In this document: positions 1 through 49,260 of the stretch, in pieces
Layout: each line of letters starts with the position of its first letter
How positions within the stretch are numbered: the first letter of the stretch is position 1
Assembly: GCA_028824555.1 (NCBI GenBank)
Contig: JAPPDJ010000055.1
Coordinates: 1-49,260, forward strand
DNA from: Gammaproteobacteria bacterium
GTDB taxonomy: Bacteria; Pseudomonadota; Gammaproteobacteria; Pseudomonadales; Azotimanducaceae
Reading direction: 5' to 3'
Length of the DNA: 49,260 nt
Program-made: the position numbers and the translations under genes
The notes under the pieces: generated by a model
Databases searched by the model: none
The model's input: only the letters and a program-made list of their open reading frames with translations
Told to the model about the DNA's origin: nothing

Positions 1-23
1 TGCGGCGCAGTGGAGGGCGGGCG

Positions 24-81
24 CCCTCCGAGAAACGGCGAGGAACGCCGTTTCTCGACTCCCCCGCGAGGAGGGAGTGAC
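24..81 (-). repeat. REP-like element, family 1 (reverse copy)
   Basis: Short extragenic palindromic element with two successive hairpins. Read on the minus strand it begins GTCACTCCC, has a C-run/G-run hairpin, then a second hairpin whose arms here are GAGAAACGGCG and CGCCGTTTCTC. Other copies have GAGAAAAGCG and CGCTTTTCTC, so the arms differ but still pair. It faces the forward copy at 126-193, giving an inverted pair. Bases 1-306 hold no convincing gene, only these repeats. Confidence 0.75.
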
Positions 82-125
82 GGGGCCCTCGCACTCCCAA
101 CAACGATGGTTGCGCGCGCTTTCCT

Positions 126-193
126 GTCACTCCCCCTCGAGGGGGAGTCGAGATAGCGTCCCCGCTTTTCTCGGAGGGGGGGCCGCCGACCCA
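126..193 (+). repeat. REP-like element, family 1 (forward copy)
   Basis: Forward copy of the same family: GTCACTCCCCC, a G-run arm, then a GAGATAGCG..CGCTTTTCTC stem (here with a mismatch), followed by the family tail GGCCGCCGACCC. Further copies are at 3864-3932, 45882-45932, 46017-46087 and 49201-49260. With the reverse copy at 24-81 it makes a REPIN-like inverted pair separated by about 44 bases. Confidence 0.75.
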
Positions 194-306
194 AAACCCC
201 GTACCGCCGCAATCCCCGACGAAGCCCCCTCCTTGTCACGCCCCCTTTTTCGTTTAACTGGTACAGGCTCCCGACACCACCCCCAGGGCTCGCCTTGTCC
301 ACGGCG

Positions 307-1092
307 CTAGCGTGACTGCCATTCGGGCGGCCGCTTCTCGGCAAACGCCCGGGCGCCCTCGACGGCATCCTCCGACGACCACACCGACTCGATCAACATC
401 GCCCCCATGCGACGCCCGTAGTCGAGCGGCACCTCGAGGCCAATGTGCGCCAGTTTGCGGGTGGCCCGCACCGCCAGCGGCGCGTTGGCGGCGATGGTCT
501 CGGCCATCTCGACCGCCACCGGCATGAGGTCCGACAACGTGGTCACCCGCGTCACCAGCCCCATGCGGAGCGCCTCTTGGGCATCCACGGGCTCGCCGGA
601 AAGCAGCAGCCACATGGCGTTGGAGAGACCCACCAAGCGAGGCAGGTTGAACGACCCACCCGGCGGGCACAGCCCTACCTTCACTTCCGCGAGCGCCATC
701 CGGGCGTTTTCAGAGCATATGCGGATGTCGCAGGTGAGCGCCTTCTCAAGCCCGCCGCCGTAGGCCGCGCCGTTGATGGCAGCGATGGTGGGCTTGCCGT
801 GATCGGCGCCGACACGCTCGAAGCGCGAAATCGGCGGATTGGCCGTCGGCGCCGCACTTGCGTTGGTATCCGCCTCTTCTTCCGCAGCTTCCTTGAGGTC
901 CCGCCCAGCACAAAAGGCGCGATCGCCGGCACCGGTGTAAATGCCAATCCATACATCATCGTCCGCCACGAACTCCGCTTCCGCCGCGCGCAGTTCCGCG
1001 CCCAAGGCCCGTCCCAGGGCATTCATGCGCTCGGGCCGATTGAGCGTGATGATCGCGACATGGCCGCGCTTCTCGTAGGTCACATAGGCCAT
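307..1092 (-). CDS. enoyl-CoA hydratase/isomerase (crotonase) family protein
   Basis: 261-residue crotonase-fold enzyme, expected to act on acyl-CoA esters in the cytoplasm. An oxyanion-hole type segment (AFCAGRDL) and a GAAYGGGLEKAL stretch are visible. Both acidic positions used by classical hydratases are present: Glu in GGGLE and Glu in LAEVKVGL, so hydratase chemistry is possible. The ATG giving MAYVTYEKRG was chosen because it matches the usual crotonase N-terminus; an upstream in-frame ATG at 1158 would add 22 basic, non-conserved residues. It is divergent from the CoA-transferase at 1245, with which it may share acyl-CoA metabolism. The exact substrate cannot be told from sequence. 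Confidence 0.88.
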   Translation of the reverse strand: MAYVTYEKRGHVAIITLNRPERMNALGRALGAELRAAEAEFVADDDVWIGIYTGAGDRAFCAGRDLKEAAEEEADTNASAAPTANPPISRFERVGADHGKPTIAAINGAAYGGGLEKALTCDIRICSENARMALAEVKVGLCPPGGSFNLPRLVGLSNAMWLLLSGEPVDAQEALRMGLVTRVTTLSDLMPVAVEMAETIAANAPLAVRATRKLAHIGLEVPLDYGRRMGAMLIESVWSSEDAVEGARAFAEKRPPEWQSR

Positions 1093-1244
1093 GCGGGGCC
1101 CCTCCCGTCGGTGTTTTCGTGCCGATGATGATAAGCGGGTGACCCGCGAACTCGACAACTCGACTACAGGCGCCGCGCCCGAACCGCCAAGCCCCGCCGA
1201 GTTCCGGCATCATTGGCAGGCGCAACGGGGAGAAGGGGATCCAC

Positions 1245-3851
1245 ATGCCGGCACCACTCGCGGGCCTTCGAATAGCCGACCTGTCAACTAGGCTGTCCGG
1301 AGCCTTCGCGGCGAGACTCTTCGGCGACTTCGGCGCCGACGTGCTGCTAGTGGAGCCACCGGACGGCCACCCACTTCGTTCCTTGCCGCCTTTCGCTGAC
1401 GACACCCCAGGCACCGCCCGCAGCGTCGCCCACGCCTACTTCCATTGGAACAAGCGCTCGGTGGTGTGTGCCGACGAGACCGAGGTGCGGGCGGCCATCA
1501 CCGGCGCCGACGTGATCGTAACCACCTGCGACGCACCCGCTCCCGAGCGTGCCGAGACCTTGGCTTCACTCCCCGCAGGCGCGGTGCATCTGTCCATCAC
1601 GCCGCACGGCCTCACCGACCCTCTCACCGGCACGCCCGGCAACAACCTCACCATGAGCGCCCGCGTCGGTTGGGCCTCCATCAACGGCGTAGCCGGCGAG
1701 CCGCCGCTGCAGTTGCCCCGCGACCAAGCCGGTGTGGTCGGCGGGGTTGCCGGTTTCATCACCGCCTGCGCGGCACTGCGCCGCCGCCACGCTGGCGACA
1801 CAGAGCTCGTGGACGTGAGCGAACTCGAAGCCTTCGCCCTAACCGTGCATCCGTGGGGCGTGGCCGCCGTGTATCAAGGCGTCGGGACGAGGAGCCTTCA
1901 GCCCGGGGGAGCGCGAGGGGCTTCCCCTCGCGAGAGGAGCCTTCAGCCCGGGGGAGCGCGAGGGGCTTCCCCTCGGGAGAGGAGCCTTCAGCCCGGGGGT
2001 GCGCGAGGGGCTTCCCCACGCGAGAGAAGCCCAGGCGGCGGACGCAAGCGCGGCGATCCGGGCCCGTTGTGGGACCTGGCCGACGGCCAGATGAACTTCG
2101 GCCTCGCCGACTTCCACAACTGGACCGAAGCCATGGACGCGATGAACCTGCCGGAGCTCGGCCGCCGCCCGGAACTCATTCCCGACATCGGCCGCCACTC
2201 CCAGCCCATGAAGGACGTCGTGGTTGGCATGGCGCACACCTTGCCCAAGATCGAGCGCTGGCCGCTGTTCCACAAGCTCGCACAGCTTCGCTGCGTCATC
2301 GGCGTGGTGCAAGACATGGACGACATCACCAAGAACGAGCAACTCAAGGCGCGCGAGTTCTTCGTCACCACCGAACTCGAAGGCAAGCGGGTGCGGGCAC
2401 CCGGCGCCCCCGCCAAGCTCTCGCCCTCGCCCTGGCGACTCACCAAGCCTGCTCCCAACCTTGCGCCGCAAGCCAGGCCCGCCTGGGCCGAAGCGCCACC
2501 GGCCGAACTCGCGAAGGCACCCGTCGACGCTGCGAGCCTCGCGGACGGGCCACTAGCTGGCGTGCGCGTGCTGAGTTTCGGCCAAGCGTGGTCCGGCACG
2601 TTTGGAACGGAACTCCTGGCTCTCTTGGGGGCAGATGTGGTGCAGATAGCCTCCCTGCACCGACCCGACGCATTTCGTCGCATTCGCAACACCGTGCCGA
2701 AGGGGGTCGAGCACGCAACCCGGCTTCAACACGCCGCCAACACCCAAGGCCACTACAACTCCGTCAACTTGCACAAGCGCGAAATCACCTTGGATCTGCG
2801 CAAGGACCGCGGCCGGGAGATCCTCTGGCAGTTGCTTGCCAAGTTCGACATCGTCGCGGACAACTTCCGCCCGGGCGTGCTGCCCTCGTGGGGCATCACC
2901 CTCGAGAAGCTGCATCGGCTGCGCCCAGGCATGATCTGGGCTTCGATTTCGGGCTATGGCGAGTCAGGCCCTTACCGCGACTATCCCGCCAATGGAGCCA
3001 CCACGGAACCCATGGCGGGGCTGTCATCGCTGCATGGCTACGAAGGCGAGGTTCCCATCGAGGAGTCCCCGGACGGCGTTCCGCGCCAGCGCGGCCCCGC
3101 CATGAACACCGGCGGCCTGTTCCCAGACCCGGTGGGCGGCTATTTCCTCGTCGCCACCATCATGGCGGCGCTGGCGCATCGGGACCGCACCGGCGAGGCA
3201 CAGCGGGTGGACCTATCGATGATGGAGTCCGTCGCCGCCGTGGTGGGCGATGCCTTGATCGAATACGACGCAACCGGCCGCAAGCCGGGGCCGCGCGGCA
3301 ACCACCATCCGCGCATTGCACCGCATGCCGTCTATCCGGCCCGGGACGGCGAATGGCTGGCGCTCGCCGCCGAAACCGAGGCCGCATGGCGTGCGTTCGT
3401 CGTCCACACAGGAGAGCCGCGCCTGGGTTCCCCGCAGTTCGCAACCGAGGCGTTGCGCAAAGCCAACGAGTCTGAACTCGACGAGGTCATCGGCGAGTGG
3501 AGCCAAGGCCAGGACGCCTTCGCCGCGGAGCACGAACTGGGCCAGCTTGGCCTCTGCGCCGCCAGAGTCACGCCCCTCTACGAAATCTACAGCCGCCCCG
3601 ACCCCCACTTCGCCGAGTCTGGCTTCGTCAGCCAAATCGACCACCCGGAGGCCGGCCCCACTTGGCTACCTGGTCGCCCCTGGCGCTTCTCCGCCGCCCC
3701 CTCAACACCCATCCGCGGCGCTCCGTGCGTCGGTGAGCACAGCCGCGAAGTCCTGGCACACGAGCTCGGCATCGACGACACCGCTTACGAAGAACTCGTG
3801 GCGACCGGCATAACCGGCACCTTGGACGAGGCACCCAAGCACGGCTACTAA
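1245..3851 (+). CDS. tandem CaiB/BaiF (class III) CoA-transferase with in-frame repeat insertion
   Basis: 868-residue protein made of two class III CoA-transferase units, roughly residues 1-400 and 430-868, each starting with an LAGLR/LAGVR type segment. Single-domain relatives are about 400 residues. The C-terminal unit looks complete: NTGGLFPDPVGGYF contains the Asp expected to form the acyl anhydride. The N-terminal unit has RDQAGVVGG in the matching place. Residues about 216-261 are three copies of a 15-residue repeat (RSLQPGGARGASPRE) encoded by a 45-bp DNA repeat found elsewhere in the window; this looks like an insertion in a loop before PLWDLADG. A purine-rich AGAAGGGG lies just upstream of the ATG. 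Substrates are not predictable. Confidence 0.87.
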   Translation: MPAPLAGLRIADLSTRLSGAFAARLFGDFGADVLLVEPPDGHPLRSLPPFADDTPGTARSVAHAYFHWNKRSVVCADETEVRAAITGADVIVTTCDAPAPERAETLASLPAGAVHLSITPHGLTDPLTGTPGNNLTMSARVGWASINGVAGEPPLQLPRDQAGVVGGVAGFITACAALRRRHAGDTELVDVSELEAFALTVHPWGVAAVYQGVGTRSLQPGGARGASPRERSLQPGGARGASPRERSLQPGGARGASPRERSPGGGRKRGDPGPLWDLADGQMNFGLADFHNWTEAMDAMNLPELGRRPELIPDIGRHSQPMKDVVVGMAHTLPKIERWPLFHKLAQLRCVIGVVQDMDDITKNEQLKAREFFVTTELEGKRVRAPGAPAKLSPSPWRLTKPAPNLAPQARPAWAEAPPAELAKAPVDAASLADGPLAGVRVLSFGQAWSGTFGTELLALLGADVVQIASLHRPDAFRRIRNTVPKGVEHATRLQHAANTQGHYNSVNLHKREITLDLRKDRGREILWQLLAKFDIVADNFRPGVLPSWGITLEKLHRLRPGMIWASISGYGESGPYRDYPANGATTEPMAGLSSLHGYEGEVPIEESPDGVPRQRGPAMNTGGLFPDPVGGYFLVATIMAALAHRDRTGEAQRVDLSMMESVAAVVGDALIEYDATGRKPGPRGNHHPRIAPHAVYPARDGEWLALAAETEAAWRAFVVHTGEPRLGSPQFATEALRKANESELDEVIGEWSQGQDAFAAEHELGQLGLCAARVTPLYEIYSRPDPHFAESGFVSQIDHPEAGPTWLPGRPWRFSAAPSTPIRGAPCVGEHSREVLAHELGIDDTAYEELVATGITGTLDEAPKHGY
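1892..2026 (+). repeat. 45-bp tandem repeat, 3 copies, inside the CoA-transferase gene
   Basis: Three consecutive 45-bp units starting at 1892, 1937 and 1982. Each carries the hairpin core GCGAGGGGCTTCCCCTCGC; the third copy has a substitution that weakens it (CCCCACGC). The reading frame through the repeat is RSLQPGGARGASPRE, a different frame from that used at 39.4 and 41.6 kb. Unit length is a multiple of three, so the host frame stays open. Confidence 0.93.
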
Positions 3852-3863
3852 CGCACTTTTCCT

Positions 3864-3932
3864 GTCACTCCCCCCTCGAGGGGGAGTCGAGAAAAGCGTC
3901 CCCGCTTTTCTCGGAGGGGGGGCCGCCGACCC
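3864..3932 (+). repeat. REP-like element, family 1
   Basis: Single forward copy directly after the CoA-transferase gene, with both hairpins intact (CTCCCCC/GGGGGAG and GAGAAAAGCG/CGCTTTTCTC) and the GGCCGCCGACCC tail. It could stabilise or end the transcript, though no T-tract follows. Confidence 0.75.
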
Positions 3933-3973
3933 AACGCCCGGACACCCCAATCCCCGAACGAAGCCCCTCCTAG

Positions 3974-4020
3974 CGCGCCCTAACGGGCGCGTTGGCAGTT
4001 CGCCGCACGAATTGCTGGCC
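3974..4020 (+). repeat. palindromic element, family 2 (GGCAGTTCG type)
   Basis: Two short hairpins in a row: GCGCCC-like/GGGCGC, then GGCAGTTCG paired with CGAATTGC, ending TGGCC. Related copies are at 34187-34227 and 48399-48444, with reversed partial copies near 42648 and 23373. It lies in the convergent gap before the gmk stop codon. Confidence 0.65.
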
Positions 4021-4043
4021 GCCAAGACTGGCCCCAAGCCCTC

Positions 4044-4685
4044 TCAACTACCTTCCAGCAATTGCCCAAGAAGGGCCCGGTGGTCTTCCCGCGTCGGCGG
4101 CCTCTCGTCGCGGCAACCTTCGACGATTGCCGCGAGTTGCCGCGTCGCCACTTCGAAATCGTCGTTCACCACGAGGTGATCGAAGTCGGCGTGCTGGCCC
4201 AGTTCGCGGGTGGCTTCCTCCATCCGCCGGGCGATAACCTCCGGCCGGTCCTGTCCGCGCCCTTCGATGCGTGCGCGCAAGGCCCCGCGCGACGGCGGCA
4301 GGATGAACACCGTCACGGCGCCGGGCCAGGCCGTGCGCACTTGCGCCGCGCCTTGCCAGTCAATTTCGAGGATGACGTCGCGGCCACAGCGAACCTGTTC
4401 GAGCACTGCCTGTCGCGACGTGCCGTAGGCGTGGCCGAAAACGCTGGCATGTTCAAGGAACTCCCCGGCGTCGCGCATGGCCCGGAAATCGGCTGACGAG
4501 ACGAAGTGGTAGTCGCGCCCGTCCACGTCGGTCGGGCGCGGCGGCCGCGTCGTGTGCGACACCGAAACCGCCAAGCGGTCGTCCCCGGCCACGAGGGCCC
4601 GCACGAGGCTGGTCTTACCGGCGCCGGACGGCGCCGAAATCACGAACAGCAGGGGCTGGCGCCCGCCGGCTGGTGCCGCGGTCAT
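4044..4685 (-). CDS. gmk: guanylate kinase
   Basis: 213-residue cytoplasmic enzyme that phosphorylates GMP (and dGMP) with ATP to GDP. The P-loop SAPSGAGKTS lies at residues 17-26 (Lys24), followed by SHTTRPPRPTDVDGRDYHF, the GMP-binding segment, and later ILEIDWQGA. Length is normal for the family. Its ATG overlaps the TGA of yicC by 4 bases, so the two genes are translationally coupled and transcribed yicC-gmk. rpoZ, which often follows gmk, is absent here; a repeat-rich gap follows instead. Confidence 0.97.
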   Translation of the reverse strand: MTAAPAGGRQPLLFVISAPSGAGKTSLVRALVAGDDRLAVSVSHTTRPPRPTDVDGRDYHFVSSADFRAMRDAGEFLEHASVFGHAYGTSRQAVLEQVRCGRDVILEIDWQGAAQVRTAWPGAVTVFILPPSRGALRARIEGRGQDRPEVIARRMEEATRELGQHADFDHLVVNDDFEVATRQLAAIVEGCRDERPPTREDHRALLGQLLEGS

Positions 4686-5527
4686 TCGACGTTCTGCACC
4701 TGTTCCCGCATCTGCTCGATGGCGACCTTGATATCCACCGCAGCATGCGCTGCCTCCGGCAACACCGCCTTCGCGCCGAGCGTGTTGGCCTCACGCCCCA
4801 ATTCCTGCATCAGGAAATCGAGGCGGCGGCCACACGGGCCATCGCCGGCCAGTGCCGCCCGAGCCTCTGCCAGATGCAGATCCAGTCGATCGAGTTCCTC
4901 CGCCACATCCGCCTTCTGCAGCAGCAGAGCGAGTTCCTGTTCCAAGCGCTCCGCGTTCACGGAAACCTTGAGCGCTTGGGCCGCTCGTGCCAACCGATCC
5001 CGCATCGCCTGCACCTGCTGCGCGGCGAGTGCGCGCACCTTGGCCGTGGTCTCTGCGGCGGTGTCCAGCCGCTCCTCGATCAGCGCCTGGATCTGCGCTC
5101 CCTCCGCCGTCCGTCGGGCGGCAAGTTCCGTCAACGCGTCATCGAACGTCCGTGTGGCGTCGCGGCGCAGTTCCGCCAACCCCGTTTCGCTCTCCTTCAG
5201 CACGCCGGGCCAACGCAGCACGTCCAGCAGGTTCGGCTCCGCCAACGCCGGCGCTCGGCTTCGCAGTTGGCTCAATGCACCGAGCAGCTCGCCCAATGCG
5301 TCCTCATCGAGCTCCGTCGTGCTGCCAGATTCCGCGACACGAAGCGTCGCGTCCACCTTCCCCCGCCCGAGCCGAGCCCGAGCCGCCTCGCGCAAGGAAG
5401 GCTCGAGGCCCCTCAGCGACTCCGGCAAACGGAAAACAAGCTCCAGATAGCGATGATTGACGGAACGGACTTCCCAAACCAAGAAGCCTCGTGCGGCACG
5501 GGCAAAAGCGGTCATGCTGGCAATCAT
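4682..5527 (-). CDS. yicC: YicC family endoribonuclease
   Basis: 281-residue member of the YicC family. The N-terminus MIASMTAFARA and the C-terminal DFLMQELGREANTLG segment are typical. Homologues are reported to be stress-linked RNases; that role is family knowledge, not visible here. The middle is Glu/Arg/Ala rich and helical. The start ATG at 5527 gives the usual MI.SMTAFAR beginning. It is divergent from rph across 100 bases and overlaps gmk downstream. Confidence 0.95.
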   Translation of the reverse strand: MIASMTAFARAARGFLVWEVRSVNHRYLELVFRLPESLRGLEPSLREAARARLGRGKVDATLRVAESGSTTELDEDALGELLGALSQLRSRAPALAEPNLLDVLRWPGVLKESETGLAELRRDATRTFDDALTELAARRTAEGAQIQALIEERLDTAAETTAKVRALAAQQVQAMRDRLARAAQALKVSVNAERLEQELALLLQKADVAEELDRLDLHLAEARAALAGDGPCGRRLDFLMQELGREANTLGAKAVLPEAAHAAVDIKVAIEQMREQVQNVE

Positions 5528-5586
5528 CCGGGCATTCTACTTTGGCGAACCGCGCGGCCCCTGGCCGAACGACGGGAGAGCGTTCG

Positions 5587-5592
5587 TATAAT
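5587..5592 (+). promoter_or_regulatory. candidate -10 box for rph-pyrE
   Basis: A perfect TATAAT lies 36 bases before the rph GTG in the yicC/rph divergent gap. No convincing -35 hexamer is seen at 17 bases, so this is only a candidate sigma-70 promoter. Confidence 0.4.
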
Positions 5593-5627
5593 CCGCGCCC
5601 CTCAAGAGATTCCACTACGGAGCAACC

Positions 5628-6386
5628 GTGTCCGGCAGCCAGCGTCCGAGCGGTCGAGCGGCCGACGAACTGCGCCAAGTGCGCCTCACCCGCGAATTCA
5701 CCAAGCATCCAGCCGGGTCCGTGCTGGTGGAGTTCGGCGACACCCGCGTACTCTGCACGGCTAGCGTCGAGGATCAGGTGCCTCGTTTCCTGCGCGGCAG
5801 TCGTCGCGGCTGGATCACGGCCGAGTACGGCATGTTGCCGGGCGCCACCCACACCCGTACCGACCGCGAGGCCGTGCGCGGCAAGCAGGGTGGTCGCACC
5901 GTGGAGATCCAGCGCCTGATCGGCCGTTCGCTGCGGCAAGCGGTGGATTTGCGGCGCTTGGGCGAGCGCACCATCAAGCTCGATTGCGACGTCATCCAAG
6001 CCGACGGCGGCACCCGCACCGCCTCAATCACCGGCGCTTGCGTGGCGCTGGCGGACGCCGTGGGCAAGGTGGCGCCCAAGGCCTTTCGCGGTTTCGTGGC
6101 TTCGGTTTCGGTCGGGGTTTTCAAGGGCGAATGCGTGCTCGACCTCGACTATGGGGAAGATTCCACCGCCGACACCGACATGAACGTCGTGATGATGCAA
6201 GGGCACGGCTTTATCGAAGTGCAGGGCACCGCCGAAGGCAGCCCCTTTGCCCGCGAATCGCTGAATCGACTCCTGGACCTTGCCGAGTCGGGCATCGAGA
6301 CGCTGTTCGAAAGGCAGCGCGAAGCCTTGGGGAGCCTTGCGCCCGTGGTGAGCCTTCCGGCCGCAGAGACAGACGGCCGCCCGTGA
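5628..6386 (+). CDS. rph: ribonuclease PH
   Basis: 252-residue phosphorolytic 3'-5' exoribonuclease that trims tRNA 3' ends using phosphate. Visible signatures are [35 protein letters not shown] and [20 protein letters not shown], with Asp residues in the acidic cluster ([16 protein letters not shown]). Start is GTG at 5628 with a GGAG motif seven bases upstream. The final GTGA overlaps the GTG start of pyrE, so the two are co-translated as in many gammaproteobacteria. Confidence 0.97.
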
Positions 6387-7042
6387 ACGACATCATCTCG
6401 GAGCTGATCGATTCGGACGTGCTGCACTTCGGCGACTTCGTCCTCAAGTCTGGCCGCCGGGCGCCGTTCTTCTTCAACCTCGGCAACCTCTCCTCCGGTG
6501 CGTCCATGCGCCGGCTCGGCAACGCCTATGCCGATTGCCTGATGACGTTCGAGCCCTTGCCGGAGGTGATCTTCGGCCCCGCCTATAAGGGCATCTCCCT
6601 CGCGGTCGCTGCCGCCACGGCGTTGGCCGAACGCGGCATCGACATCCACTACGCCCACGACCGCAAGGAAGCCAAGACCCACGGCGAGGGCGGCACGCTG
6701 GTGGGCGCATCGATGGCGGGCCGACGGGTGGTCATCGTCGACGACGTCATCTCCGACGGAACCGCCAAGATCGAGTCGGCGCGCCTAATCGAGAGCGTCG
6801 GCGGCAAGGTGCAGGGAGTCGTCGTCGCCCTCGACCGCCAAGAACTCGCCGACGATCACCGCACAGCGGTGCAACTCCTTCACCAGCGCCTGTCCATTCC
6901 TGTGCTAAGCGTCACCAACGTAGACGCGGTGCTGGAACACCTCCAGTCCGACCCCAATCACCACGACGCAGCACGCCGCATAACCGAACACATGAAACGC
7001 CACCGCCCAAGCCCTGCCAGCCTCCCGCACGACTCGACCTAG
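6383..7042 (+). CDS. pyrE: orotate phosphoribosyltransferase
   Basis: 219-residue cytoplasmic enzyme joining orotate and PRPP to give OMP in pyrimidine synthesis. The PRPP-binding loop [14 protein letters not shown] and the [13 protein letters not shown] and GPAYKGI segments are clear. The GTG start lies within the rph stop (GTGA overlap of 4 bases). The last about 15 residues ([14 protein letters not shown]) look like a non-conserved tail. Confidence 0.97.
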
Positions 7043-7089
7043 CCTCGTGCAGCCTCTGCATCCCAAGACGCCGGGATGCTGAGCAAATC

Positions 7090-7113
7090 GTAGGGGCGGG
7101 ACTTGTCCCCTAC
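7090..7113. repeat. palindromic element, family 3 (GTAGGGGCGGG type)
   Basis: Self-complementary element with arms GTAGGGG and CCCCTAC and an inner GGGACTTGTCCC hairpin. Similar sequences occur at 18649-18742, 19694-19733, 40614-40640 and 42605-42701. It sits in the 117-base convergent gap between pyrE and the methyltransferase. Confidence 0.65.
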
Positions 7114-7159
7114 GGCCCTCGCACCGCACATGCCTCGTTCGTCGGGAGGCGGAGCCGCA

Positions 7160-7969
7160 CTACGGGCTGTAGCGCACGACCCAAGCCTCCTCGCTGGGCC
7201 ACGACTGCGCCCACTCCGGGTCAGCCCACGTGTAACGCGTGCTTGCGCCTGGGGGTGCGCCGAGTTCGAGGAGGCGTTCGATGGCGAAGCCGTTGGCTGT
7301 GAGGAGGTCGATCCATTTGCCGTGGGGGAGGTAGAACTCCACGGCTTCCTCGTCGGGCCAGGTGATGCTGTGCAGGCCAAAGTATGGCCGTTGGAGTTCT
7401 GTTTGCATCCCGTCCTCCTCGGCATCCGGCATGCAGATTACCGAGATGGTGGCGTTGGTCATGAAGACAAGTCCGGCGCCGGGGCGGAGGATTCGGGCGG
7501 CTTCGGGAATCCACTGGTAGGGGTCCGCCCAGAGGGCAGCGCCGTATTCGGAGATGGCGAAATCGAAGGTGTTGTCGGGAAAGGGGAGGCGTTCGCCGTA
7601 GCCTTCCACCAGCGCAACCGGCAGATCGTGTTCGGCGCGCAGGCGCTTGGCGGTGGCGAGTTGGTTCGGGGTTGGGTCGATGCCCACCGCGGTGCCGCCG
7701 CGGCGTGCCATCCACGCGGAGACATAGCCGGCGCCGCAGCCGATCTCGAGGCACTGCTTGCCGGTTAGATCGTTCGGCAGAAGCCCGAGCTCGCTTTCGG
7801 GCAGGCGCCAGATGCCCCAATAAGGTTCGTTCGATGCCCACGAGCGTTCGGCGGGCTCGACATAGTCAGCGGCATTGACCTGCCATGCCGCACGATTGCG
7901 GCGAACGTGGTCCGGCAATGTGCGGTTCGAGTCGGAAGACCGGCCGGCATTCGACTTTGGTGTTGCCAC
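7160..7969 (-). CDS. class I SAM-dependent methyltransferase
   Basis: 269-residue protein with a Rossmann-type methyltransferase core. Motif I is CLEIGCGAGYVSAWMA; an acidic residue follows in AVGIDPTPN, then LPFPDNTFDFAISEYGAALW and the post-core ILRPGAGLVFM. These match the Methyltransf_11 family; the substrate is unknown. The start is GTG (MATPKSNAG), 3 bases after the stop of the M28 peptidase, so the two are probably one transcript. Confidence 0.88.
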   Translation of the reverse strand: MATPKSNAGRSSDSNRTLPDHVRRNRAAWQVNAADYVEPAERSWASNEPYWGIWRLPESELGLLPNDLTGKQCLEIGCGAGYVSAWMARRGGTAVGIDPTPNQLATAKRLRAEHDLPVALVEGYGERLPFPDNTFDFAISEYGAALWADPYQWIPEAARILRPGAGLVFMTNATISVICMPDAEEDGMQTELQRPYFGLHSITWPDEEAVEFYLPHGKWIDLLTANGFAIERLLELGAPPGASTRYTWADPEWAQSWPSEEAWVVRYSP

Positions 7970-7972
7970 CGG

Positions 7973-10186
7973 TCACGGAGCCTTCGCGAGTTCGGCGACT
8001 TGCCGCATTCGCTCTGCAAGGGCGTCAATCCGTGCCGCGATCGCTTCCACGCCCGCCGGCACGTCTTCATAGCGGCGGTGTTCGATCGCCTCGCGCACCC
8101 ACGGCAAGGTCTTGGCGCCATAGCCGGTGTCCCGGCCCGGTGCGTAGATTTGGTGGCGATACCACGGACGTCCCGGCAATCCCTCCTCCCGCGTCAGCAA
8201 GCGCTCTGCTGTATGCAGGGCCTGGTTGATGCGTTCCAGCGTGGCATCGTCCATGGACGGCGTGGCGGACTGTTCGGCAACGGCGGTGTCCAGCGCGGCG
8301 AGCGCGTTGTGGATCGGCGCGAAGTTGAAATGTGGCACGGGGGCGCGCTGCGGCGGTGGCCCAAGCGCACGGGTGGGGTCGAGCGCCGCCGCGAACTGGC
8401 CGCTGGCGATGAGGCGGTTGTTGCGCTCTGTTTGCTGGCGTTTGCCATCCGCGAGTTGCTCAAGATCGGCCAGGTAGCTCTTCACCGCGGTCGCGAACTC
8501 GCCGAAGTCGAACGGCAACAGCCGCGCGTTGGCCATGCGCAGCGTGGTGCGGCCAGCCACCTGTGCCAGCACTACGCCGTAGGTGTAGCCGGGGTCCACG
8601 AAACGCTCGTAGTGCTCGATGGTGTCGTAGCGCGTGTGGTAGCTGCTGCCCCGTCCCTCGCCGCCGATGGAGAGGTTGGCGGAGGCGATGCCGAGGTGCT
8701 GCAGGAACGGCGTGTAGTCGGAGCCCGAGCCGAGCGCACCCATCGGCAGCCGCCCTGACTTGTCGAGCTCCTTGCGTGCCGCCTCGTCGCCGGTGGCGAG
8801 GATGCGGGCACGAACGCGATCCGCCACCGAAAGCCCGGTTTGCGGATCCTGCACATCCCGCTGCACCTCGTTGAAGAAGCCGGCCAGCGAAGGGCTGCCG
8901 CCGACGCGCACGAAGCCCCGGCTCATGCCGTCCGTGTTGCTGTAGAGCACGAGCTTCTCGCGCAGTGCCTCGGCGTTCTCCTCGGCCCATTCGGTGGAGC
9001 CCATGAGGCCGTGTTCCTCGGAATCCCAGGCGGCGAACAGCACCGTTCGCGCCGGACGACGGTCGAGCTTGGCGATGGCCTGTGCCTCGGCCAGAAGGGC
9101 CACGATGCCGGAGAGGGGATCCGCGGCACCGTGGTTCCAGCCGTCGTGATGGTTGCCGCGCATGACCCATTGGTCCGGCCACACGGCACCGTCAAGCCGG
9201 GCCACGACATTGCTGGCGGTGACCGTGTTCCAGTCGAACCGCACCGTCAGGCGCACCTTGGCCGGGCCCGGGCCGATGCGGTACGTGATGGGCAGCCCGC
9301 CGCGCCACTCGGCGGGCGCGACTTCGCCTTCGATGGCATCGAGCAGCGGCTGGGCGTCGGCGTAGGAGATTGGCAACGTGGGAATCGGCGCCATTGCCGG
9401 CGCTTCGTCCCGGGCGAGGCGTTCCGCGCCAGCGACAGACGCCCATCCGGGCGTGAGCAAGTCGCCTGTGTGCTGGGCGAGATCCATGACGGAGCCGCGC
9501 TGCACGCCGCTGTCGTTCTTGTAGCCGCCGACGGGATAGACCTCGCCCCGCACATAGCCGTCGTCGGCAGGGTCGGAATACATGATGCAGCCGATGGCAC
9601 CGTACTCGGCGGCCATCTTCGGCTTCAAACCTCGAAAGATGCGGCCGTAGCGAACGATGGCGATCTTGCCTTTGAGGCTCACGCCGTGGCGGGCGAGGAG
9701 TTCGTGGTCCTCGCGGGTGCCGTAGTTGACGTACACGAGTTCGGCGGTCACGTCGCCGTCCGGCGAGAACGAGTTGTAGGGCGGCAAGAGGTCAGTCGAT
9801 TCGCTGCTTTCGTCTCCGTCGACGCTCCGCTCGGTGAGGCTCGCCACGAACGCATGCGGCTCGAGCATCTCCAGCCGCCGGGTGTTGGGTGTGGGCAGCA
9901 ACACGTCGTAGCTGGCGACGTTGGTTTCGTACCCCCACTCGGCGAACAGCCGCCGCATGGTCTCGACGTTGCGGCGGCCGTGCTCGGAACCGGCATGGTG
10001 CGGTTCGGCCGCCAGCTCGCGCATCCAGCCTTGCAGGTCTTCGGCGTGGATGTAGCTGTCGAACTCGGCCTCAAGCAGACGCTGTGCTTCGGCCCCCGCC
10101 TCGGTGAATCCCTTGATGGGGCTTTCGTCGCCAAGGGCATGTGGAGCAAAGGCGAGCGCCAGCACCAACGCAGTTCGTTTCAGCAT
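7973..10186 (-). CDS. M28 family metallopeptidase, glutamate carboxypeptidase II-like, exported
   Basis: 737-residue secreted or periplasmic zinc peptidase. An N-terminal signal peptide (MLKRTALVLALAFAPHALG) precedes a protease-associated domain around residues 150-300. The peptidase domain has GNHHDGW (near 345), NHGAADPLSG, DSEEHGLMGSTEWAEEN (near 390), NTDG (near 416) and SYHTRYDT (near 520), giving the His, Asp, Glu, Asp and His zinc or catalytic positions expected in the M28B group. A C-terminal transferrin-receptor-like dimerisation domain follows. The start ATG has AGGAA upstream; an open extension to 10531 is rejected because it overlaps the divergent gene. It probably cleaves C-terminal residues from peptides. 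Confidence 0.93.
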   Translation of the reverse strand: MLKRTALVLALAFAPHALGDESPIKGFTEAGAEAQRLLEAEFDSYIHAEDLQGWMRELAAEPHHAGSEHGRRNVETMRRLFAEWGYETNVASYDVLLPTPNTRRLEMLEPHAFVASLTERSVDGDESSESTDLLPPYNSFSPDGDVTAELVYVNYGTREDHELLARHGVSLKGKIAIVRYGRIFRGLKPKMAAEYGAIGCIMYSDPADDGYVRGEVYPVGGYKNDSGVQRGSVMDLAQHTGDLLTPGWASVAGAERLARDEAPAMAPIPTLPISYADAQPLLDAIEGEVAPAEWRGGLPITYRIGPGPAKVRLTVRFDWNTVTASNVVARLDGAVWPDQWVMRGNHHDGWNHGAADPLSGIVALLAEAQAIAKLDRRPARTVLFAAWDSEEHGLMGSTEWAEENAEALREKLVLYSNTDGMSRGFVRVGGSPSLAGFFNEVQRDVQDPQTGLSVADRVRARILATGDEAARKELDKSGRLPMGALGSGSDYTPFLQHLGIASANLSIGGEGRGSSYHTRYDTIEHYERFVDPGYTYGVVLAQVAGRTTLRMANARLLPFDFGEFATAVKSYLADLEQLADGKRQQTERNNRLIASGQFAAALDPTRALGPPPQRAPVPHFNFAPIHNALAALDTAVAEQSATPSMDDATLERINQALHTAERLLTREEGLPGRPWYRHQIYAPGRDTGYGAKTLPWVREAIEHRRYEDVPAGVEAIAARIDALAERMRQVAELAKAP

Positions 10187-10324
10187 TGCGGATTCCTTGC
10201 GGGGAGGGTTTCCTAGTCGAGAACGCGACAACGGTGGGCGATGATACGGCAGTGCATCTCGTCCCGCCGCTTTCGCCGGGCTATAGTGAGCCGTGATCAG
10301 CGGCTGAAGGCCAAGGAGGATGCC

Positions 10325-11365
10325 ATGGCAGGGGAACGAGAGCATGAGACCCTGGGTGCTGGAGGCGAGCTGACGCGTCGCGAGTTCGTCGGCAACTCGA
10401 TCCGCGGGGCGGCAGCAGTGGCGCTTGCGACACCGCTGGCCGCCGAGGGCAGCGCGAACTCTGGATTGCCCACCCGGCGGCTCGGCAAGACAGAAGCCCA
10501 GGTTTCCGTGCTTTGCCTTGGCGGCTGGCACATCGGCTATGCCGCCTCACAGGACGAAGCCGAGGCGATTCGCATCATGCACGCGGCCATCGACGAAGGC
10601 ATGACGTTCTTCGACAACGCCTGGGACTACCACGACGGCGGCAGCGAGATCGTCATGGGCAAGGCGCTCGCCGAGCCGAGCCGGCGCGAGAAGGTCTTCC
10701 TCATGACCAAGGGATGCGACCGCGACTACGAAGGCGCCATGCGCTGCATCGACGAGAGCCTCACCCGGCTCAAGACGGACTACCTTGATCTGTGGCAGTT
10801 CCACGAGATCGTCTATGACAACGACCCCGACTGGGTGTTCGACAAGGGCGGCATACGTGCCGCAATCGAGGCGAAGGAGGCCGGCAAGATTCGCCACATC
10901 GGCTTCACCGGCCACCGCGACCCCCGCATTCACCAGACCATGCTCGACAAGCCGTTCGACTGGGAGACGGTGCAGATGCCCATCAACATGATGGACACCC
11001 ACTTCCGCAGCTTCCGCAAGGAAATCGTGCCGCAGTGCGTGGCGCGCGACGCCGGCGTGATCGGCATGAAGACCTTAGGCGGCGGCGTCATCACCGGCCA
11101 GGCCGGCATCACCGCCGAGACCTGCATCCGCTACGCCCTGAGCCAGCCGGTCTCCTCCATCGTCGTCGGCATTACCGCCATGGACGAACTCGTCGAAAAC
11201 TGCGCCACGGCGCGCAGCTTCATCGAGATGCCACCCCAGGAACAGCAAGCCCTCCTCGCCAGCGTGCAGGATGTGGCCGGAGACGGCCGCTACGAGCTAT
11301 ACAAGACCACCCAGCGCATGGACGGGCCGTATCACGTGAAACAGCACGGGTTCCAAGTGGCTTGA
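10325..11365 (+). CDS. aldo/keto reductase with Tat-type signal
   Basis: 346-residue NAD(P)H-dependent oxidoreductase fold. The N-terminus contains TRREFVGNSIRGAAAVALATP, a twin-arginine signal, so the enzyme is probably exported folded, which is less usual for this family. Core features are LPTRRLGKTEAQVSVLCLGGW, DNAWDYHDGGSE (Asp and Tyr), FLMTKG (Lys) and LWQFHEI (His), the expected catalytic tetrad. The ATG at 10325 follows a strong AAGGAGGA. It is divergent from the M28 peptidase, and its 3' end faces the hairpin array. Confidence 0.9.
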   Translation: MAGEREHETLGAGGELTRREFVGNSIRGAAAVALATPLAAEGSANSGLPTRRLGKTEAQVSVLCLGGWHIGYAASQDEAEAIRIMHAAIDEGMTFFDNAWDYHDGGSEIVMGKALAEPSRREKVFLMTKGCDRDYEGAMRCIDESLTRLKTDYLDLWQFHEIVYDNDPDWVFDKGGIRAAIEAKEAGKIRHIGFTGHRDPRIHQTMLDKPFDWETVQMPINMMDTHFRSFRKEIVPQCVARDAGVIGMKTLGGGVITGQAGITAETCIRYALSQPVSSIVVGITAMDELVENCATARSFIEMPPQEQQALLASVQDVAGDGRYELYKTTQRMDGPYHVKQHGFQVA

Positions 11366-11390
11366 AGGGCGTTTTTGCCCTGCGGGTGGC

Positions 11391-11640
11391 GGACAAAGAG
11401 GCTTGTCCTTCACTTGCGGGCTACAAATGGACTTGCGCTTCACTTTCGTGGAAAAAGTGAAGCGCAAACGGGTTTGTCCGTCACCTGCGAAGGACAAGTG
11501 ACGTTGCGCGCCATTTTTCGTGGAATGTGGGCCGCAACGCCCGCTGTGGCCCACGAGTGGGCCACAAACAGGTTTGTGTACCACTTTCGACCGAATGTGG
11601 GCCGCAAAGCCTGTTGTGGCCCGATCAGTGGCTCGAGCTT
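11391..11640. repeat. 70-bp tandem array of alternating hairpins
   Basis: The 339-base convergent gap 11366-11704 holds no gene but is highly structured. A motif of the form CAA-N6-TTG recurs at 11393, 11423, 11464, 11494, 11534, 11564 and 11604, with spacings of 30 and 40-41 bases, so the repeat period is 70-71 bases with about 3.5 copies. Between these motifs lie further palindromes, for example TTGCGCTTCACTTT paired with AAAGTGAAGCGCAA (11433-11467) and TGTGGCCCAC paired with GTGGGCCACA. Stem sequences differ between copies but pairing is kept. Confidence 0.8.
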
Positions 11641-11704
11641 TCCGCCAGTCCAGGCGGTCGTCTGGTGGGAACCGGCCTTCGTGGTAATGCACTGCCATTT
11701 GCGG

Positions 11705-12694
11705 TCACTCCTCGCTACCGGCAAGCCTCGTCACGTTCCACTCGCGCCACATGCCTTCGCCCACCGGGCTGTCGTGGCGGAAGAGTTCGGTGTCTTTGAA
11801 CCATTCGAACTGGCCGACGGCGCGGTGTTCGTCCGGAGTGAGCGTCTCGCGGTTCTGGGTGAAATCGGCGAAGACGGCCCAGCGGATGCGATCGCCGGTG
11901 TGGATGCCGGAGGAATGCACGGTGCGGCCGTGCCAGAAGATCGCCGTGCCGGCCGGGCCCGCGAACTCGACCGGGCGAATCTCTTTCGCGACCTTGCGGA
12001 TCGCGTCTCGGTAGCCCGGGTGCGGCGACCAGTTCGCCTCCGTTTCGTGCGCCTGAAACATGATGCGGTGGCTGCCCGGATACACCGTGAAGCCGCCGCT
12101 GCGAGGTGGCACGTCGTCGAGATAGACGCAGACGTTGAGCTGCTGACACACCTGATCCGTGTGCGGGCCGAGCCGGCCGACGGCTGGGCTTTCGCTGGGG
12201 AAGATCGCGTACACCCCTCGCGTGCGTGTGCTCGGACGCAGATCGGGCCCGAGTAGCGCCTCGGCCACGCCGCGCACTGCCGGATGATTCGGCACCAGTC
12301 GCAAGAGGAAGCTCGCGGCACCGAGTTCGTGCAGCTTCACGGTGGTGCCGGAGTAAACCACTCGCTGCCGCCCCTCGAACGCCCCGGATGTGTCCGCCGG
12401 CGGCATCTCACCCCATTCAGGGCTTCGCCAACTGTCTGGCTGCTCCCGATCCACTGCCGGCACCCCATCGGCCATCGGCACCCGCTCACCGAAATGCGTC
12501 CACACGCGATCCATACCCTCGCTCAGCGCCGCCGCATCGACAAGTCCCCGCTTGACGAGAAACCCGTTGTCTATGAAGAAGCGTGCCTCGGCCGGGGAAA
12601 CCACGGCCTCGGCTTCGGCAAGCTCGGGCATGTCGAATACATTGCTCGGCAGCGCTGCATCCTCGACTTCGGCTTCGTCCGCACCGCGTCCCAT
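11705..12694 (-). CDS. phytanoyl-CoA dioxygenase (PhyH) family protein
   Basis: 329-residue Fe(II)/2-oxoglutarate oxygenase fold. LGPHTDQVCQQLNVCVYLDD supplies the HxD iron ligands; GSHRIMF and IFWHGRTVHSSGIHTGDRIRWAVFADF supply the distal His and the Arg that binds 2-oxoglutarate. Substrate unknown. The ATG at 12694 (MGRGADEAE) is preferred because GGAG lies at the right distance upstream; an ATG at 12712 is the alternative. It is divergent from the TldD-like gene. Confidence 0.88.
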   Translation of the reverse strand: MGRGADEAEVEDAALPSNVFDMPELAEAEAVVSPAEARFFIDNGFLVKRGLVDAAALSEGMDRVWTHFGERVPMADGVPAVDREQPDSWRSPEWGEMPPADTSGAFEGRQRVVYSGTTVKLHELGAASFLLRLVPNHPAVRGVAEALLGPDLRPSTRTRGVYAIFPSESPAVGRLGPHTDQVCQQLNVCVYLDDVPPRSGGFTVYPGSHRIMFQAHETEANWSPHPGYRDAIRKVAKEIRPVEFAGPAGTAIFWHGRTVHSSGIHTGDRIRWAVFADFTQNRETLTPDEHRAVGQFEWFKDTELFRHDSPVGEGMWREWNVTRLAGSEE

Positions 12695-12801
12695 GTTCCG
12701 CTCCGTCGCCATTGCCGGCCGCACGGCGATTGTAAGCGGCGTGTGCCTTGCCGGCTTCTGTATGCTCGCGCCCGTCAACTCACCGATAGCAAGGGGCACC
12801 A

Positions 12802-14544
12802 ATGGCTCGACGCGAACGACTCAATCGGGCGCTCGCGGGGCCTCGCACCCCGGCGTGTCGCTGGCGTTTTCTGGCAACGCTGGGAATGGCCTGGCTCGCG
12901 CTGGGGGCGTGGCCCGACACGCTCGAGACGATGGAAGGCGAGCTTCGGCGCTCGCTCGAGGTGCTGGCCGAGCAGCCCGATCCCGTCTATTTCCTGAGCT
13001 ACGAAATCACCGAAGACAAGGTGGTGAGCGTATACGGCTCGTTTGGTGCCGTGGGGGGCTGGAACGAATCGGAGCAGCGCGGTCTCGACATCGACCTCAG
13101 GGTGGGCAGCCCGAAACTCGACAACACCCATGAGCTGCGCCGTGGTGGCGCGATGCCTCGCCAGCGGGTGCGAATGCAAGCGCCTGTGTCGGACACCGAG
13201 GCGCTCCGCGCCATGCTCTGGCGCTGGACCGACCACGAATACAAGCAGGCGAGCGAGCGCTTCACCCAAGTCAAGGCAGACGTGCAGGTAACGGTCGCGG
13301 CCGAGGACCAAGCCGGCGACTTCTCCGAGCACGGTCCCGAGCGCGCCACAGAAGAGCTGGTGTCGCTCGACGTGGATCGTGCCGCATGGGAAGCGAAAGT
13401 GCGCAAGTACACCGCGCCGTTCCGCGCATCCAAGCACATCCTCTCGGCCAATGCGCTGGTCTGGGCCGACGCGGAGACACGCTGGTACGTCAACAGCGAA
13501 GGCTCTGCCATCCGCACCGCCAACACCTTCTACCGCATCTCCATCTCCGCCACGACCCGGGCCGACGACGGCATGGTGCTGCCGCGCTCGGAGCAGTTCT
13601 TCGCCCTCAGCCCCGACGGCCTGCCGCCGGACGAGGAGGTGATGGCGACCGTGCATGGCATGGTGGCGGAACTCGAGGCCTTAAGAACCGCCCCCCTCGT
13701 GGAGCCCTATGCTGGGCCCGCCATCCTCTCAGGGCCAGCGAGCGGCGTCTTCTTCCACGAGATTCTCGGGCATCGGCTGGAGGGACACCGGCAGAAGAGC
13801 GTGCGCGATGGACAGACGTTCCGCCGCATGGTGGGTCAGTCGGTGCTGCCGGAGAGCTTCTCCGTGTACTTCGACCCCACCGTCGCTCAGGTTGCCGGCA
13901 ACGATCTCGTGGGCTCGTATCGGTTCGACAACGAAGGCGTCAAGGCGCGCCGCGTGCCGGTGATCGAAAACGGCATCCTGACGGGCTTCCTCATGGGACG
14001 GATCCCCATCGAGGGATTCCCCAAGTCGAACGGCCACGGCCGCAAGAACACGGGCTATCGAACGGTGGCGCGGCAGTCGAACCTGTTCGTGGACGTGGCG
14101 GACAGGCACACCCGCAGCGAACTCAAGGCCATGCTGCTCGAAGCCGTTGCGCGCGAGGACAAGCCCTTCGGCCTCTTCTTCGACCGCATCGAAGGCGGCT
14201 ACACATTCACGGGCCGGTCGATTCCGAACTCCTTCAACGTCACGCCGACCATGGTGTATCGCATCCATCCCGACGGATCGGAGGAACTGGTGCGGGGGGC
14301 GGACTTGATCGGCACGCCGCTTACCACCTTCAGTCGCATCGTCGCCGGCGGTGGCGAACTCGCGGTGTTCAACGGCACCTGCGGTGCGGAGTCGGGGCTG
14401 GTACCGGTGGCGGCCATATCCCCGTCGATCCTCGTCGCACAGATCGAGGTGCAGAAGAAGGCGACCCCGCAAAGTCGGCTGCCGATCCTCTCTCCCCCTG
14501 GATTCGCCTTCCACACCGCGCACGCGCATGGAGATGCACGATGA
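12802..14544 (+). CDS. exported TldD-like metallopeptidase
   Basis: 580-residue member of the TldD/PmbA (U62) family. The metal-binding motif HEILGHRLEGH (residues 319-329) matches the HExxxH of active TldD subunits. A hydrophobic N-terminal segment (WRFLATLGMAWLALGAW) suggests export or membrane anchoring, unlike cytoplasmic E. coli TldD. The ATG has AAGGGG upstream. Its stop codon overlaps the start of the next gene by 4 bases (ATGA), and the next gene is a paralogue lacking the metal motif, as in TldD/TldE pairs that form a heteromeric protease. Confidence 0.88.
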   Translation: MARRERLNRALAGPRTPACRWRFLATLGMAWLALGAWPDTLETMEGELRRSLEVLAEQPDPVYFLSYEITEDKVVSVYGSFGAVGGWNESEQRGLDIDLRVGSPKLDNTHELRRGGAMPRQRVRMQAPVSDTEALRAMLWRWTDHEYKQASERFTQVKADVQVTVAAEDQAGDFSEHGPERATEELVSLDVDRAAWEAKVRKYTAPFRASKHILSANALVWADAETRWYVNSEGSAIRTANTFYRISISATTRADDGMVLPRSEQFFALSPDGLPPDEEVMATVHGMVAELEALRTAPLVEPYAGPAILSGPASGVFFHEILGHRLEGHRQKSVRDGQTFRRMVGQSVLPESFSVYFDPTVAQVAGNDLVGSYRFDNEGVKARRVPVIENGILTGFLMGRIPIEGFPKSNGHGRKNTGYRTVARQSNLFVDVADRHTRSELKAMLLEAVAREDKPFGLFFDRIEGGYTFTGRSIPNSFNVTPTMVYRIHPDGSEELVRGADLIGTPLTTFSRIVAGGGELAVFNGTCGAESGLVPVAAISPSILVAQIEVQKKATPQSRLPILSPPGFAFHTAHAHGDAR

Positions 14545-16343
14545 GCTGGCGTCTCGCCATCGCGGCGTTCTGCCTTGCGTTCGCCGGATCGCCTGCAGCC
14601 GAGACGGCCCCGCTCGGTGAAGACGATGCCGTGATGCAGGCCCTCCGCGACGAGATGGCCCGGTCGATGCAGTCGCTGAAGCTCGAGGGTGCTAAGGGGC
14701 CGTATTTCATCGCCTACCGCGTTTTCGATGTCGCGAGCGAGCGCGCCAACGCCAGCCTCGGCAGCCTCCTCAATCGAGGCACCGGCGCAAGCCGTCAACT
14801 CGTGGTGGAGCTGCGCGTCGGCAGCCACGACTTCGACAACAGCAACTACGTCGGCGCGAGCCCGTCGCGCACGGTGCGCGCGGCGCTGCCGCTTGGCGAG
14901 GACTACGACGCCCTGCGGCGGCAAATCTGGCTTGCCACCGACCGCGCCTACAAGCAGGCAGTAAACGACCTATCCGGCAAGACCGCCGCATTGCAGAACC
15001 GCACCCGAATCGAGGAGGTGGCGGACTTCAGCCGCGAGCAACCGCATCGACACGACGGCCGGGATCCAGGGAGCATCGACCCCGGTCGATCCGAGGAGAT
15101 GGCCCTCGCCGTGTCCGCCGCGTTCCGCGGAATGCCGGAACTCAGCATGTCCGAGGTGCGGGCGAACGCACAGCAGTCGCGCACCTACTTCGTCGACAGC
15201 GAGGGCTCGGCCTTCATCGCCGACCGCCACTCCGTGCAGGTCGAAGCGCTGGCGGCGGTGCAGGCTGCGGACGGAACGGAACTCCAGGATTTCGTGACCG
15301 CCTACGGTCGCTCCTGGGCAGGCATTTCCGAGCCACAGGCACTCAAGGCCCAAGCGCAGCAGATGGCCATTCGACTCATCGACCGACGCCACGCGCCTTA
15401 TCTCGACCGCTACACGGGCCCGGTGCTGTTCGAGGGGCAGGCGGCGGCGGAACTCGTCAACCAAGTGCTGGCACCGAGATTGGTGGCGCTCAGAATGCCG
15501 CTGGTGGAGAACCCCCGCATGCGCACCATGATGACCTCGGCGCTCGGCAATCCATTCCTGGACAGGCTGAATGCCCGCGTGCTTCCACGCTTCCTTGCCA
15601 TCGTCAACGATCCCACCGCAAGCCGCGCCGGTGACGACGACACGGCAGCGCCGCTTGTCGGCACCTATTCGGTGGACGACGATGGAGTGCCGGCGAAGCG
15701 CGTGTCCTTGATCGAGCGAGGTGTGCTCAAGACGCTGCTGGCAACCCGCGTGCCGGTGCCGGGCATTGCCGCGAGCACGGGCAGCCGGCGTGGCGAAACC
15801 CCTTCCCCCGGCAATCTTTTCATCGAGGCCCGCGGCGGCTTCGGCGAGGCAGAACTGCACGAGGAGCTCATGCTGCTTGCCGCCGAGCGAGACCTCGACC
15901 ATGCGCTGGTGGTGCGGCGCATCGGCAGTTCGGCGGCGCGCCTTGCCATGGGCGCCATGCAGCCGAGTTCGTTGCCGGGCATGGGCGGCGAAGGCTCCAG
16001 CGTCCAGCCCCTGCTCGCGGCCTACCGCGTGTTTCCGGACGGCCGCGAAGAGCTGATTCGCACCGCCGTGCTGTCGGGGGTCACGGAGGCGACTTTCCGC
16101 GACATCGTCGCCGCCTCAGACGCGACAACGCGGCACGATCTAGTGTTCTTCCCCCTCCCGGCCTTGGCAGCAATGCCGGGCATGGGCGGCATCGTCGGCA
16201 CTCCAACCACGTATTCGGTGGTCGTGCCCTCTCTGCTGTTCGAAGACATCACGGTCAAGCGACCAAGCGGTGACCTGCCGCAACGACCGCTGGTGCCGCA
16301 TCCGCTGACAGCCACCGCCGGGGAAGGCGGCGGAGGCGACTAG
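14541..16343 (+). CDS. exported TldE/PmbA-like partner without metal site
   Basis: 600-residue paralogue of the upstream protein; the shared N-terminal layout is visible (LRVGSHDFDNSNYVG versus LRVGSPKLDNTHELR). It begins with a signal peptide (MSWRLAIAAFCLAFAGSPAAE). Where the partner has HEILGHRLEGH this one reads FEGQAAAELVNQVLAPRL, so the HExxxH is lost and it is probably a structural or substrate-guiding subunit. The C-terminal half keeps family features (GTYSVDDDGVPAKRVSLIERG). It overlaps the upstream gene by 4 bases. Confidence 0.85.
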   Translation: MSWRLAIAAFCLAFAGSPAAETAPLGEDDAVMQALRDEMARSMQSLKLEGAKGPYFIAYRVFDVASERANASLGSLLNRGTGASRQLVVELRVGSHDFDNSNYVGASPSRTVRAALPLGEDYDALRRQIWLATDRAYKQAVNDLSGKTAALQNRTRIEEVADFSREQPHRHDGRDPGSIDPGRSEEMALAVSAAFRGMPELSMSEVRANAQQSRTYFVDSEGSAFIADRHSVQVEALAAVQAADGTELQDFVTAYGRSWAGISEPQALKAQAQQMAIRLIDRRHAPYLDRYTGPVLFEGQAAAELVNQVLAPRLVALRMPLVENPRMRTMMTSALGNPFLDRLNARVLPRFLAIVNDPTASRAGDDDTAAPLVGTYSVDDDGVPAKRVSLIERGVLKTLLATRVPVPGIAASTGSRRGETPSPGNLFIEARGGFGEAELHEELMLLAAERDLDHALVVRRIGSSAARLAMGAMQPSSLPGMGGEGSSVQPLLAAYRVFPDGREELIRTAVLSGVTEATFRDIVAASDATTRHDLVFFPLPALAAMPGMGGIVGTPTTYSVVVPSLLFEDITVKRPSGDLPQRPLVPHPLTATAGEGGGGD

Positions 16344-16394
16344 AACATACTCGCTGCGTTGGGTTTGCCTCGGACCGAACGCTGACGACTCGGA

Positions 16395-17117
16395 TTACGG
16401 TGCGGCACCCTTCCGGAAAAACGGCACCGCTCCGTTGATCTGCATGTGCTCGATCGTCATGTGGGCTCGGACGGCACGTACCGTTACGCCGGCGTCGACG
16501 GCGCGGCGGAGGGCGTGGCCATAGGCCGGATCGACATGGTCGGCCGGGGCGACGGAGCGAATGCCGGCGTGGAGCACGCAGAAGAGGAGCATGGTGCGGT
16601 GGCCTTGGCCGGCTAGCCTGGCGAGGGCATTGGCGTGCCGGGTGGCGCGTTCGCTCACGGCGTCCGGGAACGCGCCAACGCCGGGTGCGAGCTTCAAGGT
16701 CACCGACTTGACCTCGATGAAGGTCTGCTCCGTGCGGTCCTGCACCAGAAAGTCGAGTCGTCCAGCCTCGTCGCCAGGCACGGCCACCTCGCGGCGCACG
16801 CTGGCGGCCTTGCCGAAGCCTTCAAGCCGACCCTCTTGCAGGGCTTCCGCCACCAGAGCATTGGCGCGCAGCGTGTTGACGCAAATCAGGTCTCCGTCCC
16901 CATCCTCGACGTATTCGAGCGTGTTGGGGTATTTGCGCTGGCGATCGGCGGAGGTGGTGTACCAGATGCGGCTGCCGGGCTCGGCACATCCGGTCATCGC
17001 CCCCGTATTGGCGCAGTGGATCGTACGCAAGGCGCCGTCCCGGTCGGTGATGTCGGCCAGAAAGCGCTTGTAGCGGCGGATCAGAGTGCCGGCCGCAAGG
17101 GGCGGGTCGAATCGCAA
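16395..17117 (-). CDS. sfsA: SfsA family protein (DNA/RNA nuclease SfsA)
   Basis: 240 residues, the usual SfsA length. The start TTG gives MRFDPPLAAGTLIRRYKRFLADI, aligning with the E. coli N-terminus. HCANTGAMTGC, RLDFLVQD and FIEVKSVTL (a PD-(D/E)xK-like core: Asp, then E.K) are visible. Historically named sugar fermentation stimulation protein; the nuclease role is family knowledge. It is divergent from dksA; in E. coli sfsA and dksA are neighbours on one strand. Confidence 0.94.
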   Translation of the reverse strand: MRFDPPLAAGTLIRRYKRFLADITDRDGALRTIHCANTGAMTGCAEPGSRIWYTTSADRQRKYPNTLEYVEDGDGDLICVNTLRANALVAEALQEGRLEGFGKAASVRREVAVPGDEAGRLDFLVQDRTEQTFIEVKSVTLKLAPGVGAFPDAVSERATRHANALARLAGQGHRTMLLFCVLHAGIRSVAPADHVDPAYGHALRRAVDAGVTVRAVRAHMTIEHMQINGAVPFFRKGAAP

Positions 17118-17184
17118 CCTATTGTCCCGTCGGAATGCCGGCGGCTCGGAGGCAGGAGGGGCATTGCGGCTGTGTTCGGCACGG

Positions 17185-17229
17185 ACATTGCTCGGGATAA
17201 CGTTGCTCGGGATAACATTGCTCGGGGTA
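17185..17229 (+). repeat. 15-bp tandem repeat, 3 copies, upstream of dksA
   Basis: Three adjoining units ACATTGCTCGGGATA, ACGTTGCTCGGGATA and ACATTGCTCGGGGTA lie about 100 bases before the dksA start, in the sfsA/dksA divergent gap. They could be repeated regulator sites or a simple tandem duplication. Confidence 0.85.
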
Positions 17230-17331
17230 AAGAGTTGGCGTGCAACACGGGTTTTGGTAGTTTACGCGCCTTTTTTCGCAAACCCGAACGCCAAGGGGCG
17301 AGCTGGGTGGAGCGGAAGGGACGCAATCGAC

Positions 17332-18630
17332 ATGGCCGCAAAGAAACCCAAGACCGCTCGCAGGGCAACCGCAGCCCGCAGTGGCACGTCTGCCAAGACG
17401 GCGACCGCCGCGAGCAAACGCGTGAAGAAGGCCGAGACGGCAACCACCCGTGCCGTCAAGGCGCGCACCCGCTCCAGCGCGTCTTCCACCTCCCCAAGGA
17501 CGACGGCTCGCAAGACGGCGGCCGCTGCGGCCAAAACCAAGACGGTCAAGGCGCGCAGCAAGACCAAGGCGGCCACCAAGACTCCCGCGAAACCCGCCGG
17601 CGGCCGTGGGCGCATGGGCACGGCAACCAAGTCCGCGGCTGCGAAGTCTGCGGCGAGGCGCAAGACCAGCGCCAAGAAAGCCCCTCCGAAGAAGGCTGCG
17701 GCAACCAAGAAGACCGCCGCCAGGAAGACGACTACGGCGCGCAAGACCGCCGCCGCAAAATCGGCGGCTGCCAAGAAGACGGCGCCCGCAAAGAAGGCTG
17801 CGGCCGCGAAGAAGACCATGTCGGCCAAGACCAAGGCTGCCGCGAAGAAGGCGCCGGCCGCCAAGAAGACGGCAACGAAGGCAAAGGCCGCCGCCAAGAG
17901 GACGGCGCCCAAGAAGGCGGCCGCCAAGGCTGCGCCGAAGAAAGTCGCAAGCGCCACGAAGGCTGCACCGGCGAAAGCGAAAGCGCCGGCACCATCCAAG
18001 ATGGCGGCCAAGAAGACCGCGGCGAAGAAGGTGCCGGCCAAGACCGCCGCCAAGGCGAAGCCGCGCAAGTCCGCAAGGGCCTCCGCCAAGGCCAAGACCG
18101 CGACGCGGAGGCCAGCAAGGCGTCCGCACAAGCGTCGGATCAGCAAGCTGCCCATGGTGCCCGCGCCCCGCGATCTGCGCGGCGGCGTGCCGATGCCCAC
18201 CGCAAAAGCCGACAGCTCCGCGTTTCGCGATTTCACGCCTTACGAGCCGGGCCCCGGCGAGGCTTACATGAACGCCGAGCAGCTCGTCCACTTCCTGAAG
18301 ATCCTGCAGGACTGGCGCACCAACCTCATGGAGGAAGTGGACCGAACCGTCAATCACCTGCAGGACGAGGCATCCAATTTCCCGGACCCGCTGGACCGAG
18401 CGGTGCAGGAGGAAGAGTTCGGCATTGAGCTCCGCACCCGCGACCGCGAGCGTCGTCTCATCAAGAAGATCAACGAAACCATCGACCGAATCGACCAGGA
18501 CGACTACGGCTACTGTGACACGTGCGGTGTGGAAATCGGCCTGCGCCGTCTCGAAGCGAGGCCAACCGCCACCCAATGCGTGGACTGCAAGTCGCTCGAC
18601 GAACTGCGCGAGCGGCAGTTGCGGGGTTAG
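17332..18630 (+). CDS. dksA: DksA/TraR-type transcription factor with histone H1-like N-terminus
   Basis: 432 residues. The C-terminal part (about 290-432) is DksA: coiled-coil region, DPLDRAVQEEEFGIELRTRD and a zinc finger with Cys395, Cys398, Cys416 and Cys419. Such proteins bind the RNA polymerase secondary channel and act with ppGpp at rRNA and amino-acid promoters. Residues 1 to about 270 are almost all Lys, Ala, Thr and Pro (AAKKTA-type repeats) as in histone H1-like proteins, predicted disordered and DNA-binding. E. coli DksA has 151 residues. The ATG at 17332 gives MAAKKPKTARRA. Xanthomonas-type DksA also has a Lys/Ala extension. Confidence 0.92.
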   Translation: MAAKKPKTARRATAARSGTSAKTATAASKRVKKAETATTRAVKARTRSSASSTSPRTTARKTAAAAAKTKTVKARSKTKAATKTPAKPAGGRGRMGTATKSAAAKSAARRKTSAKKAPPKKAAATKKTAARKTTTARKTAAAKSAAAKKTAPAKKAAAAKKTMSAKTKAAAKKAPAAKKTATKAKAAAKRTAPKKAAAKAAPKKVASATKAAPAKAKAPAPSKMAAKKTAAKKVPAKTAAKAKPRKSARASAKAKTATRRPARRPHKRRISKLPMVPAPRDLRGGVPMPTAKADSSAFRDFTPYEPGPGEAYMNAEQLVHFLKILQDWRTNLMEEVDRTVNHLQDEASNFPDPLDRAVQEEEFGIELRTRDRERRLIKKINETIDRIDQDDYGYCDTCGVEIGLRRLEARPTATQCVDCKSLDELRERQLRG

Positions 18631-18648
18631 ATACGGGCGAGCACAGAC

Positions 18649-18742
18649 CTCGTAGGGGCGACCCTTGTGGTCGCGCGCGCCGGCCACCGCCAACACCCGC
18701 GATCACACCAACACGTGCGACCACAACGGTCGCCCCTACGAG
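18649..18742. repeat. long inverted repeat, family 3, between dksA and gluQRS
   Basis: Arms of 26 bases (18649-18674 and 18717-18742) match at 25 positions; each starts or ends with the family 3 core CGTAGGGGCG. The 42-base loop is unremarkable. It may act as a strong RNA hairpin or be a small non-autonomous element. Confidence 0.85.
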
Positions 18743-18769
18743 TCCCTTACCGAAGCCCGTCAGTCCGCA

Positions 18770-19648
18770 ATGACTACTGCGCCACGCTACATCGGACGGT
18801 TCGCGCCCACGCCTTCGGGGCCACTGCACTTTGGTTCGCTCGTGACGGCGCTTGCATCCTGGCTTGATGCGCGGCGGGCTCAAGGGCGGTGGCTGCTTCG
18901 CATCGACGACGTCGATGCGCCTCGAGTCGACCCGGCTGCGGAGGAGGCGATTGTGCGAGCCCTCGACGCACACCAACTGTACTGGGACGGCGCGATCGTC
19001 CGCCAAAGCGACCATGAGGAGCGTTACCGAGCTGCCCTCAGGCGATTGCAGCCCCTGTGCTTTGCCTGCCGCTGCTCGCGGCGCGTCCTCGGCGGCGCCC
19101 GGATCTATCCCGGAACCTGTCGCCACCTAGGCTTGGCGAAGAGCGCGACTACCAGCATCCGCGTCCGGGTGGACGATGGTCGAATCGAGTTCGAAGACCG
19201 AGTCCAAGGCCGCCACACGCAGCAACTCGCGGACGAATCGGGCGATTTCGTCGTCTGGCGACGGGACGACATGGCGGCCTATCCCCTCGCCGTGGTCGTG
19301 GACGACGACGCGATGGGCGTCACCCATGTTCTGCGCGGCGCCGATCTGTTGCCGAACACGCCACGCCAGCTCTACATCGCCGACGCATTGGAAACGCGCC
19401 GCCCCTCCTACGCCCACCTGCCCGTGATCGTCGAGACGGGCGGCATCAAGCTATCGAAGCACACCGGTGCCACCGCCCTCGACAATCGATTCGCCCGCCA
19501 CAACCTCACAAACGCCCTGAACCTCCTCGGCTTCGAGCCTCCCCCTGGCGACATTCCCGAACTGCTCACTTGGGCCGTCGCCAACTGGAACATCCGCAGA
19601 GTGCCGGCCGTCGCCGCCTTCACCGGCTTCATTGCCTTGACTTCATAG
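18770..19648 (+). CDS. gluQRS: glutamyl-Q tRNA(Asp) synthetase
   Basis: 292-residue paralogue of the glutamyl-tRNA synthetase catalytic domain that attaches glutamate to queuosine in tRNA(Asp). The HIGH-like segment is APTPSGPLHFGSLVTALASWLDAR and the KMSKS-like segment is KLSKHTGA. Cys residues in CFACRC and YPGTC fit the zinc site. No anticodon-binding domain follows. Neighbourhood with dksA is the classical gammaproteobacterial order, though a long inverted repeat separates them. Confidence 0.95.
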   Translation: MTTAPRYIGRFAPTPSGPLHFGSLVTALASWLDARRAQGRWLLRIDDVDAPRVDPAAEEAIVRALDAHQLYWDGAIVRQSDHEERYRAALRRLQPLCFACRCSRRVLGGARIYPGTCRHLGLAKSATTSIRVRVDDGRIEFEDRVQGRHTQQLADESGDFVVWRRDDMAAYPLAVVVDDDAMGVTHVLRGADLLPNTPRQLYIADALETRRPSYAHLPVIVETGGIKLSKHTGATALDNRFARHNLTNALNLLGFEPPPGDIPELLTWAVANWNIRRVPAVAAFTGFIALTS

Positions 19649-19693
19649 GACGGCTTTGTCCCGGCCGGTGTCGAGTTCCCTCGCTGCGTTCTA

Positions 19694-19733
19694 TACGGGC
19701 GGGGACAAGCCCAGGGACAGCCCCGCCCCTACG
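19694..19733. repeat. palindromic element, family 3, overlapping the rsmD stop
   Basis: GGGCGGGG and CCCCGCCC arms with the family edge CCCTACGG. The TAG stop codon of rsmD (19729-19731, minus strand) lies in the CGTAGGGGCGG edge of this element. The rest of the short gap between gluQRS and rsmD is this repeat. Confidence 0.65.
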
Positions 19734-20310
19734 GAGCATTCGCTGCAAGTTGGGTGAGCAACCCGTAGTGGACGTTCCCGGCGCGGGAGGCCCTATGCGT
19801 TGCGAAATCAGGATGGGAGAACACCGCGTCCGTCTCGACGTAGATGAAGCCACCTGGGGCCAGGCAGGGATGGATGTCCTTGAGGACCGAGGCTAGCAGG
19901 GGCGAGTCGAAGGGCGGGTCGAGGAAGATCAGGTCCCAGCGCGGGATGTCTTGCGCGTTCCGTTCGGCCTTGGCTCGGTGCTGGCGCAGGAACGCTTGGG
20001 CGTCCGCATGGGCGATCACGACGTTGGCCTCCAGCATCTGCTGGTGCTGGTGCAGCATTCGTACCGCCGCGCCATCTCGGTCCACGAGGGTGGCGTGGGC
20101 GGCACCGCGCGAGAGTGCCTCGAATCCGAGCGCACCGGTGCCGGCGAAGAGGTCCAGCACCCGCGCTCCCGCAATGTGCGGCGCGAGCCAGTTGAACAGG
20201 GTCTCGCGGGCGCGGTCTGGCGTCGGGCGCAATCCTGGGCTCGGCGCAACGGCAAGCTTCCGCCCCCGCCATTTACCGCCGATAATGCGGATGCGGTTGG
20301 CGTTCGCCAT
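19729..20310 (-). CDS. rsmD: 16S rRNA (guanine966-N2)-methyltransferase
   Basis: 193-residue RsmD that methylates G966 of 16S rRNA. Motifs: RIIGGKWRGRKL, RPTPDRARETLFNWL, DLFAGTGALGFEALSRGA for SAM binding and DLIFLDPPF for the catalytic loop. The ATG giving MANANRIRIIGG is chosen; a TTG 15 bases upstream is possible. It is divergent from ftsY, the standard gammaproteobacterial arrangement. Confidence 0.96.
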   Translation of the reverse strand: MANANRIRIIGGKWRGRKLAVAPSPGLRPTPDRARETLFNWLAPHIAGARVLDLFAGTGALGFEALSRGAAHATLVDRDGAAVRMLHQHQQMLEANVVIAHADAQAFLRQHRAKAERNAQDIPRWDLIFLDPPFDSPLLASVLKDIHPCLAPGGFIYVETDAVFSHPDFATHRASRAGNVHYGLLTQLAANAP

Positions 20311-20415
20311 CAGAGGCAAATCCAAGGGGCAGCGGACTGGCCTCTGCCGTCACTCGCCCCAAGCGCGCAGCCAACGATCATTCAGCATTCTCAAGACGCA
20401 TCCAACAGGGAATCC

Positions 20416-21513
20416 ATGGTACTTGCGAGATTCAGAAAGGCACGAACCGAGCGCAAGCCAAGCGAGCCCGATACGGATCCTGTGGCACACGTCCCCGCGC
20501 CACCGGAGCGTTCGCGTAGTGACGAAGGGGAGGTCGCGAAATCCAGAGACTCCCTCTGGTCGCGCCTGTCCGGCTCGCTCGCCCGCACGCGCCGCCAGCT
20601 CGCCGATGGCATCGGCGAGCTCGTCCTCGGCGAGCGCGTCATCGACGAGGAGGTGCTCGAGGAACTCGAAACCAGTCTCCTCGTGGCCGACGTAGGCATC
20701 GAGGCGACAACGCGGATCATGGAGAACCTAGGCCGCCGGGTGTCGCACCGGGAACTGGCGGACACGCGGGCGCTGCACGGCGCGTTGCGCGCCGAGTTGC
20801 TCGACATCCTGCTTCCCGTCGCCGCGCCGTTCCACATCGGTGATCACCGCCCCCACGTAGTGCTGGTGGTCGGCGTGAACGGCGCCGGCAAAACCACGTC
20901 CATCGGCAAGCTGGCGAAGCGCTTGAAGGGCGACGGCCACTCGGTGTTGCTGGCCGCCGGCGACACCTTCCGCGCCGCTGCGGTGGAACAGCTCGCCGCA
21001 TGGGGCGAGCGCGAGGACATTCCCGTGGTCGCCCAGGGACAGGGTGCCGATGCCGCCTCCGTGATCTTCGACGCCGTCACTGCGGCCAAGGCACGAGGGA
21101 TCGACGTGGTGCTGGCGGACACGGCCGGGCGCTTGCAGGCCAAGGCCGCCTTGATGGAGGAGCTCGCCAAGATCAAGCGCGTGACGGCTCGCCTCGGCGA
21201 CGGCGCGCCACATGAAGTGCTGCTCGTGCTCGATGCTGGCGTCGGACAGAACGCCCTCTCGCAGGTGGCGGAATTCGACCGCGCCGTCGGGCTCACCGGT
21301 CTCGCGGTGACCAAGCTCGACGGCACGGCCAAGGCCGGCGTGCTGTTCGCCATCGCCGCCAAGCATGCCCTGCCCGTGAAGTTCATCGGCATCGGCGAGG
21401 GCGCGGGCGACCTGCAGCCGTTCGAGCCGGAACCGTTCGTCGACGCGCTGCTGGCCGCGGACGGAACCGCCGAGGCGTCGGGGCACCCCGAAGAAAACAG
21501 CCAAGGCCGCTAG
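20416..21513 (+). CDS. ftsY: signal recognition particle receptor FtsY
   Basis: 365-residue SRP receptor GTPase acting at the inner membrane in co-translational targeting. A charged N-terminal region of about 55 residues is followed by the N domain and G domain: GVNGAGKTTSIGKL (about 154-167), AGDTFRAAAVEQL, DTAGR, TKLDGTAKAGV and IGIGEGAGDLQPFEP. The acidic A domain is short compared with E. coli FtsY. The ATG has AGGGA upstream. It heads the ftsY-ftsE-ftsX cluster. Confidence 0.97.
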   Translation: MVLARFRKARTERKPSEPDTDPVAHVPAPPERSRSDEGEVAKSRDSLWSRLSGSLARTRRQLADGIGELVLGERVIDEEVLEELETSLLVADVGIEATTRIMENLGRRVSHRELADTRALHGALRAELLDILLPVAAPFHIGDHRPHVVLVVGVNGAGKTTSIGKLAKRLKGDGHSVLLAAGDTFRAAAVEQLAAWGEREDIPVVAQGQGADAASVIFDAVTAAKARGIDVVLADTAGRLQAKAALMEELAKIKRVTARLGDGAPHEVLLVLDAGVGQNALSQVAEFDRAVGLTGLAVTKLDGTAKAGVLFAIAAKHALPVKFIGIGEGAGDLQPFEPEPFVDALLAADGTAEASGHPEENSQGR

Positions 21514-21527
21514 CGCCACGCTGGAGA

Positions 21528-22226
21528 GTGTCGTTGGGAAGCATCGAGTTCGAGCACGTCTCAAGGCGCTTCGACAACGGCGCCGAAGGGCTGCACGATG
21601 TGTCCGTGTCCTTCGCCGAAGGCTCGATGGCCTTCATCACCGGACATTCCGGCGCCGGCAAGAGCACCTTCCTAAAGCTGCTGCTCGCCATCGATGCCCC
21701 AACGCGAGGTCGCATTCTCGTCGGCGGCGTCGATGTCGTCCGGCTTCCGCGGCGCCGGTTGCCGCTGTATCGACAGCACCTAGGGGCCGTGTTCCAGGAC
21801 CATCGCCTGCTCGCCCGCCGCAGCGTGTTCGAGAACGTGGCGCTGCCTCTGCGCGTGGTGGGAATGCCCGAACGCGACATAGCCCGACGGGTGCGTGCCG
21901 CGTTATCGAGCGTCGAGCTTCTAGACAAGGTGAACCTGCCCCCGCGCTACCTCTCGGTGGGCGAACAGCAGCGGGTGGGAATCGCCCGCGCAGTGGTGAA
22001 TCGGCCTCGGGTTTTGCTTGCCGACGAGCCGACCGGCAATCTCGATCCGGAGCTGTCGCGGAGCATCATGGGCCTTTTCCGGCAGTTTCATCAGGTCGGC
22101 ACCACCGTGCTGGTCGCCACGCACGACCGCGCGCTGATCGACGCCTTCGGCGGTCGTGTCGTGGAGCTGGACCACGGCGCGTTGGTCCGCGACGACCGTG
22201 CGGCGGACGAAAGATCCGAGCCGTGA
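21528..22226 (+). CDS. ftsE: cell division ATP-binding protein FtsE
   Basis: 232-residue ABC ATPase that with FtsX regulates septal peptidoglycan hydrolysis at the divisome. Walker A is GHSGAGKST, the Q-loop is VFQDHRLL, Walker B is VLLADEPTGNLDP and the H-loop is VATHD. The signature reads LSVGEQQRVGIARA instead of LSGGEQQR: the first Gly is Val while the second is kept. The GTG at 21528 is only one base after GGAG; a TTG at 21534 has better spacing and could be the true start. It overlaps ftsX by 4 bases. Confidence 0.96.
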   Translation: MSLGSIEFEHVSRRFDNGAEGLHDVSVSFAEGSMAFITGHSGAGKSTFLKLLLAIDAPTRGRILVGGVDVVRLPRRRLPLYRQHLGAVFQDHRLLARRSVFENVALPLRVVGMPERDIARRVRAALSSVELLDKVNLPPRYLSVGEQQRVGIARAVVNRPRVLLADEPTGNLDPELSRSIMGLFRQFHQVGTTVLVATHDRALIDAFGGRVVELDHGALVRDDRAADERSEP

Positions 22227-23302
22227 ACAACTCGCGCACCGAGACCAATCCGCCGGCGCTCGAAGAGGCTGCCGGCGACGAACCGGCCGGGGCTGGCGCC
22301 GCCTTGCAAGACGAGGTCACGACGGGCACCCGGCCTGCACCCACGCCCGAGCAGTCTGCGTTTCCTTGGGAACCGGCGCGGCGGCCGTTCGGCACCTTTT
22401 TTCGCAACCACTTCCGCGAAGCGCGGGAGAGCCTCGCCTTTATTGCCAGCGCCGTGGGCACGACCCTGCTTGTCTGGCTGCTCATGGGCATCGCCTTGGG
22501 GCTTCCGGCGGGTCTGTATGTGTTGCAGGCCAACCTCGCCGGCGTGGCGGAGGGATGGCGCGGCTCGGCCGGCATCTCGGTGTACTTCCAGCCGGGCGCA
22601 GAAGCGAGCGTGACGCAAGACCTCGCGGAGAGGCTGCGTACACAGGCAGGGGTAGAAGACGTGCGCCTCATCACGGCGGACGAAGCGCTCGCGGAGTTTC
22701 GCGACTATGGCGACCTTGCCGGGGCGGTGGAACTGCTCGACGGCAATCCACTGCCGGCCACCTTGCGCGTCTCCTTCAGCGCGCCGCTCGCCGCACAGGC
22801 CGCAGAGGCCCTGAGCGCTAGACTGGGGCAGGAAGAAGCGGTGCAGGATGTGGTAGTCGAAAGCGCCTGGCTCGAACGGGTGGCCTCGCTTTCTGCGCTG
22901 GTGCAACGCCTCGGCTGGGTGGTGGCCTTGGTGCTCGGGGCGGGCGCCGTGCTGGTGACCTCCTCTTCGGTTCGGGTGGCGCTGGAATCGAGGCTCGACG
23001 AGTTGCGGGTGCTGAAGCTGGTGGGGGGCACCGACCCCTTCATGCGTCGCGCCTTCCTGTACCTCGGCTGCCTCTACGGCCTGGGTGGAGCGGTGTTCGC
23101 GGCGATGATCGTTTCGCTGACGCTGTTCACGGTGGAGCGGCCGCTCGCGCGATTGCTTGCCACCTACGGCGGAGACCTTGAATTGCGCGGCTTCGACGCC
23201 ACATTCGTAGTGGTGCTACTGGGCGTCGGCGCGTTGCTCGGGGTGATCGGTTCGATGGTCGCTTGTCGGCAAAGACTGCGGAACCTGGACATCCTTGCTT
23301 GA
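22223..23302 (+). CDS. ftsX: cell division protein FtsX
   Basis: 359-residue inner-membrane partner of FtsE. A cytoplasmic N-terminal tail of about 65 residues precedes the first membrane segment (AVGTTLLVWLLMGIALGLP), a periplasmic domain containing the FtsX extracellular fold, and three more membrane segments near the C-terminus. The GTG start sits in a GTGA overlap with ftsE. The tail, rich in Glu, Ala and Pro, is longer than usual. Confidence 0.95.
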   Translation: MNNSRTETNPPALEEAAGDEPAGAGAALQDEVTTGTRPAPTPEQSAFPWEPARRPFGTFFRNHFREARESLAFIASAVGTTLLVWLLMGIALGLPAGLYVLQANLAGVAEGWRGSAGISVYFQPGAEASVTQDLAERLRTQAGVEDVRLITADEALAEFRDYGDLAGAVELLDGNPLPATLRVSFSAPLAAQAAEALSARLGQEEAVQDVVVESAWLERVASLSALVQRLGWVVALVLGAGAVLVTSSSVRVALESRLDELRVLKLVGGTDPFMRRAFLYLGCLYGLGGAVFAAMIVSLTLFTVERPLARLLATYGGDLELRGFDATFVVVLLGVGALLGVIGSMVACRQRLRNLDILA

Positions 23303-23341
23303 GGGAACCAAACCGCGCACGCCCTCGACATTGGAAGGTGC

Positions 23342-23376
23342 CGTTGGAGTTTTCGCGCCAGCGAAAACTCCCAACG
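23342..23376. terminator. strong hairpin after ftsX
   Basis: CGTTGGAGTTTTCGC (23342-23356) pairs with GCGAAAACTCCCAACG (23361-23376) across a 4-base loop with one bulge. No T-run follows, so intrinsic termination is uncertain. A second small GCGCCCGAAGGGCGC hairpin follows directly. Confidence 0.5.
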
Positions 23377-23400
23377 CGCCCGAAGGGCGCGCGGGCGCCG

Positions 23401-23427
23401 CTGGCACTCAACGGGGTCGAGTGCTAA
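23401..23427 (+). promoter_or_regulatory. CIRCE-like operator upstream of rpoH
   Basis: CTGGCACTC-N9-GAGTGCTAA, matching 16 of 18 positions of the HrcA operator consensus TTAGCACTC-N9-GAGTGCTAA with the exact 9-base spacer. It ends 32 bases before the rpoH start. CIRCE normally controls groESL and dnaK operons, so here HrcA control of the heat-shock sigma factor is inferred. Confidence 0.7.
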
Positions 23428-23459
23428 ACTCTGCCATGAAGTGTTACCGGAGGTAGCAG

Positions 23460-24326
<867 letters not shown>

Positions 24327-24333
24327 TTCTGAA

Positions 24334-24354
24334 GGGAGGGCGTCTCGCCCTCCC
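24334..24354 (-). repeat. short palindrome, family 4 (GGAGGGCG type), left copy
   Basis: GGGAGGGCG-TCT-CGCCCTCCC, 8 to 9 base-pair arms, directly after rpoH. It is the exact reverse complement of the copy at 24473-24493, so the pair brackets a 118-base segment. Other copies are near 32241 and 33225. Confidence 0.7.
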
Positions 24355-24472
24355 CGACCGGAGGCGAGCGCCGGCGAACCCGTAGGCCAGCAGTTGCATA
24401 ACGACTGCCGGACCGCTCGTAGAGCGCTGTCCTTGTGGCACTTTGCGAAAACGGGCGCGCCTTGCGGCGCGT

Positions 24473-24493
24473 GGGAGGGCGAGACGCCCTCCC
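24473..24493 (+). repeat. short palindrome, family 4, right copy
   Basis: GGGAGGGCG-AGA-CGCCCTCCC followed by TCC, just before trmB. The stretch between the two copies (24355-24472) also holds a reversed family 2 fragment (GGCCAGCAGTTGC) and no gene. Confidence 0.7.
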
Positions 24494-24521
24494 TCCAAAC
24501 GGCCTGTATGGGAGATAAACC

Positions 24522-25181
24522 GTGGACGCCCGCAATGAAGGTCGGGTATATGTACGGCGACGTGGGCGCAGCACTGCGGCGCAGGAGCGGGCCCTCGTCG
24601 AACTCGCGCCGCGCTACGTCGTGACGCCGCCGGCGCACGGCCGGGATTGGGACGAGGCCTTTGGTCGCGCCGGGCCGCTTCTGGTCGAGATCGGTTTTGG
24701 CATGGGTGACGCGCTCGCTGCCTTCGCGAGCGCCCATGCGGATTGGAACTGCGTCGGCATCGAGGTCTATCGCCCCGGCATCGGCGCCCTGATGCTCGCC
24801 TGCGAACGCGAGGAACTCGCCAATGTCCGCATCGTCGAAGCGGAGGCGATGACGGTGCTGCGGCGTCACCGAGCGGCAAGCATGAACCGCATCCACGCCT
24901 TCTTCCCGGACCCTTGGCCCAAGAAGCGCCACCACAAGCGCCGGCTGGTGAACGCCGAGTTCGCGCAGGAGGCGGCCCGCTGCCTCGTGCCCGACGGAGT
25001 ATTGGCCCTCGCCACCGACTGGCGCGAGTACGCCGAACAAATGCTGCTCACTTTCGAAACCTCCCCCGCACTCGACGGTGGCGAGACCGGACGCCCGCCG
25101 GAACGACCGCAAACCCCATTCGAAACCAAGGGCGCCGCCGCCGGCCACCACATCACCGACCTCGCCTACCGCCGCATCTGA
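24522..25181 (+). CDS. trmB: tRNA (guanine46-N7)-methyltransferase
   Basis: 219-residue TrmB that makes m7G46 in tRNA. Motifs: LLVEIGFGMGDALAAFA for SAM, GIEVYRPGIGAL, IHAFFPDPWPKKRHHKRRLV (the conserved FPDPWPK) and ATDWREYAEQM near the end, with FETKG as expected. The GTG start has GGAG 8 bases upstream. The basic N-terminal tail is typical. Confidence 0.96.
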   Translation: MDARNEGRVYVRRRGRSTAAQERALVELAPRYVVTPPAHGRDWDEAFGRAGPLLVEIGFGMGDALAAFASAHADWNCVGIEVYRPGIGALMLACEREELANVRIVEAEAMTVLRRHRAASMNRIHAFFPDPWPKKRHHKRRLVNAEFAQEAARCLVPDGVLALATDWREYAEQMLLTFETSPALDGGETGRPPERPQTPFETKGAAAGHHITDLAYRRI

Positions 25182-25252
25182 CGCAAGGCCGGTGGCGTCG
25201 GGCGGAGCAGTTCGCTATAACCGTCCTTCGAGCTTGCAGGGGGGCCGCTGAA

Positions 25253-26398
25253 ATGGAGACGGAAGAGCACCAGCGCGAGGACGATCGTGAATCGTGGGAC
25301 GCGTACTGCGCCGCGGGGATCGCGCGGGCCGAGGAGCTCGGCAACCGCGGGCCGATGCGGTTCGGTGCCAATGGACGCCTCGAACAGGACATCCTGGATG
25401 CGTACCGGCGCACCGGTTTCTACGTCTTCACGGGCGTCTTGGAACAGGCGGAGGTCGACGAGCTGAAGCGGGAGTTCGACGAAATCCTGGACAACGCCCC
25501 GGCTAGCGTGGATGCCGAGGTGGACCACGAAGGCCGCCCGGTGAAGTATCTCGGCTACTACTCGATGTCCACGGACGATGTGTTTCGCGGCCACGGCACC
25601 GAGCCCACGGACGAGGAAGCCGCTCCCCGCGCCGTGGTGGGCCTCGTCTCCCATCCGCTGATGATGATGGACTCGGCGCTACGCGTGTACGCCCACCCGA
25701 AGATTCTCGCCACCGTCGCAAGCGTCAACGGCGAGGACTTCGTTCCCTTTCACGAGAGCATCTTCCACAAGGGCGCCGGCGAAGGCCCGCCGACGCCGTG
25801 GCATCAGGATGGCCGCACCCACTGGACCGAAGACGGCCACGCTCTCGAACAGCCGGACGGCAGCGGCAAGACCCACGGCTTCAACTTCTCCGTCTCCTGG
25901 TCGCACTGCACGCCAGAGAACTGCCTGTGGGTCGTTCCGGGCAGCCATCGCAAGTGGCGGCTTGCAAACGACGGCAAGTTCCCGCCCATCACCGAGCGCC
26001 TGCCGAACGCCGTGCCGGCCCTGCTTGAACCCGGCGACTGCGTGATGGTCAACCGCAGTTCGCTGCACGGCTCCTACCCGAACCGCTCGCCGGAGCGGCG
26101 CATCACGATGGTGCTCGGCTATCACAACCGCGCCTCGGCCATCGGCGCGGAGACCACCAACGTGCACGCCTTCAAAACGCCGGGGCAGAAGAAGAAAATC
26201 AAGTACAGCGAAGACTATGTGCTGAAGCGTGCGCGCATGATTCCCCTCGCCATCGATGCCCGTCGGCAGCGCTACCCCCACGAGACGCCCCACGACTACA
26301 AGGGTGGCTATATCGGCGGCGGCGAGTGGAACGAGGCGGCGCGGGCGGAGATCAGCCGCGAGGGCGACGAATACTGGCAGCGGGACATCACGCTCTGA
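25253..26398 (+). CDS. phytanoyl-CoA dioxygenase (PhyH) family protein
   Basis: 381-residue Fe(II)/2-oxoglutarate oxygenase fold, longer than the one at 11705 and only distantly alike. WHQDGRTHW gives the HxD iron ligands; VNRSSLHGSYPNRSPERRITM supplies the distal His and Arg. VVPGSHRKW is also typical. The substrate cannot be told. The ATG at 25253 was chosen; a much longer open frame upstream overlaps trmB and is not coding. Confidence 0.88.
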   Translation: METEEHQREDDRESWDAYCAAGIARAEELGNRGPMRFGANGRLEQDILDAYRRTGFYVFTGVLEQAEVDELKREFDEILDNAPASVDAEVDHEGRPVKYLGYYSMSTDDVFRGHGTEPTDEEAAPRAVVGLVSHPLMMMDSALRVYAHPKILATVASVNGEDFVPFHESIFHKGAGEGPPTPWHQDGRTHWTEDGHALEQPDGSGKTHGFNFSVSWSHCTPENCLWVVPGSHRKWRLANDGKFPPITERLPNAVPALLEPGDCVMVNRSSLHGSYPNRSPERRITMVLGYHNRASAIGAETTNVHAFKTPGQKKKIKYSEDYVLKRARMIPLAIDARRQRYPHETPHDYKGGYIGGGEWNEAARAEISREGDEYWQRDITL

Positions 26399-26448
26399 CG
26401 CTTCCAGGGGACCGGCTCGAAGCCGGGCGTCTGTCGCGTGCTGCCCAC

Positions 26449-27366
26449 ATGCGCGCAGAGTCGATGGGCGCACAAGGCCGGGACTGGATTGCGCATTTGC
26501 CGGACCTCGTCAGGGAGCTCGAGCAGCTTTGGGATGTTGAGGCAGGCGTCTCGCTCGCTGGTGGTTCCGAAAGCCTGGTCGCGGAGGCAACTCTGGCCGA
26601 TGGCACTGGCGCAGTGCTCAAGATCGGGTTGCCCGGAAGCGCAGACATTCGCGCCGAAGCGACGGTCTTTCGTCTTGCGGCCGGGCGCGGCTACGCACAA
26701 CTGCTGGCCCACGACGCCGAGCGCAATGCGCTTTTGCTCGAGCGCCTTGGAATGCCGCTCAGCCGGCGCTGCGAATCCACGGGAGCACGCATTCGCGCCA
26801 TATGTCGGACCTTTGACGACGCCTGGGTCACCGCCGGGTTGGATCACGGCCTCATGACCGGCGCGGAAAAGGCCCGCTGGCTGGCAGACTTTATCGCTGA
26901 GCAATGGCACGTCCTCGGCCAGCCGTGCTCCGCCAAGGCGAAGAATCAGGCGCTCGACTACGCCGAGGAACGCGCCGCAGCCTTCAGTCCCGAGGAGTCC
27001 GTTCTGGTGCATGGCGATGCCCACGCCGAGAACACGCTCATCGCCGAAGACCCGGGCGCGGATGCGTGCTTGCGCTGCAAGTTCATCGACCCCGACGGCC
27101 TAATCGCCGAGAAAGCCTGCGACCTCGCCCCGATCATGCGCGACTGGAGCGAGGAACTCCTCGCTGGCGACACCGAAGCGCTAACCCGCGCCAGATGCGA
27201 CCTCTTGGCCGAACTCACCGACGTTCCTACTCGCCCCATCTGGCAATGGGGCTACATGGAGAGAGTCTCCACCGGCCTCGTGATGCTCGCCATCGGCCAG
27301 CGAGAGGAGGCGCGCCAAACCTTGGCCGTAGCCGACGGCCTAGTCGGGGTTACCCCGCCACATTGA
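26449..27366 (+). CDS. aminoglycoside 6-phosphotransferase-like kinase
   Basis: 305-residue protein of the APH(6)/hydroxyurea phosphotransferase family, related to streptomycin kinases. SVLVHGDAHAENTLI carries the catalytic Asp and Asn, and KFIDPDGLIAEKACDLAPIMRDW the metal-binding Asp. VLKIGLPG has the nucleotide-binding Lys. Function could be antibiotic inactivation or phosphorylation of a natural small molecule. The start is uncertain: ATG 26449 or ATG 26464 (MGAQGRD); no strong ribosome site is seen. Confidence 0.8.
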   Translation: MRAESMGAQGRDWIAHLPDLVRELEQLWDVEAGVSLAGGSESLVAEATLADGTGAVLKIGLPGSADIRAEATVFRLAAGRGYAQLLAHDAERNALLLERLGMPLSRRCESTGARIRAICRTFDDAWVTAGLDHGLMTGAEKARWLADFIAEQWHVLGQPCSAKAKNQALDYAEERAAAFSPEESVLVHGDAHAENTLIAEDPGADACLRCKFIDPDGLIAEKACDLAPIMRDWSEELLAGDTEALTRARCDLLAELTDVPTRPIWQWGYMERVSTGLVMLAIGQREEARQTLAVADGLVGVTPPH

Positions 27367-27653
27367 CGGGCCGAACGGCAGGCGGGCCGACGCGCTGGGT
27401 AGTTGGGTAGGTTGATCAACTGGACTGGATGGAATGCGGTCGCCGATGGCCATATAGCGGAGACGTGGCGTCAGAACTCGCGTGCAGGACGCTAATCGAC
27501 GGACTGAAGCAGCCATTCGAGGCATGTCGGCTACCGGCACTTCCGCTGCCGAGCGCAGGAGAAGATCCGAGTGCCACAATCCTTGCATCAAACGACCGGC
27601 AGCCGCTACTCTTGTTCAAATTTTCAACAACGGGCGGTGTGAATGTGGCAACC

Positions 27654-27878
27654 ATGAACTTCAGCGTTCCGGACGATCTCAAGACGGCTTTCAACGAGAC
27701 GTTCCGGGGCTACAACAAGAGCGCCATCGTTGCGACGCTGATGCGTGAGGCCATTGACCGTGAAGAGGCCGAGCGCCAAGGCAAGGCAGCCGTCGCGCGC
27801 ATCCTGGGCCGTCGCTGGCGCGCGCCTGTGGTCGCGCCGAAGCGGGTTCGAGCGGCACGGCTGAATGACCGCCCGTGA
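27654..27878 (+). CDS. probable antitoxin of a VapBC-type module
   Basis: 74 residues beginning MNFSVPDDLKTAFNETFRG, with NKSAIVATLMREAIDREE: a short beta strand followed by two helices as in ribbon-helix-helix antitoxins. The basic C-terminal tail would wrap the toxin. Its stop overlaps the toxin GTG by 4 bases. An in-frame GTG lies 9 bases upstream of the ATG. The preceding 287 bases (27367-27653) show no convincing gene. Confidence 0.75.
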   Translation: MNFSVPDDLKTAFNETFRGYNKSAIVATLMREAIDREEAERQGKAAVARILGRRWRAPVVAPKRVRAARLNDRP

Positions 27879-28306
27879 TCGTCGTCGTTGACGCCAGCGT
27901 AGCTCTCAAGTGGTTCCTCAGATGGCACCCTGAAGAGGCAGACGCCGATGCTGCGGCCGCCATCCTCCAGGCCGTTGGCGACGGGCGTCTTCAGATGTTG
28001 CAGCCGCCGCATTTCATCGCCGAAGTGGCGGCAGTGTTGACTCGAGTGAAGCCGGATGGCGCACTGCAGGACCTAGACGACCTCGGACAGGTCGATTGGA
28101 CAGTTGGGGAATCGTCGGCGATTTACGCGCAGGCGGCAACACTCGCCATCCGATTGCGGCACCACCTGTTCGACACGCTCTACCACGCGACGTCGCTGTC
28201 GACCCCCGGTGCGATGCTTGTCACCGCCGACGATGCCTACTTCGACAAGGCGGTACCGGTAGGCCGCATCGTCCGATTGGCGGACTTCGCCCTGACGACG
28301 GAATAA
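27875..28306 (+). CDS. vapC: PIN-domain ribonuclease toxin (VapC family)
   Basis: 143 residues. PIN-domain acidic positions are visible in VVVDASVALKW, HFIAEVAAVL, LRHHLFDTLYHA and MLVTADDAYF, the usual four-acid metal site. VapC toxins cut tRNA or rRNA when freed from the antitoxin; the target is unknown. The start is GTG in a GTGA overlap with the antitoxin. Confidence 0.85.
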   Translation: MIVVVDASVALKWFLRWHPEEADADAAAAILQAVGDGRLQMLQPPHFIAEVAAVLTRVKPDGALQDLDDLGQVDWTVGESSAIYAQAATLAIRLRHHLFDTLYHATSLSTPGAMLVTADDAYFDKAVPVGRIVRLADFALTTE

Positions 28307-28485
28307 TGCGCCGTTGCTCGGATCGAACGCGCGGGGACGCCGGGACGCGGACGCTCAAGGAACCGGCTTCTGGCGACTTCGCCCGGGCGGGTCCAGGGGC
28401 ACCGTGGATTGCTTGCGGGGAAGCCGAAGTAGCCGCCGAGCTTCTGCGGGGGGGGGGTCGCGCGACCACAGTGGATCGCGTCCTC

Positions 28486-30612
28486 TTACAGCATCCCTGC
28501 CGCCCGCGCCCAGCGGTACTTGGCGCCGAGTACTGCCACCGGCTTTTCCGCCGTGTAGGGGTAGGCGAGGATGTCGCGATCCATCAGATAGTCGCAGGCT
28601 TGTTCGATCTCGACGTCGCCCACCAGCGATGCCACCACCGGTTTGTCAATGCCCTTGGCTCGCGCTTCGGCCACCGCTTCGCCGAGCAGCTCCGCGAACA
28701 CCATGGGCGGCGTGATGATGGTGTGCCAGTAGCCGATTACCAACGAGTGGATGCGCTCGTCGTTGAGCGATAGGTCGATGGTGGCGCGATAGGTGGTGGG
28801 CGGCTCCCCGCCGGTGATGTCCACGGGATTGCCGGCGGCGCCGAACGGCGGGATGTACTCCCGGAACGCGGCATCGAGGTCGTCCGGCATCGGCATGAGC
28901 GTCAGGTCGTTGTCCGCGCAGGCGTCGGAGAGCAGCACGCCGGAGCCGCCGGCACCGGTGAGGATCAGCACGTTTTCGCCCTTCGGCGTCGGCAGCACCT
29001 GCAGCCCGCGGGCAAACTCCAGCATGTCGTTCAGGCTCTGGGCGCGGATCACCCCGCTCTGGCGCAGCACGGCGTCGTACACCCGGTCGTCGCCCGCCAA
29101 TGCCCCGGTGTGCGAGTTCGCCGCGCGCGCGCCCAGAGACGTGCGGCCAGCCTTCAGCACCACCACGGGCTTGCTCTTCGACACGCGCTTTGCGACGTCA
29201 GCAAAGGCACGGCCGTCCTTGAGGTCTTCCACGTGCATGGCGATGACCTCGGTGTTTGGGTCCTGCTCGAAGAACGTCAACAGGTCGTCTTCGTCGATGT
29301 CGGCCTTGTTGCCAAGACCGACGATCGCGGAAACACCCATCTTCGCCGAGCGGCTGAAGCCGACGATGGCCATGCCGACGCCGCCGCTCTGCGACGACAG
29401 CGCCACCTTGCCCTTCTCGCCATAGGGCGTGCAGAAGGTGGCGCAAAGGTTCTTGTGGGTGTAGTAGAAACCGTAGATGTTCGGCCCCATCAGGCGCACG
29501 TTGTTCTCCCGCGCCACCTGCACAATCTCCGCTTGCAGCTCGTGCTCGCCCACCTCGGCGAAACCGGACGGGATCAGCACCGCGCCGGGGATGCCCTTCT
29601 CGCCGCACTCGCCGAGCGCGTTCGCCACCAGCGCCGCCGGGATGCAGAAGATGGCAATGTCGATGTTGCCCGGAACCTCGGTGACGCTGGTGTAGCACTT
29701 GCGCCCGAGCACCTCCGTCTCGCGCGGATGGATCGGGAAGATCTCGCCTTGGTAGCCGCCGTCGATGAGGTTCTTCATCACCGAATTGCCGATCTTGCCC
29801 TCGCCAGCGGAAGCGCCGATCACGGCCACCCCATCCGGTTGCATGATCCGCGTCATGGCACCCAGGATTTCGTCGTGGCTCGGCCGATAGCGGGGCGGCG
29901 CGGGGTCGAAGTCGAGCAGGATGCGGGTGTCCACGGCGCAAACGCCGTCCGGTGTCGCGAACACCGGGTTCAAGTCCATCTCGCTGATCTCGGGGAAGTC
30001 GCTGATGAGCTGCGAGACGTTGGCGATCAGTCCCGCGAGAGCAGCCCGATCGACCGCGGGTCCGCCGCGCACGCCGCGCAGCACCTCGGCGCCGGCGATC
30101 TCGTCGAGCATTGCGCCGGCGTCGCCCTCCGTCGCCGGGGCAAGGCGGAAGGTCACGTCCTTCAGCACCTCCACCAGAATGCCGCCCAGGCCAAACGCCA
30201 CCAGCTTGCCGAAGCTTGGATCGGTGACGCCGCCGACGATCACTTCCTGCGCAGCCTGCATTTGCTGCTGCACCTGCACCCCAAGAATGTCCGCGTCCGC
30301 GTCGTAGTCGCGAGCCGCCGCCACGATCCGGTCGTATGCCGCCACCGCGTCGTCGCGGCCTTCAATGCCGGTGATCACGCCGCCGGCATCGGTCTTGTGC
30401 AGGATGTCCGGCGAGACGATCTTCATCACCACCGGATAGCCGATTTCATCGGCGATATCCCCGGCCAGCGCGGCCGTAGTGGCCATGCCCTCTTCCGGCA
30501 CCGGAATGCCATAGGCGTCGCAAACCTGCTTCGCCTCAAGCGCCGTCAACGACGCCCGGCTCTCAGTTCGGACCTTCGCAAGCACGTCCCGTACGGCATC
30601 CCGATTCGGCAT
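28486..30612 (-). CDS. acetate/acyl--CoA ligase (ADP-forming) family protein
   Basis: 708-residue NDP-forming acyl-CoA synthetase. Domain order is ATP-grasp first (about 1-235, GYPVVMKIVSPDILHKTDAGGV), then CoA-binding (about 245-375, GVAVIGASAGEGKIGNSVMKNL) and the succinyl-CoA-ligase-like part with SHTGALAGDD carrying the phosphorylated His near residue 502. Many relatives have the ATP-grasp at the end, so this is a circularly permuted order, also known in the family. Substrate not predictable. The 179-base gap after it (28307-28485) holds no gene but has a run of 10 G at 28448-28457. Confidence 0.9.
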   Translation of the reverse strand: MPNRDAVRDVLAKVRTESRASLTALEAKQVCDAYGIPVPEEGMATTAALAGDIADEIGYPVVMKIVSPDILHKTDAGGVITGIEGRDDAVAAYDRIVAAARDYDADADILGVQVQQQMQAAQEVIVGGVTDPSFGKLVAFGLGGILVEVLKDVTFRLAPATEGDAGAMLDEIAGAEVLRGVRGGPAVDRAALAGLIANVSQLISDFPEISEMDLNPVFATPDGVCAVDTRILLDFDPAPPRYRPSHDEILGAMTRIMQPDGVAVIGASAGEGKIGNSVMKNLIDGGYQGEIFPIHPRETEVLGRKCYTSVTEVPGNIDIAIFCIPAALVANALGECGEKGIPGAVLIPSGFAEVGEHELQAEIVQVARENNVRLMGPNIYGFYYTHKNLCATFCTPYGEKGKVALSSQSGGVGMAIVGFSRSAKMGVSAIVGLGNKADIDEDDLLTFFEQDPNTEVIAMHVEDLKDGRAFADVAKRVSKSKPVVVLKAGRTSLGARAANSHTGALAGDDRVYDAVLRQSGVIRAQSLNDMLEFARGLQVLPTPKGENVLILTGAGGSGVLLSDACADNDLTLMPMPDDLDAAFREYIPPFGAAGNPVDITGGEPPTTYRATIDLSLNDERIHSLVIGYWHTIITPPMVFAELLGEAVAEARAKGIDKPVVASLVGDVEIEQACDYLMDRDILAYPYTAEKPVAVLGAKYRWARAAGML

Positions 30613-30723
30613 GACCCTCTCCCTTCGTTCCCTTTGCGCGAAGCGCGCTAACTTACCACGGCGAGTACACCGGTCGCGCTCTTGGCAGGGCGCTCCTGAG
30701 GAGCATCCACCCTCCCCAGTCCG

Positions 30724-32184
30724 TCACTCCATCCACAGACGCCGGCTGGCGTCGAGTGGGGCGTCGGCGACTTCGCTGCCGTTGTCGGTGAACAGCATGG
30801 TCGCGCGGTGCGTGGCTTCGTAGGTGGGCCACTGCGGCGCGCCGGATGTGTTCGGGTTGCCGTCGCGGGCGAAGGCGAGGTAGCGGGACATTACCGAGCG
30901 CGACAGGCTGGCGATGGCCTCGCCCTTGCCGCAGAAGCGCTGCATGGCTTCGATGCCGTAGGTGCCCCAGACGAAGGGGATGTCGAGGGAGTGGCAGGAT
31001 TGCAGGGCGGGGTCTGCCGGGGATTCGTGGTCGAAGCGGTACATCCACACGTTGCGCGAGTGCTTGAGGTGGCATTCCGCCGTGCGCGCGGCGGGGATGC
31101 GGAACATCCGGTCCGTGGAGATCGCCGCCAGCACATCGCCAGGGGCGTTGCGCAAGCTCGACTCCGCACGGTCTTGCTCGTAGGTGGCCACCGCCACTTC
31201 GGCGTTGTCGCCAAAGGCGTCTCGCGCCGCTTCCAGCAAGCGTGGACGTTCCACGGCGGGCCGGCCGAAAGTGGTGAACAGTGTCGATTCGTCGCGGGTG
31301 TGGCCGATCATCAGCGGCATGTCGCGAGTGAACTGGCCTCGCGCCAGCACTTCAGCGGCGTCTTCCGCGATCACGGTGCCATCGAGAGTCGGCCCCCAGC
31401 GGGCGCCGGGGATGCGCGACTGGCACTCTAGAATCTGCCCGGCCGCGGCTTCACGCATTTTGTCAAAGCCGCCAAACTCCGCCGCCAACGCCGCGGCCGT
31501 GCGTTCGGCATCCTCGGCGGACACGGGTGGGATCAGCGAACCGCTCATGGGCACGGCGCGGTCGAAGCAGCCCTCGGCCGCCGGCATCGCCATCAACTGC
31601 GCGATGTCGAAACCGCCAGCCGACTGGCCGAACACGGTGACGTTGCCTGGATCGCCGCCGAACGCCTCGATCTCGGCCCGAACCCAACGCAACGCCGCCG
31701 CTTGGTCCAGCAACGCCTCGTTGCCGCTCGAGCCGAGCTCGGCTGCATGGAGGAATCCCAACGCACCGAGCCGATAGTTCACGGTGACCACCACCACATC
31801 GCCAATCCGCGCCAGGTGTTCACCGTTGACGCGGGGCTGAGAACCGGCACCGACGGTGTTGCCGCCACCGTGGATCCACACCATCACGGGGCGCTCGGCG
31901 TCGTCAGGCGCTGGCGTCCAGACGTTGAGGTAGAGGCAATCCTCGCTGGTTTCGTGGGTGGCGATGCCGATGAGCTCTCCCACCGCGCCGGGCAGCTTCG
32001 ATTGAATGGCGCAGGGGCCGAAGTCCAGCGCATCGCGGACGCCAGCCCAAGGTTCGGCTGGCGTCGGCGCCTGCCAACGCAGATCGCCCACGGGTGGCCG
32101 GGCAAACGGAATGCCGCGGAAGGTGTGGACGCCGGCGGCGGAACGGCCGCGCAAGCGACCGAAGCTGGTTTCAACGATGGTCAT
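30724..32184 (-). CDS. type B carboxylesterase
   Basis: 486-residue alpha/beta hydrolase of the carboxylesterase/cholinesterase family. FRGIPFARPPVGDLRW and EDCLYLNVWTP are family signatures. The nucleophile motif is GQSAGG (Ser near 189) where most relatives have GESAGG; the acid is in TRDEST and the His in SCHSLDIPFVWG (near 396). No signal peptide is seen, so it is probably cytoplasmic. It may feed acids to the neighbouring acyl-CoA ligase, but that is inference. Confidence 0.9.
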   Translation of the reverse strand: MTIVETSFGRLRGRSAAGVHTFRGIPFARPPVGDLRWQAPTPAEPWAGVRDALDFGPCAIQSKLPGAVGELIGIATHETSEDCLYLNVWTPAPDDAERPVMVWIHGGGNTVGAGSQPRVNGEHLARIGDVVVVTVNYRLGALGFLHAAELGSSGNEALLDQAAALRWVRAEIEAFGGDPGNVTVFGQSAGGFDIAQLMAMPAAEGCFDRAVPMSGSLIPPVSAEDAERTAAALAAEFGGFDKMREAAAGQILECQSRIPGARWGPTLDGTVIAEDAAEVLARGQFTRDMPLMIGHTRDESTLFTTFGRPAVERPRLLEAARDAFGDNAEVAVATYEQDRAESSLRNAPGDVLAAISTDRMFRIPAARTAECHLKHSRNVWMYRFDHESPADPALQSCHSLDIPFVWGTYGIEAMQRFCGKGEAIASLSRSVMSRYLAFARDGNPNTSGAPQWPTYEATHRATMLFTDNGSEVADAPLDASRRLWME

Positions 32185-32240
32185 GGGATGCCCTCGGCAA
32201 TGGGTCGTGGTTGGTGTTTACGTTAAGCGTCTTGCGCGAT

Positions 32241-32262
32241 GGAGGGCGGGACGCCCTCCCTC
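32241..32262. repeat. short palindrome, family 4
   Basis: GGAGGGCG and CGCCCTCC arms followed by CTCC, in the short gap between the esterase and the formyltransferase. Copies elsewhere: 24334, 24473, 33225. Confidence 0.6.
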
Positions 32263-32272
32263 CAGATGGGTG

Positions 32273-33199
32273 CTAAGCGAATCGCTGGCCGACGACCAAG
32301 CCACTTGAGGAAAGGAATTCGCCCGCTGGCATCTTGCCGGCTCCTGCAGGGCGCACGCGCAGCACTTCGATGCCCCCGTCGGCGGTCGCCACCGTGAAGC
32401 CCGTTGCGCTTACCCTGACAATCGTCCCGGGGTCGCCTCCGGCGTCGCTCGGCCGGCAGTCGAACAACTGCAGACGGTCCTCCCCGAGCATGGTCCACGC
32501 GCCGGGCTGGGGATTGGCGCCGCGGATGAGGTTGTAGACATCCCGCGTCGGCTTGCTCCAATCGATCTCGGCATCGTCTGCCCGACACCAGCTCTCGTAG
32601 CTGCCAGCGTTCGGATCCTGGGCAATCTTCGGCGCGATTCCCGCCCTCACTTGGTCGACCGCTTCCAGCATCGCGGTGACTCCCAAGGGAAACAGGTGAC
32701 CGAAGTAGATGCTGCCCACCGTGTCATCCGGCCCGATGGACACCTCCTTTTGCAGCAGGATCGGGCCCGTGTCGAGGCCGTCATCCGGCCAGAAGATGGA
32801 AAGCCCGGTAACGGTTTCGCCGAAGATGATGGGCCAGTTGATGGCGCTCGGCCCCTTGTGCATCGGCAACAGGGAAGGGTGGTACTGAATGGTGCCTCGG
32901 GTCGGCACGTTGAGGGTGGCTTCCGGCACGAACAGCGTGACGTAAGCCATCACGCACAAGTCGGGGGCGAACTCCCGCATCCCTTCCCGCACCGACTCGC
33001 GCCGAAACGAGCGCGGCTGCAGCAGGGGAAGTCCGCGTTCCACGGCAGCGGCCTTCAACGGGTCCGGCGGCCCGTCGCCATCCGGTGCCGTGTACACGGC
33101 AACGACGTTCTCGCCCCGTTCGAGCAGTGCCTCGAGCACCGCCCGGCCGAACGCCTGCTGCCCGTTGACGATGATGCGCATGTCGCCCGGTTCGCTCAT
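32273..33199 (-). CDS. formyltransferase, 10-formyl-THF hydrolase-domain type
   Basis: 308 residues with Formyl_trans_N and C domains. It is closer in motif to the N-terminal domain of 10-formyltetrahydrofolate dehydrogenase than to Fmt: YHPSLLPMHKGPSAINW, SIFWPDDGLDTG and RGANPQPGAWT. The His (near 107) and Asp of the catalytic site are present, but the residue two before His, Asn in Fmt and Ile in FDH, is Gln here (TIQYHPS). It probably uses formyl-THF. ATG 33199 has AGGAG upstream; ATG 33181 (MRIIVNGQQ) fits family length better. Confidence 0.83.
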   Translation of the reverse strand: MSEPGDMRIIVNGQQAFGRAVLEALLERGENVVAVYTAPDGDGPPDPLKAAAVERGLPLLQPRSFRRESVREGMREFAPDLCVMAYVTLFVPEATLNVPTRGTIQYHPSLLPMHKGPSAINWPIIFGETVTGLSIFWPDDGLDTGPILLQKEVSIGPDDTVGSIYFGHLFPLGVTAMLEAVDQVRAGIAPKIAQDPNAGSYESWCRADDAEIDWSKPTRDVYNLIRGANPQPGAWTMLGEDRLQLFDCRPSDAGGDPGTIVRVSATGFTVATADGGIEVLRVRPAGAGKMPAGEFLSSSGLVVGQRFA

Positions 33200-33224
33200 G
33201 AGACTCGCGCGCTCCTACGGCGAT

Positions 33225-33247
33225 GGAGGGCGAGACGCCCTCCCTCC
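33225..33247. repeat. short palindrome, family 4
   Basis: GGAGGGCG-AGA-CGCCCTCC followed by CTCC between the MaoC hydratase and the formyltransferase, both on the minus strand. Confidence 0.65.
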
Positions 33248-33277
33248 AGAAGGTCGTGCATTTATGCAGAGCTTCCC

Positions 33278-34114
33278 CTACGAATAGCCGCACACGCCCT
33301 GGTCGATCACCACGTCGCCGTTCTGATTCGTGGTGCGGAACAGGGCCTTGCCGCCGTTCGCCCACATGGAGACGGTGAGCTCGTCGCCTGGTATCACCGG
33401 TCGGGAAAAGCGGGCGTTCATGGAGCGAAAGCGGGATGGGTCGCCAGCGCACAAGGCGTGCAGCAGGGCCCGACCGGTGAAGCCGTAGGTACACAGCCCA
33501 TGCAGGATGGGCTTGTCGAACCCTCCCATGGCGGCGAAGGACGGGTCGGAATGCAGCGGATTGCGGTCCCCGGAGAGGCGATAGGTTAGCGCTTGGTCTT
33601 CCCTGGTCGCGTAGGTGACCTGGTGAGTGGGTTCGTCGTCCGGAAACTCGACCTTGTCCGAAGGGCCGCGGTCGCCGCCCCAGCCGCCCTCGCCGCGGCA
33701 GAAAAGCATGGAACGGGTCTTGAGCAGCGGCTTGCCGGTGGCCTTGTTGACCGCTTCCGCCTCGAACTCCAGCACCGCCGCGCTGCCCTTGTCGTAGATG
33801 CCGACGATCTTGCCGGTGCTCTCGAGCTCGCCGTCCGCCGGAATCTCGTCGAAGAGCTCGAAGCCCTGCTCGCCATGCACCATCATCGCCGCATTGAAGC
33901 TGCCCACCTTGCCCATCGGCGTGCCGCCGCCGCCGATGATGACGGCAAAGGTCGGCAGCACGCGCTGCTCAACGTCCTTGGTGTTCTCGGTGGTGAACTG
34001 GAGTTCGTCGGTGCCGGCACCCACGCCGACTGCATAGAGCAGTGCGTCCTTCGAGTTCCAGCTACGGGAGACGGGGCCGCCGGTCTCGCCAACGGCATCG
34101 GGGTTGATGGGCAT
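33278..34114 (-). CDS. MaoC-like (hydratase 2) enoyl-CoA hydratase
   Basis: 278-residue double hot-dog protein like the hydratase part of peroxisomal multifunctional enzyme 2. The hydratase 2 motif YRLSGDRNPLHSDPSFA (about 182-198) contains the catalytic Asp and His, followed by GFDKPILHGLCTYG. The N-terminal half is a degenerate hot dog that binds the acyl chain. Expected to hydrate trans-2-enoyl-CoA to the (R)-3-hydroxy product in the cytoplasm. Confidence 0.9.
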   Translation of the reverse strand: MPINPDAVGETGGPVSRSWNSKDALLYAVGVGAGTDELQFTTENTKDVEQRVLPTFAVIIGGGGTPMGKVGSFNAAMMVHGEQGFELFDEIPADGELESTGKIVGIYDKGSAAVLEFEAEAVNKATGKPLLKTRSMLFCRGEGGWGGDRGPSDKVEFPDDEPTHQVTYATREDQALTYRLSGDRNPLHSDPSFAAMGGFDKPILHGLCTYGFTGRALLHALCAGDPSRFRSMNARFSRPVIPGDELTVSMWANGGKALFRTTNQNGDVVIDQGVCGYS

Positions 34115-34186
34115 GGAAAGGCATCCCTACAAGCAAAGGTGAAGTGCGTCATTGAAGCACGGACCGAACCGCGATTCATCACCGGT

Positions 34187-34227
34187 GGAGCGGGCGCGTC
34201 GGCAGTTTGCTACCCGAACTGCTGGCC
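34187..34227 (+). repeat. palindromic element, family 2
   Basis: GGGCGCGTCGGCAGTTTG then CGAACTGCTGGCC: the second hairpin of family 2 (GGCAGTT/AACTGC) is intact and the first is truncated. It lies just beyond the stop of the acetyltransferase toxin. Confidence 0.6.
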
Positions 34228-34242
34228 TACGATTCGCGTGCG

Positions 34243-34752
34243 CTACAACTCAAGCTGCTCGAAGGTCTGGATCGGCAGGAAAAGCCGACGGGGAAGGGAC
34301 GGGAACCGCATGAAGCCGTAGCGCTCGTAGAACCGAGCGGCACGGTCGTTCTTGGCGTCCACGATCATCGCGTGGACGGCGACTGTCTCGCTCGCCCTGA
34401 CCACGCGACGGATGGCGTCGAGCAGGAGGGATTCACCGAGTCCACGGCCCTGCTGCGGACTCGCGATGGCCAATCGACCCAGCAAGACGGCGGGAACCGC
34501 ATAGTGAGGCAGGCGCTTTCCTACGTCGGCGGGAAGGTCGGCTTTGGCAAAGCTCGCCGCGCTGAGGGTGTAGTACCCCGCGACTTCGGTGGGAGATTCG
34601 CCGACCGCAACGAAAACCCGAGCGATCCTTCGACGGACATCCTGTGACGCTTGACGTTGCAGGTATCCATCGAGCGCCGGCTCGCCGCACGAAAAAGTCG
34701 CTCGGTCATGCCGAGGGCCAAGCGGCTCAATGACGAGTGCGGGTTCATCCAC
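34243..34752 (-). CDS. GNAT acetyltransferase toxin (TacT-like)
   Basis: 169 residues. GNAT features are LGRLAIASPQQGRGLGESLLLDAIRR (acetyl-CoA pyrophosphate loop) and RAARFYERYGFMRFP with the catalytic Tyr. The N-terminus LVIEPLGPRHDRATFSCGEPALDGYLQRQA is typical of TacT-type toxins that acetylate charged tRNAs; the exact target is not known here. The GTG start (VDEPAL) overlaps the antitoxin stop, so a longer upstream frame is rejected. Confidence 0.88.
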   Translation of the reverse strand: MDEPALVIEPLGPRHDRATFSCGEPALDGYLQRQASQDVRRRIARVFVAVGESPTEVAGYYTLSAASFAKADLPADVGKRLPHYAVPAVLLGRLAIASPQQGRGLGESLLLDAIRRVVRASETVAVHAMIVDAKNDRAARFYERYGFMRFPSLPRRLFLPIQTFEQLEL

Positions 34753-35029
34753 CGACGCGCCTGCGATAGCGCTTCGCGGCGTTCTGTAGGGTCGCGTTGG
34801 GCTCAGGAGGGTCCAACAACGCGTTGTGAAGAACATCCCAGTCTAGTGTCGCGAGAACGACTTGCTCATGCGACTCGATTACTCGGTCGGCCGCCGCAAC
34901 AGCGTTACCGAGCACAAACGCGCTCATGGTCGTCTCCGCATAGGCGGCCGCACGCTCAAGCTTGCGCTTGGTCTTGAAATCCAAGCGCAAATGCACACGT
35001 GCCTGCTTCAAATTTTGGGTTGCCGCCAT
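34745..35029 (-). CDS. DUF1778 antitoxin (TacA-like)
   Basis: 94-residue ribbon-helix-helix antitoxin (DUF1778): LRLDFKTKRKLERAAAYAETTMSAFVLGNAV, then a C-terminal toxin-binding tail. GGAGG lies 8 bases before the ATG. It overlaps the toxin by 8 bases. A perfect palindrome upstream is the likely autoregulatory operator. Confidence 0.87.
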   Translation of the reverse strand: MAATQNLKQARVHLRLDFKTKRKLERAAAYAETTMSAFVLGNAVAAADRVIESHEQVVLATLDWDVLHNALLDPPEPNATLQNAAKRYRRRVGG

Positions 35030-35057
35030 CTGTTGCGCCTCCGTACCGACTTCAATT

Positions 35058-35076
35058 GTACGCCACTTTGGCGTAC
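35058..35076 (-). promoter_or_regulatory. palindromic operator and -10 of the TacAT module
   Basis: GTACGCCA-CTT-TGGCGTAC, 8-base perfect arms with a 3-base spacer, about 28 bases before the antitoxin ATG. On the minus strand its edge reads TACAAT, a good -10 hexamer, so a protein bound here would cover the promoter. Confidence 0.65.
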
Positions 35077-35169
35077 GTGGTGGTTGGACGATGTGGGGCG
35101 AGGATGCCTTCCCGCCGGACGCCTTGCTATGCTTCTGCGTCGCGGAGCGCGAACTGGTGGAGGGAGATC

Positions 35170-36348
35170 ATGGAACGCAGCTTGCGGGGCACCGTTGCCA
35201 TTGCCGGTGTGGGCGAGACGGCCTACTACAAGCGCGGGCAGGCGCCGGATGCGGAGTTTAAGCTGGCGCTAATGGCGGTGCTGGCAGCTTGCGAGGACGC
35301 CGGCATTTCGCCGAAGCAAGTAGATGGGTTCGCGTCCTTCTCGAATGATCGCAGCGATCCTTCGCGGCTGGCGGCGGCGCTTGGCATTCACGATCTGCGC
35401 TTCGCCAACATGCAGTGGGGCGGCGGTGGGGGCGGCGGCTCCGGTGCCCTCGCCAATGCTGCGGCGGCGGTGGCGACGGGGATGGCCGAGTGCGTGGTCG
35501 TGTTCCGAGCGCTGGCGCAGGGGCAATTCGGGCGGTTCGGCCAAGGCCCGGTGCGCAACGTCATTTCCGGCGACGGCGCGCACACGGTTCCGTATGGCCT
35601 CATGTCGCCGGCGCAGAGCTTCGCCATGAAGGTGAAGCGCTTCATGCACGAGCATGGGGTGGAGCAGAGCGCGCTGCGGGCGCTGTCGCTGGCGTCGTAT
35701 CACCATGCCCAGAACAACCCGAGGGCAGTGATGTACGGGCGGCCGCTCACCGAAGAGAAGTACGACGACTCGCGCTGGATCGTCGAGCCGTTCCATCTGT
35801 TCGACTGCTGCCTCGAGAACGACGGCGCCGCGGCCATGATCGTGGTGCCGGCCGAACGCGCCCAGGACTACCCACACAAGCCGACGTACCTCTTGGGCGC
35901 GGTGTCCGGCTCGCACTATCGCGCCGGCGCCAGCGTTCACAATGCACCCGACTACGCCACCTCCACCTTCAAGACCTGCGCTCCCCGGCTCTACGACATG
36001 GCCGAGGTGGGGCCAGGCGACGTGGACGTGCTGCAGTGCTACGAGAACTTCACTGGCGGCGTGCTGATGAGCATCGTCGAACACGGCTTCTGCGAGCCGG
36101 ACGAGTGCAACGAGTTTCTGGTGAAGGAAAACTTGGTGGCACCGGACGGCGAGTTGCCCACCAACACAAGCGGCGGCAATCTGGCGGAGTGCTACATGCA
36201 CGGCCTGGGGCTCAACATCGAGGCGGTGCGGCAGATTCGCGGTGAGTCCAGCAATCAGGTGGAGGACGTGGACATCTCGATGGTGGTCTCCGGCCCCATG
36301 GTGACCCCGGTGAGCTCCTGCATCTTCGGCACGGAGGCGACGTTGTGA
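35170..36348 (+). CDS. thiolase superfamily protein (acetyl-CoA acetyltransferase / lipid-transfer type)
   Basis: 392 residues of the thiolase fold in the SCP-x/acetyl-CoA acetyltransferase-like group often paired with DUF35 proteins. It starts VAIAGVGETAYYKRG; a glycine-rich GGGGGGGSGALANAAAAVATG follows WGG where canonical thiolases carry the nucleophilic Cys, so classical condensation is doubtful. NTSGGNLAECYMHGLG holds a conserved His near the C-terminus. AGGGAG lies before the ATG. The stop overlaps the next gene by 4 bases. Confidence 0.88.
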   Translation: MERSLRGTVAIAGVGETAYYKRGQAPDAEFKLALMAVLAACEDAGISPKQVDGFASFSNDRSDPSRLAAALGIHDLRFANMQWGGGGGGGSGALANAAAAVATGMAECVVVFRALAQGQFGRFGQGPVRNVISGDGAHTVPYGLMSPAQSFAMKVKRFMHEHGVEQSALRALSLASYHHAQNNPRAVMYGRPLTEEKYDDSRWIVEPFHLFDCCLENDGAAAMIVVPAERAQDYPHKPTYLLGAVSGSHYRAGASVHNAPDYATSTFKTCAPRLYDMAEVGPGDVDVLQCYENFTGGVLMSIVEHGFCEPDECNEFLVKENLVAPDGELPTNTSGGNLAECYMHGLGLNIEAVRQIRGESSNQVEDVDISMVVSGPMVTPVSSCIFGTEATL

Positions 36349-36791
36349 GCGGCGGCACGGGATATCTCCATTCTGGGCTGCCGAAGCCGGTTCCCGCAGC
36401 AGACGGCTTGGACGCGCCGTTCTGGGAGGGCGTTGCCGAGGGCAAGCTCAAGCTGCAGAGGTGCAGGGCATGCGGGCGCTGGCAATGGGGGCCGGAGTGG
36501 ATCTGCCACAACTGCCACAGCGACGACTTGGTCTTCGAGGAAGTGCCGCCAGTGGGGCGCATCTACAGCTTCGAGCGGGTGTGGCATCCGGTGCATCCGG
36601 CGCTCAAGGACCAGGGGCCTTACATCGTTGTGCTGGTGGAGTTCCCGGAGCACGACCAGGCGCGCATCGTCGGCAATCTCCTGGGCGACCCGCATCAGGA
36701 CGTGGCGATTGGCGATGAGGTGCACGCGGTTTTCGAGCACCACCAGGATGAGGACCCGGCATTCTCGCTGGTGCAGTGGCAGGTCGCCTGA
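36345..36791 (+). CDS. Zn-ribbon/OB-fold (DUF35) protein partner of the thiolase
   Basis: 148 residues. A rubredoxin-like zinc ribbon (CRACGRWQWGPEWICHNC, four Cys) is followed by an OB fold. Such proteins form complexes with the neighbouring thiolase-like enzymes and may hold the acyl-CoA. GTG start in a GTGA overlap. Confidence 0.9.
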   Translation: MSGGTGYLHSGLPKPVPAADGLDAPFWEGVAEGKLKLQRCRACGRWQWGPEWICHNCHSDDLVFEEVPPVGRIYSFERVWHPVHPALKDQGPYIVVLVEFPEHDQARIVGNLLGDPHQDVAIGDEVHAVFEHHQDEDPAFSLVQWQVA

Positions 36792-36881
36792 CGGGCGCCA
36801 ACGCTCTCCTTCGGCGAGGGCAAGATGCCCTCCCTCGTACGGACCTCGCCAGCAACCGAAGTCTGCGCTTCCTAGGAGCGT

Positions 36882-36920
36882 GCGCCGTAGAAATGGCGCG
36901 ACAGCGTCATTCTACGGCGC
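36882..36920. terminator. hairpin after the thiolase/DUF35 operon
   Basis: GCGCCGTAGAA (36882-36892) pairs perfectly with TTCTACGGCGC (36910-36920) around a 17-base loop. No T-run; it could be another palindromic element. Confidence 0.45.
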
Positions 36921-36988
36921 GAGGTCATAGGTAGGTGGGGGCTGGGGCCAGACGCCGAGCGCTAGCGAGGGGTTTGGCGGCGCTAGGG
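36921..36988 (+). repeat. dispersed 67-bp repeat, copy A
   Basis: Nearly identical to the reverse complement of 47497-47564 (AGGTCATAGG, then GTGGGGGCTGGGGCCAGAC, then GCGAGGGGTTTGGCGGCGC). Copy A has one extra C (GAGCGCTAGCG versus GAGCGTAGCG), which removes an in-frame TAG and lets the downstream gene start inside the repeat. Confidence 0.85.
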
Positions 36989-38605
36989 CGGTGCCTCAGC
37001 CTCGGGTCCGTAGCGCTTGTCGGAGCGGCGCTAGCGGAAAATCTGCGCTTCGTCGATGCAGCCGACGCCAGCGGGCTCACCTTCACCCACGTCAACGGCA
37101 TGACCGGAGAGCTGTGGATGGCGGAGATGATGGGGGCTGGCGCCGGCATCCTCGACTTCGACAGCGACGGGCGCATGGATGTTTGGCTGGTTCAGGGGGG
37201 GCCGCTCGAGGGCGACGGGTTGCGGCCTTGTGATCGGCTGTTTCGGAATGTCAGCGATGCCGATGGGCTTCGCTTTGAAGACGTGACGGATCGTTCCGGC
37301 ATTTGCGCGGACCGCTATGGCATGGGCATCGCCACCGGCGACATCGACAACGACGGCGATGCCGATGTCTTTCTCGCCAACTTCGGCGCCAATCAACTGT
37401 TCGAGAATCTGGGCGAAGGCCACTTTCGAGACATCACTGCGCGCTCCGGCATCGCGGGCGAACGCTGGTCGGTGAGCGCGAGCCTTGCCGACTACGACGG
37501 CGATGGGCTCTTGGATCTGTATGTCGCCAACTATGTGGACTTTCGACTCGACAACCATCGCACTTGCTACAGCACGGCATCCACCCCGGGCTACTGTGCG
37601 CCGACTGCATATCGGCCTGTGTCCGACCGGCTGTATCGCAACCTTGGCGGGGGCCGATTCGAGGACGCGACCGCTGCCGCCGGCGTCGAGGGCCCCTATG
37701 GCGGCGCCTTGGGCATCGTTGCGGACGACTTCGACGGCGATGGCGACGTGGATTTCTATGTTGCCAACGATCAGATGGAGAACCGCATGTGGCTGAACCA
37801 AGGCGAGGGCCGGTTCGAGGACGACGCCCTCTTCGCCGGGGTCGCCGTGAACGCCGACGGCGACGCGGAGGCGAGCATGGGCGTCGCCGCCGCCGACTTC
37901 GATGCCGACTGCGACGTGGATCTCTTCATGACCCACCTCGCGGTGCAAACCAACACGCTCTACGTCAACGACGGCAAGGGCTGGTTTCTCGATCGCTCGG
38001 CGGTGACGGGGGTCGCCGCCGACAGCATTCCCTTCACAGGCTTCGGCACGGGTTGGTTCGATGCCGACAACGACGGCGACCTCGACATCTTCAGCGCCAA
38101 CGGCGCAGTGACGGCCATCGCAGGGCAGCCGCCGGGCCCCTTGGGCCTGCCGCTGCGCCAGCGCAACCAAATCTGGCGCCTCGACTCAGGTCGTTATGCG
38201 GAAGTGTCCGGCGTCGAGGCATTCGCGCTGGAGGAGGTGAGCCGGGGCGCGGCACTCGGCGATCTCGACAACGACGGCGATCTCGACATCGTGGTCACGA
38301 ACAACCGCGGGCCGGCGCGGCTCTATCGCAACGACACCGAGGGCGGGCATTGGCTGGGCGTTGCCCTATCCGGCCAAGCCGGGCTGGCAATCGGCACGAC
38401 CATCTCCCTCGATGGCGAGCCCTGCACCGCCCGCCGCATCGCCACCGACGGCAGCTACGCCTCCGCCCGCGATCCGCGCGTCGTCTTTGGCCTCGGCAAA
38501 GACGACTCCCCCCGCTCGGTCCACGTCCACTGGCCGGACGGCTTCGAGCAGCGCGTCGGCCCTCTAGTGCCAAACCGCTACCACGCGATACAACGCGGAC
38601 CGTAA
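36935..38605 (+). CDS. exported FG-GAP/VCBS repeat protein with ASPIC/UnbV C-terminus
   Basis: 556 residues. A hydrophobic leader (LSLGSVALVGAALAE) suggests export. The body has seven or so FG-GAP/VCBS blades with Ca-binding Asp-rich loops (DFDSDGRMDVW, DIDNDGDADVF, DYDGDGLLDLY, DFDGDGDVDFY, DADNDGDLDIF, DLDNDGDLDIV), a beta-propeller. Residues about 470-556 are the ASPIC/UnbV domain (HVHWPDGFEQRV). Function likely cell-surface binding, unknown ligand. The GTG start and first about 18 codons lie inside a dispersed repeat; TTG at 36974 is the alternative. Confidence 0.87.
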   Translation: MGAGARRRALARGLAALGRCLSLGSVALVGAALAENLRFVDAADASGLTFTHVNGMTGELWMAEMMGAGAGILDFDSDGRMDVWLVQGGPLEGDGLRPCDRLFRNVSDADGLRFEDVTDRSGICADRYGMGIATGDIDNDGDADVFLANFGANQLFENLGEGHFRDITARSGIAGERWSVSASLADYDGDGLLDLYVANYVDFRLDNHRTCYSTASTPGYCAPTAYRPVSDRLYRNLGGGRFEDATAAAGVEGPYGGALGIVADDFDGDGDVDFYVANDQMENRMWLNQGEGRFEDDALFAGVAVNADGDAEASMGVAAADFDADCDVDLFMTHLAVQTNTLYVNDGKGWFLDRSAVTGVAADSIPFTGFGTGWFDADNDGDLDIFSANGAVTAIAGQPPGPLGLPLRQRNQIWRLDSGRYAEVSGVEAFALEEVSRGAALGDLDNDGDLDIVVTNNRGPARLYRNDTEGGHWLGVALSGQAGLAIGTTISLDGEPCTARRIATDGSYASARDPRVVFGLGKDDSPRSVHVHWPDGFEQRVGPLVPNRYHAIQRGP

Positions 38606-38636
38606 AGCCTTGCCGCGAAAGCGACGCAGCCTCTGG

Positions 38637-40547
38637 TTAGGGCAAAGCGACCTTGCCCGCGGCGTAGTCACGGGCCCATTGGAGGTGCCAGTCATTGGTG
38701 TCGTCTGATTCGACGGGCACGAACTGGGCGGCGGTCGCGAGGGGGGCTCGGCTGGCGTGGTGATAGACGATGCGCTCGGTTGTGACGCCTTCGGTCAGTT
38801 CGAGAAAGAGTGGGATGTAATCGGTGCCGCCGGCGAAGACGAGGCGGCTGGTTCCTTCGCTAGGCAGGCGGCGGAGGTCATTGTAGGAATCTCGTGGGCG
38901 CCGGCGTTTGTAGGTGGCTACGCCGTTGCTGAACGTAATGTCGTAGGTTGGGGTGAGGAAGTCCGACTCGATGAGACCCCAGCCGGCCGAGAGGATGAAA
39001 AGGTTCTCGGGCTCGACCCCCTCTGCCAGCGTGCGATAGGCGTCGTCTTCGTATAGCCGCCAGGCTGGCAACAGACCCAAGGGATTGTCTTCGGGCGTAC
39101 CGTTGTAGGCGACAAGTGCGTCCCGGAAGGTCTGGATGCCGTCGGCGCGGTCGTCGGGTCGGCGATAGGCCATTCCCGGGTCGCTCGGCGCAACGCCCGG
39201 TTCGGCCACGAACACGACAGGGCGGCCGTCGGGCAGAACCATGTGGCCGGCACTCGCTACCTTGTCTTCGCCGCCCTGAATCACCACCACGGTTCTGGGC
39301 GGGCCCGAGTATCTAGTCCGGGGAGCCATTGCGGCGGTTCCCGCATCGGCTGCGGGCGCAGTTGGCGGCATAGCAGCACGTGCTTCGGCCACGGCGGGCG
39401 GCGCCTCAGCCGTCGCAGGAGGAGTTGGGACGTTGCCCCGCGTTGAGGGCTCTTGCTGCGAGGGGAAGCCCCTCGTGCTCCCCCGCGCTGAGGGCTCTTT
39501 CATCGAGGGGAAGCCCCTCGTGCTCCCCCGCGCTGAGGGCTCCTTCATCGAGGGGAAGCCCCTCGTGCTCCCCCGCGCTGAGGGCTCCTGCCAAGCCGGC
39601 TCCGTCGCTGGTGGCGCGGCAGCCGGTGCCGCCTCCTCGCCGGCAGTCACGTCCGAGAGAGCAAAGGTGAATTGGGTGCTGGCGCCAACTCGCGCACCCT
39701 CTTGGTGAACAATCGTCACGTCCGCCAAAGCGGCGAACTTGCGCCCGCGCAAGGCGTTTACCACGCTGGCGTATCGGTTTTGCAGCCCCATTTCGTTGTG
39801 CAGGTCGCCGGCGCGCACGGTCACCGTTTGCTGGTTCGCGTCTCTCGCCGGCGCGATCACGGTGGCGAAGGTAAACAGGCGAATGCGGTCCGCTTCGCTG
39901 CGGGCCTCTTCGGCGCCGGCAGGGGGGCTGGCGGGAGCGCCCGCTTCTGTCGTGGGGGTGGTATCGCTGCCTTCGCTGTCGCTGTCGCCTGTGGCGGCTT
40001 CCTCAGCGGCCTTCTGCAAACCGCCGGAACGAAAGAAGGTGAGGGTGGCGGAGTGCAGGTTCACTTCCTGCGTGGACCAGCCGGCCTTGAGCCAGGCGTT
40101 GGATTGGCTCTTGCCAGTGTTGGCCCACCAGGCGGGATAGATCAAGGCGGAGCGCGGCAGGGGATTGGCCAGAATGGATCGAATCTCGGCGAAGGTGGTC
40201 TTCCAGACATCGCCTTCGACGTCGCACAGGTGATGGTAAAGCGGGGCGTACTTCGGGCCGACACCGGGTGGTCGTTCCTTGGGGGTTGGCGGTACCCGGG
40301 CCTGGGGTGCAGGGGCGGACTCCTCCTTTGACGGGAGTCCCCTCGTGCGGGGCTCCTCCACAGGCACCCTCGGCGCCGCGTCCGTCCCGACAAGGTCGTC
40401 GATGCTCCCGGCCGGCTCAGCCGGCGCCCCGGATGCGGACCGACCAAGGACGAAGAGCCGACGCAGGAAGCCGACCGCACGCGCCAGCAAACCACGCGAA
40501 GCGGCTTGCTGTTGCTTCCGTTCGGTCGTGTCTGACGTCGAGGTCAC
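38637..40547 (-). CDS. multidomain protein: DUF7662-like, winged-helix-like and YaaA/DUF6884-like domains
   Basis: 636 residues, not a known architecture to me. Residues 97-175 (KYAPLYHHL, TFAEIRSIL, LPRSALIYPAWWAN, WLKAGW) look like DUF7662. Residues about 221-297 (TVTVRAGDLHNEMGLQNRYASVVNAL) resemble a small winged-helix DNA-binding domain. Residues 321-371 are 15-residue repeats (EPSARGSTRGFPSMK) from the 45-bp DNA repeat. Residues about 415-636 contain LFILSAGWGLIESDFLTPTYDITFS, like YaaA/DUF6884 proteins. Linkers are Ala/Pro rich. A GTG start is used; no clear ribosome site. Divergent from the glycosyltransferase. Function unknown; nucleic-acid related by inference. Confidence 0.65.
   Translation of the reverse strand: MTSTSDTTERKQQQAASRGLLARAVGFLRRLFVLGRSASGAPAEPAGSIDDLVGTDAAPRVPVEEPRTRGLPSKEESAPAPQARVPPTPKERPPGVGPKYAPLYHHLCDVEGDVWKTTFAEIRSILANPLPRSALIYPAWWANTGKSQSNAWLKAGWSTQEVNLHSATLTFFRSGGLQKAAEEAATGDSDSEGSDTTPTTEAGAPASPPAGAEEARSEADRIRLFTFATVIAPARDANQQTVTVRAGDLHNEMGLQNRYASVVNALRGRKFAALADVTIVHQEGARVGASTQFTFALSDVTAGEEAAPAAAPPATEPAWQEPSARGSTRGFPSMKEPSARGSTRGFPSMKEPSARGSTRGFPSQQEPSTRGNVPTPPATAEAPPAVAEARAAMPPTAPAADAGTAAMAPRTRYSGPPRTVVVIQGGEDKVASAGHMVLPDGRPVVFVAEPGVAPSDPGMAYRRPDDRADGIQTFRDALVAYNGTPEDNPLGLLPAWRLYEDDAYRTLAEGVEPENLFILSAGWGLIESDFLTPTYDITFSNGVATYKRRRPRDSYNDLRRLPSEGTSRLVFAGGTDYIPLFLELTEGVTTERIVYHHASRAPLATAAQFVPVESDDTNDWHLQWARDYAAGKVALP
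39433..39594 (-). repeat. 45-bp tandem repeat, 3 full and 2 partial copies, in frame
   Basis: Full units at 39445-39489, 39490-39534 and 39535-39579, with partial units on both sides. On the minus strand they encode EPSARGSTRGFPS followed by MK or QQ. The hairpin core CGAGGGG-CTT-CCCCTCG is intact in all. They lie in the Ala/Pro-rich linker of the DUF7662-like protein. A further deleted copy (PRTRGLPSKEE) is at 40325-40358. Confidence 0.92.
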
Positions 40548-40613
40548 GTCACAAATCTTATCAGGTGTTCCATAGCAACACGGTGCTAACCCAACTCCAA
40601 AGCAACTGCCCCG

Positions 40614-40640
40614 TAGGAGCGGGCTTGTCCCCGCCCATCT
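40614..40640 (+). repeat. palindromic element, family 3
   Basis: GTAGGAGCGGGCTTGTCCCCGCCC in the 191-base divergent gap between the DUF7662-like gene and the glycosyltransferase. The copy at 42605 has the same core and a similar right flank (CCCATNT-GAAT). Confidence 0.6.
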
Positions 40641-40738
40641 CGAATGTAACGCCAGAACCCGCATTGAACGCATCGACGAATTCTGGGAGCGCAACGACCT
40701 GTAGGTCCGCAAGCGCACCATGCTACTTTCTGCGCGCA

Positions 40739-42589
40739 ATGAGCCAATCCCGGACGATCCTTCGCCGCCTGAACCGCCTCGGTTGGCTGCTGGCAAACCT
40801 CGGCGCCTGCGTGCAGTTCGCTGGCGGCGCCGTCGGTTTCCTGAAGCGCGCCACGCGCACCTTGGCAGCGGGACAGTGGCGACATCTCGTGGCCTGGATG
40901 GTCATGGCGGTGAGCTACGTCGGCCGCACCGATAGCAAGCGGTATCGACACTGGCTGGCTAGGACGGCGCCGGCGCAGCCCCCCGATGGCCAAGTGAGCG
41001 CTGTGCTGGCGTCTGTGGGCGTGCCGGCTGGGCAATTTGGGGCATTTCTTGCGCTGATATCGGCACAGCGCAAGCCCTGGCTCGACCTCGTCATGGTCGT
41101 CGAGCAGGGGCAGCGCCGGCAGGTCGAGGCGCACTTCGAGGCGACGGGGCAGCAAGCGTGCATTGTTGACAGCGAAGGCAATGCCACCAGTGATTTGCTC
41201 CGTGGCCTGCGTCGGTCCATTGCGGAAAGCGAGGGACGCGTTCGCTACATCGCCTTGCTGGCTCCAGGCTGCATTCCGGGCGACATGCCCCTGGCAGCAG
41301 CGGGGAGCACACTGCTCTACGGGGACGAGGACGAAATCGACGACCGTGGCGAACGCAGCCGACCCCTGTTCAAGCCAGCCTTCTCGCCGGACCTGCTGCT
41401 CTACAGGGACTACATGTCGTCCTGTCTGGTGCTGACCACAGATCTCGCCCGCAGCGTTGCGGAACAGACGGAGCCAGCGGTTGCCGATCTTCACAGCCTT
41501 GCCTTGGTGCTGACAGAAGCCGCAGAGCGCGTGGAACACGTCGGTGCCTTCACGGTACATCGGTTGGTGCCGGAGCCCTCAGCTAGGGGGAGCACGAGGG
41601 CCTTCCCGTCGCAGCAAGAGCCCTCAGCGCGGGGGGGCTCGAGGGGCCTCCCCCCGAAAAAGAGCACCACAGCCGAGATTCCGGAGCATCTAGCCCGCCA
41701 TTTGCGCGGTTGCTACGGCGAACGGGCGACAGTGCAAAAGACTCGGGACGGCTGGACCTGCAGCTTCGGCTCTCGCGACTCCGGCGCTGACAGGGTGTCG
41801 ATCATCATCCCGACCCGAGACCGCATCGATTTGCTCGCGCCCTGCATCGAGGGAATCCACGCGACGAACCAAGGCTCCTTCGAGTGCATCATCATCGACA
41901 ACGGCTCGGTCGCCCCGGAAACCAAACGCTGGCTCGCCGGGGCGCCGGCGAGGTTTCCGGCACTCAAGGTGGTGGAGGCACCGGAACCGTTCAACTGGAG
42001 CCGACTCAACAACCAAGGCATGCGGCATGCCGAAGGGGACGTGTTCCTGTTCCTCAACAACGACACCGAGGCTGCGTGCGAAGGCTGGATCGATCGGCTC
42101 GCCGACGTAGCCCTGCGCCCGGATGTCGGCGCCGTCGGCGGCTTGCTGCTCTACCCGGACGGCCTCATCCAGCACGCTGGCGTCGTTACCGGCTTCGGTG
42201 GCTGCGCCGATCACATCTACGTCGGCACTCACCCGGATGCCGGCCAGCACATGTTCGTTCCGCCCACCGTGCCCCGCAACGTCTCGGCGGTGACCGGCGC
42301 CTGCCTCGCCGTGGCGCGCAGCACCGTGGATGCCATCGGCGGCTTCGACGAGGGCTACCGCGTCGTCGGCAGCGACGTCGAGTTCTGCATCCGAGCCATG
42401 CACGCCGGGCTCCGGAACGTCTATCTGCCGGATGTGCGGTTGGTGCACCACGAGTCGCAATCGCGCACGAAGAGGGACCCGGAAGCCGACGTCGAGCGCC
42501 TGCGGGCAATGATCGCGCAACGCCCTTCCGACCCTTACTTCAACCCGAAGCTGTCAATGATCTCGCTGTACCCCAGCTACCCCGTGTGA
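40739..42589 (+). CDS. glycosyltransferase with two GT2-like domains
   Basis: 616 residues. The C-terminal domain (about 353-600) is a GT2 transferase: VSIIIPTRDRIDLLAPCIEGI, ECIIIDNGS, FLFLNNDTE (the DxD-like metal site reads NND), VTGACLAVARS, GFDEGYRVVGSDVEFCIRA and LVHHES. The N-terminal part (about 85-270) is a degenerate second GT-A-like domain (LYGDEDEID). Two 15-residue repeats (279-308) sit exactly between the domains. Probably makes surface polysaccharide. The ATG at 40739 has no clear ribosome site. Confidence 0.85.
   Translation: MSQSRTILRRLNRLGWLLANLGACVQFAGGAVGFLKRATRTLAAGQWRHLVAWMVMAVSYVGRTDSKRYRHWLARTAPAQPPDGQVSAVLASVGVPAGQFGAFLALISAQRKPWLDLVMVVEQGQRRQVEAHFEATGQQACIVDSEGNATSDLLRGLRRSIAESEGRVRYIALLAPGCIPGDMPLAAAGSTLLYGDEDEIDDRGERSRPLFKPAFSPDLLLYRDYMSSCLVLTTDLARSVAEQTEPAVADLHSLALVLTEAAERVEHVGAFTVHRLVPEPSARGSTRAFPSQQEPSARGGSRGLPPKKSTTAEIPEHLARHLRGCYGERATVQKTRDGWTCSFGSRDSGADRVSIIIPTRDRIDLLAPCIEGIHATNQGSFECIIIDNGSVAPETKRWLAGAPARFPALKVVEAPEPFNWSRLNNQGMRHAEGDVFLFLNNDTEAACEGWIDRLADVALRPDVGAVGGLLLYPDGLIQHAGVVTGFGGCADHIYVGTHPDAGQHMFVPPTVPRNVSAVTGACLAVARSTVDAIGGFDEGYRVVGSDVEFCIRAMHAGLRNVYLPDVRLVHHESQSRTKRDPEADVERLRAMIAQRPSDPYFNPKLSMISLYPSYPV
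41573..41662 (+). repeat. 45-bp tandem repeat, 2 copies, in frame
   Basis: Units at 41573 and 41618, encoding EPSARGSTRAFPSQQ and EPSARGGSRGLPPKK, the same reading frame of the repeat as in the DUF7662-like protein. These copies are more diverged than the others and the hairpin is partly broken. Confidence 0.9.
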
Positions 42590-42604
42590 GCCGGACTCAC
42601 GCGC

Positions 42605-42701
42605 CGTAGGGGCGGGTTGTCCCCGCCCATGTTGAATTCATCGCAGCAACTGCCAACGCGCCCGTCAGGGCGCGCCGGGACGGGACAAGCCCGTCCCCTA
42701 C
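42605..42701. repeat. compound inverted repeat (families 3 and 2)
   Basis: Left arm GTAGGGGCGGGTTGTCCC and right arm GGGACAAGCCCGTCCCCTAC are family 3 in opposite orientations; between them a reversed family 2 element (GCAACTGCCAACGCGCCC-GTC-AGGGCGCG) is nested. It separates the glycosyltransferase stop from the tRNA gene. Confidence 0.75.
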
Positions 42702-42711
42702 AAAGTGAGGT

Positions 42712-42798
42712 TGGTGCCGAAGAGAGGACTCGAACCTCCACGAGCGAACGCTCACCACCCCCTCAAGATGGCGTGTCTACCAATTTCACCACTTCGGC
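42712..42798 (-). tRNA. tRNA-Leu (anticodon GAG)
   Basis: 87-base class II tRNA on the minus strand. The acceptor GCCGAAG pairs with CTTCGGC, the D region reads TGGTGAAATTGGTAGACACGC, the anticodon loop is CTTGAGG, a long variable arm follows, then GGTTCGAGTCC and an encoded CCA. Position after secG is classical. Confidence 0.96.
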
Positions 42799-42846
42799 AT
42801 GTCTTCGGGGCTGCCGCGGAGCCAGGACTCGGCCGCGCGGTGTCCG

Positions 42847-43200
42847 TCAGAAGTCGGGGATGTCGGAATCTACCGAATCGGGTTCGGTAGTCAAGTCTGG
42901 CGCCTCCGGCGGGGCCGGGGCCTCGAGTTCGGGAAGCCCCAGCGTTTGCATGGAGGCGGCGCGTTCCTTGGCCGTCCATGCCAGGCCAAAGGAGATGACG
43001 AAGAAGCCGATGGCGAGCCAGACCGTCATCTTGGTGAGGAACGAGGCCGCACCGGCGCTGCCGAACATGGTGTTGGCGCCGCCAGCACCGAATGCCGCGC
43101 CCACATCGGCGCCCTTGCCTTGCTGCAGGAGCACCAAGACGCCGAGCGCGATCGCATCGGCGACGAGCAGGATCAGGAGGACAGTTTCGATTGTGCTCAC
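42847..43200 (-). CDS. secG: preprotein translocase subunit SecG
   Basis: 117-residue inner-membrane subunit of SecYEG. Two membrane segments (VLLILLVADAIALGVLVLL and MTVWLAIGFFVISFGLAW) flank QQGKGADVGAAFGAGGANTMFGSAGAASFL, the typical SecG loop. The tail is Pro/Glu/Asp rich. The start is GTG (STIETVLL) with GAGGG upstream; the long in-frame upstream extension through the 45-bp repeats is rejected as non-coding. Confidence 0.95.
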   Translation of the reverse strand: MSTIETVLLILLVADAIALGVLVLLQQGKGADVGAAFGAGGANTMFGSAGAASFLTKMTVWLAIGFFVISFGLAWTAKERAASMQTLGLPELEAPAPPEAPDLTTEPDSVDSDIPDF

Positions 43201-43228
43201 TTGGCAACCCTCATTTCGTTCCCATCGG

Positions 43229-43457
43229 CTCTTTTTTCGAGGGGAAGCCCCTCGCGCTCCCCCGCGCTGAAGGCTCTTTCTGCGAGGGGAAGCCCCTCGC
43301 GCTCCCCCGCGCTGAAGGCTCTTTCTGCGAGGGGAAGCCCCTCGCGCTCCCCCGCGCTGAAGGCTCTTTCTGCGAGGGGAAGCCCCTCGCGCTCCCCCGC
43401 GCTGAAGGCTCTTTCTGCGAGGGGAAGCCCCTCGCGCTCCCCCGCGCTGAAGGCTCT
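43229..43457 (-). repeat. 45-bp tandem repeat, 5 nearly identical copies, between tpiA and secG
   Basis: Hairpin cores start at 43239, 43284, 43329, 43374 and 43419. Units are almost identical, suggesting recent expansion or homogenisation. The array starts directly after the tpiA TGA (the unit's GAGCC follows the stop) and ends about 30 bases before the secG GTG. Because frames stay open, it would read LQRGGARGASPRRKS if translated. Confidence 0.93.
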
Positions 43458-44206
43458 CATTGGCCGGCCCCCGCCGCCGCGCAAATGGCGGCGAACTCGT
43501 GCGGGTCCAGTGACGCTCCGCCAACCAAGCCGCCGTCGATGTCGACTTGCGCGAACAGAGCCAGCGCATTGGCCGCCTTGACGCTGCCGCCATAGACGAT
43601 GCGCACGGCGGTGGCCACATCCGCATCCTCTGCCGCCAAGCGTTGCCGGATGGTGGCATGCATCTCGGCAGCTTGCTCAGGACTCGCCGTCACACCCGTG
43701 CCGATGGCCCACACCGGTTCATAGGCCACCGCCGCATCGGCGAATGGCGCTGCGCCGGAGTCGTTCAGCACCGCATCGAGCTGCCGCAGCACGGTCTCCT
43801 TGGCGTCGCCTGCACGTCGTTCGGCCAAGGTTTCACCCACGCAAAGGACCGGCATCAATCCGGCGCGGAGCGCGGCCCGGAACTTGCCCGCAACCACCGC
43901 GTCGTCCTCACCATGCATCGCCCGACGCTCCGAATGGCCGACGATGCAGTATGCCGCGCCCAAATCTGCCGCCATCTCGGCCGAGTGCTCGCCCGTGAAG
44001 GCGCCCTTTGCTTCGACACCAACGTCCTGGACGCCAAGGTGGACGTCTCCGGCAAAGGCGGAACCGAGCCGATCCAGGTACCCGAGGGGCGGACAGAATA
44101 CGACGTCCACGTCACTCGAGGGCTGCTGCCATGCGCGCACAAATGCATCGATGGCGGCCACCGAGGCGTTCATCTTCCAGTTCGCCGCCACCAGCGCCCG
44201 CCGCAT
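43457..44206 (-). CDS. tpiA: triosephosphate isomerase
   Basis: 249-residue glycolytic TIM barrel interconverting DHAP and glyceraldehyde 3-phosphate. ANWKMN carries the catalytic Lys, CIVGHSERR the His, VAYEPVWAIGTG the Glu and loop 6, and IVYGGSVKAAN the phosphate site. Normal length. secG follows across the repeat array. Confidence 0.97.
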   Translation of the reverse strand: MRRALVAANWKMNASVAAIDAFVRAWQQPSSDVDVVFCPPLGYLDRLGSAFAGDVHLGVQDVGVEAKGAFTGEHSAEMAADLGAAYCIVGHSERRAMHGEDDAVVAGKFRAALRAGLMPVLCVGETLAERRAGDAKETVLRQLDAVLNDSGAAPFADAAVAYEPVWAIGTGVTASPEQAAEMHATIRQRLAAEDADVATAVRIVYGGSVKAANALALFAQVDIDGGLVGGASLDPHEFAAICAAAGAGQ

Positions 44207-44440
44207 GTCCGGCTTGTTCCCACCCGCAAGAAAAGGCGCGCAATCCTATCAGCGACACCCAACCGCCGCCACCACGTAACGGCGCACGTGCAGTAGGGCT
44301 TCGTCTTTCGATTATGGGGTGGATGCGAGGACGACGGTCTTGTGGCGCTTGCTCACTTGGCCGACATTCCCCATCCAATGCGGCGCGGAGGGACTTCGTG
44401 CGTGCTTTAATCAAAGCTCGTCATTTGAGGGGACATCGAG

Positions 44441-45838
44441 ATGGCGGAACAACCGATCGTGCAGCGCATGGAGCCGGCGCCGGCTCCGCGCACGACTTCC
44501 CGGGCTTCGATGCGGGGCGTTCTCCTGCTAGGTGCGGCACTTGCGGCGCCGGTGGCTTGGGCAACGGACGCCGAGACCCAGTTCATCGTCAATACCTTCT
44601 CGTTCCTGGTCTGGGGCGCATTGGTGATGTGGATGTGCGCCGGCTTCACCATGCTGGAGGCGGGCTCGGTGCGCACCAAGAACGCCTCGGTGATTTGCCT
44701 CAAGAACATTGGGCTCTACTCCATTGCCGGCATCATGTACTACCTCATCGGCTACAACCTCATGTACACCGATGTGGGCAGCTTCATCGGCTCGTTGCAG
44801 CTCTTCCATGCGCCCACCGGGGCCGAACAGGCGCTGCTGGCGGGCGAAGGCGCCGCCGGCGAGGTAATCGAGTCCGGCTACTCAAGCAGTTCGGACTGGT
44901 TCTTCCAGATGGTGTTCGTGGCCACCACCGCGTCGATCATCTCCGGCACGCTGGCAGAGCGGGTGCGGCTGTGGTCGTTCCTAGCCTTCACCGTCTTCCT
45001 TACCGGGCTCATCTACCCCGTGGTGGGGGCGTGGACCTGGGGCGGCGGCTGGCTCGATCAACTCGGATTCCAGGACTTTGCCGGTTCCACCATCGTCCAT
45101 TCCACCGGCGGCTGGGCCGCCTTGGTGGGCGCCATCCTGGTCGGGCCTCGTCGGCACAAGTACCGTGCAGACGGCAGCATTCGCACGACTCCGCCCTCCA
45201 ACGTACCCATCGTGACCTTGGGCGTATTCATCCTCTGGCTCGGTTGGTTCGGCTTCAACGGCGGCTCCCAACTGGCTCTCGGCAGCGCTGCGGATGCGGT
45301 GGCGATGTCCAATGTGCTGGTGAACACTAACCTCGCCGCAGCCGGCGGTGTGGTGGCATCGCTATGCGTCTCGCAGTGGCTGTTCGGACGCGTCGACTTG
45401 CTGGCGATCTTGAACGGCGCCATCGCTGGCCTCGTCTCCATCACGGCCGGGCCGGACATCGTCGATCACTATTGGGCCATCATCATCGGCGCCGTCGGCG
45501 GCGTGCTCTGCTCCGTGGGCATGAAGCTCCTGGAGCAACTGCGGGTGGACGACGTGGTGGGCGCCATCTCCGGCCACCTCGTCGCTGGCATCTGGGGAAC
45601 CCTCGCCGCCTGCATCGCCGCCGGCGCGAGCGTGGTGCCGCAACTCATCGGCATCGTCGCCATCGGCGCGTTCGTCAGCGCTTCGTCCTTCGTCGTCTGG
45701 TTCGTGCTCGGCAAGACGGTTGGCCTGCGCGTCACCGAAAGGGTCGAGGCCATGGGGCAGGACGTGGCAGAACTCAAGATCGAGGCATATCCGGAGTTCG
45801 TCGTGATGCCGGATCAGGAGGATACGGAGGGAGCGTAG
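44441..45838 (+). CDS. amt: ammonium transporter (Amt/MEP/Rh family)
   Basis: 465-residue inner-membrane ammonium channel with a signal-like leader (VLLLGAALAAPVAWA) and about 11 membrane segments. The pore His pair is present: DFAGSTIVHSTGGWAALVG and ISGHLVAGIWGTL. The ATG has GAGGGG upstream. The 234-base gap to divergent tpiA shows no clear sigma-54 box; no glnK is adjacent. Confidence 0.95.
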   Translation: MAEQPIVQRMEPAPAPRTTSRASMRGVLLLGAALAAPVAWATDAETQFIVNTFSFLVWGALVMWMCAGFTMLEAGSVRTKNASVICLKNIGLYSIAGIMYYLIGYNLMYTDVGSFIGSLQLFHAPTGAEQALLAGEGAAGEVIESGYSSSSDWFFQMVFVATTASIISGTLAERVRLWSFLAFTVFLTGLIYPVVGAWTWGGGWLDQLGFQDFAGSTIVHSTGGWAALVGAILVGPRRHKYRADGSIRTTPPSNVPIVTLGVFILWLGWFGFNGGSQLALGSAADAVAMSNVLVNTNLAAAGGVVASLCVSQWLFGRVDLLAILNGAIAGLVSITAGPDIVDHYWAIIIGAVGGVLCSVGMKLLEQLRVDDVVGAISGHLVAGIWGTLAACIAAGASVVPQLIGIVAIGAFVSASSFVVWFVLGKTVGLRVTERVEAMGQDVAELKIEAYPEFVVMPDQEDTEGA

Positions 45839-45881
45839 CGGAGGGCTGGGGTTTGCGCGAGGGTGGCGCGCTTTCTCCCCT

Positions 45882-46087
45882 GTCACTCCCCCCTTGCGGG
45901 GGAGTCGAAAGCGTCCTCGCTTTCGGAGGGGGTTAGGGTTCTGAGCGTTCTCTCGACTGTCCCAGCGGAGGTGATAGAGCGGGCATTGTTCAGGGGCTTG
46001 GGGGCGTGCGGGCTTTGGGTCGGCGGCCCCCCCTCCGAGAAAAGCCGGGGACGGCTTTTCTCGACTCCCCCGCTAGGGGGGAGTGAC
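45882..46087. repeat. inverted pair of REP-like elements, family 1 (REPIN-like)
   Basis: Forward element 45882-45932 (stem CGAAAGCG/CGCTTTCG) and reverse element 46017-46087 (stem GAGAAAAGCC/GGCTTTTCTC, tail GGGTCGGCGGCC) about 84 bases apart, filling the 284-base convergent gap between amt and glmM. The arms differ from other copies but pair. Confidence 0.75.
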
Positions 46088-46122
46088 AGAAGGGGGCGTT
46101 GCGAGGATTTCCCTGTCTGTCT

Positions 46123-47463
46123 CTAGCCGGCGGCGGCGCGCACCGCTTCGGCGAGGCGGTTGGCGTGGGCCTTCACCTCGGCTTCGTCTTCGCCTTCCAC
46201 CATTACCCGTACCACCGGTTCCGTGCCGCTTGGACGGATGAGGATGCGGCCGCGGGAGGCGAGGTTGCGTTTGATGTCGTCGGCGACGCGGTGGACGGAT
46301 GGGCCGGCGCAGGCGGCACCGGGATTGCTGACTTGCACGTTTAACATGGTTTGCGGGAGCTTGGTAACGCCTTGCCGCAGATCCGCCAGCGATCTGCCCG
46401 ATTCCACCATCGCCATCAACACCTGCAAGGCCGCGACGATGCCATCGCCCGTCGTCGCAAGCTCGAGGCAGATGATGTGGCCGGAGGACTCGCCGCCGAG
46501 TTGCCAATCGCGCCGTCGCAGCCCGTCTAGCACGTAGCGGTCGCCCACTGCGGCGCGGGCGAACGGAATGCCGCGCTCGGCCAAGGCCCGTTCGACGCCC
46601 AGGTTCGACATGACCGTGCCCACCACGCCGCCGGTGAGACGCGCGCGGCATTGCCAGTTAGCGGCAATGATGTAGAGCAGTTCGTCGCCATCCACCACCT
46701 CGCCGTTCGCGTCTGCCATCACCACCCGGTCGCCATCGCCGTCGAAGGCGATGCCGGCATCGGCACCCACCTCCTGCACTTTGGCCGCCATCGCCGCCGG
46801 ATGGGTGGAACCGCAGCCCTCGTTGATGTTCGTGCCGTTGGGAGAAGCGCCGGTGACGGTGATTTCGGCCCCGAGCTCCGAGAAAACCCCTGGCGCAACG
46901 GCGTAGGTGGCACCGTGGGCGCAATCGAGCACGAGTTTCAGGCCCTTGAGGTGGGTGCCACGGTCCGTCGTGCTCTTGCAGTATTCGATGTAGCGCCCGC
47001 GTGCGTCCTCGACGCGGAAGGCGCGGCCGAGCTCCTTGGAACGCACCGACACCAGCGCGTTGCCGAGGTGCTTCTCGATGGCGAGCTCCACATCGTCGCC
47101 GAGCTTGTTGCCTCCGGCATCGAAGAACTTGATGCCGTTGTCGTCGTAGGGGTTGTGCGAGGCGCTGATGACGATGCCAGCGTCCGCGCCCAGCGTGCGG
47201 GTGAGATACGCCACGGCCGGGGTGGGGATGGGGCTCAGGAGCCCCACATCCACGCCAGCCGCAGATAGCCCAGCTTCCAAGGCAGACTCGAACATGTAGC
47301 CGGAGATGCGGGTGTCCTTGCCGATCACCACCATGCGCGAACCGCCCGAGGCAAGCACTTGCCCGACGGCCCAGCCGAGGTGCAGACAGAAGTCCGGCGT
47401 GATGGGCGCATCGCCCACCCGACCGCGAATGCCGTCGGTGCCGAAGTAGCGGCGCTCGTTCAT
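46123..47463 (-). CDS. glmM: phosphoglucosamine mutase
   Basis: 446 residues. Converts glucosamine-6-phosphate to glucosamine-1-phosphate for peptidoglycan and LPS. The phosphoserine loop is [16 protein letters not shown], the metal loop [10 protein letters not shown], and the sugar-binding loop [18 protein letters not shown] closes the protein. The ATG gives [17 protein letters not shown]. Confidence 0.97.
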
Positions 47464-47496
47464 CGCCTCCCTCGGCAGGTGCGTGAGAAATGCGCG

Positions 47497-47564
47497 CTAG
47501 CGCCGCCAAACCCCTCGCTACGCTCGGGGTCTGGCCCCAGCCCCCACCTCCCTATGACCTTGCT
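47497..47564 (-). repeat. dispersed 67-bp repeat, copy B
   Basis: Minus-strand copy of the repeat at 36921-36988, filling the 102-base gap between glmM and the SDR gene. Lacks one base relative to copy A, which here leaves TAG in the frame used by the UnbV gene. Confidence 0.85.
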
Positions 47565-47565
47565 C

Positions 47566-48324
47566 CTAGAAGTGCGAGACGCCGCCATCGACTGCAATGG
47601 TGTCGCCGGTGTGATACGAGCTCTCGTCGCTGGCGAAATAGACGGCGATCGCCTTGAAGTCCTCCGGCTGCCCCCAGCGTCGCTGCGGGATGCGCTTGAT
47701 GACCTTGGTCTGGAACGCTTCGGTGGCGAAGGCGCGCTCGGTCATGGCCGTCTCGATCCAGCCCGGAATGATGGCGTTGGCGCGAATGCCGTAGCGCGCC
47801 TGCCCCACCGACAGCGACTGGATGAGGGCGATGACGCCAGCCTTGGTGGCGGAGTAGTGCTCGCTGCCAGCCGCGCCGAAGCGCGCCGTGCCGCTGCTGG
47901 TGACGACGAGCGAGCCGCCGCGACCGGTGGATTTCATGTGCTTGACGGCCTCGCGGAAGGTGAACATCACGCCGTCCATGTTCACCTTGAAGACGCGGTG
48001 CCACTCGTCCGGCGTCATGGCGTCGAACTGCGCGCCGCCGCCACCTACGCCGGCGTTGGCAAAGCAGGAATCCACCTGGCCGAAGATGTCTAGGGTTTGC
48101 GCGAAGGCATCGACCACTTCCTGCTCACGGCTGACGTCGCAGCGGATGGCTGCCACCTCACCGCCGTAGCTCTCGATGCGCTCCTTGGCGGCGGCGTTCT
48201 TGTCCTCGTTCGTGCCCCAGATGCAGACACCGGCGCCGTGTTCGGCAAGTCCTTCCGCAAAGCCGAGGCCAATGCCGCCGTTGCCCCCGGTCACCAACGC
48301 CACCTTGCCGCTCAAATCGAACAT
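47566..48324 (-). CDS. short-chain dehydrogenase/reductase (SDR)
   Basis: 252-residue classical SDR. NAD(P)-binding TGGNGGIGLG, NAG in FANAGVGGG, catalytic Ser in VVTSSG and YSATK (Tyr/Lys), and C-terminal YHTGDTIAVDGGVSHF. Substrate unknown. Confidence 0.93.
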   Translation of the reverse strand: MFDLSGKVALVTGGNGGIGLGFAEGLAEHGAGVCIWGTNEDKNAAAKERIESYGGEVAAIRCDVSREQEVVDAFAQTLDIFGQVDSCFANAGVGGGGAQFDAMTPDEWHRVFKVNMDGVMFTFREAVKHMKSTGRGGSLVVTSSGTARFGAAGSEHYSATKAGVIALIQSLSVGQARYGIRANAIIPGWIETAMTERAFATEAFQTKVIKRIPQRRWGQPEDFKAIAVYFASDESSYHTGDTIAVDGGVSHF

Positions 48325-48398
48325 TCCCTTCCCCTTTGGAACCTGCGCCTCTTAGGCCGGTGGCGATCATACGCGAATGCCGTCTTGCTCCGCCTTAT

Positions 48399-48444
48399 GC
48401 GCCCTTGCGGGCGCGTCGGCAGTTCGCTCACGTGAACTGCTGGC
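48399..48444 (+). repeat. palindromic element, family 2
   Basis: GCGCCC-TTG-CGGGCGC hairpin followed by GGCAGTTCG-CTCACG-TGAACTGCTGG, the two hairpins of family 2. It lies between the SDR and the HigBA module in a 236-base gap without other genes. Confidence 0.65.
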
Positions 48445-48560
48445 TTCCGACGCACCAACGAGGGGACGATGGCTCACGTTGCCAGCGGGCAGAAGCCGCA
48501 GCGACAGGCGACGCCACAAGCGCCATCATTGCTAGGGCAAAACACGAGCGGAGTGAACCC

Positions 48561-48881
48561 ATGATCGTCAGTTTCGCCGACAACGACACGTTCGCCTTCC
48601 ATCGCGGCGACGCCACCACGGCCTTCGCCGAAGTCGCCCAGCTCGCCGGCAGCAAGCTCGACCAACTCGACGCTGCCACGGACGTGCGCGACGTCAATCG
48701 CCCAAGCAACCACATGCAGATCGTGCGCAAGCACCGACGCCGGGGGCGACGTTGGCTGATCCCCCTCACCGGCGACTGGGGCGTCGGTTTCGAGTGGCCG
48801 CCTGGGAGCGGTGGCCCTGTCATGGTGGGCGTGGTGGGCCCGCCATGGATGCCACCGGAGCCTGCCATGGCGGTGGCATAG
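48561..48881 (+). CDS. higB: HigB-like (RelE superfamily) toxin
   Basis: 106 residues. MIVSFADNDTFAFHRGD, LDQLDAATDVRDVNRPSNHMQIV and GRRWLIPLTGDWGVGFEW follow HigB mRNA interferases (about 92 residues), with some extra tail rich in Pro and Gly. GGAG lies 8 bases before the ATG. The usual toxin-first order applies; antitoxin follows 4 bases later. Confidence 0.83.
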   Translation: MIVSFADNDTFAFHRGDATTAFAEVAQLAGSKLDQLDAATDVRDVNRPSNHMQIVRKHRRRGRRWLIPLTGDWGVGFEWPPGSGGPVMVGVVGPPWMPPEPAMAVA

Positions 48882-48885
48882 CGCC

Positions 48886-49182
48886 ATGCCGCGCGGAGCT
48901 ACTCACCCGGGCAAAGTGCTGGCGGAAGACCTTGCCGCACTCGACATGGCGGCATGGGAACTCGCCGAAGTGCTGCAAATGCCGCCGCAGCACCTGCTGG
49001 ACATCGTTGCCGCAAAGCGGCCCGTGGACGCCGACACGGCGCTCCGGCTGGGGCATTACTTCGACACCTCGCCCCTGTTCTGGCTGAACCTGCAAGTGCT
49101 GCACGATCTGCGCCTCGCGCGAGCGGCAGCCGGGAGGCAAGTTGAGAGACTGCCGGTGTTGGCGGTAACGGACGTTCGCTAG
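48886..49182 (+). CDS. higA: HigA-like XRE antitoxin
   Basis: 98-residue helix-turn-helix protein: HPGKVLAEDLAALDMAAWELAEVLQMPPQHLLDIVAAKRPVDADTALRLGHYFDTSPLFWLNLQ, typical of HigA. It neutralises HigB and represses the operon. Confidence 0.92.
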   Translation: MPRGATHPGKVLAEDLAALDMAAWELAEVLQMPPQHLLDIVAAKRPVDADTALRLGHYFDTSPLFWLNLQVLHDLRLARAAAGRQVERLPVLAVTDVR

Positions 49183-49200
49183 ATGCCAAGCGCACCTCCC

Positions 49201-49260
49201 GTCACTCCCCCCTCGCGGGGGAGTCGAGAAAAGCGTCCTCGCTTTTCTCGGAGGGGGGGC
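49201..49260 (+). repeat. REP-like element, family 1 (cut by window edge)
   Basis: Forward copy with CTCCCCC/GGGGGAG and GAGAAAAGCG/CGCTTTTCTC hairpins, ending at the window boundary; the tail is not seen. Confidence 0.75.

Follow-up and report, generated by a model that had tools for sequence, protein, structure and literature searches.

The CoA-transferase locus

The window analysed here (the whole stretch of DNA under study, 49,260 nt) comes from a genome of 4.2 Mb in 182 contigs (G000), which has two sister species in our set (G009 and G014). At 1245..3851 on the plus strand the window encodes a fused double CaiB/BaiF (family III) CoA-transferase of 868 aa (Pfam PF02515, CoA_transf_3, E 7.4e-130), and inside this gene, at 1893..2027 on the same strand, TRF and nhmmer place an array of three 45-bp units (SLQPGGARGASPRER; 1893-1937, 1938-1982 and 1983-2027). 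TRF scores the array as 3.2 copies at 1889-2031 with 94% matches. The ORF runs on across the array with no stop, as the initial annotation had proposed, and the array is read in unit frame +1; the units here are without the TAG that other copies have.

We found three units in the CoA-transferase of G000, one in each of the two sister-species orthologues (92-95% identity across the matched parts), and none in 17 other aligned sequences, of which 10 are orthologues near 70% identity and 7 are more distant. All 17 sequences without the unit also lack the segment, the outcome expected of an inserted repeat in the initial annotation. Against each of the 10 unit-free orthologues, in which both flanks align, the net insertion is 135 bp; compared with the sister orthologues, which have one unit each, it is 87 bp.

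Two further features of this locus were noted. This one protein has between 28 and 84 matches in every one of the 16 genus genomes, a number that points to a large expansion of family III CoA-transferases there. A second palindrome type, longer and intergenic (CCTGTCACTCCC...GGAGTCGAG...GCGTCCCCGC...GCCGCCGACCCAA), lies near the gene at about 110-200 and 3858-3935 of the window.

Other arrays and features of the window

The same tandem unit had also been placed at 39.4, 41.6 and 43.2 kb. All three arrays are real, the second being degenerate and the third non-coding. The first (39436..39587, minus strand; TRF, 3.4 copies, and nhmmer) has three units and a partial one (PSARGSTRGFPS...) in frame in an ORF at 38637-40796(-) with a DUF7662 match and a sub-threshold DUF6884 match; its right-hand coding score is weak (-6). 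Orthologous arrays have three units in G014 and one in G009. A possible single decayed unit in the same ORF (40317-40359, minus strand) was seen by eye and is not called by nhmmer. The second array consists of two degenerate units at about 41574..41663 (plus strand), in frame in a glycosyltransferase ORF at 40268-42589(+); it was missed by TRF and by two 3-mismatch patterns, and among these methods nhmmer alone found the two units. The site has four units in G014 and one in G009. The third array (43231..43457, minus strand; TRF, 5.1 copies at 43227-43457) consists of five units, nearly identical to one another, that lie between secG and the stop codon of tpiA. Both neighbours are co-oriented with it, triosephosphate isomerase gene tpiA upstream (43457..44206, minus strand; PF00121, E 5.4e-86) and secG downstream (42847..43209, minus strand; PF03840, E 1.5e-20); G014 has about two units at this site and G009 none.

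In the window, a 22-mer core of the unit has 11 matches with up to 3 mismatches against 0.00 expected (100 shuffles), so the arrays are not due to chance. In an Rfam scan of the window the gathering score was reached by a tRNA alone, encoded between the glycosyltransferase gene and secG (42715-42798, minus strand), and the 45-bp unit matched no curated family. A conventional GTAG-type REP (GTAGGAGCGGGCTTGTCCCCGC; 40613-40634, plus strand) belongs to a separate palindrome family, with 16 matches genome-wide at up to 3 mismatches.

Distribution of the unit

A shorter core of the unit has 66 matches in G000 against 1 for the reversed pattern, a few of the 66 being the two strands of one palindrome. 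By nhmmer, the fetched regions hold 72 units in 39 arrays in G000, 50 in 29 in G014 and 36 in 21 in G009. This sister set of 158 units and 89 arrays corresponds to 55 sites, 26 of which are common to at least two sister species; copy number differs at 14 of these 26, two of them at contig ends. The arrays thus do change in size, as the initial annotation implied in calling them expanding.

When up to 3 mismatches were allowed, pattern searches recovered the unit from G000, G009 and G014 only (3 of 58 genomes), and among 369 genomes of the class from G000 only. An exact search for the 26-mer core hit five stretches, all of them from Gammaproteobacteria bacterium SB0665_bin_27 or SB0662_bin_60, bins that we take to be from sponges. 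A very young family restricted to one clade, as these searches suggested, was overturned by the matches of a covariance model trained on 32 units. With a cut-off of E 1e-3 the model found relatives in 38 of the family's 200 genomes, spread over 5 of its 37 genera and including the whole genus of 16 genomes. This count is based on rough E-values with no decoy control and on at most the best 31 candidates scored per genome, and a few of the 38 have weak matches only. Arrays were confirmed by TRF in loci fetched from G006, G007, G008, G011, G012, G069, G096, G110, G151 and G172. A focused model search (E up to 1e-4, at most the best 150 candidates scored per genome) gave at least 159 matches in G007, at least 98 in G096 and at least 33 in G110. 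From regions chosen among the best matches we assembled a diverged set of 216 anchored units in 90 arrays, after dropping 13 unanchored hits of 229.

Structure of the unit

The unit is made up of AGCCYTCAGC, a G-rich spacer, an 8-bp stem (GCGAGGGG/CCCCTCGC) with a free loop of 3-4 nt, and an AGA-rich tail. Arm, loop and tail lengths vary by lineage but offset one another, and each commonest layout sums to 45: 20+8+3+8 bases and a 6-base tail in G000 (38/53 distinct units), 18+8+3+8 and a tail of 8 in G096 (45/54), and 18+8+4+8 and a tail of 7 in G007 (65/85). Same-strand neighbours are exactly 45 bp apart in 54 of 67 pairs in the sister set and in 110 of 126 in the diverged set. The length of 45 bp is not absolute, since TRF periods in single-contig genomes include 44 (G110) and 42 (G151) besides 45.

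All eight stem pairs form in the best register in 202 of 300 distinct units, against a shuffled mean of 0.7 and a largest value of 3 (20 rounds). The stem is identical in 188 of the 300, and the loops vary (CCT, CTT, GCA, TGT, CTTG and others). Among 32 aligned units 96.9% of stem cells are paired; covariation is slight, only one pair showing one double change. Folding of single-stranded DNA gave z values of -0.83 for a 50-nt unit, -1.4 and -2.1 for the two strands of the window array, and -6.0 for an 85-nt composite.

Composite repeats occur as well. Two palindromes nested in the unit make a 96-bp repeat, the nested module of which also stands free in the genome (L170, L171), with single copies in G008 and G010. 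In G006 a different nested palindrome makes a 111-bp composite unit in an HrpA-like helicase gene (L225, 1897-2121). Both composite lengths are multiples of three. Spacings are multiples of three in 54 of 56 intragenic cases (the exceptions are 44 and 112) against 109 of 128 elsewhere (p 0.04 with both sets combined, 0.09 and 0.23 with the sets taken singly), which gives modest support to a reading-frame constraint on spacing.

Host genes and empty alleles

Sites were called intragenic by a conservative test, in which a hexamer coding model had to show the same frame on both flanks with no stop. By this test 22 of the 55 sister-set sites are intragenic, and 27 of the 83 non-edge arrays of the diverged set, from which 7 edge arrays had been dropped beforehand. 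The remaining sites and arrays are intergenic, at gene edges or undecided, and these outnumber the intragenic ones. Bacterial genomes generally have high coding density, and given this density the counts suggest that the unit is, if anything, depleted from genes. The genome-wide search did find further coding copies, in frame in several enzyme genes, as the initial annotation anticipated; its picture of arrays inside housekeeping-type enzymes fits the intragenic part of the family and not the family as a whole.

Among the sister-set hosts identified by Pfam are IleRS, RlmN, dihydrolipoyl acyltransferase (E2), aldo/keto reductase, PhyH, GDPD and an FGE-type protein; of the 20 ORFs scanned Pfam matched 19, and not every ORF is a proven host. 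Those in the diverged set include LeuRS, Lon, trigger factor (C-terminal), RsmH, an HrpA-like helicase, RecQ, RlmN, RodZ, and CcmH-type and LptA-type proteins (20 of 26 listed ORFs scanned, 18 with a match). The inserts lie between Pfam domains in RlmN, E2, RodZ (G007), Lon and the HrpA-like helicase, and inside domains in LeuRS (the editing domain), RsmH, GDPD and RecQ (the zinc domain).

Empty and filled alleles differ by exactly 45 bp in IleRS, in an FGE-type protein and at two G014 sites; the differences are not multiples of 45 for RlmN (141 bp), E2 (42 bp) and tpiA-secG (237 bp). The 15 extra residues of IleRS are found in G000 alone among 13 aligned orthologues, an alignment that leaves out G001 and G009 (no full orthologue) and G005 (partial). 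The IleRS of G013 (L152) has an unrelated short tandem duplication near the position of the G000 repeat. In RlmN, G000 and G007, a more distant member of the genus, each have three units after the same VLIPE codons, in different unit variants, and none is present in G009, which is close to G000; either units were inserted in parallel at a single tolerant position, or they were present early and later lost. Hardly any other sites appear to be common to the sister and diverged sets, both of which are samples only.

The empty, one-copy and many-copy alleles of the sister species, together with the copies in several genera, form a comparative set in which one could test how palindromic DNA gets into housekeeping genes, whether proteins acquire additional segments neutrally, and why the insertions keep to the direction of the gene. 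They also call for caution: where conserved enzymes of these bacteria differ in length, the cause can be repeats and not function.

Orientation

The unit is co-oriented with the gene in 46 of 49 intragenic cases, namely 21 of the 22 independent sister-set sites and 25 of the 27 diverged-set arrays (combined p 7e-11 against a null of 0.5 and 1e-7 against 0.6). A looser listing has 39 of 42 arrays co-oriented; its three TAG-bearing frame +1 units are all in one array (L043), which the stop filter removed. Among 128 full units the three forward frames are open in 86, 121 and 117 and the antisense frames in 125, 2 and 121, so stops alone predict a co-oriented share near 0.6 and not the 0.94 found. 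Replication-strand bias was considered as a cause of the co-orientation and rejected: in the single-contig genome G096, 14 of the 27 sites listed have the unit on the strand that GC skew marks as leading.

Proposed origin of the arrays

We propose, with a probability of roughly 0.72, that the inserted segment is a REP/RPE-like, lineage-restricted, non-autonomous palindromic element, tolerant of translation, whose arrays grow by slippage or unequal exchange. The proposal draws together the in-frame positions, the empty and filled alleles, the copy-number differences, the conserved hairpin and the 45-bp spacing across genera, all of which were observed. Single units would be copied into new sites, probably through a folded single-stranded intermediate, and would enter beside a short GGAG/GAGC-like sequence, which would then be found at both ends. 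Immediately before the unit stands a G in 73 of 76 cases, the next base out is G or A in 75 of 76, and a GAGC-like sequence is common after the array; these flanks fit a short target that is duplicated, or used again, on either side, in an order of events that we infer. The sister species differ in copy number by whole units, changes that would most simply come from slippage or unequal exchange. Most units have no stop in two or three of the forward frames and in two of the antisense frames, so that each unit inserted lengthens a gene by about 15 codons instead of destroying it. Insertions that damage the protein would be removed and tolerated ones, presumably neutral for the host, would be kept; the balanced indels that hold the unit at 45 bp may represent restoration of the reading frame.

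Several observations count against this proposal: no mobilising enzyme is tied to the unit, the spacing test is weak and has two exceptions, some allele differences are not multiples of 45, some inserts fall within Pfam domains, and the stem shows slight covariation only. The excess of co-orientation beyond the stop-codon prediction counts against the proposal as well, which leaves the bias unaccounted for. It would be explained if the element entered the non-template strand of transcribed DNA, or moved via an RNA intermediate, so that copies landed co-oriented with transcription. We consider such transcription-linked insertion tentatively. Besides the intragenic counts, it is favoured by those non-intragenic sister-set sites at which both flanks code one way (9 co-oriented against 1 opposite), and in G096 replication direction does not explain the bias. 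However, the non-intragenic arrays of the diverged set number 11 (+,+), 5 (-,-), 4 (+,-) and 2 (-,+) by the signs of their flanks, with 20 having one clear side (13 +, 7 -) and 14 none. Moreover, GAGGAG and GGAG are themselves enriched on the sense strand (2.6 times and 1.5 times; GGAGCC is not enriched), and against a null of 0.8 the co-orientation has p 0.012 combined and 0.10 for the sister set by itself. Part of the bias could also come from the TGA in one antisense frame or from selection against antisense peptides.

A broader joint reading would make the family a distinct class of coding-compatible mobile repeat, in which balanced indels keep the length at 45 bp (15 codons). Such a repeat would insert in the direction of transcription by a non-RAYT mechanism, amplify in tandem inside housekeeping genes, host nested palindromes mostly in multiples of three, and steadily lengthen proteins family-wide; we regard this as possible but not probable.

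Relation to known repeats

Palindromic repeats in frame in many unrelated genes are known as the RPEs of Rickettsia and their Wolbachia equivalent (PMC3767692, PMC10969869, PMC2996958). The 45-bp unit resembles them in its in-frame insertion into unrelated protein genes (at 22/55 sites and in 27/83 arrays) and in the absence of the segment from element-free orthologues (CoA-transferase, IleRS, RlmN and other alleles). It is set apart by description, RPEs being about 100-150 bp (PMC3767692) and the 45-bp unit GC-rich and in regular head-to-tail arrays. PARCELs, like our units, are tandem, palindromic, protein-coding and variable between related genomes, but are described as amphipathic repeats of 75 nt (25 residues), often in membrane proteins and generally outside recognisable housekeeping genes (PMC2996958), whereas the 45-bp unit gives 15-residue repeats in enzymes.

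The GTAG/CGTC REPs are likewise short stem-loops clustered inside ORFs, those of tRNA synthetases included (PMC3733652). As portrayed there, more than half of the intragenic inserts are dimers or grouped, and clusters in Thauera and R. conorii encode 43-82 residues, so the initial statement that coding palindromes elsewhere occur only as single copies was too strong. The 8-bp stem and 3-4-nt loop of our unit fall within the REP definition of a 5-13 bp stem and a small loop. The end tetranucleotide differs: no more than 14 of 300 distinct units have GTAG or CGTC, on either strand, close to an end, and the consensus sequences lack both. The 45-bp units also stand head to tail at fixed spacing, whereas those REPs are mainly inverted dimers, and the co-orientation with genes seen for our unit does not figure in the accessible parts of that account (PMC3733652). 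In-frame palindromes, grouped ones included, are thus already known, and what appears to be new is the fixed-spacing arrays of the 45-bp family and their co-orientation with genes. No published description of the family was found in the literature searched, largely open-access papers, in keeping with the earlier suggestion of an undescribed family.

That the units are classical REPs or REPINs mobilised by a RAYT tyrosine transposase is improbable. A REPIN is an inverted pair of REPs. REPINs are described as hairpin-forming, non-autonomous and extragenic, with RAYTs as single-copy genes (PMC8049555). The 45-bp unit is likewise a short, hairpin-forming, non-autonomous palindrome, GTAG-type REPs occur in the same genome (the 16 matches given above), and each of the three sister genomes has one Y1_Tnp match. 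However, our units are direct tandem repeats, often in genes, and inverted pairs do not appear to predominate among them (as the 110 of 126 same-strand neighbours 45 bp apart indicate). RAYT genes of GTAG REPs and REPINs are flanked by their repeat; no unit was found around the Y1_Tnp matches in any of the six loci searched, of which the three sister-genome loci span only 2.0-3.2 kb. Nor was there a Y1_Tnp match in G001, G005, G011, G012, G013 or G015, six genus members that bear the unit by the covariance model (G015 with weak unit matches, G001 being 81% complete). Because the Y1_Tnp loci are unit-free and these six members lack the gene match, no mobilising enzyme is tied to the unit. Close to the start of the RAYT-like Y1_Tnp match of G000 (L165, about 1330-2230, contig C24) lies a different inverted repeat (GGAGGGCGGGACGCCCTCC type), which may be the one cognate to it.

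Selection for the encoded peptide, as a spacer or as a localisation or interaction tag, is very unlikely as the reason for the arrays. Frame +3 (PSARGSARG.PS.EE) is used in 26 of the 46 co-oriented cases, more than one third (p 0.0015), the others being in +1 and +2. However, the use of all three forward frames argues against a peptide function, many arrays are outside genes, the host proteins are functionally unrelated, and insert-free orthologues are intact. An artefact of assembly in short-read metagenome bins, conceivable with error-prone tandem repeats and a genome in 182 contigs, is largely refuted, since arrays lie inside the single-contig genomes G096, G110, G151 and G012 and at orthologous sites of other assemblies.
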